This document shows, in pieces, positions 1 to 30,659 of a DNA stretch of 30,659 bases. Source of the stretch: a virus; the IMG/VR virus record IMGVR_UViG_3300007540_000056, positions 1 through 30,659 of that record; one strand, given 5' to 3'. The notes beneath the pieces are model-generated. The model ran no database searches. It was not told where the DNA came from and was given only the letters and a program-made list of their open reading frames with translations. Position 1 is the first letter of the stretch. Each line of letters starts with the position of its first letter. The translations under genes were made by a program, and so were the position numbers.

Positions 1-70
1 GTGTTTTTTCGCGCAGGTCGTGAACTTTCGACCCACCCCGGGAGTTATCCCCCCGCCCCAAGCCACCTGA
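1..70. other. Genome left end, candidate cos-side region
   Basis: No gene is visible between the window start and the HNH stop codon at 71. The stretch holds a T run at 3-8, the motif CGCGCAGGTCG near 10-20, and C/G-rich blocks around 35-60. Because the HNH gene ends here and the terminase small subunit gene starts at the other end of the window, this is where a cos site would be expected. The overhang itself cannot be read from one strand of a finished sequence, so the cos assignment is inference. Confidence 0.45.
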
Positions 71-385
71 TCAGGTCGCGGGTCGATTGCCTCGGCGAGA
101 ATTGCAACTGCGGTGGGCGGGGAGTAGCGGGCTGCTGGGATCACCTGGCACTAGGTGGTCTGCTGTCCAAGGATCGTTCAGTCGAGCAGGATCACCGCAC
201 AGCCAGCAGGTGTCTGCGTTCTCGCGCACGGCCTTGGCCCTGCGCCGATAGTCGCCCGTGTAGTGACGACTCCCACGCTGTTTGCTTCTCGTTCGCTCGC
301 GCTCATCGGCGCACCCGGGGCAGTAAGAACCTAAGTCATTCAGCGCACCGCATTGGAGGCATACGCGGCGCACACCGGGGATCAC
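71..385 (-). CDS. HNH endonuclease, packaging-associated
   Basis: This is a small 104-residue HNH-family nuclease. An N-terminal pair of CxxC motifs (C9/C12 and C22/C25) looks like a zinc knuckle. A second CxxC at C60/C63 is followed by the core D76-H77, then H91 and C94-N95 near the end, which is the usual ββα-metal layout. HNH proteins next to terminase genes help the large terminase cut DNA at cos in HK97-like phages. If the window ends are joined, this gene directly precedes the terminase small subunit gene. The GTG start at 385 overlaps the upstream TGA (GTGA), indicating translational coupling. Its length is typical of phage HNH proteins. Confidence 0.88.
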   Translation of the reverse strand: MIPGVRRVCLQCGALNDLGSYCPGCADERERTRSKQRGSRHYTGDYRRRAKAVRENADTCWLCGDPARLNDPWTADHLVPGDPSSPLLPAHRSCNSRRGNRPAT

Positions 386-552
386 CGGGTCTCGTCTGCC
401 CCGATGATTCGCTTGGCCTTGGCCCCGGTCACCTTGGGATTGAGAGCAGCGTCAAGCGCTTCAACAATCGCAGGGGTGGCGTCGGCGACTGGCCCCGAGA
501 CAGGTGCCCCAGTGGCTCCGTCGATGACGGCCCTGATGTTGGCCTTATCCAT
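382..552 (-). CDS. Small hypothetical protein (56 aa)
   Basis: This short gene starts at ATG 552 with a GAGGAG ribosome binding site close upstream. It ends in a TGA that overlaps the HNH GTG start. The product is Ala/Val/Asp-rich, begins MDKANIRAVIDGATG and ends KAKRIIGADETR, with no membrane segment or metal-binding cysteines. I do not recognise a family. Overlaps with both neighbours and the good ribosome binding site make it likely to be real. Its position in the HNH transcript suggests a late or packaging-associated role, but that is only context. Confidence 0.65.
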   Translation of the reverse strand: MDKANIRAVIDGATGAPVSGPVADATPAIVEALDAALNPKVTGAKAKRIIGADETR

Positions 553-706
553 GACAAATCTCCTCGGGTATGTCGCCGGTCAACTTGGCGAAGTCTCGCT
601 CGGTGAGAACGGCGTCTGCATATGCGTGCCATGCAGCACCGCGCTGGTCCTTAGGTACGGCGGCCAGGTGCGCCAATGCCTCGTCCACCTCATGCAGCGT
701 GGGCAT
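545..706 (-). CDS. Small hypothetical protein (53 aa)
   Basis: The ATG at 706 follows an AGGAGA ribosome binding site, and the TAA at 545 lies inside the next gene's first codons (8-bp overlap). The product starts MPTLHEVDEALAHLAAV and is acidic and probably helical, with no recognisable motif. It is the first gene after the intrinsic terminator at 721-751, so it is either expressed by readthrough or belongs to a transcript starting inside that hairpin region. The function is unknown. Confidence 0.65.
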   Translation of the reverse strand: MPTLHEVDEALAHLAAVPKDQRGAAWHAYADAVLTERDFAKLTGDIPEEICHG

Positions 707-720
707 CTGCTCTCCTGAAT

Positions 721-751
721 GACGAAAGCCCCAGTCGCTTTGACTAGGGCT
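721..751 (-). terminator. Intrinsic terminator after the zinc-finger/HTH gene
   Basis: On the minus strand AGCCCTAGTC and GACTGGGGCT form a 10-bp stem with one mismatch and a 5-nt loop, followed by TTTCGTC. It lies about 10 bases after the stop of the gene ending at 761 and only about 15 bases before the next start at 706. Confidence 0.7.
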
Positions 752-760
752 CTGCGCGCA

Positions 761-1621
761 TTACACGCGATCTATCACATTGTGGCGGTCAAATGCCGTT
801 CCGTCAAGGGAGCCCTGCTCATGTCGGATGAGGTAGCGGCCATGGCTGCGGGAGAGTTGGCCGCGTCGAGCCATGCGGCGCAGGGTGGGCTCGGAGATCC
901 CCAGCCAGTTGGCGGCAGCTTCGGGGTCCAGCCACACCTCGCGCCCATCGCTGAGAGCGACAGCGGCCAAGGTGGTGGCGTCGCGGGTGACGCGGCAGCG
1001 GCGGCAGGTCACGGGCTCGCTCATGTCCTGGTAGTGCAGCCGGTAGCCGCACTCGCCGTCGTCGGTGAGGGTGGGGCACTTGACCATCTGCCCAAGGTCG
1101 GCGGCCATCGGGTCCCAGCGCCGCAGCGCACGCACGCAGGCGGTGATCTCGCTGCGGTAGTCCTCCAGCGGGAAGTCGGGCGTGCCGACGACCCACTCAG
1201 TCTGGTTAGCGAGGAAGCCCACGCAGGCCACGAGGGTGGCCTTGGTGCCTGTTGTGGCCACGGTGGCGGCAGCGTGGCCGCTCCATGGGCCGTAAGGGCT
1301 CATGTCGCGCTCCTCGCGCACCATCCGCACCCACGACTCCAGCACGTCCAGCACGGTCGGTGAGGGTGGGTGGCCAGTGAGCGTCAGCTCGGGGTCCACG
1401 CCTGCCACGTTGATGGGGGGCTTGGAGCCGTAGGCGGTGGACATCCCGCCGCTGCCCTTGCGGGGCTCCACGCTGGCCATCGTCGCCAACTCGCCCACGA
1501 GCCGCACATCGGCGGTGAGGCGGTCGGCGCACATCGCGCAGCAGTGACCGTGCTTGAGGCGGGTCTGGCGTCCCCGCTGTGCGCACAGAACGCAGACGCG
1601 CTCCCACTGATCCTCGCTCAT
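761..1621 (-). CDS. Zinc-finger and HTH DNA-binding protein
   Basis: This predicted regulator of 286 residues has three visible parts. An N-terminal cysteine cluster contains CVLC followed by CCAMC (about residues 9-31). A second cluster contains CPTLTDDGEC and CRRC (about residues 190-220). A C-terminal MerR/excisionase-like helix-turn-helix follows, with the pattern DPEAAANWLGISEPTLRRMA and then an R-G-rich wing. The start at ATG 1621 is chosen because ATGA overlaps the WhiB stop; a longer frame exists but has no reason to be used. Similar Cys-cluster/HTH proteins are common in actinophage early regions. It could be a repressor, an excise-like factor or an early regulator. A terminator follows. 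Confidence 0.75.
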   Translation of the reverse strand: MSEDQWERVCVLCAQRGRQTRLKHGHCCAMCADRLTADVRLVGELATMASVEPRKGSGGMSTAYGSKPPINVAGVDPELTLTGHPPSPTVLDVLESWVRMVREERDMSPYGPWSGHAAATVATTGTKATLVACVGFLANQTEWVVGTPDFPLEDYRSEITACVRALRRWDPMAADLGQMVKCPTLTDDGECGYRLHYQDMSEPVTCRRCRVTRDATTLAAVALSDGREVWLDPEAAANWLGISEPTLRRMARRGQLSRSHGRYLIRHEQGSLDGTAFDRHNVIDRV

Positions 1622-1890
1622 CGTGAAACCTTCCGTCCGGTGATCGCTGATCGTTCCTCGGGCGTCTTGCCGCCCCAGACGCCATACCGCTCGTCGGCGG
1701 CCAGCGCCCACTCCAGGCACTCGGCCTGAACCGGGCAGGAGCGGCAGACCTTGAGGGCGGGCTCGTAGCTGATGCGGGGCCAGCTGGTGCCCTCGGGGAA
1801 GAATGGCTGGTGGCCGATCTCGGCGCAGGCGGCGCGCATCCTCCAGTCGTTGTGGTCGCGGGTGGACAGCCAGTGCTGGGAGTCGATCAT
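1618..1890 (-). CDS. whiB: WhiB-family transcriptional regulator
   Basis: The product has 90 residues and a complete WhiB signature: C22, C49, C52 and C58 (C-x26-CxxC-x5-C), which would hold a [4Fe-4S] cluster, followed by GVWGG at 70-74 and a basic tail with KTPEER and TGRK for DNA contact. WhiB proteins bind sigma factor A and redirect transcription; phage versions such as TM4 WhiB repress host whiB2 and affect septation. Start ATG 1890 shares one base with the previous stop (TGATG), and the stop overlaps the next start (ATGA), so it is translated in a coupled run. The family is actinobacterial and is the strongest host marker here. Confidence 0.95.
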   Translation of the reverse strand: MIDSQHWLSTRDHNDWRMRAACAEIGHQPFFPEGTSWPRISYEPALKVCRSCPVQAECLEWALAADERYGVWGGKTPEERSAITGRKVSR

Positions 1891-2231
1891 CAGAACGGGA
1901 TTCCTTCCTCGGGCGTCAGGATGGTGGGGGCGGGGGCAGCGGGGATGGGCAGCAGCCAGTCGTTGGGCGGGGGCTCGGTGCAGCGATGCTCGACGTGGAC
2001 CGGCAGGTCAAGGCTGGGCGGGTGGCCGTGGACGTTCCAGCGGTCGCGGCGATCAAGGGCTCCGCGATAGAGCTGGTAGGTGCGCCTGCCGAGGGTCAGG
2101 GCGTGAACCTCGCCAACGGCCGAGAGCAGGGCAGCATCGACGGTGACGGCTAGGGTGGCGAGGTCGCCATCCAACCCCGTGAGCACGCAGGCTCCGCAGC
2201 GATGACGGTGGGCTTTCGGTGATCTGTTCAT
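1890..2231 (-). CDS. Hypothetical small protein with a Cys/His motif
   Basis: This 113-residue protein has an N-terminal H-x-H-R-C-x2-C motif (HRHRCGAC) that could bind zinc with a later Cys (EHRC). A hydrophobic middle and a Pro-rich C-terminus (PPPNDWLLPIPAAPAPT) follow. I do not recognise a family. The ATG at 2231 has a GGGAG-type site and lies immediately after the GGGAACCG repeat array; the stop overlaps the WhiB start. If the array is an operator, this gene and the WhiB gene are the ones it would control. Confidence 0.7.
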   Translation of the reverse strand: MNRSPKAHRHRCGACVLTGLDGDLATLAVTVDAALLSAVGEVHALTLGRRTYQLYRGALDRRDRWNVHGHPPSLDLPVHVEHRCTEPPPNDWLLPIPAAPAPTILTPEEGIPF

Positions 2232-2242
2232 GTCGTGGCTCC

Positions 2243-2424
2243 CGGTTCCGGTCCCCGGTTCCCCCTATAGGGGGGAACACGGGAACCGATGGACCCCTGT
2301 GGGGAACCGATGGGGAACCGCGGGAACCGACCCCCCATTTTGTGAGGGAAATGGCGGTTCCCACGGGGAACCGAGGCGGGAACCGCGGGAACCGATGGTT
2401 CCCCGCAAACAGGGGTCGGTTCCC
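2243..2424. repeat. GGGAACCG iteron-like array (possible origin or operator cluster)
   Basis: The 196-bp gap between the primase stop (2428) and the next start (2231) holds seven direct copies of GGGAACCG, beginning at 2281, 2302, 2313, 2322, 2366, 2378 and 2387. It also holds three inverted copies, CGGTTCCC, beginning at 2256, 2355 and 2417, and a partial copy at 2243. A composite 18-bp unit, GGGAACCGCGGGAACCGA, occurs exactly at 2313-2330 and 2378-2395. The two clusters flank a more A/T-rich stretch around 2337-2352 (ATTTTGTGAGGGAAAT). This layout resembles iterons around an unwinding element, or a cluster of repressor sites. Confidence 0.75.
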
Positions 2425-2427
2425 GCC

Positions 2428-4413
2428 TCACAGCGCCTCCTGAGAGTGGTTCCAGGCCGGTATCTCGGCGCAGTAGGCGGCCCATGTGGCGTCCGGAATC
2501 CGGCCCTTGCCGATCACCGCACCGGCCTTGCGCACCGCCTTGGTGGCTGCCGTCAGGCTGAGGTCCTTGTCGATCTCGTGCTTGCGGAGGGCGTCAAGGA
2601 CGCGCTCGTGGCGGTCGCTGGCGGGGTTGCCGACGACCTCGTGGCGCAGGCCGGACCCGTCCTCGACGCGCCGCAGGGTCAGGTCGGTCTCGGAGATCGG
2701 GAACCGCTGGGCCTCGCACTGCAGTCGGAAGGTGTCCTCACCGTCCCTGCTCAACCGCCAGACGGCATCCACGTCGCCGGACTTCGCGGACCCGCCTCGC
2801 TGGCCCTTGGACTCGTCCTTGCCTGCGTGGTCCAGCCGGATGAGGGCGACGCCTTCCTGCTTGAGCTTCAGCCCGGTGTGCTTGTAGAACTTCAGCCAGG
2901 TGTCGTTCTCGTTCTCCTCCCCGCCGATGGCCCTGCTCACGGTGTCCACCACGACGATCTCGCAGCCGTAGTACCGGATGGCGGCGAGCAGTTCCCGTGA
3001 CCCTGCCTCGGTGTCGAGGTAGTTCATGGTGGGGAACGACAGCAGGACGAGGTTGTCGAGGTCGTCGGGGCCGTAGCCCATGGATTCCAGCCGCTCGCGG
3101 ACGTCGGCTCGGGGGTCGTTCTCAAAGTCCACATAGAGGGTGCGGTAGGCGCGGCTGGGGGCGTGGTAGCCGAGCATCGCCTTGCCGTTGGCAACCGCCG
3201 CAGCAATCTCCAGCATGAGCAGCGACTTGCCGACCTTGGGGGCTGAGTAGAGGGCGACGAGCCTGCGGGCGGCGAGCAGCGGCTCAACTATCCATTCTTC
3301 CTTCTGCTCCTGCTGCCATAGGTCATGCCAGTCCACGCGGGGCAGGTTTTCGGCTACCCACGACGACTCGGCCTCGGCGGGCGACATATCGGTGCCGATA
3401 TCCACCTCCCATGCCGGCAGTGGGGGCAGGGCGAGGCGATCACCGAATCCTTGGTCGCTCAGCGCCCGTGATGCCGCGCTCATGTCCCCGCCGTGGTGGT
3501 AGTGCGCGTAGACCTGGCCCTTGCTCATCCCCACATCGGTGGGCAGACCGGCGTTGGTGGAGAAGCACACCATCGGCGCGTCCTCGATGGTGGAGGCAGA
3601 GATCCCGTCGGCGGCGCTTTTGCCGGGTCGCACCCAGTAGTTGCGGGTGTCGTCGCGGTGATCCCATGTCCAGCCCAAGGGCTGCAAGATCGCCGCCCAT
3701 GAGGTGGCGCGGAAGGCGTCAAGGCTGGAGGTGCCAGTGAAGGGCTCCATCACCCGTGGGGTTACGGCAGGGGCCACGGCAGGCGACTCGTCAAGCGCGA
3801 TACGGAACAGCTCGTGCAACTGGTCACGCTCGGCGGCGGTGACCAGCGCCGTGGCGGCGGGGTTGCTGGGTCCGATGAAGGCGTAGACCTTGCCCTCGGC
3901 GTGACCCTTGCGCCCGGGTGTCGGGGCGACGATGACGAAGCCACCCTCCCCCCTCGTTTCGGCGACCACCTCGCCAGCCGCGCTCATCGCCAGCTTGGTG
4001 TTGGCCTTCGCGGTGCCGTCGGTGATGCGAATGAACAGGTGCAGCCCGTCCCCGGCTGAGCGGATCATGCAGCCGCGGAAGATCCGATCCAGCAGGTCGG
4101 TGCAGTCGTGGTTCACGGCGGCTACCCGCAACTTCTCCAGCGCCGCCATCGCCAGGTCGGCTGGTCCCTCGATCTCGATCAGCTCGGTGTTGTCCGATGC
4201 CTTGCCCATGATCGCCCCGATGCCGGTGTGCCTGTCGGTCAGCAGGAGGGTCTGCAGGTCATCCCAGATCATGCGCTCGGACTGGTAGGACTTCCACCTG
4301 CCGAAGGGCCGCTTGGTGCCGTCCTCGTGGCTGGGCACGACCGCGTAGCCAGCGTCATACCAGTCACGCGCGGCGGCGATGAGGGGGTGGTCGGTGGTTG
4401 CGGGCATGGTCAC
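2428..4413 (-). CDS. Primase-polymerase / RepA-like helicase fusion
   Basis: The product has 661 residues. Residues 1-200 resemble the bifunctional primase/polymerase domain: the acidic ELIEIEG strand (77-83) stands where the family usually has DxD, followed by an SAGDGLH motif (119-125) and a VAPTPGRKG loop. Residues 370-560 form a RecA-fold hexameric ATPase of the RepA/AAA_25 type, with Walker A SAPKVGKS (390-397), Walker B IVVVDT (486-491) and RLDHAGKD (526-533). It would prime and unwind phage DNA for a host polymerase. The GTG start at 4413 overlaps the upstream TGA; ATG 4407 is an alternative. The repeat array lies directly downstream. Glu for Asp in the prim-pol strand is notable. Confidence 0.9.
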   Translation of the reverse strand: MTMPATTDHPLIAAARDWYDAGYAVVPSHEDGTKRPFGRWKSYQSERMIWDDLQTLLLTDRHTGIGAIMGKASDNTELIEIEGPADLAMAALEKLRVAAVNHDCTDLLDRIFRGCMIRSAGDGLHLFIRITDGTAKANTKLAMSAAGEVVAETRGEGGFVIVAPTPGRKGHAEGKVYAFIGPSNPAATALVTAAERDQLHELFRIALDESPAVAPAVTPRVMEPFTGTSSLDAFRATSWAAILQPLGWTWDHRDDTRNYWVRPGKSAADGISASTIEDAPMVCFSTNAGLPTDVGMSKGQVYAHYHHGGDMSAASRALSDQGFGDRLALPPLPAWEVDIGTDMSPAEAESSWVAENLPRVDWHDLWQQEQKEEWIVEPLLAARRLVALYSAPKVGKSLLMLEIAAAVANGKAMLGYHAPSRAYRTLYVDFENDPRADVRERLESMGYGPDDLDNLVLLSFPTMNYLDTEAGSRELLAAIRYYGCEIVVVDTVSRAIGGEENENDTWLKFYKHTGLKLKQEGVALIRLDHAGKDESKGQRGGSAKSGDVDAVWRLSRDGEDTFRLQCEAQRFPISETDLTLRRVEDGSGLRHEVVGNPASDRHERVLDALRKHEIDKDLSLTAATKAVRKAGAVIGKGRIPDATWAAYCAEIPAWNHSQEAL

Positions 4414-4787
4414 GCTTCGGCCCTGCGTCGCTGGAAGGACTCGTGCAGCGCGATAACTTCATCCAGAGGCATGGACATGATGCGCCGGTACTCAGCCCCT
4501 TGGATGGACCGAGAGCGTCCGTTCTTCCAGCGCGCCTTCTGCTCCTGTACCGAGTCGCGCATCTGTGTGGCCCAAGCCTCTAGTCGAACTCGCTCTGCAG
4601 AAGCCCCATCGCGAAGTCCAAGTTCGTAGCCGCTGTCATATGCAGTCTGAGCAACAATTCTTCCGACGCGAGTCTCAGCAATCTCCATCGCACTTGTCGT
4701 CGGTACGTCAGGGTCTGACAAACGCTCTTCACATTGACGACACAGAAACAGACGCTCAAGCGCAGACCGAGTTGGAGATAGGTGCAT
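4410..4787 (-). CDS. Hypothetical protein upstream of the primase
   Basis: Taken from ATG 4787 the product has about 125 residues. It has one CRQC pair near the N-terminus, a helical middle, and a charged C-terminus rich in Arg and Glu ending RRRAEA. No family is recognised. The frame stays open to 4895, but that longer start would run through the inverted repeat at 4814-4854 and into the previous gene. GTG 4802 is another possible start. No strong ribosome binding site marks any of them, so the start is uncertain. The stop overlaps the primase start (GTGA), tying it to replication. Confidence 0.6.
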   Translation of the reverse strand: MHLSPTRSALERLFLCRQCEERLSDPDVPTTSAMEIAETRVGRIVAQTAYDSGYELGLRDGASAERVRLEAWATQMRDSVQEQKARWKNGRSRSIQGAEYRRIMSMPLDEVIALHESFQRRRAEA

Positions 4788-4813
4788 TGTCAATCCATTC
4801 ACAGGTAGGTGAA

Positions 4814-4854
4814 CCGCCAGCGGCGCGGGCTTCCCCACACCGCACCGCTGGCGG
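4814..4854. repeat. Perfect 10-bp inverted repeat
   Basis: CCGCCAGCGG at 4814-4823 is matched by CCGCTGGCGG at 4845-4854, with a 21-base loop. It lies between the stop at 4862 and the start of the next minus-strand gene. A second small inverted repeat (TTCAC/GTGAA) follows in the direction of transcription. There is no T run, so it is not a normal intrinsic terminator. It could be an operator or an mRNA structure affecting the next gene. Confidence 0.6.
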
Positions 4855-4861
4855 CAGTCGG

Positions 4862-5128
4862 TTACGCAGGCACTAGTGCCAGCGCGAACTTCCACTGAGC
4901 GATGGACGCGCCCAGTTCCATGGCGTCAGACGTTCTGCGAACAACAAGCTGCCCGCCTCTCTGCCACACGGCTCGTCGCTCAGCGTTGGATTCCTCGCGC
5001 CACCCCAAGGCGATGCAGGCGCACCGAAAGTGCAGGTCGCAAGGCAGTCCACGGTCGTGGAACCGTGATTGGTGATGGGTGAAGCAGTCGTCCAGAATCC
5101 GCTGAGCCTTTGCAATGGATTCGTTCAT
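4862..5128 (-). CDS. Hypothetical protein (about 88 aa)
   Basis: The product starts MNESIAKAQRILDDCF, has H/C residues (THHQSRFHD, PCDLHFRC) and ends in a helical hydrophobic stretch ALALVPA. I do not recognise it. ATG 5128 is chosen; GTG 5131, one codon earlier, is equally possible. The start lies a few bases after the stop of the putative ssDNA-binding gene, so both are probably on one transcript. Confidence 0.65.
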   Translation of the reverse strand: MNESIAKAQRILDDCFTHHQSRFHDRGLPCDLHFRCACIALGWREESNAERRAVWQRGGQLVVRRTSDAMELGASIAQWKFALALVPA

Positions 5129-5131
5129 CAC

Positions 5132-5599
5132 TTACTTCAGCCCAGCGGCCTGCAAGTTGCCCAGCGCGGCGGCGAGGGCGTCGTTGCCCGCTGGGGCGGG
5201 CGTGGGCTCGGGTGCAGCCGGTGCGGTGATGCTCGCAGCGACCTGGCCCGTCAGGTACGCGGTCGCGGCCTGCACTGCCTCGGGGGCTACCGAGGCGTCG
5301 GTGATGATCCACGGAGCCGCCTGACCGGGCTTGGCCACGCCCTTGCCGATCACTCCGAGGACCTTCTCCCCAGTGCGGGACTTCAGCGAGCCGATCAGCG
5401 CTCGACCGAACAGCAGGACATCCTCGTGGGATTCCTGAGCGGTGACGTCGTGGACGTTGACGCGCAAGGCATCCTTCTCGCCGAACGATGTGGTCATCGC
5501 TGCGACATACTCCACCGGCTCGACGACCACGAGGTGGCCCTCAAGGTCGGCGACGGTGACGGAGGACCCGCCACCTGATGATGGTGCGGAGAACTGCAT
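5132..5599 (-). CDS. Candidate ssDNA-binding protein (actinophage type)
   Basis: The product has 155 residues. A Ser/Gly-rich start leads into a β-strand-rich region (VADLEGHLVVVEPVEYV, then TSFGEKDALRVNVHDV, about residues 15-55), and then GVAKPGQAAPWII. The C-terminal third is Ala/Pro-rich (TAPAAPEPTPAPAG). Proteins of this pattern sit beside Cas4-like exonucleases in actinophages and some have been called ssDNA-binding; I infer an OB-like fold from strands and context, not from a diagnostic motif. ATG 5599 has a GAAAGGAAAC site. It lies directly after the exonuclease gene, as expected for a recombination pair. Confidence 0.6.
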   Translation of the reverse strand: MQFSAPSSGGGSSVTVADLEGHLVVVEPVEYVAAMTTSFGEKDALRVNVHDVTAQESHEDVLLFGRALIGSLKSRTGEKVLGVIGKGVAKPGQAAPWIITDASVAPEAVQAATAYLTGQVAASITAPAAPEPTPAPAGNDALAAALGNLQAAGLK

Positions 5600-5635
5600 G
5601 ATGTTTCCTTTCAGGTTGTGCGCAGGTGCGCAGGG

Positions 5636-6439
5636 TTAGGGCAGGTAAGTCGTGATCGGCTTGGACTTGTAGACCTCGCGGACAGCCACCGCCGTCTGTG
5701 CGAGCTGCCAGCCGACGTTCAGGTCCAGCAGGTACAGTTCGCAGGTGCCCTTGCCAGCGGGCAGGTGGATCAGCAGTCCCACATCGGTGGAGACCCCGAG
5801 GTCTGGCAGGTACGCTGTGCGGGTGCTCTCCGCGATGTTGTAGAGGTGGCTGCGGGCGTAGATCGCGATCTGCGTCGTGACCCCGTGGGGATAGGTGGGT
5901 TCCGTCTGGCCTGTCTTCAGGTCAGCGATGACCACTCGCCCATCGGGGAGTTGGACGAGGCGGTCGAACGTCCCAGCGGCCTGCACGGCGTCGTTGACGA
6001 CGAACAACTCGGCGGCCTTCATCTCCAAGCCCTTGGTGGCCTTCTCGTAGGCGTCAAGGTCGCGGTAGTGATGCTCGGGGATGGACTCCAGCGTGCCCCG
6101 GTCCAACTGCTCGGTCAGGGAGTGCAGGGTGGTGCCCACGTTGGCGGCCTTGTCGCTCTCGGCGGCGGCCATGGCGGCGTCCACCAGTTCCTTCATCTTG
6201 CGCTTGTCGCTGGGGTCGGTGACGGCAGCGAGTTGGGCAAGGTCTGGGCGCTTGCCGATGCCCAGGGCCACCATGCGCTGCTTCCAGCTCATGAGCCCTT
6301 CCTTGGAGTCCAGCGCCTTGGCGAGCGTGCTGATGCGGGTGTAGGGGATGGGCTTGCCCCCGCCCTCGGGGACGATGAGTGGACGCCCCCAGCGGTCCCG
6401 GGCGATGCCCTCGCCCAGTTGGTTGAACGTGATGGTCAT
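5636..6439 (-). CDS. Cas4/RecB-like PD-(D/E)XK exonuclease
   Basis: The product has 267 residues. The nuclease motifs are visible in order: GTTLHSLTE (102-110, the family's GxxxH), GTFDR (156-160), IADLKTG (171-177, giving the DxK pair D173/K175) and QIAIYA (190-195, the QxxxY motif). Such proteins are annotated as Cas4-family or RecB-like exonucleases and process DNA ends for recombination. ATG 6439 is chosen because it follows a strong GAAGGAAGAAG site and begins the conserved sequence; the open frame continues 60 codons upstream but overlaps the PP-loop gene. The next gene downstream is a putative ssDNA-binding protein. Confidence 0.85.
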   Translation of the reverse strand: MTITFNQLGEGIARDRWGRPLIVPEGGGKPIPYTRISTLAKALDSKEGLMSWKQRMVALGIGKRPDLAQLAAVTDPSDKRKMKELVDAAMAAAESDKAANVGTTLHSLTEQLDRGTLESIPEHHYRDLDAYEKATKGLEMKAAELFVVNDAVQAAGTFDRLVQLPDGRVVIADLKTGQTEPTYPHGVTTQIAIYARSHLYNIAESTRTAYLPDLGVSTDVGLLIHLPAGKGTCELYLLDLNVGWQLAQTAVAVREVYKSKPITTYLP

Positions 6440-6471
6440 ACTTCTTCCTTCATTCGCAGGTGGTTGGTCAT
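6436..6471 (-). pseudogene. 11-codon ORF, duplicated tail of the 40-aa gene
   Basis: ATG 6471 overlaps the PP-loop stop (ATGA), and its TGA overlaps the exonuclease start (ATGA). It encodes MTNHLRMKEEV. Its NHLRMK matches the end of the 40-residue protein encoded at 7283-7405 (YNHLRMKDTTCH) and comes from the same 21-bp repeat. It is best read as the leftover 3' end of that gene after the PP-loop gene was inserted, perhaps kept as a coupling peptide that carries the exonuclease ribosome binding site. Confidence 0.55.
6446..6466 (-). repeat. 21-bp direct repeat, copy 1 (downstream of PP-loop gene)
   Basis: It is identical to 7299-7319. On the minus strand it contains CACCTGCGAATGAAGG. It spans the gap between the PP-loop stop and the exonuclease ribosome binding site. 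Confidence 0.9.
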
Positions 6472-7292
6472 GTCCAGCAATAGCCCGAGTCGCAGCCCTC
6501 GCCGCCTGGCATCTCAAAGCCGGGCAGCATGTCTTGAGCCTCGGGGATTGCCTCGGCCAGTGGCTTGGCAAAGCGAGTGAGGTACAGGGGGCGAACGCCG
6601 GTGCGCTCACGGCGCTCATTCATGGTCGCCTCAAGCTCGGCAGCCGACCAGAACAGGTCTGGCTGATCCCTGCGCATCTCTGCCCATTGGCTAGGGCGAG
6701 TGAACGGGCAGAAATAGCAGGCCGACTTTGGTGGGACTAGAAGCCCGGCATCTGAGATGACGCCAATGCAGTCCATTCGGCTCATGCCCAGCTCAATCAA
6801 GGGATACACAGGCACTTCGTAGTTGCCTTGCCGCTTGTTGGACACACGGGTGATCTCGTCGGTGCTGATGCCTATGCAGACGGTGGCAGGGCTGTTCTTG
6901 CTGGCGCCGTTAGCCTTGAGCCATCGCGCAACCACCATCACCTTGTAGTCGCGTGTGCAGCCGCGAGACATTGGCGCACCAGATTCACCGCGCAGCGGGA
7001 TGATGTCTGACTGCTTGCCAGCGGCGGTGCCAGCAATGAGGTGCTCGTAGAGATCGCGGACTTGGCCATCTTTGGTGGTGCGCTTGATCTCATGCACGGT
7101 GATGCCGCGCTCGGCAGCCCATGGGGTTGCGATATCGCGGATGTATTCCAAGGTTGCCGGGTGCTCTGCCTTCTCGCCCACGTTGGCGAACAGGGCCGCG
7201 TCTATGTCGTACCCCAGTCGCCCTTGTGCAGCGAGTACGAGCATCGCGGTGGACTGCACGCCGCCGCCGTAGCTGATCGTCGTTAGTGGCAT
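6468..7292 (-). CDS. PP-loop ATPase, PAPS-reductase-like
   Basis: The product has 274 residues. The N-terminal SYGGGVQST (7-15) is the PP-loop that binds ATP in adenine-nucleotide alpha-hydrolases (PAPS reductase, DndC and tRNA thiolation enzymes). A GCTRDYK motif (111-117) and CYFC (192-195) are also present; the latter could bind zinc or an Fe-S cluster. The substrate is unknown: sulfonucleotide reduction, DNA phosphorothioation or RNA thiolation are family options, and no DndA/D/E partner is present here. It is flanked by an exact 21-bp direct repeat and looks like an inserted cassette. ATG 7292 overlaps the small upstream gene. The C-terminus is Gly/Cys-rich (GGEGCDSGYCW). Confidence 0.85.
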   Translation of the reverse strand: MPLTTISYGGGVQSTAMLVLAAQGRLGYDIDAALFANVGEKAEHPATLEYIRDIATPWAAERGITVHEIKRTTKDGQVRDLYEHLIAGTAAGKQSDIIPLRGESGAPMSRGCTRDYKVMVVARWLKANGASKNSPATVCIGISTDEITRVSNKRQGNYEVPVYPLIELGMSRMDCIGVISDAGLLVPPKSACYFCPFTRPSQWAEMRRDQPDLFWSAAELEATMNERRERTGVRPLYLTRFAKPLAEAIPEAQDMLPGFEMPGGEGCDSGYCWT

Positions 7293-7405
7293 GTGGTGTC
7301 CTTCATTCGCAGGTGGTTGTAGAAGACCTGGACGACCGCATCCGGCCAGCGGTCGATGTCGGCGACGTGCAGGCGGTAGGCGACGACGGCGCGCTCGTGG
7401 GTCAT
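7283..7405 (-). CDS. Small hypothetical protein (40 aa)
   Basis: ATG 7405 overlaps the stop of the resolvase-like gene (ATGA), and TAA at 7283 lies within the start of the PP-loop gene. The product begins MTHERAVVAYRLHVADIDRW and ends FYNHLRMKDTTCH. It has no known motif. Its last codons lie in the 21-bp repeat, so its original C-terminus was probably NHLRMKEEV, as preserved at 6436-6471, before the PP-loop gene arrived. Confidence 0.6.
   Translation of the reverse strand: MTHERAVVAYRLHVADIDRWPDAVVQVFYNHLRMKDTTCH
7299..7319 (-). repeat. 21-bp direct repeat, copy 2 (upstream of PP-loop gene)
   Basis: It is identical to 6446-6466, 853 bp away. It lies in the coding end of the 40-residue gene, 7 bases before the PP-loop start codon. 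Confidence 0.9.
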
Positions 7406-7785
7406 GGCCGGTTGTCCGTCGCGTCGGGGGAGTAGCCGGAAGGCATCGGTGATCCCCAGCCCGCGTCCCGCAGCACCTCCACGAACGCGCCGAACCGGAT
7501 CACCACCGGCCAGTCCTCGATCACTGCTGGGCCTTGGCCGTCCAGGCGCAGGACGGCAAACGCGAGGTCGCCGGGGTGGGATCGCTCGGCCTGCTGCTTC
7601 ATCGCCGCAGCGGGATTGAACCCACGCCTTGCCTTGACCTCAATGTCGAGCCCGGGGGCTCCGGTCACGTCGCTGCCTGCGCGACCCGCGCCGGTGGACT
7701 CGGCGTAAGGCCAGCCGTGGGCGGCGAGGTAGTCGGCGACGATGCGCTGGGAGGAGTAGCCACGATGCTTGCGGTGTTGGCTCAT
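7402..7785 (-). CDS. Holliday-junction-resolvase-like PD-(D/E)XK nuclease
   Basis: The product has 127 residues. The core is GRAGSDVTGAPGLDIEVKA (34-52): an acidic residue before APG, then D47 and the ExK pair E49/K51, as in Hjc-like resolvases and small PD-(D/E)XK nucleases. N-terminal RKHRGYSSQRIVADYL forms the leading helix. It probably cuts branched recombination or replication intermediates. ATG 7785 is chosen because ATGA overlaps the GNAT stop. Neighbours are recombination genes, which supports the role. A VRR-type nuclease is an alternative. Confidence 0.7.
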   Translation of the reverse strand: MSQHRKHRGYSSQRIVADYLAAHGWPYAESTGAGRAGSDVTGAPGLDIEVKARRGFNPAAAMKQQAERSHPGDLAFAVLRLDGQGPAVIEDWPVVIRFGAFVEVLRDAGWGSPMPSGYSPDATDNRP

Positions 7786-8375
7786 GACACGGCCTTCCTG
7801 TTGGCCCATGCGAGCTTGGGCAGCGTGGTAGCGGGCAGGAACCCCTCGGGCGTCCCAGTCATGAAGTCGGTGTCGTCATACATGCTGTCCACGCGTAGTT
7901 GCGCCGCTGGCGTGACTGTCGGCGCCAGCATGAGAGCGGAACCAAGGTCCAGTAGCCAAGCGTTGATGAGCCGTCCACGCCGGGAGCCACCGGCTACGGT
8001 GGCAGTGCAGATAAAGCCCATGTCGCGCCAGAAGACATTGGCCTCTAGATCCGCAGCACAGCGCAGCCGGATCTCGCTGGCGTATGGGTGGGCCGCGAGC
8101 AGCCACGACACCAGCGCCACGCCGTACTTCCGGCGCCGTGCGTCGTACTGGATGCAAGCCTGTGGAATACGGACAATGCCGCCGCTGTAGTCCCACATCA
8201 GATAGCCCATGGGATCGCCGTTTAGTACCCCGAGGACGACCGTGGAGCGCGCAAGGCGCTCGTCGATGGCTGGGCGTGGCAGACCACCCACAGACTCCCG
8301 GTTGGACCGCTGTAGGGCCATGACGTAATCGCCGTCCGCATGGGTGGCGCGGCGCACGGTGAAGTCGGTCAACAT
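7782..8375 (-). CDS. GNAT-family N-acetyltransferase
   Basis: The product has 197 residues. VVLGVLNGDPMGYLMWD (about 46-62) gives the β-hairpin of the fold; QACIQYDARRRKYGVALVSWLL (about 73-94) matches the acetyl-CoA binding strand and helix; EANVFWRDMGF (111-121) is the C-terminal GNAT signature. The last 60 residues are outside the fold and unrecognised. The substrate is unknown; phage GNATs can modify host or phage proteins or modified bases. ATG 8375 begins the conserved part; a longer frame would start with TTG inside the palindrome at 8417-8430. It is divergent from the plus-strand operon, so both may be controlled from the same intergenic region. Confidence 0.75.
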   Translation of the reverse strand: MLTDFTVRRATHADGDYVMALQRSNRESVGGLPRPAIDERLARSTVVLGVLNGDPMGYLMWDYSGGIVRIPQACIQYDARRRKYGVALVSWLLAAHPYASEIRLRCAADLEANVFWRDMGFICTATVAGGSRRGRLINAWLLDLGSALMLAPTVTPAAQLRVDSMYDDTDFMTGTPEGFLPATTLPKLAWANRKAVS

Positions 8376-8391
8376 TTCGTCGCCGCAACTG

Positions 8392-8430
8392 TTGACATCC
8401 CGGCTTCCCGTGCTAGGGTGTATATACACC
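8392..8430 (+). promoter_or_regulatory. Plus-strand promoter with palindromic operator
   Basis: TTGACA at 8392-8397 and TAGGGT at 8414-8419 are separated by 16 bases, a good sigma-70/SigA-type promoter. A perfect 14-bp palindrome, GGTGTATATACACC, covers 8417-8430, overlapping the -10 element. It is A/T-rich in a G/C-rich genome. A protein bound there would block the promoter; the ribbon-helix-helix protein encoded by the same operon is an obvious candidate. The minus-strand GNAT gene starts at 8375, so the site may control both directions. Confidence 0.75.
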
Positions 8431-8446
8431 AACTAGGGGAGGCACA

Positions 8447-8677
8447 ATGACCACCACATTCACCACCACCGCAAACGCCTACGACGTCCGCATCGAGTGC
8501 GACGTCTGCCATGACAGCAACAGCGGGAGCGGTGCTAGGGCATGGGCCGGTAGCCATCACCACGTCCCTACCTGCACGGCCACTCAGGACGTCCCTGTCG
8601 GCTATGACGAGACCGTCTTCTGCGTGTGCAATTCCATCCGCGGCCACGCTGGCGCGCATACCTGGATCGAGGCGTAG
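8447..8677 (+). CDS. Small Cys/His-rich hypothetical protein
   Basis: This is the first gene of the plus-strand operon, 76 residues, with a strong GGGGAGG site before ATG 8447. A Thr-rich start (MTTTFTTTANAYDVRIECDVC) is followed by C-x2-C, HHH, a single C, and CVC near the end, suggesting a zinc-binding fold. The family is not recognised. Its place behind an operator-controlled promoter suggests expression at a different time from the minus-strand genes. Confidence 0.75.
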   Translation: MTTTFTTTANAYDVRIECDVCHDSNSGSGARAWAGSHHHVPTCTATQDVPVGYDETVFCVCNSIRGHAGAHTWIEA

Positions 8678-8680
8678 GCC

Positions 8681-8899
8681 ATGACCAACTGGACCCGATA
8701 CACCAAGTCCGCAGCCACCCGCGCCTTCATCGGCGGCAGCCACTACCGGATCGACAAGATTCAGGCCCACTCGGGCACCTACTGGATGCTGTCTGTAGGA
8801 CAGGGCGACCCCATGGCTGGCGTGTTCGGGTGGGCCAACGTGGGCACCTACCCGACCATTTCCGCTGCCCGCAGAGCTGCGCAGGCGCGACATGCCTAA
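8681..8899 (+). CDS. Small hypothetical protein (72 aa)
   Basis: ATG 8681 lies 3 bases after the previous stop. The product is Gly/Tyr/Trp-rich with predicted β-strands (SHYRIDKIQAHSGTYWMLSV) and a final helix AARRAAQARHA. No family is recognised. It overlaps the following RHH gene by 8 bases, so all three plus-strand genes are likely to be translated from one message. Confidence 0.7.
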   Translation: MTNWTRYTKSAATRAFIGGSHYRIDKIQAHSGTYWMLSVGQGDPMAGVFGWANVGTYPTISAARRAAQARHA

Positions 8900-9035
8900 C
8901 CAGCCCAAGACCCCGCTGCGGTCCATACGAGTTGAGGAGGCTCTCTGGGCAGCAGCGCTGGAAAAAGCGCAGGCAGAAAACCGCACGCTGTCGGACGTCG
9001 TGCGCAAAGCCCTAGAGCGGTACGTCAAGCGCTGA
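8892..9035 (+). CDS. Ribbon-helix-helix DNA-binding protein
   Basis: The product has 47 residues. After a short basic lead, LRSIRVEEALWAAA gives the β-strand and first helix, and AENRTLSDVVRKALERYVKR gives the second helix and end of a CopG/Arc-type RHH domain. Such proteins dimerise and bind palindromic DNA through the strand. ATG 8892 lies inside the previous gene. The perfect palindrome at the operon promoter is a plausible autoregulatory site. With no classical repressor seen, this is a candidate lysogeny regulator, which is inference. Confidence 0.8.
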   Translation: MPNQPKTPLRSIRVEEALWAAALEKAQAENRTLSDVVRKALERYVKR

Positions 9036-9050
9036 CCGCACCCCGACATG

Positions 9051-9073
9051 GCCCCGCTACGGCGGGGCTTTGT
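9051..9073 (+). terminator. Intrinsic terminator of the plus-strand operon
   Basis: GCCCCGC at 9051-9057 and GCGGGGC at 9062-9068 form a perfect 7-bp stem with a 4-base loop, followed by TTTGT on the plus strand. It lies 16 bases after the RHH stop codon. Confidence 0.8.
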
Positions 9074-9084
9074 CATTGCTGGCA

Positions 9085-9210
9085 TCACACCGCCCCGCTT
9101 TCAAAGCACAGCGGATGAACCCAGCCGAACTCACCTAGGGCGATGTCGTCGCCCACGCGGATGGTCAACCCGCAGCGGTAGCACTCCAGTTCCACGGTCG
9201 CGGTCAGCAC
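9085..9210 (-). CDS. Small zinc-ribbon-like protein (41 aa)
   Basis: The product has a CYRC pair (MLTATVELECYRCGLTIRVG) and a later H-x3-C (VHPLCFE), the spacing of a small zinc finger. The GTG 9210 start follows GAGGAGCGG and overlaps the preceding stop by 7 bases. It is the last minus-strand gene before the converging plus-strand terminator. The function is unknown; many actinophages carry such tiny zinc proteins. Confidence 0.65.
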   Translation of the reverse strand: MLTATVELECYRCGLTIRVGDDIALGEFGWVHPLCFESGAV

Positions 9211-9380
9211 GCCCGCTCCTCTAGGCGGCGATCAACCGCAAGCTCTTCGGCGATCTCACGCTCAGCGGCGATGGCCTCGGCGTCCACGCAGGAGAAGTGG
9301 TAGTGCCCGTAGCCGGTGCGCTCGTCATCCTCGCCGGGGCCGATCAGGTAGCCGCAGGCGCGGCACTTGTTCATCCACAT
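9204..9380 (-). CDS. Small zinc-ribbon-like protein (58 aa)
   Basis: The start MWMNKCRACGYLIGPGEDD gives a C-x2-C pair, and GHYHFSC gives the second pair, followed by a long acidic helix (EAIAAEREIAEELAVDRR). ATG 9380 shares one base with the previous stop (TGATG), which fixes the start. The architecture matches the 41-residue neighbour and suggests related zinc proteins. The function is unknown. Confidence 0.7.
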   Translation of the reverse strand: MWMNKCRACGYLIGPGEDDERTGYGHYHFSCVDAEAIAAEREIAEELAVDRRLEERAC

Positions 9381-9847
9381 CAGCGCACCGCCAGACGGTC
9401 GCAAGCGTCGCCGTTGCGCCAGTGAGCCCAGCCGCCTTCGGTGACCGACTGGATAAAGGCCATGTCCTGGAAGTGGCCGTCCCAGCGGTAGATCGGGGTG
9501 CGGGCCAGGTACAGGCGCACGCGGTGCGCGTCGGCCTTGGGGATGCCGACAGCGCGCAGACGCTTGAACACCAGCCACGCGCCGCCGTCACGCCAACCGG
9601 ACGCATCGAGCATCTGCCAGCGTCCAGATGCCGAGGACGAGGAGCTGCGGGCTGCCTCGCGGGACTGCTTGTTGCCCAGCACGCCACCGCTTTCGCGGCG
9701 CAGAACGCAGGTGGCAAATGCTTTCCAGCGCACAGGGACAGTCGAGGCTTCCCTCGTCACCGAGCCGCTGCGGCTGGGACGCTCTAGGTCAATCTGTCGG
9801 TCATCGGCGGCCAGCTCTACGGCTGCGCCGATCAGGGTGTCGATCAT
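9380..9847 (-). CDS. Transglycosylase/Rpf-like cell-wall hydrolase
   Basis: The product has 155 residues. WKAFATCVLRRESGG (41-55) and SSASGRWQMLD (71-81) match the actinobacterial lysozyme-like transglycosylase pattern, with E52 as the likely catalytic glutamate. A C-terminal segment with TPIYRWDGHFQDMAF and GGWAHWRNGD fits the same family. It would cut the glycan strand of peptidoglycan. There is no signal peptide; the frame upstream has no conserved sequence and ATG 9847 follows AAGAAGG. Two small membrane proteins lie directly upstream in the operon. It could be a second lysin or an entry enzyme. Confidence 0.7.
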   Translation of the reverse strand: MIDTLIGAAVELAADDRQIDLERPSRSGSVTREASTVPVRWKAFATCVLRRESGGVLGNKQSREAARSSSSSASGRWQMLDASGWRDGGAWLVFKRLRAVGIPKADAHRVRLYLARTPIYRWDGHFQDMAFIQSVTEGGWAHWRNGDACDRLAVR

Positions 9848-10026
9848 TACTCGGGCCTTCTTTCGTCGGCGCGCAGGTAGCGGCTTTCCTGGTAGGCGGC
9901 GACCCATCGGTCGGCGGCCTCGGCGTCGCGCTTGCGCTCGCGGGCGTCCAGCACCAGCCAGTAGGTGCCGTAGGCGGCGAAGCCCGCCAGCGCGATGCCC
10001 ACGGCGGCGATGAGGGCGGGAATCAC
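9847..10026 (-). CDS. Small membrane protein (59 aa)
   Basis: The product begins MIPALIAAVGIALAGF, with one membrane segment at about residues 3-26, then a strongly charged helix (DARERKRDAEAADRW) that would stay in the cytoplasm or periplasmic side. GTG 10026 overlaps the previous stop (GTGA), and TAA overlaps the next ATG (TAATG). It could be a holin-like or spanin-like accessory for the hydrolase that follows, but no motif proves this. Confidence 0.65.
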   Translation of the reverse strand: MIPALIAAVGIALAGFAAYGTYWLVLDARERKRDAEAADRWVAAYQESRYLRADERRPE

Positions 10027-10211
10027 TGGTCGCCCTTGGCGGGGTGGCGCAGCAGAGCCTGATCAAGCAGGGCGTCCAGCAGGTCGCTGTCGGCTCGGGC
10101 GTCCTCCAACTCCTGACGCAGCCCCCGCACGATGCGGTCGTAGGTCAGGACGGTGGCCATGAGCAGCACGGCCGAGGAGATGGACAGCAGCAGCAGGGTG
10201 TAGTCGGTCAT
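10023..10211 (-). CDS. Small membrane protein (62 aa)
   Basis: One N-terminal membrane segment (about residues 5-24, LLLLSISSAVLLMATVL) is followed by a charged helix (DRIVRGLRQELEDARADSD) with coiled-coil character. ATG 10211 has a GGAGG site only a few bases after the terminator hairpin at 10222-10269. It is the first gene of the short run to 9085. A lysis accessory or membrane anchor is possible; the family is not recognised. Confidence 0.65.
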   Translation of the reverse strand: MTDYTLLLLSISSAVLLMATVLTYDRIVRGLRQELEDARADSDLLDALLDQALLRHPAKGDQ

Positions 10212-10221
10212 GACGTCCTCC

Positions 10222-10269
10222 AATAAGAGAAAGCCCCCGCACCAGCCGGGGGAGGGCTGATGCGGGGGC
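10222..10269 (-). terminator. Strong intrinsic terminator before the small membrane genes
   Basis: On the minus strand GCCCCCGCA and TGCGGGGGC pair perfectly, extended inward by CAGCC/GGCTG with one mismatch, around a C-rich loop. TTTCTCTTATT follows, and then the GGAGG ribosome binding site of the next gene. The terminator therefore separates the att/int region from the genes to the left. Confidence 0.8.
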
Positions 10270-10503
10270 GTGCTGGGGCGAACGGGAGACAGCACCCAGC
10301 GAGGGAATAAACGGTCAATGACTGCGCCGAATATTGAAAAACGGCGGTGGGATGTGTATCAATAGTCACGAACGGCCTCCGGCTGTTTGGCCGGTCGAAC
10401 CGCTAAGGCGTTCGGGGTTAGGTGCCCCGGGTGGGATTCGAACCCACACTGGACGGTGTTAGCGATCCGACCGGCGATCTTCTGACAAGTTTGGAGACTA
10501 GTC
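10270..10503. other. Non-coding attachment-site region upstream of integrase
   Basis: These 234 bases carry no gene. They hold the attP candidate, a G/C-rich inverted repeat (CGGCC/GGCCG near 10375-10395), and several AACGG-containing motifs (near 10280, 10310, 10340 and 10372) that could be integrase or excise arm sites. The spacing is irregular, so the arm-site idea is tentative. A GGAG site precedes the integrase ATG at 10504. Confidence 0.55.
10421..10458 (-). other. attP: attP core: 3' end of a tRNA gene
   Basis: The minus strand reads the T-arm and acceptor end of a tRNA: GTGGGTTCGAATCCCAC (stem, TTCGAAT loop, stem), then CCGGGGCACC. A matching GCCCCGG acceptor 5' strand is absent upstream, so the tRNA is only a 3' fragment. 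It lies 46 bases from the start of a tyrosine integrase, the standard arrangement in which the phage supplies the missing 3' end of the host tRNA. The bases before the T-arm would suit a tRNA with a variable arm, possibly tRNA-Leu, but this is a guess. Confidence 0.8.
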
Positions 10504-11466
10504 ATGTCCGGTCAGCTAATGCTGTATTCGCAAAATAAAGCTTCGGGCGTGTCGGGCCATGTCTACGACATACCCCCTGCCAATTATTCGCCAGTAGTTC
10601 AGGATTGCTTCAATGTAACGAGAGGGAGCAATGACCAGCAGAAGCCCACAGCACGGGTGAGCAGACGACGCAAGGCACCAGCACCAGCAACACCGTGGGA
10701 GGGGGAATACCTGTCGTGGATGGCAGCCGAGGGCATCGCCGTCGAGACCATGCGCCAGCGGATCTACCTGCTGCGCGGACTCGGCAAGCATCCCGAGGAC
10801 GTGAGGGTGAGCGACATCGTGGAGGTACTCAACTCCCGCAACTTGTCGCAGCACTCCAAGGCGGCCTACATCACGGTCTACAAGACGGTGTTCGCGGATC
10901 TGCTGCGCATGGGGATGGTGCAGGCCGACCCGACCGCGATGCTGCGCACGCCAAAGACACCACGGCGCTCACCTAGGCCGCTGTCGTCCGAGCAGTTGGC
11001 GCGGCTAGAGACACTCTCCATTCACCGACCGGAACACGCCTGGACGATCCTTGGGGCCTACGCAGGGCTGCGCGTCGGGGAGGTCTGCTCCATCACCGGG
11101 CGGGCTCTCCAGTACCGCAGCAGCGGGGCCGTCCTGTGCATCACCGGCAAGGGAGGGCTGACCGCCGACATCCCCGCGCACCCCAAGGTGCTGGAGGTGA
11201 TGAAGCCCCACGAGGGGAACCCCGAGGCGATCTGGCCGATGTGGCCGCAGAGCATGAACCGCGCTTGGCAGAAGGCCGCGAAGTGGGTGGGGGTAGAGGA
11301 TGTCGTCTTCCACCAGCTCCGGCACTCGTTCGCCACGCGGTTGACGCGAGCGGGCGTGGACCTGCTGGTCATCGCGGACCTTTGCCGGCACTCGTCGGTG
11401 GCGACCACGCAGCGCTACGCCAAGGTGGCCGACGATGCGCCCTTTGAGGCGGTCGTCGGGCTCTAG
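10504..11466 (+). CDS. int: Tyrosine integrase
   Basis: The product has 320 residues. The catalytic set is complete: R190 (YAGLRVGEV), K216 (ITGKGGL), H270-x2-R273 (HQLRHSFAT), H296 (CRHSS) and Y305 (TTQRYAKV). Residues 63-145 form the SAM-like core-binding domain; the first 60 residues are basic and probably contact arm sites. ATG 10504 has GGAG upstream and follows the tRNA-like attP closely. The gene ends at 11466, where TAG overlaps the TAG of the converging minus-strand gene in a shared CTAG. It shows the phage is temperate. Confidence 0.95.
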   Translation: MSGQLMLYSQNKASGVSGHVYDIPPANYSPVVQDCFNVTRGSNDQQKPTARVSRRRKAPAPATPWEGEYLSWMAAEGIAVETMRQRIYLLRGLGKHPEDVRVSDIVEVLNSRNLSQHSKAAYITVYKTVFADLLRMGMVQADPTAMLRTPKTPRRSPRPLSSEQLARLETLSIHRPEHAWTILGAYAGLRVGEVCSITGRALQYRSSGAVLCITGKGGLTADIPAHPKVLEVMKPHEGNPEAIWPMWPQSMNRAWQKAAKWVGVEDVVFHQLRHSFATRLTRAGVDLLVIADLCRHSSVATTQRYAKVADDAPFEAVVGL

Positions 11467-11675
11467 TCCTCGTCCTCGTAGGTGTAGTCAGCCATGTCGT
11501 CGGGCAGGCGCTCCAGATGGGCAGTGAAGCCCATTTGGGCGGCCTGCTCGGCCTCGGGGGCCAACGTGGCGGCAATCCCTGCACAGTCCATCAGCAGGGC
11601 GCGGACGTGCTTGCGCTCCAGGTCCATGCCTTCCACGGTGACGACGACATCGCCCACCTTGATGACGACCCTCAC
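11463..11675 (-). CDS. Small hypothetical protein (70 aa)
   Basis: The product begins MRVVIKVGDVVVTVEGMDL, a β-strand-rich lead, followed by a helix and an acidic C-terminus DYTYEDED. GTG 11675 overlaps the stop of the next-upstream gene (GTGA), which sets the start. Its stop shares CTAG with the integrase stop on the other strand. No family is recognised. Confidence 0.65.
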   Translation of the reverse strand: MRVVIKVGDVVVTVEGMDLERKHVRALLMDCAGIAATLAPEAEQAAQMGFTAHLERLPDDMADYTYEDED

Positions 11676-11896
11676 CGCACGCGCCGCATGATCTCGGCGT
11701 ATCCGATGGCGTCGGTGATGTTGTCGTCGTGGAACGGGTCGAGCTTGGCGCGGGCGATCTTGAGCAGCACCATCATGGCCGCGACATCGTGGCCCGTCAG
11801 GGTGGTGTCCAAGTAGGCGCTCCAAAGCCCCGCGATGCGGTCGTGGTTCGGCCTCGGGTCGCCGTAGTGCCGGGCGCGCTCGTTGATGATGTCCAC
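11672..11896 (-). CDS. DUF6378-like small phage protein
   Basis: The product has 74 residues with the pattern R-x-HYGDPRPNHDRIAGLWSAYL, then HDVAAMMVLLKIAR and DNITDAIGYA. This arrangement is widespread in phages and I believe it is the one listed as DUF6378; no biochemical role is known. The helical, Asp/His-bearing layout is reminiscent of all-alpha nucleotide hydrolases, which is only a suggestion. GTG 11896 follows AGGAAGG. Confidence 0.75.
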   Translation of the reverse strand: MDIINERARHYGDPRPNHDRIAGLWSAYLDTTLTGHDVAAMMVLLKIARAKLDPFHDDNITDAIGYAEIMRRVR

Positions 11897-11897
11897 G

Positions 11898-12656
11898 CTA
11901 AGCCTTCCTTGTCTCGCCGTTGGTCATCATCCGGTTGTAGGCACCGCAGTCGCACAGCAGCCGCAGGTAGGCGCTGGCCTTGGTCCGCACGATCCCGTCA
12001 GGGGTCAAGGAGCGCGACCCGCAGGCGTAGCAGACCTTCATATCGCCGGTGAACAGACCCGCGTGAGGCAGGCGCAGCCACTGATGGAGGTACACATAGA
12101 GATCCTCGGTGACCTGCACGTCCTGCCGGTTGTAGGTCTGCATCGTCGCCCACGCCTTGGGATCTCCGGCGAGGACTCCACGCCAGGTGGCGAAGCCGCC
12201 GGGGTCGTCCTTGGAGTCAAGGCCAAGGGAATCCAGCACCGCGCCGAGCTTGTTGGACATGAAGCGGAAGTGCTTGCGGACCTCGGTCAGCAGGTCCACG
12301 TTCACCCACGGCGAGGGCGGGCCGTAGCCCAGTTCCACCATCTCGCGCTGCATGTGCGGGATATCGAACCGGACGTGGTTGTATCCCACCACCACGTCGG
12401 CCTCATCCAGCAGCCGCCACGCCGCCTCCACCATGCGCTCGCGGCCCTTGCGCTCGTTGAAGAACATCACCTCGTCATCGTCGAGCCACTTGGCGGCGAA
12501 GCACAGCATCCGCGTGGGCTCAATGATCTGGTTGGGGGAGATGTAGTCAGGGCGCAGGGAGAAGGTGAAGACCTGCGCGGGACTGGTTTCGATGTCGAGC
12601 GTAAGAACCTTGGCGGGCTGCGGCTTGAGCGCGGCCAGCCTGTCGGAGAGCATCAT
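11898..12656 (-). CDS. DnaQ-like 3'-5' exonuclease with zinc ribbon
   Basis: The product has 252 residues. RNase H-fold exonuclease motifs are clear: TLDIETSP (Exo I, D21/E23), GYNHVRFD (Exo II, N93 and D98) and YNRQDV (Exo III, Y175 and D179). A C-terminal zinc ribbon has CYAC (209-212) and CDC (235-237). It would degrade single strands or act in repair or recombination; similar proteins are common in actinophages. ATG 12656 is preferred because ATGA overlaps the upstream stop; ATG 12668 would add four residues. Confidence 0.8.
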   Translation of the reverse strand: MMLSDRLAALKPQPAKVLTLDIETSPAQVFTFSLRPDYISPNQIIEPTRMLCFAAKWLDDDEVMFFNERKGRERMVEAAWRLLDEADVVVGYNHVRFDIPHMQREMVELGYGPPSPWVNVDLLTEVRKHFRFMSNKLGAVLDSLGLDSKDDPGGFATWRGVLAGDPKAWATMQTYNRQDVQVTEDLYVYLHQWLRLPHAGLFTGDMKVCYACGSRSLTPDGIVRTKASAYLRLLCDCGAYNRMMTNGETRKA

Positions 12657-12892
12657 GTCTGCTGACATTCCTGGCGGCGATGCCTGCTGACGGTGATGGC
12701 CAAGAAGACGTGACCCTCCGAGCGCAGCGCCCGAGCTATCCCGGCGTGAGTAAAGGACTCGTCATCAAGGGCTACTTGGAGGGCGTCGCGGTCAGCGTCA
12801 GGCAGGGATTCCAGCAGCAGGCACATAGTGCATCGAGGACCCTTCTGCTGTCGTGCTAACCGCTCGTGCTGGAGCGCGTGCGACAGGCTCAT
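12653..12892 (-). CDS. Small DNA-binding-like protein (79 aa)
   Basis: The product has a CTMC pair (21-24), then ESLPDADRDALQVALDD, and a recognition-helix-like segment FTHAGIARALRSEGH with a final RHRRQEC. This fits the small helix-turn-helix proteins found in many actinophages, with Cys possibly binding zinc. The start lies four bases after the amidase stop; the stop overlaps the exonuclease start. Its role is probably regulatory. Confidence 0.65.
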   Translation of the reverse strand: MSLSHALQHERLARQQKGPRCTMCLLLESLPDADRDALQVALDDESFTHAGIARALRSEGHVFLAITVSRHRRQECQQT

Positions 12893-12895
12893 GGG

Positions 12896-13555
12896 CTATC
12901 CCTTCGGATGCTGGCCTTTAGGGTGGTCCTTGACGTACCGACGCACCTGCACCTCGGCCACCTCGGGGTCTTTGCGGTACTTGACCGCGAGGGCGATCAC
13001 GTCACGCCACCATCCGAGGTCCTGCTGTGTGTCGACCTTGCGGGGCGTCCAGTCGCGGTGACGGATGACCCGCCCCACCTTGAACAGCCCGAGCCCTGGC
13101 CGCATCGCGTCCAGCAGCGCGGTACACAGCAGCGCGGTGGACACCACCTGATCGGCGGTCATGCCTTGGGCGCTGCCGTCGATCCGCGGGGAGGTTCCCA
13201 AGGATTCGATCTCGATGCCGTAGGTGCGGGAGTTGCCGGAATCCTTGGGGATGACCACCGACTTGGTGATGCGCCACGGACCGCCCTTGCCTGCGTGGTA
13301 CGCGCCAGAGCCTGAGCAGACCTGAACAGTGCCGTCCCGCTGGACGAGGAAGTGAGCTGCCCGCACAGGTGCGTAGGGATTGGTGAAGCAGATGTAGTTC
13401 AGGGAGTCCCGGCCAGCGGTGTGGTGCAGGACGATGCCCTGCATGTCGTTGACCCGATAGGGATTGACTGCCGGGGAGTCCCAGCCCGTGACCAGCGTGT
13501 AGTTGACGCCGTACTTGTCAAGGCGTCGGCGCAGCCTGCCCGTCCCGACCTTCAC
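12896..13555 (-). CDS. lysA: N-acetylmuramoyl-L-alanine amidase, endolysin
   Basis: The product has 219 residues with an Amidase_2/PGRP fold: IVLHHTAG (41-48, zinc ligand H44 or H45), AYHAGKGG (85-92), YGIEIES (112-118) and RHRDWTPRKVD (165-175, ligands H166 and D175). It cuts the bond between MurNAc and the stem peptide. The basic C-terminus (KDHPKGQHPKG) may bind the wall. There is no signal peptide, so it depends on the holin encoded immediately upstream. GTG 13555 overlaps the holin stop (GTGA). Confidence 0.9.
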   Translation of the reverse strand: MKVGTGRLRRRLDKYGVNYTLVTGWDSPAVNPYRVNDMQGIVLHHTAGRDSLNYICFTNPYAPVRAAHFLVQRDGTVQVCSGSGAYHAGKGGPWRITKSVVIPKDSGNSRTYGIEIESLGTSPRIDGSAQGMTADQVVSTALLCTALLDAMRPGLGLFKVGRVIRHRDWTPRKVDTQQDLGWWRDVIALAVKYRKDPEVAEVQVRRYVKDHPKGQHPKG

Positions 13556-13764
13556 TCGGCTGCGTCCTCGGGCTCGGGCTCGGCAACCGTAGCGTCCGGC
13601 GTTACGTTGGACACCGCCATGCCGCCCATCAGCACCGCGTAGATCAGTCCGACGACGGCTGGGGCGATGGAGTCCTCCAGCCAGCCGAACGCGACCAGAA
13701 CAGGAACGGCGGCGATGCCGACGGCGTACAGCCAGCGGCGGTAGTTCGCGGGGATTGCGGGCAT
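13552..13764 (-). CDS. Holin
   Basis: The product has 70 residues with two membrane segments (about 11-28 and 33-52), a short basic N-terminus (ANYRRW) and an acidic tail (AEPEPEDAAE). This class II-like layout, next to the amidase with an overlapping start, is typical of a holin. ATG 13764 has a strong AGGAGG site lying just after an intrinsic terminator. Confidence 0.85.
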   Translation of the reverse strand: MPAIPANYRRWLYAVGIAAVPVLVAFGWLEDSIAPAVVGLIYAVLMGGMAVSNVTPDATVAEPEPEDAAE

Positions 13765-13780
13765 GGTTCCTCCTAATGCA

Positions 13781-13806
13781 GAAAGCCCCCGCCGATGGGC
13801 GGGGGC
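13781..13806 (-). terminator. Intrinsic terminator immediately before the holin
   Basis: On the minus strand GCCCCCGCC and GGCGGGGGC form a perfect 9-bp stem with a 4-base loop, followed by TTTC. The holin ribosome binding site comes only about 10 bases later, leaving little room for a promoter. Confidence 0.8.
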
Positions 13807-13822
13807 TGCGGGGGTGGGGCTG

Positions 13823-14125
13823 TCAGTAGGTGCGGACCAGCGTCAGGACAACGGCGGCGGCGGCGATGATCGCGGTGGCCGAGGGGATCGCCCACACCTT
13901 GCGCTGGAGGCCGCGCACCTGCTCCAGCAAGTCCTTCATGTCAGCTTCCATCGACTCAAGGCGTCGGGTCATGTCCTCCTCAGCCTCAATGGCGCGCAGG
14001 CGGTCCTCATGGTCGGCGAGCTTGGATGCCTGGACGATCTGGTCGGCCCCCATCTGCGTCACCTTCCTGTCAATCGTCAGCAGCAGGTCATACATCTGCT
14101 GAGGCGTGATCTCCACGTTAGGCAT
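13823..14125 (-). CDS. Coiled-coil protein with C-terminal membrane anchor
   Basis: The product has 100 residues: a helical start (MPNVEITPQQMYDLL), a long charged heptad-like region (about 35-75) and a C-terminal membrane segment (about 79-97). The architecture resembles XhlA-type holin accessories found beside endolysins. It sits between the tail fibre genes and the holin, so a lysis accessory is the best guess. The terminator that follows would end late transcription from the structural genes unless read through. Confidence 0.7.
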   Translation of the reverse strand: MPNVEITPQQMYDLLLTIDRKVTQMGADQIVQASKLADHEDRLRAIEAEEDMTRRLESMEADMKDLLEQVRGLQRKVWAIPSATAIIAAAAVVLTLVRTY

Positions 14126-14151
14126 GAGGACTCCGAGGGTTAGAGAGGGAA

Positions 14152-14406
14152 CTAGACGGCGGGCTCGTCCTGCGGCGATGCCGGGCTGACAAACTCGTCA
14201 AGGTCCGCGTCATAGGTGTCACCGATGCCCGCGTACTTGCCTCGCCGGGAGCCGGTGTAGGAAGTGTCGATCCACGTCCCTGCTAGCCCGATGCTGTTGC
14301 AGTAGGACGTGATCTCGGCGTCATCGTCGTTGTAATAGGGGATGACGATGACTTCTTGGACGATGCCGTCCTCGATGCGGGCCGCGTGTGCATTGGCTGA
14401 TGCCAT
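14152..14406 (-). CDS. Small tail-associated protein (84 aa)
   Basis: The product starts MASANAHAARIEDGIVQEV and contains YAGIGDTYDADLDEFVSP near the end. That closing motif is common in phage proteins next to tail fibre genes and is thought to be structural. GTG/ATG choice: ATG 14406 has GAAGG upstream and lies two bases after the fibre stop codon. Its function is inferred from position only. Confidence 0.65.
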   Translation of the reverse strand: MASANAHAARIEDGIVQEVIVIPYYNDDDAEITSYCNSIGLAGTWIDTSYTGSRRGKYAGIGDTYDADLDEFVSPASPQDEPAV

Positions 14407-14408
14407 GA

Positions 14409-15335
14409 CTAGACCTTCACTCTCACTATGACGATGCCGGAACCGCCGTTGCCGCCGTTGCCGCTGGCCCCGCCCCCACCACCGTTTCCTCTGTTGGCTG
14501 TCCCGGCGGTGTTTGTTGAGCCGGGGCCGCCTGCCGCATAGGTAACGGATGAACCCGTGATTGTGATGGCTTGACCTGCTCCGCCAGCGCCACCTGATGC
14601 GCCCGATGCGCCTGCTCCGCCAGCGCCGCCGCCGCCACCGCCGACACTAGAAGATGCCGTCCCGCCCGCGTTTCCGATGCCAACGAACGGTTGGCCGCCT
14701 GCGGCGAAATATCTTCCACCGCCGCCAGATCCGCCATTCTGCCCAAGGATTGACGAGGATTGACCACCTTTACCGCCGCCCATCATGAACAAGATTGGAT
14801 AGTTAAGGCCCGAGCGTGAACCTACCGATGCGTTGCTAGCCGCGCCCGTGCCACCGCCGCCGACTGTCGCAGTAATAGTCGTAGCAGGCACATAAACATT
14901 GGTAAGGTATTTAGAGCCGCCTGCGCCCCCGCCACCGCCACGGTTGCCGTCTGCCGAATGACCACCGCCACCACCGCCAGCGACAATTAAGACGTCAATG
15001 AAGCCTGCCGCTGTAACTGTGAATGTTCCCGTCGCGGTGAAACTAAAGTAGGCGTAGTCGATACCGGCATCTGTGTATGTCCCGGTAGGCGTGTCCGAGA
15101 TCGCGGCGCTAGCCAGCGCGCCCGCCAGGGCCGTCCAGTCGCTGCCGTCGTAATACTCGACCGCATCATCATCGGACAGGTAGGTGACCATGCCCTCGGT
15201 GGGGGAAGGGATAGCCGAGCTGCGGGCGCTGGACGAGGCGAACACCATGACGGACTGATCCATCAGGTAGTCCTGCACGTCGCTCGCCGTGAGAACCTCG
15301 CCCGTAGTGAAGTCCTTGTATCCGCTGCCAGCCAT
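14409..15335 (-). CDS. Glycine-rich tail fibre / adhesin
   Basis: The product has 308 residues. The first 75 residues form a module shared with the neighbouring 77-residue protein (MAGSGYKDF, GMVTYL, YYDGSDW). Residues 75-130 are strand-rich. From about residue 125 the sequence is dominated by Gly runs (GGGGGGHSA, GGGGGAGG, GGGGGGAGGAGASG). Glycine-rich regions of this kind can pack as polyglycine-II helices, as in the phage S16 adhesin, and bind host receptors. ATG 15335 (TAATG overlap) is chosen over the frame's earlier start. It is placed at the tail tip end of the operon. Confidence 0.75.
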   Translation of the reverse strand: MAGSGYKDFTTGEVLTASDVQDYLMDQSVMVFASSSARSSAIPSPTEGMVTYLSDDDAVEYYDGSDWTALAGALASAAISDTPTGTYTDAGIDYAYFSFTATGTFTVTAAGFIDVLIVAGGGGGGHSADGNRGGGGGAGGSKYLTNVYVPATTITATVGGGGTGAASNASVGSRSGLNYPILFMMGGGKGGQSSSILGQNGGSGGGGRYFAAGGQPFVGIGNAGGTASSSVGGGGGGAGGAGASGASGGAGGAGQAITITGSSVTYAAGGPGSTNTAGTANRGNGGGGGASGNGGNGGSGIVIVRVKV

Positions 15336-15568
15336 TAGATCGCCTTCCACTCGGAGCCGTCGTAGTAGTAGAGCCCAGCGGTGTCACCGGCCGCCGTCCC
15401 GGCGTAGATCACCATGCCCTCGGCAACCGCCGTGCCGATAGCCGAACCGGCGGCAGCAGTGCCCGCCAGAAAGCACATCACCTTCTGGTGCATCAGGTAG
15501 GTGTCAAGGAAGTCAGGTTCGGTGACCTGATCCCCGGCCGCGAAGACGCGGCGACCTGCTCCAGCCAT
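15335..15568 (-). CDS. Tail tip/fibre module protein, paralog of the adhesin N-terminus
   Basis: The product has 77 residues. It aligns with the adhesin start: MAGAGRRVFAAGDQV versus MAGSGYKDFTTGEVL, YLMHQKVMCF versus YLMDQSVMVF, AEGMVIY versus TEGMVTY, and LYYYDGSEW versus EYYDGSDW. It appears to be the same N-terminal module standing alone. It overlaps both neighbours by one base (TAATG). It may act as a baseplate connector or fibre base. Confidence 0.7.
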   Translation of the reverse strand: MAGAGRRVFAAGDQVTEPDFLDTYLMHQKVMCFLAGTAAAGSAIGTAVAEGMVIYAGTAAGDTAGLYYYDGSEWKAI

Positions 15569-16782
15569 TAGAACCCCAATCCGTAACTAGAGCCGATGAC
15601 CCCGAACAGCGGGTGACCGAGAATGAACGACGGTGTGGCCTGCGACAGTTCCAGCGACACCTCGTGCCGCGAAGGCGTCAAGGTGTGCGCAATGCGGTCA
15701 ACGCGGGCGTACTGCACGATGGGGTCACCGATCGACGGGGTGAACGTCACCTGCACCGCGTCGGCGATCTCCAGCCCTGACACCGCCTGACGGTCAGCAA
15801 GGCTTAGGCCGTCCATCAACACGGTCATCCCAGTGATGCGGAAGGTGGGCTCGGCGTAGACCGTCAGCAGGTAGTCGGCCAGGTCTTGAGTCTCGGTGTC
15901 AGTCGCGTGCAGGTAGCCAGACTTACTCAGCTCGCTGATCCCGTACTCGGCCTGCGAGGCGGTGCCCGAGGCGATGGCGGTGCCGCCACCCTCGCGGGTC
16001 AGCACCACCGAGTTGTAGAGCAGGTCCGAGCCGTAGCCCACCGTGATCGCGGAGTACGGCAGCGCGGTCCCGCCGAACTCCACCACGTCGGCGAAGCCCT
16101 GCTGAAACGCTCGGTCCTTGAACGTCACCCGACCGTCGCGGGCCATGAACAGCACGCCGTACTCGGTATCAGTGACCAGTTGCAGGTAGTCCAGCACGTT
16201 GACGTTCGCGTCCACCACGTCGGACTGCAGCGTTACCTCGCCGGTGGCGATGTCGCGCTTGGAGGTCGGCCACTCAATCTCGGTCAGCACCGCGTCCACG
16301 CGGGTGCCCGAGGGCTCCGGCGACTGGGTGCCCGCGACCACGGCGCCTTGGGACAGTTGCAGGAAGCCGTCGGCGCAGATCGCCGTGGTGGTCGCGTCGC
16401 CGGAGATGTCAAAGTCTAGGTCCCAGTCCTCCACCAGCCCAGTTAAGATGGGCTGATCGTCGGCGCTGATGACCACGTTGCGGCGAGGCTTGATGCTGGA
16501 GGCGTAGGGGCTGACCGCCGTGCCGGCCGTCGGGTCGAACAGTCGCGCCCGGTTGTCGAGCACCACCGACGCGCTCGCGGTCTGCACTCGGTCCAGTCGC
16601 CGGGATCGACCACGGGACACCGACACGCTGCGAACGTACTCGCTCACGTCGGTAAGCGCCTGATCGCCGCCGAGGGTATAAGCGGTGGAACCGATGACGC
16701 CCTTGGTCAGGTCGTCAAGGGTAAAGAAGTTGGTCTCCCCAGCGGCCCCGGCGTCAAACGCGAACGCTACGCGCAGAGACAT
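15568..16782 (-). CDS. Minor tail protein / tail hub
   Basis: The product has 404 residues and is rich in β-strands. It begins MSLRVAFAFDAGAAGETNFF and contains RSVSVSRGRSRRLDRVQTASASVVLDN near the N-terminus (about 51-77), a pattern typical of actinophage minor tail proteins encoded just after the tape measure. It is probably at the tail tip. It overlaps the tape measure stop by one base (TGATG) and the next start by one base. No enzymatic motif is seen. Confidence 0.8.
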   Translation of the reverse strand: MSLRVAFAFDAGAAGETNFFTLDDLTKGVIGSTAYTLGGDQALTDVSEYVRSVSVSRGRSRRLDRVQTASASVVLDNRARLFDPTAGTAVSPYASSIKPRRNVVISADDQPILTGLVEDWDLDFDISGDATTTAICADGFLQLSQGAVVAGTQSPEPSGTRVDAVLTEIEWPTSKRDIATGEVTLQSDVVDANVNVLDYLQLVTDTEYGVLFMARDGRVTFKDRAFQQGFADVVEFGGTALPYSAITVGYGSDLLYNSVVLTREGGGTAIASGTASQAEYGISELSKSGYLHATDTETQDLADYLLTVYAEPTFRITGMTVLMDGLSLADRQAVSGLEIADAVQVTFTPSIGDPIVQYARVDRIAHTLTPSRHEVSLELSQATPSFILGHPLFGVIGSSYGLGF

Positions 16783-18986
16783 CAGGCCACCGCCAGCGGC
16801 AACGGGCCGTTGCGCCGAGAGTAGGCCTTGAGGGCGTCTACCACCTGGCGGCCGACCTCGGCACCGTCGGTGCCCATCCCTGCGGACACGTTGATGGTGT
16901 AGGAGTTGCCCATCATTGAATTGCCGCCGGACAGTGGAACGACAGCCTCCGGCCCGGCCTCGCCGATCATGGCCAAGGTGGGGGCAGTGACGATGCCGCC
17001 ATCTGCCAGCTTGGGCACATTTGGCAAGTCCGGCAGGCTGATGGAGTAGGGACCGAACGTCTTGGACAGCGCACCGATGCCCACCGTGAAGGATGGGATG
17101 TCAAAGGACAGCCCGTTCCAGGCGTTGATGATGGTGTTGATGCCGTCAATGACAGTGTTCACGGCCCGCTTGATCGTTCCCGTAATGGTGTCGTAGATCG
17201 TGGAGAAGACTCCCGTGATGAAGTCCTTGACTGCGTTGAATCCGCTAGTGAACGTTGAGATGAGTCCCGTCACCCACCCGCTGATCCTGCCCGCGCTCTC
17301 AGCGACGAACGCTGCAATGGCTGCGCCCACCTGAACGATCTTGGATATGACCTTGATCCAGAAAGCGATGAGGTCTATCAGTCGCTCAATGACGAATCCA
17401 ATGACCTTGATCAGGACGGAAAGATAATGTGAATAGAACTCCACAATGATCGGGACAACCTTGTCCGCAATGAATTGCGCAACAGTCATGAAGGCTTCTC
17501 GCAGCGTGTCCAAGGTGGCGCGGTTCTCGTCAAGCTTCCTTTTCACGTTGTCGATCACCTCGGCAACCGCATCGCGGATGCGCTCAAAGGCAGCCGCAAC
17601 CGCATCGCGCAGCGCCTCGGAGTTCTTCCACATCAGCACGAAGATCGCGGCTAGGGCTGCGATAGCGGCCACCACGCCGATGACAATGGCGGTGACTGGA
17701 TTCATGACAGCGATGACGCCGCCAATGGCCGCAACCAACTTGCCGACGATGAGGAGAACCGGGCCGACAGCGGCAGCGATTCCAGCCACGGCCAGCATGG
17801 CGTTGGCCACGGGTGCAGGCAGGTTGCTCATCCACTCGGCAAAGGTGCCGATCTTGATGGCCAAGCCCTCAACCAGGACAGTGGCGCGCTCAAGCAAGCC
17901 CGACTCGGCGATGGCGATCATCGCACCCTCAAAGGCTGACTTGACGCGAGTAAGCGCGCCCGCCAAACCCTGCATCTGCACCTTGGCGATCTCGTCAGCA
18001 GTGCCGCCAGCGTTGTCCAACTCCGTTGTCAACTCGCGCAGCGCGTCAGCGCCTTGGGATGTCAGCGCAGCCATAGCGGGTCCAGCGCGCTGGCCGAAGA
18101 TAGCCATGTAGTCGGCTGTGGTGGCACCAGAGTCGGCGAGCTGCTGGATGATCTGATCGAGGGGGAGAAGCGAGCCAGCGCTATCCGTAGCCACGATCCC
18201 AAGATCGTGCATGATGTTGGCGGCCTTCTTGGATGGATCAAGCAGGCGGCTGATGGCACCGCGCAGTGACGTGCCAGCCATTGAGCCCTGGATGCCAGCG
18301 TTCCCCAGCAGGCCAATGGCCGCAGCAGCGACATTGAAGTCCACGCCTGCGCTCGCTGCCACGGGACCGGCGTACTTGAAGGCCTCACCCAGTTGGCTCA
18401 GGTCGGTGTTCGTGGAGGTGAACGTCTTGGCGAGGGTGTCCATCGCCGCGGGCAACTCGTCCACGGTCTTGTTGTAACCCGTGAGTACGTTGGAGGCGAT
18501 ATCGGCAGCCTCGGCTAGATCCATCTGCCCTGCGGCAGCCAAGGACAGCGTGCCCGGCATCGCTGCCATGATCTCGTTGGAGTCGAAGCCAGCCATAGCG
18601 AGGAAGGACATTGCGTCTGCTGCCTGTGATGCGCTGTATTGCGTCGTGCGGCCCAATTCCTTGGCCTGACCAGACATCGCGGCCAGAGTGTCGCCCGTAG
18701 CGCCTGAGATGGCCGAGACCTTGTTCATGGACTTCTCAAAGTCCGCAGCGGTGAGCAATGCCGCAGTGCCCAGGCCGACGATGGGGAGCGTGACAGACTT
18801 GGTGAGACTGCCGCCCACCTTGGCCATCTTGTCGCCGAAGCCCTGCATCAACTTGCCGAAGTCGTTGAACTTCTGCATCGGCCCCTTGAGCTGGGCTTCC
18901 ATTTGCCGGAGCTCACGCTGCGCAGACTTGATGCCCTTGCTGTCAAACTTGGACGAGATAAGCAGATTGACTGCCGGTGAAGCCAT
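16782..18986 (-). CDS. Tape measure protein
   Basis: The product has 734 residues. The N-terminal region (about 60-330) matches the TP901-type tape measure family (FEKSMNKVSAISGATGDT, GDLxx-like Ala-rich helices, MAGTSLRGAISRL). A hydrophobic block at 391-453 probably inserts in the host membrane during DNA entry. Coiled segments and a Gly/Pro-containing C-terminus follow. It sets tail length: at about 0.15 nm per residue a tail near 110 nm would be expected. ATG 18986 has AGGAGG. It follows the chaperone genes in the usual order, separated by one extra gene. Confidence 0.95.
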   Translation of the reverse strand: MASPAVNLLISSKFDSKGIKSAQRELRQMEAQLKGPMQKFNDFGKLMQGFGDKMAKVGGSLTKSVTLPIVGLGTAALLTAADFEKSMNKVSAISGATGDTLAAMSGQAKELGRTTQYSASQAADAMSFLAMAGFDSNEIMAAMPGTLSLAAAGQMDLAEAADIASNVLTGYNKTVDELPAAMDTLAKTFTSTNTDLSQLGEAFKYAGPVAASAGVDFNVAAAAIGLLGNAGIQGSMAGTSLRGAISRLLDPSKKAANIMHDLGIVATDSAGSLLPLDQIIQQLADSGATTADYMAIFGQRAGPAMAALTSQGADALRELTTELDNAGGTADEIAKVQMQGLAGALTRVKSAFEGAMIAIAESGLLERATVLVEGLAIKIGTFAEWMSNLPAPVANAMLAVAGIAAAVGPVLLIVGKLVAAIGGVIAVMNPVTAIVIGVVAAIAALAAIFVLMWKNSEALRDAVAAAFERIRDAVAEVIDNVKRKLDENRATLDTLREAFMTVAQFIADKVVPIIVEFYSHYLSVLIKVIGFVIERLIDLIAFWIKVISKIVQVGAAIAAFVAESAGRISGWVTGLISTFTSGFNAVKDFITGVFSTIYDTITGTIKRAVNTVIDGINTIINAWNGLSFDIPSFTVGIGALSKTFGPYSISLPDLPNVPKLADGGIVTAPTLAMIGEAGPEAVVPLSGGNSMMGNSYTINVSAGMGTDGAEVGRQVVDALKAYSRRNGPLPLAVA

Positions 18987-18996
18987 CGCCTACCTC

Positions 18997-19524
18997 CTAG
19001 GAAGCCAACATCCGCTGCGCATCGCTGGCAGCGCGGTACATCAGGGACAAAATCTCGCCTTGGGCTTGCGTCACTGCCGGGTCATCTCGGACCCCCCACA
19101 GGAACCGTTTCTCTGCTGGAGCGGACTGCCCGATCACTTCCTTGCTGAACTGGCTGTCCTTGCGCGCACCGCGCCCAACGGTCTGGAAGATGGCGGCAGC
19201 GGCATTGGTTGTTGTGATGAGTGCGCGGAAGGACCCGGCGCGGGCATTGCGGCGCGTGGACACCTTCAGAGAGGCCTTGATCTCCTGACTGCGGAAACCA
19301 ACATCAGCGCCGGGTCCAGCCTGACCGCGACGTTGCCACGGCCCCCAGCCTCCTCGACCAGACAGCGAGACCAGTCCCATGCCTGGAGTGTTGGCGATGG
19401 CTGCCGCCTTGGCTTTCTCTGCCGTGGTTTTGACCTCAACAGTGAGCGCCTTGTAGGCCTTGCTGTCGAGTAGCGCTAGGGCGTTGATGGAGTTGCCTAC
19501 GCCCTCCACCTTGATGACCGCCAC
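18997..19524 (-). CDS. Tail-region hypothetical protein (175 aa)
   Basis: The product starts with MAVIKVEGVGNSINAL, has a Gly/Arg-rich centre (SGRGGWGPWQRRGQAGPG) and a helical end. GTG 19524 follows GGAAGTGAGG. Position between the frameshifted chaperone and the tape measure is unusual, since these are normally adjacent. It resembles HK97 gp10-type tail-completion or head-tail joining proteins in size and charge, but I see no defining motif. Confidence 0.65.
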   Translation of the reverse strand: MAVIKVEGVGNSINALALLDSKAYKALTVEVKTTAEKAKAAAIANTPGMGLVSLSGRGGWGPWQRRGQAGPGADVGFRSQEIKASLKVSTRRNARAGSFRALITTTNAAAAIFQTVGRGARKDSQFSKEVIGQSAPAEKRFLWGVRDDPAVTQAQGEILSLMYRAASDAQRMLAS

Positions 19525-19530
19525 AGCGCC

Positions 19531-19949
19531 TCACTTCCTTTTTTGCTTGTCCATCTGGATCTGACGCCACCGCAGATATCGCTGCATCGTGGCGATCATG
19601 CGCGGGGACTCATGAAGCAAGTCAGACGGAGGGATGTGCCACTCGTAGGACAGGTGGACGATCAGCCAGTGGGCTGATCTATCTCCAAAGGGACGAGGGC
19701 ATCCGCACTGTCATCGGTGGGCGAAACCTCGTCAAGGGTTTCAATCCACTCGTCCCATGACAGCGAGGTCATCTTGCGCCGTGACAGCGAGTGCCACGCG
19801 AGCCAGCACAGGTCGGTGAAGCGGAACTCGGTTTGGAACTGCGCAATAGAGCGGTTCCAGGTTTCCTCAAAGCGGATGAAGTCTGCCGCCGAGACAGGGG
19901 CATCGGCGGCAGACCCATCTGCGTACTTCACACCAAGGGTCATAAGCAT
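19531..19949 (-). CDS. Tail assembly chaperone G-T, -1 frameshift product
   Basis: Reading starts at ATG 19949 with the G frame and slips back one base at CCCTTTG (19686-19692). It then continues in the -1 frame to TGA at 19531, giving about 139 residues. The extension (WLIVHLSYEWHIPPSDLLHE, then MQRYLRWRQ and a Lys-rich end) has the helix-rich character of T domains. The -1 frame is open from before the slip site. In lambda and most siphoviruses the G and GT proteins guide tape measure assembly. Confidence 0.85.
19662..19949 (-). CDS. Tail assembly chaperone G
   Basis: This is the unshifted product, 95 residues: MLMTLGVKYADGSAADAP, a helical centre with FRFTDLCWLAWHSLSRR, and an acidic end DDSADALVPLEIDQPTG. 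The fold and position between the major tail protein and the tape measure match gpG chaperones. An AAGGAG site lies 7 bases before ATG 19949. Most ribosomes should stop at 19662; a minority shift to make the G-T form. Confidence 0.85.
   Translation of the reverse strand: MLMTLGVKYADGSAADAPVSAADFIRFEETWNRSIAQFQTEFRFTDLCWLAWHSLSRRKMTSLSWDEWIETLDEVSPTDDSADALVPLEIDQPTG
19686..19692 (-). promoter_or_regulatory. Programmed -1 frameshift slippery heptamer
   Basis: On the minus strand, in the zero frame, the sequence reads C CCT TTG, an X XXY YYZ heptamer (CCCTTTG). It lies 24 bases before the zero-frame stop, and the -1 frame is open beyond. Programmed -1 shifting at this gene is conserved among siphoviruses. 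Confidence 0.85.
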
Positions 19950-19980
19950 TGCAGGAACTCCTTACGCAGGTAGGTAGTTA

Positions 19981-20400
19981 CTAGGCTCCGGTGCCGCGAG
20001 CAACCGCACCCGAAATCGGGAACGAGTAGGACGCGGTGGCCAGATCGCCGACCGCACCGTCCACGGGGGTGTAGGACGTGATCGCGCAGGTGAAGGCGAA
20101 CGAGGGATTCGTCGCCGAGACTGCAGCGGTGCCACCGGGGATGACCGTCACTGCGGCCGTACCAGTGCTGAAGGCGTCGTACACCAGCGAGTCAATGCCC
20201 GAAGCGCCGAAGTCCTGGTGGATCTCCATGTCAAACGTGCCGGAGCGCAGCCCGGTTACCCGAGACCTCCAGCCTGACCCCCCGAAAGCGGTGGTCTCCA
20301 CGTCGTCAGCTTCCAGCGAGATGGTCACGGACGCCACGGAGGTGGTCACCGTGCTACCGGCGAACACAACCACCGGCTCTGTCAATACGAACTTAGCCAT
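19981..20400 (-). CDS. Major tail protein
   Basis: The product has 139 residues and is rich in Thr, Ser, Gly and Val with alternating β-strands, and contains TAFGGSGWRSRVTGLRSG (about 37-54), a motif commonly seen in tail-tube proteins of actinophages. It lies directly upstream of the chaperone genes, as expected. ATG 20400 has AAGGAG. It would form the repeating tube ring. It is short compared with many major tail proteins but within the known range. Confidence 0.85.
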   Translation of the reverse strand: MAKFVLTEPVVVFAGSTVTTSVASVTISLEADDVETTAFGGSGWRSRVTGLRSGTFDMEIHQDFGASGIDSLVYDAFSTGTAAVTVIPGGTAAVSATNPSFAFTCAITSYTPVDGAVGDLATASYSFPISGAVARGTGA

Positions 20401-20413
20401 GATTGGCCTCTCC

Positions 20414-20818
20414 TTATGCGTAGACCGTGACCACGAATTCCGCGGTCAGGTAGGTGTTTTCGGCAATGGACATCGGACCCACGTTCCGCATGTCCGTAAC
20501 TCGGCAGGTCTGTGCAGCCCCGCCGAGGGATCGGTCGGCCTCGATGGCCGTCTTGATGCTGCCCGCGCCCGTGGGGTTGGCGTAGGCGTCCAGCGATGCC
20601 TGAGCGGTGCGCTCGGACAGTCGCCCCACCATCACGAGGATGGAGACTTCGTAGGTGTCTAGGCCGCGACCCATCGAGGTGTCGTAGCTGACACTCGGCG
20701 GCATCACAATCGCCACCGGGGGGTTGGGGTCGTCGGGCACGGTCGCTGACGTGCGCAGGCCGGAGATCGTCCCCAGCCTCGTCGCCAGCCCGCTGCGAAT
20801 CCCCGAGATCGTTGTCAC
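20414..20818 (-). CDS. Tail terminator protein
   Basis: The product has 134 residues: a helical start MTTISGIRSGLATRLGTISG, then strands (PPVAIVMPP, TYEVSILVMVG) and AQASLDAYANPTG with SIKTAIEAD. This fits the gpU/tail terminator fold that caps the tail tube and joins it to the head. GTG 20818 overlaps the connector stop (GTGA). Placement between connector and major tail protein supports the call. Confidence 0.75.
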   Translation of the reverse strand: MTTISGIRSGLATRLGTISGLRTSATVPDDPNPPVAIVMPPSVSYDTSMGRGLDTYEVSILVMVGRLSERTAQASLDAYANPTGAGSIKTAIEADRSLGGAAQTCRVTDMRNVGPMSIAENTYLTAEFVVTVYA

Positions 20819-21420
20819 GCGACGCCCACCACGGTGCGGCGGTAGGGACGCAGTAGCGCGTCAATGTCGGGGTCAACGCGGCCCACTCGAATCGCGCCCA
20901 TATCACCGAACCCGGCAACACCCAGCGCGGAGTCGTACCGCTTGAACTGGCGCAGCGCCATGATCAGGCAAGCCTGCTTCACGGCGGTTGGGACGGCGGT
21001 GCCGAACCCGAACACACCAGTGACCTTGACGCCGAACTCCGCGCCGATGGGGAACAGGTTGTCCCCGACGGCACGCAGCCGAGTCACCGGCCAGTCCAGC
21101 CCCGAGGCTCGGGAGTTGCCCGGCTCCAACTGGTAGTCGGTCGTCAGCCAGGTCTCGTCGTAGATGCCGTCAAGGTCGCTGGAGGTCTCCAGCGTGATCG
21201 CCGTGCCGGCAAGGTCGTCCACGTCCACCCAGTAGTGATGGCTCGCGGAGTAGTAACGGATCTCGGTGCCGCCGGTGTAGAAGCGGCGCTCGGTGTAGCC
21301 GTCAATCAGTCGGGAGGACGCCTCGATGCTGGTCTCCAGCAGGGCGTCGTCCACGCTGTCGGTGATGCGGGCTGCGGCCTTGACTTCGGCAAGCGTGACG
21401 TAGCCGTTAGAAATGGCCAT
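20815..21420 (-). CDS. Head-tail connector (adaptor, gp6-like)
   Basis: The product has 201 residues. The helical start (MAISNGYVTLAEVKAAARI, DDALLETSIEASSRLIDGY) and later PTAVKQACLIMALRQFKRYD are typical of HK97 gp6 / SPP1 gp15-type adaptors that bind the portal. It ends in a basic stretch RPYRRTVVGVA. ATG 21420 has GGGGAG and overlaps the methyltransferase stop by 14 bases. Normally this gene would follow the capsid gene directly; here three modification genes come between. Confidence 0.8.
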   Translation of the reverse strand: MAISNGYVTLAEVKAAARITDSVDDALLETSIEASSRLIDGYTERRFYTGGTEIRYYSASHHYWVDVDDLAGTAITLETSSDLDGIYDETWLTTDYQLEPGNSRASGLDWPVTRLRAVGDNLFPIGAEFGVKVTGVFGFGTAVPTAVKQACLIMALRQFKRYDSALGVAGFGDMGAIRVGRVDPDIDALLRPYRRTVVGVA

Positions 21421-21940
21421 GCGTTACTCCCCAGAAGTAGAGGTCATGTGAACGGTCGTTGGTGGTAAAGGCGTACTCGGCGAACATTGAGCCAAGGTCA
21501 ACGGCCAAGCGGAAGTCGTCGGCCGTGAGGTTTCGGTAGTAGTCCCACTGCAGCGTCAGCGGTGATGAACCGGGGTCACTGCGGGTCGTGCCGTGCTCGG
21601 CGCGGCCAGTGGTCGCGCACGTCATCACGACTAGGCCGTCGGCCATGCGGTGCATATTGACAAACGTGGCCACCCACTCGGGGTTGTGCTCCATGCACTC
21701 GGCGCTGACCACGGTGTCAAAACTTCGGTCGGGGTAGTCCACGTCCTGCCCCAGTGCGACCACATCGACGCCAGGACCTGACGCGACATCCACTCCGGTG
21801 TAGTCGCAGCCGGTGAAGAAGTCGCGCACCGTGCCATTGATGTTGAGACTGCCCACCTCCAGCACCCGACAGTCAGTGAAGGAGTGGGGGAAGCGGGCAA
21901 CCATCTGCGCAAAGAACTCGCGCTGCTCGGGGTGCGCCAT
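21407..21940 (-). CDS. SAM-dependent methyltransferase
   Basis: The product has 177 residues with a class I methyltransferase fold: motif I VLEVGSLNING (26-36), acidic residue D51 after strand 2 (YTGVDVASGPGVD), and FDTVVSAECMEH (74-85) for motif IV. It lacks DNA methyltransferase catalytic motifs such as DPPY, so a small molecule, sugar or protein substrate is more likely. ATG 21940 overlaps the GT2 stop (TGATG). It is the last of a three-gene set with two glycosyltransferases, so methylation of an attached glycan is an attractive but unproven idea. Confidence 0.8.
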   Translation of the reverse strand: MAHPEQREFFAQMVARFPHSFTDCRVLEVGSLNINGTVRDFFTGCDYTGVDVASGPGVDVVALGQDVDYPDRSFDTVVSAECMEHNPEWVATFVNMHRMADGLVVMTCATTGRAEHGTTRSDPGSSPLTLQWDYYRNLTADDFRLAVDLGSMFAEYAFTTNDRSHDLYFWGVTHGHF

Positions 21941-22587
21941 CAGTCCCACGCCTGATCTCGTCGGCGCTTCAGGCTCCACCGTCCCTCGCTCAGGTCACCG
22001 CGGAACTGCTTGGCGGCGTGGTACTGGGCATTGACCTTGAAGGTGCGGTCATTGGCGGCTCTGTAACCGCCGTCAAGCGTCGATGAGTTGCGGTGGTCCA
22101 CGCCTATGCCGGACTGCACGACAGGCACTCCAGCGGCGTGACAGCGCCGCTCGTAGTCGTTGTCCTCAAAGTAGGCAGGGTGCAGGTACTCATCGAACAG
22201 GCCGACCTGTCGCACCACGTCCTCGCCGACGCTGAACGCGCACCACGGCGGGGAGGCGTGCGCGAGGCGCAGCACCTGCGGGGCGTCGTCGGTGTCGAAC
22301 TGCTTCAACGATCCTGCAGGCCAGGTGACATCGAAGTTGGCGACCAGCCACCACGGTGCGAACGGCGTGGCCTTGATGCCGAGATTCCAGCTCGTCGCCA
22401 CGCCGAGGTTGCTCGGCATACGCAGGACGTAGGCGTTCTCGGCCCAGTCGCGGTGCGGGAAGTCACCGGGCAGGGTGTGCCCGTTGTCAATGATGACTAG
22501 CGTGCCGACGTGGTAGTCCACGCTGTCGAGCATCCGGTCGAGAAGTTCAGGCCGCGTCAGGATCGGCACGACCATCACGGGGATCAT
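21940..22587 (-). CDS. Family 2-like glycosyltransferase
   Basis: The product has 215 residues with a GT-A-like layout: MIPVMVVPILTRPELLDRML start, LVIIDNG (30-36), NLGVATSWNLGI (60-71), ANFDV (83-87, the place of the metal-binding DxD) and a later YFEDNDYERRC. It would transfer a sugar from a nucleotide donor. ATG 22587 is chosen because ATGA overlaps the previous stop; a longer frame has no conserved sequence. The target is unknown; the position after the major capsid gene points to virion proteins. Confidence 0.8.
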   Translation of the reverse strand: MIPVMVVPILTRPELLDRMLDSVDYHVGTLVIIDNGHTLPGDFPHRDWAENAYVLRMPSNLGVATSWNLGIKATPFAPWWLVANFDVTWPAGSLKQFDTDDAPQVLRLAHASPPWCAFSVGEDVVRQVGLFDEYLHPAYFEDNDYERRCHAAGVPVVQSGIGVDHRNSSTLDGGYRAANDRTFKVNAQYHAAKQFRGDLSEGRWSLKRRRDQAWD

Positions 22588-23783
22588 CGGGACTCCCAGA
22601 ACTGCCGCCAGTCCTCGCGGTAAAGGGTGTCTGCGTCGTAGTTCTCCACAATGTGATCGCGGGACGCCGGGGAGCGGTCGCCTGCCCCAAGGGCGTAGGA
22701 CTCGACCAGCGCGTGGACGATCTCCTCCACGTTCGGGGTGGAGAACCACGCCGACTGCGCCGGGTCCCACAAGGGCTGGCCGCTGACCTTCCAGCCGTCC
22801 GTGACCAGCTCGGGCTGGGCGGTGAAGTTCTGGACGATGCTGCGGGTCTCGCAGGCGGCAGCCTCGGCGACCGTCAGGCCGAAGCCCTCACCGAGGGTGG
22901 GGGCGAGCAGCACATCGGTGCCGGTGTAGATCGCGGCCATGGCGTCGTCGGGGATGCCGAGGCGGTGCTGGTACTGGTTCACCGTCGCCACGCGGTCCAT
23001 CGGTGCGCCGACCGCCTCCAGCAGCGGGGCGAACGGTATGCCACCCATGCCGCCGCCGGTCTCGGTGTGCAGGTACAGCCAGGCGTCGTCACGCTCACGG
23101 GCGAAGATGGACCATGCGAGCAACTGCTCGGCGAAGGCCTTGCGAACCGGGGCGGTGCCCTTGTTAGCGTTGACGATGCTCGTGACGTGAACGTCGGTCG
23201 GAACCTTCATCAACTGCCGCCCAGTGACGTACTTACCGCCACCGTCCTTGACAGCCTCGGTCGGCTTGTAGAGGTCGGTGTCAATGCCGTGTGGAATCAC
23301 ATGGTTGGCGATACCGGCGTTGTTGAGCATCTGCCCACCGAAGTGGGACATCGCCACTGGGGTGACGTTCGGCCTATCGCACCAGCCCCGCACCTTCGGT
23401 GGTGCGGGGGTGTGGTCAATCGGCACCCACGACACCACGGGGATGTCAAGCTTGTCCCACGCGGGATGCTGGGCGAACACCCAGACGTCGTACAGCGTGA
23501 ACACCACCGGCTGCAGGTCAGGATTCTGACGCGCCCAGTCCTTGGCATAGGCGGCCACGATGTCGTTGGAGTAGCCGTCGTAGCCCTTGGGCAGGACGGG
23601 GATGCCCTCCCACTCGGTCTGTGTGGCCTCCAGCCCATAGTTGGCGGCGATGGCGACCTTGTGGCCGTCGCGCTGCATCCGGCTGGCGAGTTGCTTGGTC
23701 TGTGTGCCGTATCCGGTCGGAGCCCAAGGGGCGTTGGAGACCATCAGGACGGCGAGAGGCTTGGGGGTCTTGTATCGGGACAT
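22584..23783 (-). CDS. GT4/GT1-like glycosyltransferase (GT-B fold)
   Basis: The product has 399 residues. Residues 11-26 (VLMVSNAPWAPTGYGT) resemble the N-terminal Gly loop, HVIPHGID (161-168) is the linker motif, and GEGFGLTVAEAAACE (298-312) is the EX7E sugar-nucleotide site (E299, E307). These define a retaining GT-B enzyme. ATG 23783 is chosen at the conserved start; only a weak ribosome binding site is seen. It follows the major capsid gene and a strong hairpin, and overlaps the GT2 gene. Confidence 0.88.
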   Translation of the reverse strand: MSRYKTPKPLAVLMVSNAPWAPTGYGTQTKQLASRMQRDGHKVAIAANYGLEATQTEWEGIPVLPKGYDGYSNDIVAAYAKDWARQNPDLQPVVFTLYDVWVFAQHPAWDKLDIPVVSWVPIDHTPAPPKVRGWCDRPNVTPVAMSHFGGQMLNNAGIANHVIPHGIDTDLYKPTEAVKDGGGKYVTGRQLMKVPTDVHVTSIVNANKGTAPVRKAFAEQLLAWSIFARERDDAWLYLHTETGGGMGGIPFAPLLEAVGAPMDRVATVNQYQHRLGIPDDAMAAIYTGTDVLLAPTLGEGFGLTVAEAAACETRSIVQNFTAQPELVTDGWKVSGQPLWDPAQSAWFSTPNVEEIVHALVESYALGAGDRSPASRDHIVENYDADTLYREDWRQFWESR

Positions 23784-23797
23784 GGCAGGGTCGTCCG

Positions 23798-23827
23798 TTC
23801 GCAGGTGGTGCGCAGGATTCGCAGGTG
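23798..23827 (-). repeat. Two copies of TTCGCAGGTG before the glycosyltransferase
   Basis: TTCGCAGGTG occurs at 23798-23807 and 23818-23827, 20 bases apart. The same 10-mer occurs at 6453-6462 and 7306-7315 inside the 21-bp repeats. All four lie just upstream of minus-strand start codons. Confidence 0.7.
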
Positions 23828-23831
23828 AGGT

Positions 23832-23870
23832 GTCCCGGGGGCGCTGTCCTGCGCCCAACACCCCCGGGAC
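23832..23870. repeat. G/C-rich inverted repeat after the capsid gene
   Basis: GTCCCGGGGG (23832-23841) pairs perfectly with CCCCCGGGAC (23861-23870). The T run (GTTTTG) lies on the plus strand, so it would act as a terminator for plus-strand RNA. On the minus strand it has no U tail and may instead stabilise the 3' end of the abundant capsid message. Confidence 0.65.
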
Positions 23871-23888
23871 GTTTTGCTCACTGACGGA

Positions 23889-25076
23889 CTAGGAAGCCCC
23901 GCCGGTGAAGCGCTTGATCGCGGCCGACTGGCCGATGTCGCCCCAGATGCGCAGAGTTGCGCGCACACCGATCTCGTCGGACGCGAAGTAGGCGTCCTCG
24001 GAGCGGGCAATCTCCAGTCCACCGGCGATGCGCACCATGTAGTTGCGCAGGCCACCGAACAGGACCGACTTGGCCGAGGTCGCCACGTCGGCAACGTCGG
24101 GGTTGTCGTAGATCGGAGCGCCGAGCAGGATGTCGGGAGCGCCGACCGTGGCGGCAGGCTCAAACAGGTAGCGGCCGGAGCCGTCCTTGAGCTTGCGTAC
24201 CGCGCCGATGGTGGAGCGGTTCATCATCCAGCCAGCACCGTTGCGGACGTAAGCGCCGTCAACGGAGTGGGCGAGGTCGATGAGGTTGTCAGCGGTGAAC
24301 GACCCCGCGACGCCCGTACTGCCCGCGATGCCCGCAGAGGCAGCAACGGAAATTCCGTTCGGGATGACAGTGCCCGTGCCGAGAGTGAGGAGGTTGTTCG
24401 CCTTCACGCCCAGCGCGATGCCCAGATCCTCTGCGAGGAACTGCTCGATGTTGACACCCTCGTCGGCGAGCAGCTCGCGGCTGACCTTCGTCAGGACCGC
24501 AACCTTCTGCGCCTTCATGGTGACCGTGGAGAACGTCGGGTCAAGCGCCGAAATCTCGGTGGCCTCCGCGATGGCGGTGGCTGCCGGGCGGGTCGCCTGA
24601 ACCGGCACCTGCAGGTCGTTGCCGCCCGCAGTGTTGATGACGCGAACCACGCCACCGTCGGTCATCGGGCCGACCGTGGTCATGATCTTCTGGACCTCGG
24701 CGAGGAAGTCCGTGGGGACCAGCGAGGAATCGTCGCTGGTGTTCAGGGCGCGGCGCTCAAAGTTGATCGAGCGAACCTCGCCGTTCAGGAGGGCGCGGAT
24801 GTCGGAGGCGGCCTTCTCGGGCTTGACCTCGCGCACAGCGCGGACCTCGGGTGCCTCGGCGACCGCAGCCTCAATCTCGGCGCTGCGGGCCTCGGCGACC
24901 TGAAGATCCTTGATTTTCTGGCCACGCTCGTCAATGTCGGCCATCATTCGGCCGTAGGACTGCTCCTCCTCGGAGGTGAGGTCGCGCGATTCGGCGGCCG
25001 CACCATCGAGCAGAGCCTTGGCAGCGTGCCACGCCTGCTGGCGGGCCTCGATCTGCCGGTTCAGGTACTCACTCAT
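23889..25076 (-). CDS. Major capsid protein, HK97 fold
   Basis: The product has 395 residues. Residues 1-90 form a charged helical delta/scaffold domain (RQIEARQQAWHAAKAL, TSEEEQSYGRMMADIDER), which the prohead protease should remove. From about 110 the HK97 fold follows, with SSLVPTDFLAEVQKIM, LTKVSRELLAD and GWMMNRSTIGAVRKLKD. ATG 25076 has a TAGGAG site. It lies after protease and portal in the usual head order. A hairpin follows its stop. Confidence 0.95.
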   Translation of the reverse strand: MSEYLNRQIEARQQAWHAAKALLDGAAAESRDLTSEEEQSYGRMMADIDERGQKIKDLQVAEARSAEIEAAVAEAPEVRAVREVKPEKAASDIRALLNGEVRSINFERRALNTSDDSSLVPTDFLAEVQKIMTTVGPMTDGGVVRVINTAGGNDLQVPVQATRPAATAIAEATEISALDPTFSTVTMKAQKVAVLTKVSRELLADEGVNIEQFLAEDLGIALGVKANNLLTLGTGTVIPNGISVAASAGIAGSTGVAGSFTADNLIDLAHSVDGAYVRNGAGWMMNRSTIGAVRKLKDGSGRYLFEPAATVGAPDILLGAPIYDNPDVADVATSAKSVLFGGLRNYMVRIAGGLEIARSEDAYFASDEIGVRATLRIWGDIGQSAAIKRFTGGAS

Positions 25077-25138
25077 GGTTATGTCTCCTAAGACATGGAA
25101 GGGATGTAATGCGCAGGGGGAGAGGTCGGCGGCTCCGC

Positions 25139-25171
25139 CGATAAACCCCAGCGCGGCTCCGCTGTCTGGGG
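25139..25171 (-). terminator. Terminator-like hairpin between protease and capsid genes
   Basis: On the minus strand CCCCAG and CTGGGG pair, with an inner GCGG/CCGC stem, followed by TTTATC. A second short inverted repeat (CGGCGG/CCGCCG) follows. It lies in the 109-bp gap between the protease stop and the capsid start, and may reduce or process the upstream message. Confidence 0.55.
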
Positions 25172-25185
25172 AAAGATGAGAGGGG

Positions 25186-25893
25186 CTACAGGTCCTTGCC
25201 CCACAGGTCGATCTGCTTCTGCAGGATGCTCAAAGGCACCGTCGGGTCGGCAGCCTTGTCTGGCCGCGAGCGGTCCACGACCTCCTGCAGCACGCTCGCC
25301 TGGTCATCGGTGAGCGCGTCGCCGGACTCCAGCGCGCTGATCGCGTCGGCGAGGGCGTCCACGTCGGTGTTGGTGCGCTTGGCGAGCAGGCGCAGGTTGC
25401 GCACGCTGGCGCTCGTCGCGGGGTAGGCGGCCACGCCGGTGACAACCGACACCTCGTGCAGACGCACCTCCTGCAAGGTGCGCTCGTTGCCGTCAGGGCT
25501 CCAGTTGTCCTTGACGGTGGAGAAGCCGAAGCTCATGGTGCGCACGTCGCCGCGCTCGATCAGGGAGCGCAGGTCGTGCGCGTAGGACGTATCGGGCAGG
25601 TCAGCCTCGGCCCACAGACCCTCGGCGCGATCCTCCAGCCGCAGCGTCTTGGCGCGGGTCGAGGCAAGCACCATGCGGTCGTCGTGATTGACGTACATGC
25701 GCACGTCGTTGCGGGACTTCAACGTCCGCGAGAACGCTCCCGGCGCGATGCGCTCGGTAAACGGCAGCGGCAGGCTGGGGGAGTTGTAACGGGCGGCAAA
25801 ACCCGAGAAGGTGCCCACCTTGCCCTCGGACGGGTCCGCAGCGCGGAACTCCAGCTCCTCGGTGTCCAGCGACCTGATCTCAACGTCGGTCAT
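25186..25893 (-). CDS. Prohead protease (HK97 family, S78)
   Basis: The product has 235 residues. RMYVNHDDR carries the likely catalytic H70, and RTMSFGFS carries S121, as in the HK97 gp4 family; LHEVSVV follows as the conserved strand. It would remove the capsid delta domain and then itself. The C-terminal 80 residues are charged and flexible, probably the targeting tail. ATG 25893 has AAAGGAC. Confidence 0.92.
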   Translation of the reverse strand: MTDVEIRSLDTEELEFRAADPSEGKVGTFSGFAARYNSPSLPLPFTERIAPGAFSRTLKSRNDVRMYVNHDDRMVLASTRAKTLRLEDRAEGLWAEADLPDTSYAHDLRSLIERGDVRTMSFGFSTVKDNWSPDGNERTLQEVRLHEVSVVTGVAAYPATSASVRNLRLLAKRTNTDVDALADAISALESGDALTDDQASVLQEVVDRSRPDKAADPTVPLSILQKQIDLWGKDL

Positions 25894-25911
25894 GTGGTTG
25901 TCCTTTCGGGG

Positions 25912-26577
25912 TTACAGCAAGTCCAGAGCCAGTAGGTCGGCTTCCATCGCCTGCCTGCGCCAGGTGCGCAGCAGGTCATCGGTCGGCCAGCGATCACCGC
26001 TGGCGTGCCCTCGGGTCCTCGTGGTGCCTTGGGCGTTGCCGCCGTATCCGCAGCGGCCCGTCGTGCTGGCCGTGGCGGTGACCCGTCCGCGAGCGCTGCC
26101 GGAATGGTGAGTCGGTTGCGGTGCAGGCCGTGACTGAGGTCGGCGCTGCGGCAGGTAGCCACCACCGCCGACGGCAGCAGAAGGCTCCGGTGCTGGCGGT
26201 ACAGGGGTCGGAGCGGTGCCCGTCACCGAGCCCGTAGACGCGACAGAACCTGTCGCGCCTCCGGTGAGTTCAGGGCTGCCAGATGCAGCGCCTACGGCCG
26301 CGACAGCGCCAGTAACGGTGCCGTCAGTGGCCTTGGCTCCGGTCGCCGAGCCCGTCGCGGTGGACGAGCCGGTGATGGTGCCGGTGTTGCCCTCGGTGCC
26401 CGTTGCCGAGCCCGAGGAAGTCGTGGTGCCGGTAGCCGAGCCGGTGGCACCGAAGGTCCCAGTCGCGCTGCCCGTCGTGGTGCTGGTGGCCTCTACGAAG
26501 CCGGTGCCAGGTCCTCCGAGGACGTTGGACCCGATGACACCGAGGACTGCATCACCGAGCGTGAACAGCCCGGCCAC
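25912..26577 (-). CDS. Thr/Ser/Gly decapeptide-repeat head-region protein
   Basis: The product has 221 residues. After a hydrophobic start (MAGLFTLGDAVLGVIG), residues 36-125 consist of nine decapeptides of the form G-S/T-x-T-G-x5 (GSATGTFGAT, GSATGTTTSS, GSATGTEGNT and so on). Then come a Pro-rich linker (PTPVPPAPEPS), a Gln/Arg/Pro-rich segment and an acidic helical end. No family is recognised. The regular Thr/Ser density would suit O-glycosylation, and two glycosyltransferase genes lie in the same operon. GTG 26577 follows the previous stop by one base. A capsid fibre is one possible role. Confidence 0.7.
   Translation of the reverse strand: MAGLFTLGDAVLGVIGSNVLGGPGTGFVEATSTTTGSATGTFGATGSATGTTTSSGSATGTEGNTGTITGSSTATGSATGAKATDGTVTGAVAAVGAASGSPELTGGATGSVASTGSVTGTAPTPVPPAPEPSAAVGGGGYLPQRRPQSRPAPQPTHHSGSARGRVTATASTTGRCGYGGNAQGTTRTRGHASGDRWPTDDLLRTWRRQAMEADLLALDLL
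26203..26472 (-). repeat. 30-bp tandem repeat coding for decapeptides
   Basis: Nine imperfect 30-bp units cover the region encoding residues 36-125 of the repeat protein. Each begins with a GGC/GGT-Ser/Thr codon pair and has a Gly at position 5. DNA copies have diverged while the peptide pattern is kept. Confidence 0.8.
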
Positions 26578-26578
26578 G

Positions 26579-26935
26579 TCAGCTCACAGACTCCGACAGG
26601 TTGCCGATGGCGATGGTGTACGTCCCGGCCGTGGCGTAGGTCTGCGAGGTGTCCAGCGCACGGGAGCCGTAGAACGTCCCCGAGGTGGACGCGGACCAGT
26701 AGCCCAAGTGCGTGATCGTCGTGCCCGAGGGGACGTCGAAGACGATGGCGGTGTCGTTCGTGACCGTGCCATCGGCAGGCGATCCCCACGCGGACAACTC
26801 ACGGGTATAGGAGCCGCCGGTGACCTCGCTGGTGCCACCCGTGGACGGGTCGGCAGTGTGCAGCGAAACATAGGTCGCTGAGCCGGTAAAGCCGGTCAGC
26901 ATCAGGTTCAGCCCTGCGGCTACCAGTCCGGCCAT
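26579..26935 (-). CDS. Head-region structural protein (118 aa)
   Basis: The product starts MAGLVAAGLNLMLTG and contains THVSLHT-like ATYVSLHTADPST (20-32), EVTGGSYTRELSAW and PSGTTITHLGYW. This β-rich pattern is seen in many phages as a small virion or fibre-like protein near head or tail genes. It shares the opening MAGL with the repeat protein downstream. It overlaps the portal stop by one base (TAATG). The exact role is unknown. Confidence 0.7.
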   Translation of the reverse strand: MAGLVAAGLNLMLTGFTGSATYVSLHTADPSTGGTSEVTGGSYTRELSAWGSPADGTVTNDTAIVFDVPSGTTITHLGYWSASTSGTFYGSRALDTSQTYATAGTYTIAIGNLSESVS

Positions 26936-28470
26936 TACTGCTCCTCGATGATGGCGGTGATGTTGCCGTCGTCATCGCGCTCCACGCGCTTGGAACGCGC
27001 CGGAGACTCCGGCAGCGAAACGTTGACGACAGGTGCGGGCATGGCGCGCAGCGCGCCAGAGATCGCGTCGGCGATCTCCTCCGGCTCCACCGACCTGCTC
27101 GCCGGGTACTCGTTGGTGGTGTCAGCGGCCGTGGGGTCGGCGTTGACCTCCGCTTGCGCTGCGGCGTTCTGGAGCTGCACGCTCGGCAGCCCGGTGTGCT
27201 TGACAGAGGGAAGCGACAGCGCACCCAGCGTGGCCTCGGGATCGAAGCCCACGTTGATCAACTGCGTGGCCATGGTGACCCGCATGTCCATCTCGGTGAC
27301 GTTGGCAGCGTTCAGGTCCACATGCGACAGCGGAACGCGCAGCACGTCGCCACCATCCACGGGCCGCATGTCCTCCAGTCGGTGAATGTCGTTGATGCTC
27401 AGGAAGCCCGCCTGGACTCCCTGCGAGTAGGCCGCATAGCGCTCGGTCAGTGATGCGCGCAGCAGGCCGTCCACGTTGAACTTCACGAACACATCGCCGG
27501 GCAGCAGGCGCGACAGGTGCGACTCAAGTGCCGTGATGTACGGCAGCAGAGTAAACGTCACGAACTGTTGAGCGTCCTGCTCGCGTGAGGCGTAAGCCAT
27601 CGTTCCGGGCTTCGTGGACTGGAGCATCGCCGGAGGGATGCGGAAGATGCGGGCGATCTCCTCCAGCGCGAACTCGCGCGCTTGGATCGCCTGCGCCTTG
27701 TCAGGGTCAACGGACGTCTGCTGCCACTTCGCACCGCCGGCAAGGATGCCCGGGCGGTGCGCCTTGCGCAGACCCTTGTGCCCTTCCTCCCAAGCGTCCT
27801 GCACGCCCTTGGCCTGCTCTTGCGTCATCTCGCCGGGCACCTCGATGATGCCCGCCGCGTGCGACCCGTTGCCGAAGAACGACGCAGACCACTCGGTGAG
27901 CGCCTGCGTCAGGCCGAGAGTCTCGCGCATCTCATCGACGCGGGACGTGCCCTTGACCTCGCCGGGCTTGATCACCTCGGCGTCGTAGATCATGTCCGAC
28001 GCGGCGACCGTGTAGGCACCATCGTCCACGACGTAGAACACCTGGCCAGCGCCGTTGCGGCGCGGCTGCACCCGCTGGGGATTGAGCACCGAGAAGCCCA
28101 CCGGCTCCCCATCCTCGCTGCGCACGATACGCACGCACGCGGCATGGGACACCAGCTTGGAGATCAGCCACTGCTGCAGGAAAGCCTGACGAGGACGGCC
28201 GTCCACGTCGGGAACCTCCACCCAGCCGGGCTTTGGCCGGTACGGCCGGCGCTCACCGTTGACGCGGACGTAGGTGTCCATCGGAAGCATGGAGACAGAA
28301 TCGGAGATCAGGCGCACCGCAGCGTAGAGCGCGGCGATGCGCATCGAGTTGTCCTCGGTGATGCTCACGCCCGCACGGGTGCGACGCGGGAAGTCCACAC
28401 CAGACGCGAACAGCGACGCGGCCGTCACCGCTCGTGACTCATCAGAGCCTAGGAGGCGCTTGAGCATCAT
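26935..28470 (-). CDS. Portal protein, HK97 family
   Basis: The product has 511 residues. The core contains SMRIAALYAAVRLISDSVSM (42-61), GFSVLNPQRV, LTEWSASFFGNGSHAAGII and EIARIFRIPPAMLQ, which are hallmarks of the SPP1/HK97 portal fold. The C-terminal 110 residues are charged, with DADxxD-like acidic stretches, and probably lie inside the capsid. ATG 28470 (a second ATG follows at 28467) overlaps the small membrane gene. Confidence 0.94.
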   Translation of the reverse strand: MMLKRLLGSDESRAVTAASLFASGVDFPRRTRAGVSITEDNSMRIAALYAAVRLISDSVSMLPMDTYVRVNGERRPYRPKPGWVEVPDVDGRPRQAFLQQWLISKLVSHAACVRIVRSEDGEPVGFSVLNPQRVQPRRNGAGQVFYVVDDGAYTVAASDMIYDAEVIKPGEVKGTSRVDEMRETLGLTQALTEWSASFFGNGSHAAGIIEVPGEMTQEQAKGVQDAWEEGHKGLRKAHRPGILAGGAKWQQTSVDPDKAQAIQAREFALEEIARIFRIPPAMLQSTKPGTMAYASREQDAQQFVTFTLLPYITALESHLSRLLPGDVFVKFNVDGLLRASLTERYAAYSQGVQAGFLSINDIHRLEDMRPVDGGDVLRVPLSHVDLNAANVTEMDMRVTMATQLINVGFDPEATLGALSLPSVKHTGLPSVQLQNAAAQAEVNADPTAADTTNEYPASRSVEPEEIADAISGALRAMPAPVVNVSLPESPARSKRVERDDDGNITAIIEEQ

Positions 28471-28601
28471 TCACGCTCCAGACTCATACCGACAAGGACA
28501 AGGGCGACGCCGGTGACGACGATGCCCGCAGGGACAAAGACGAGCCCCGCACCCACGGCGACAGTGGCCAGACCGGCCAACTGGAGGATCGTGGAAAGCA
28601 T
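28467..28601 (-). CDS. Small membrane protein (44 aa)
   Basis: The product is almost wholly hydrophobic: MLSTILQLAGLATVAVGAG then VPAGIVVTGVALVLVG and SLERE. Two membrane segments are likely. ATG 28601 follows TAGGAGCC, and the stop overlaps the portal start. Such proteins occur between terminase and portal in actinophages, with unknown function; entry or assembly at the membrane is possible. Confidence 0.7.
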   Translation of the reverse strand: MLSTILQLAGLATVAVGAGLVFVPAGIVVTGVALVLVGMSLERE

Positions 28602-28609
28602 GAAGGCTC

Positions 28610-30190
28610 CTAAGCAAAGAAGGCGACAGACGGAGCAGGCGCGATGGTTTCTTGATTCATGGCCCGCTCAAGCCCCATAACGGATGCGACAGCCAGGTCA
28701 ATCTTGCGAGGGCTGTTCTTGGTTTCCTTCTGAAGACGAGTCCCGCGGGAGTCCTGCTTTAGGACGGCGTTGGACAAGTGACGGGCAAGGCGCGGGTCGC
28801 CGTCATGGGTCAGAGAGCGTGTGTTCACCATGTCGGACATCCGCTGCGTGGCGGGGGTCATGCGTGACGCGGATTGCGGAAACTCCGTTACCGGCAGCCC
28901 ATCGGCAGCGAGCACCTCCAGCGAACGCGCCCAGCGGTACGGGTCCGCAGTGATCTCCACGACGCGCCAGCGGCGGCACAACGTGCGGATATGGTCCTCA
29001 ACGTCGCCGTAGTTGACGCGCCAGTCTGGTGATCCGTCGGACTCCCACAGGCCACCCACGGTGATGTGCGGGAACTCGCCAACCTCCACAGCGATCAGCG
29101 CGGTGGAGTCGCCGGAGAACGATCCGTCCAGAGCGAGCACTACGTCGGCTCCGTCGTCAATCGGACGAGCGACGTGACACTCATCCCACGCGGCCTGCGA
29201 CAGCCACGCGCCTTGGATGCTGACCGGGCGGTTGAACCAGTACCGCTCCCACTGCGCGGGAGAGGTCTGCGGGTCGTCGTAGGAATCGGCAATGGATTCC
29301 AAGTCCATCCACGCTGCAGCGGGTCCGTACACCTCGGCAAGTCCTGCGAGGCGATCTCGGTGCTTGGTCGCGTCCCACTTGGCGCTTGCCTCGCGGTGAT
29401 CAAACACCATCCCCTGCGCACGGATGCGACCCTCGGCCACCGCTCGGGAATACTCAAAGGTTCCCTCGGCGACCGACTGCTCGCCTGGCGCGAACATCGT
29501 GGTTGTCTCCATCGCCCAGCCCGATGCGACCTTCCGCTTGAGCAGGTTTCGGATCACGGTCTGGTGCATCCGCTGGAGTGCGGGCAGCACCCATAGGTGA
29601 GTCTCATCGAAGATGACGAAGGTTTCCTTGCCGCCATCCTTGGACGAGTCCTTGGCGGTCTCCGGCTCGATGCTGCCGCCTTGGGGCAGCAGGATGCGCG
29701 TCAGGCCAGCGTCAATGCGCCCGTACTCAGCGAGCAGGGCGTCCGAGCAGGTGTCGGGGTCCAGCATGTAGCGGATGGCGTCGTAGGTGTTGCCGGACTG
29801 GCCCAGCTCGGTGGCAAAGCATGAGATGTTCGGGCGCTTGACGGGGATGCCAACCGGCTCGCCGACCTGATACTCGTATCCCCACGCGCTGACCTCACCG
29901 CGCTTGGCGAAGTGATCAAAGCGCACGGGCGCGAACGCCTCGGCGCAGGCCATGAACGCCGCCAGCTCGGACTTGGCGCGGCCCTTGGGTCGGCTGATCG
30001 TCGCTCGGCGAACCTTGCGCGTGCCGTCCTCGTTGACCGCGTAGCAGCGAAGGATGAACGAGGCGAACTCGTCGTCCAACTCAATCGGCTGGCCCTCGAC
30101 ATCTCCCGGCCCGTGAACGAGGAACCACTCGATCCACGACAGGATGCTCATCCCGAGGGTGAGCATGGGCGGCTTACTGGCCGCCATCAC
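28610..30190 (-). CDS. terL: Terminase large subunit
   Basis: The product has 526 residues. The ATPase half has a Walker A-like SRPKGRAKSE (66-75) and Walker B FVIFDETH (191-198). The nuclease half has ALDGSFSGDS (D355, D361), EITADP (D416) and KIDLAV (D498), the RNase H-like acidic set. It cuts and pumps DNA into the prohead. GTG 30190 or ATG 30187 starts inside the small subunit gene (17-base overlap). Confidence 0.95.
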   Translation of the reverse strand: MMAASKPPMLTLGMSILSWIEWFLVHGPGDVEGQPIELDDEFASFILRCYAVNEDGTRKVRRATISRPKGRAKSELAAFMACAEAFAPVRFDHFAKRGEVSAWGYEYQVGEPVGIPVKRPNISCFATELGQSGNTYDAIRYMLDPDTCSDALLAEYGRIDAGLTRILLPQGGSIEPETAKDSSKDGGKETFVIFDETHLWVLPALQRMHQTVIRNLLKRKVASGWAMETTTMFAPGEQSVAEGTFEYSRAVAEGRIRAQGMVFDHREASAKWDATKHRDRLAGLAEVYGPAAAWMDLESIADSYDDPQTSPAQWERYWFNRPVSIQGAWLSQAAWDECHVARPIDDGADVVLALDGSFSGDSTALIAVEVGEFPHITVGGLWESDGSPDWRVNYGDVEDHIRTLCRRWRVVEITADPYRWARSLEVLAADGLPVTEFPQSASRMTPATQRMSDMVNTRSLTHDGDPRLARHLSNAVLKQDSRGTRLQKETKNSPRKIDLAVASVMGLERAMNQETIAPAPSVAFFA

Positions 30191-30611
30191 CGACCGCTTT
30201 CAGCAGGCGCTTGCGTCGATCAGCCTGGACGGTCGGGGCGGCTGGTGCTGCGGCAGTGATCTCGTTGTCCACCTGCATCTTCAGGCGCATACGGTCCTCT
30301 AGGGTCGCGCCGAACTTGGCAACGCGCAGCCGCAGCTCGGGGGCAGCCTTCAGGTCGCCCTTCCACAACGCGGAGTGCATGAGGGCGGTCTCCAGCATGG
30401 AGTCCCAGTCGGTCGTGGTCATCACCTGCGCCTGTGCAGAGGTGCGCCAGTTGGCCCACCACTCAACGGTGCGGGGATGCCAGTCTCCCTCGGGCAGATC
30501 GGGGCCACGGGTGGTCCCATCGGCGCTGAGTTTCAGGGCTGAATCGTTGCGGGCCTGCGTGCGCGACTCGCGCTGGAGGACGGGCTTTGGCGCTGGGCCG
30601 CGTCCTGGCAT
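30174..30611 (-). CDS. terS: Terminase small subunit
   Basis: The product has 145 residues. The basic start MPGRGPAPKPVLQRESRTQ, a central helical part (WHPRTVEWWANWRTSAQAQ, DWDSMLETALMH) and basic end RRKRLLKAVGDGG match actinophage small terminases, which recognise cos and load the large subunit. ATG 30611 follows TAGGAG. It is the last gene at this end, next to the predicted cos site. Confidence 0.85.
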   Translation of the reverse strand: MPGRGPAPKPVLQRESRTQARNDSALKLSADGTTRGPDLPEGDWHPRTVEWWANWRTSAQAQVMTTTDWDSMLETALMHSALWKGDLKAAPELRLRVAKFGATLEDRMRLKMQVDNEITAAAPAAPTVQADRRKRLLKAVGDGGQ

Positions 30612-30659
30612 TGGGGCTCCTAGGTCAAAGTTGGTGTCTCGGACACGCTGCGGGGGGGA
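30612..30659. other. Genome right end, candidate cos-side region
   Basis: These 48 bases hold the small terminase ribosome binding site (TAGGAG on the minus strand) and end in a G run, CTGCGGGGGGGA. Joined to position 1 the sequence would continue into GTGTTTTTTCG. No gene is seen. Confidence 0.5.

Follow-up and report, generated by a model that had tools for sequence, protein, structure and literature searches.

Three genes lying behind the major capsid gene in the late head operon of a virus probably form a virion-glycosylation cassette whose products act on a virion protein. The window, meaning the whole stretch of DNA that was analysed, is a single virus record of 30,659 bases. On its minus strand the head operon runs from the small and large terminase through the portal, a Gp80-like head protein, a repeat protein, an S78 protease and the HK97 capsid protein to the cassette, which consists of a GT-B glycosyltransferase, a GT-A/GT2-like glycosyltransferase and a methyltransferase and is followed by the connector, tail terminator and major tail protein genes. 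The genes that an earlier note on this DNA had called are all there, on the minus strand and at the coordinates it gave, and its enzyme families (GT-B, GT2-like, SAM methyltransferase) and their place in the head operon are confirmed by Pfam, PHROG and AlphaFold matches. The features considered are as follows.

26579-26935, minus strand: Gp80/phrog_240 head protein, constant partner of the repeat protein (Pfam Gp80, E 2e-20; PHROG 240)
25912-26577, minus strand: Gly/Thr/Ser decapeptide repeat protein, an associated head gene that the cassette does not require
23889-25076, minus strand: HK97-fold major capsid protein, first candidate acceptor (Phage_capsid, E 8e-57; linkage to GT-B)
23784-23888, minus strand: capsid-to-GT-B leader with a 15-bp stem-loop (loop GGGCGCAGGAC), then CCTGCG repeats and CCCTGCC before the ATG; possible loop-repeat pseudoknot
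22584-23783, minus strand: GT-B (GT4-like) glycosyltransferase, constant cassette member (Pfam Glyco_trans_1_4; PHROG 2170)
21940-22587, minus strand: GT-A fold, GT2-like glycosyltransferase (PHROG 29879; AlphaFold/PDB match)
21407-21940, minus strand: SAM-dependent methyltransferase, possible glycan cap (PHROG 32762; Methyltransf_11)
20815-21420, minus strand: head-tail connector, next gene past the cassette (Phage_connect_1 above cut-off; PHROG 442)
19981-20400, minus strand: major tail protein, ranked second as candidate acceptor on the precedent of mycobacteriophages (PHROG 4574, E 2e-23)

The cassette had been described as an unbroken run directly after the capsid gene. The genes do overlap, by 4, 1 and 14 nt along the series GT-B, GT2, methyltransferase and connector, the last overlap reaching into the connector, but a 105-nt gap with a strong RNA stem-loop separates them from the capsid gene. 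A consensus scan of positions 20300-26600 found no sigma-70-like promoter or intrinsic terminator, and megablast against phage records gave no DNA-level relatives of the window.

Enzymes of the cassette

The GT-B protein matched Glyco_trans_1_4 with 32.6 bits (cut-off 27) and its PHROG with an E value of 2e-34. It carries the GT4-like acidic motif GEGFG-x4-E, in which E299 is invariant in 37 relatives and the second Glu is present in the majority. The gene is under purifying selection, with capsid-like dN/dS values of 0.01-0.10 in close relatives and 0.24-0.28 between the window and L006 or L010. The GT2-like protein gave a weak Pfam match (14.6 bits, under the cut-off of 23.3) and a strong PHROG match (E 3e-42), and 22 of 31 members of its family matched PF00535 at E 0.01. 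Its GT-A fold was confirmed at the level of the predicted structure, the AlphaFold model (pLDDT 95.4) matching GT-A enzymes of the PDB from E 4e-8; residues D86, E141 and D142 of the NxD and ED motifs are invariant in 31 relatives, and dN/dS in close relatives is 0.11-0.19. The methyltransferase, of Rossmann type by its profile matches (PHROG E 6e-76; Pfam 22.2 bits, cut-off 21.2), is 57-60% identical to those of phages phiPsal1 and S-CBS4, both of which have a GT-B gene nearby. No membrane-spanning stretch was found in any of the three enzymes (maximum Kyte-Doolittle mean 1.18).

The interval between GT-B and connector varies among relatives: it holds nothing, GT2, GT2 plus methyltransferase as in the window, or other genes. 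A scan of 92 such other interval proteins recovered 17 MptE-like proteins (PF01973), eight GT2 and five epimerases, together with GT11, GT17 and sialyltransferase-like proteins, methyltransferases and homing endonucleases. Fourteen of the 17 MptE-like proteins also match phrog_9549, annotated as 'glycosyltransferase', and PF01973 presumably includes flagellin glycosyltransferases (Maf) as well. The nearest relatives, L006 and L009, have an MptE-like protein in place of the methyltransferase of the window. To judge from these matches, the interval genes largely encode sugar and methyl enzymes.

Linkage of the GT-B gene to the capsid gene

At least 577 viral contigs were matched by a profile built from five GT-B proteins; in nearly all of the best 80 of these the genes run capsid, GT-B, variable interval, connector. 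A capsid profile was also taken as starting point, so that loci were not selected on the transferase; here GT-B lay just downstream in 68 of 77 decidable viral contigs and was absent from nine. Chance is excluded, because the same gene order recurs in more than 100 distinct contigs. In close relatives devoid of the cassette the connector follows the capsid gene after about 85 bp (83-89 bp), in agreement with the earlier statement that it normally does so. Cassette-less phages occupy two or more separate positions in the capsid tree; the presence of GT-B has therefore changed at least twice. Their capsid showed no divergence relative to the connector (-0.009) and a small one relative to the tail protein (-0.051).

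A search of 84,980 species genomes yielded only nine GT-B relatives. Seven of them adjoin phage capsid genes, in MAGs labelled as actinobacterium, Microbacteriaceae, Chloroflexi, Steroidobacteraceae or uncultured bacterium, labels which may be wrong for a phage contig. GT-B genes also stand near head genes with other capsids, behind the capsid gene in the cultured Microcystis phage Mae-JY09 and adjoining the portal gene in S-CBS4. Taken together, these data indicate that GT-B and the capsid gene stay linked in divergent phages, which may in part simply reflect vertical inheritance of the head operon.

A virion protein as the favoured target

A virion protein is favoured as target because the enzymes look soluble, the operon is a late head operon and GT-B is linked to the capsid. 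Virion glycosylation, the leading idea of the earlier note, is supported by this linkage and by the comparable sets of glycosyltransferases plus methyltransferase in phages whose virion glycosylation is proven (PMC12363180). What we infer of acceptor, donor sugars, order of action and benefit is the following. The three soluble-looking enzymes would be synthesised alongside the head proteins. In the cytoplasm, the acceptor of GT-B is most likely a virion protein, with the major capsid protein as the leading candidate, ahead of the tail tube protein. Elongation of the glycan would fall to the GT-A enzyme and capping to the methyltransferase, the benefit probably being a changed recognition of the particle by host, predator or competitor. 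Antibody evasion, which had been put forward as a driver, is unlikely to be one if the phages infect free-living water bacteria, to which the nearest named relatives point.

No Ser/Thr column of the capsid or tail protein was found to track the transferase. Two candidate acceptor sites were rejected: capsid T234 (91% in carriers, 0% in cassette-less phages), where the transferase-bearing L131, L152 and L182 also have Asp, and the C-terminal Thr motif of capsid and tail tube, which occurs in cassette-less phages too.

A stem-loop ahead of the GT-B gene

The 105-nt leader contains a 15-bp stem whose loop includes GCGCAGGAC, then three copies of CCTGCG, and CCCTGCC directly before the ATG. Since the single leader of the window folds only moderately better than its shuffles (z -2.15), the case for an RNA element rests on conservation. 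A stem of at least 10 pairs, no farther than about 90 nt from the capsid stop, was present in 140 of 141 distinct loci, against 24 of 141 single-base shuffles. Departures from Watson-Crick pairing on the mRNA strand were G.U in 107 cases versus A.C in 3, and selection therefore acts on the RNA. No Rfam family matches the window.

In GT-B carriers the mean match run between the loop and the 75 nt downstream was 5.52, compared with 4.56 (sd 0.08) after swapping of loops among loci and 3.59 in shuffled sequence, a contrast that is inflated by near relatives. The paired loop and repeat sequences are exchanged together, as GGCAGGA/TCCTGCC in L030, GTGCA/TGCAC in L196, TCAC/GTGA in L039 and ATCGCA/TGCGAT in L207. 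The six cassette-less loci keep the hairpin, with loop matches of just 4 nt. CYTGC stands at most 3 nt from an ATG or GTG in 34 of 134 carriers, and 29 of the 134 have no 5-nt match.

This covariation of the loop with short repeats before the transferase start suggests that the stem-loop may exert translational control on GT-B. A reasonable hypothesis is a loop-repeat pseudoknot that limits GT-B translation and is not universal among carriers. As a tentative extension, to which we give less than even credence, a single constant transferase, followed by a fast-changing set of later sugar and methyl enzymes, may build the virion glycan of a large lineage of small-genome phages, and synthesis of this transferase would be tuned by an RNA switch: the loop of the stem-loop behind the capsid gene would pair with the repeats at the GT-B translation start, and the structure of the capsid mRNA would set the amount of the glycosylating enzyme.

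Other possible targets

It is unlikely that the late-made transferases instead alter wall or membrane glycans of the host, excluding other phages or stopping progeny from binding to debris. A host-surface role (or DNA protection) has been proposed for glycosyltransferases of cultured freshwater actinophages, the Planktophila phages (PMC10202952), and an integrase is encoded in the window as well as in G020 and G022. However, the cassette enzymes have no membrane segment, the proteins scanned included no recognisable flippase, no integrase match was obtained in 15 of the 18 records inspected, which may be incomplete, and the strict place behind the capsid gene would have no obvious reason. A gtr-type seroconversion cassette was also looked for, and neither a membrane flippase nor a membrane-bound transferase was found between capsid and connector. 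As a separate observation, effects of the integrase-bearing window phage on the surface of a lysogen are conceivable.

Glycosylation of DNA, in which the transferases would decorate a hypermodified phage base and confer nuclease resistance, appears improbable. Phage DNA glycosyltransferases are also of GT-B fold (PMC6024577) and such a role has been proposed for the actinophage enzymes (PMC10202952), but the genes lie in the head operon and not among replication genes, and the interval holds several different sugar enzymes. A thymidylate-synthase-family gene was absent in 18 records, with controls working, and Tet/JBP gave no match in a search that had no working control. The integrase, thymidylate synthase and Tet/JBP searches count only in part against the host-surface and DNA targets.

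The repeat protein and its Gp80-like partner

The protein that had been proposed as acceptor lies upstream of the cassette in the same direction, as first described, with the protease and capsid genes intervening. Its main array is made of eight in-register decapeptides (98 aa, 43% Ser+Thr) and not nine. Members of its family occur in 71 viral loci and are preceded by a Gp80-like gene wherever the region was covered. After removal of duplicate capsids, 55 distinct GT-B carriers had no repeat protein between portal and protease and 23 had the long version, while among five distinct transferase-less phages three keep a short repeat protein and two have none. The earlier note had asked whether transferases and repeat protein are present or absent together; transferases are often found without the repeat protein, and the short repeat protein also without transferases. 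It had also said that carriers lacking the repeat protein, together with glycosylated host lipids, would speak against its proposal, and the former do exist.

L021 and L022 share the same three-gene cassette and a capsid 99.5% identical (92-99.5% over capsid, GT-B and the rest of the cassette), yet L021 has the repeat protein and L022 an unrelated protein in place of gp80 and repeat protein. L152 combines the transferase with the short version. Long versions in other lineages are on records, possibly fragments, without a GT4 or GT2 match. Most invariant residues of the repeat are Gly and not Ser/Thr; the latter account for 73%, 58% and 52% of the residues at repeat positions 2, 4 and 6, where they are exchanged with Ala and Val. 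The structure prediction (pLDDT 40) was unusable.

That this protein is the dedicated acceptor is hardly credible: the Ser/Thr content of these positions and the shortened version in one transferase-less clade would agree with it, but the 55 carriers without the protein, the L021/L022 pair and the mostly-Gly invariants rule it out as obligate substrate, L152 has the transferase with a short version, and the long-repeat relatives, whose records may be incomplete, lack a transferase match. We infer a strand-forming accessory virion protein, which may possibly itself be glycosylated in the virion.

Significance

Glycosylation of a virion protein is the best available reading of the cassette, in a version that gives less weight to the repeat protein and takes in the capsid linkage and the RNA element. 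Phage virion glycosylation had previously been shown in a few mycobacteriophages; the presence of a non-homologous, capsid-tied cassette in hundreds of uncultured phages suggests a widespread trait, kept for reasons other than antibody shielding, such as recognition by hosts, predators or competing phages. From these gene contents, sugar-coated phage particles may be common. The cassette provides a sequence marker by which glycosylated virions could be predicted in metagenomes, and the leader stem-loop a candidate RNA control element open to a simple reporter assay.

Comparison with known systems

The nearest solved sequence to the GT-B profile is B736L of chlorovirus NY-2A (PDB 3OY2, E 1e-12), a remote similarity that serves as analogy only. 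Its virus, too, encodes glycosyltransferases, but the acceptor of B736L is unknown (PMC9614988) and DNA glycosyltransferases likewise match it (PMC6024577). B736L was thus rejected as a pointer to a capsid target, being not discriminating (PMC6024577, PMC9614988).

Pontimonas phage phiPsal1 (MG835450) also has these three enzyme families, encoded between its capsid and connector genes, its GT-B being about 41% and its methyltransferase 60% identical to those of the window. It differs in that the methyltransferase lies in the middle and on the opposite strand, that no gp80 or repeat protein was detected and that a hairpin followed by a T run stands behind the capsid gene; its cassette has been annotated, its function not studied, and the phage has been lost (PMC6106888). 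In Synechococcus phage S-CBS4, gp014-gp016 likewise form one run of GT-B, GT2-like and methyltransferase genes among head genes, but behind the portal gene and well before the capsid gene.

According to PMC12363180 and PMC12619734, virion glycosylation is proven in mycobacteriophages Che8, Corndog and Myrna. The former describes Che8 gp110 and Corndog gp38 as essential for capsid glycosylation and antibody shielding as the measured effect; the latter places glycans at the C-termini of capsid and tail tube. As in the window, phage-encoded glycosyltransferases are grouped with a methyltransferase. Dylan (Corndogvirus), used as a stand-in for Corndog, has a methyltransferase and three glycosyltransferases inside its head operon, between portal and protease, and its gp35 belongs to PHROG 854, as does Che8 gp110. 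The Che8 set comprises a GT2-methyltransferase fusion, a GT2-like enzyme and a GT25 enzyme, all in other PHROGs than those of the window, and lies at the right end of the genome, unlike the capsid-linked cassette; the GT4-like GT-B enzyme is absent from the mycobacteriophage set. The window, with enzymes of PHROGs 2170, 29879 and 32762, has no PHROG 854 homologue (Che8 gp110/Corndog gp38), and the profile comparisons made between its enzymes and Che8 and Dylan proteins gave no significant match. Since its enzymes are not homologues of that set, the cassette probably works, by analogy, like the mycobacteriophage system without being a member of it.

Variable genes between the GT-B gene and the connector

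The stretch separating the GT-B glycosyltransferase gene from the connector gene was found to hold interchangeable sugar and methyl enzymes in several of the related loci (viral or MAG contigs), including L006/L009, L030 and L033-L037. The families that substitute for each other there are MptE-like proteins (PF01973), sugar epimerases, GT11, GT17, sialyltransferase-like proteins and several methyltransferases. Judged from this gene content, the interval is a putative glycan-diversity island. Homing endonuclease and endonuclease VII families were repeatedly present among its proteins (L015, L016, L020, L026 and others), and may provide a route for the exchange of sugar enzymes.

A conserved RNA element at the capsid gene

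The leader between the capsid and GT-B genes, which carries CCTGCG repeats before the ATG in the window, contains a structured element:

23784-23888, minus strand: RNA stem-loop, conserved, immediately 3' of the capsid gene

The stem-loop, which matched no family in an Rfam search, recurs in 140 related loci, where it likewise lies in the gap downstream of the capsid gene. In phages that carry the transferase, covariation links its loop to short direct repeats located 5' of the transferase start; in phages lacking GT-B, the hairpin is retained and the repeats are absent.

A second cluster, with four CCTGC copies within 80 nt, was noticed inside the exonuclease gene (about 5730-5810, minus strand) and may have arisen by chance.

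Distribution of the associated genes

In L022, otherwise near-identical to L021 across the region, the Gp80-like head protein and decapeptide-repeat protein genes are replaced by one encoding a 234-aa protein (3656-4360) with no family match. Gp80-like and long decapeptide-repeat proteins also occur in other phage lineages (L138, L146, L157, L163-L166, L168), where no related capsid gene was found near their genes and a searched subset gave no GT4 or GT2 match.

Two further window genes were annotated:

6468-7292, minus strand: phosphoadenosine phosphosulfate reductase-like protein (PHROG 424)
10504-11466, plus strand: tyrosine integrase

An integrase match was absent from most other GT-B carriers examined. 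The GT-B gene directly follows, on the 3' side, divergent capsid genes in contigs of MAGs whose putative host labels are non-actinobacterial, namely Chloroflexi (L175, L177) and Steroidobacteraceae (L173).
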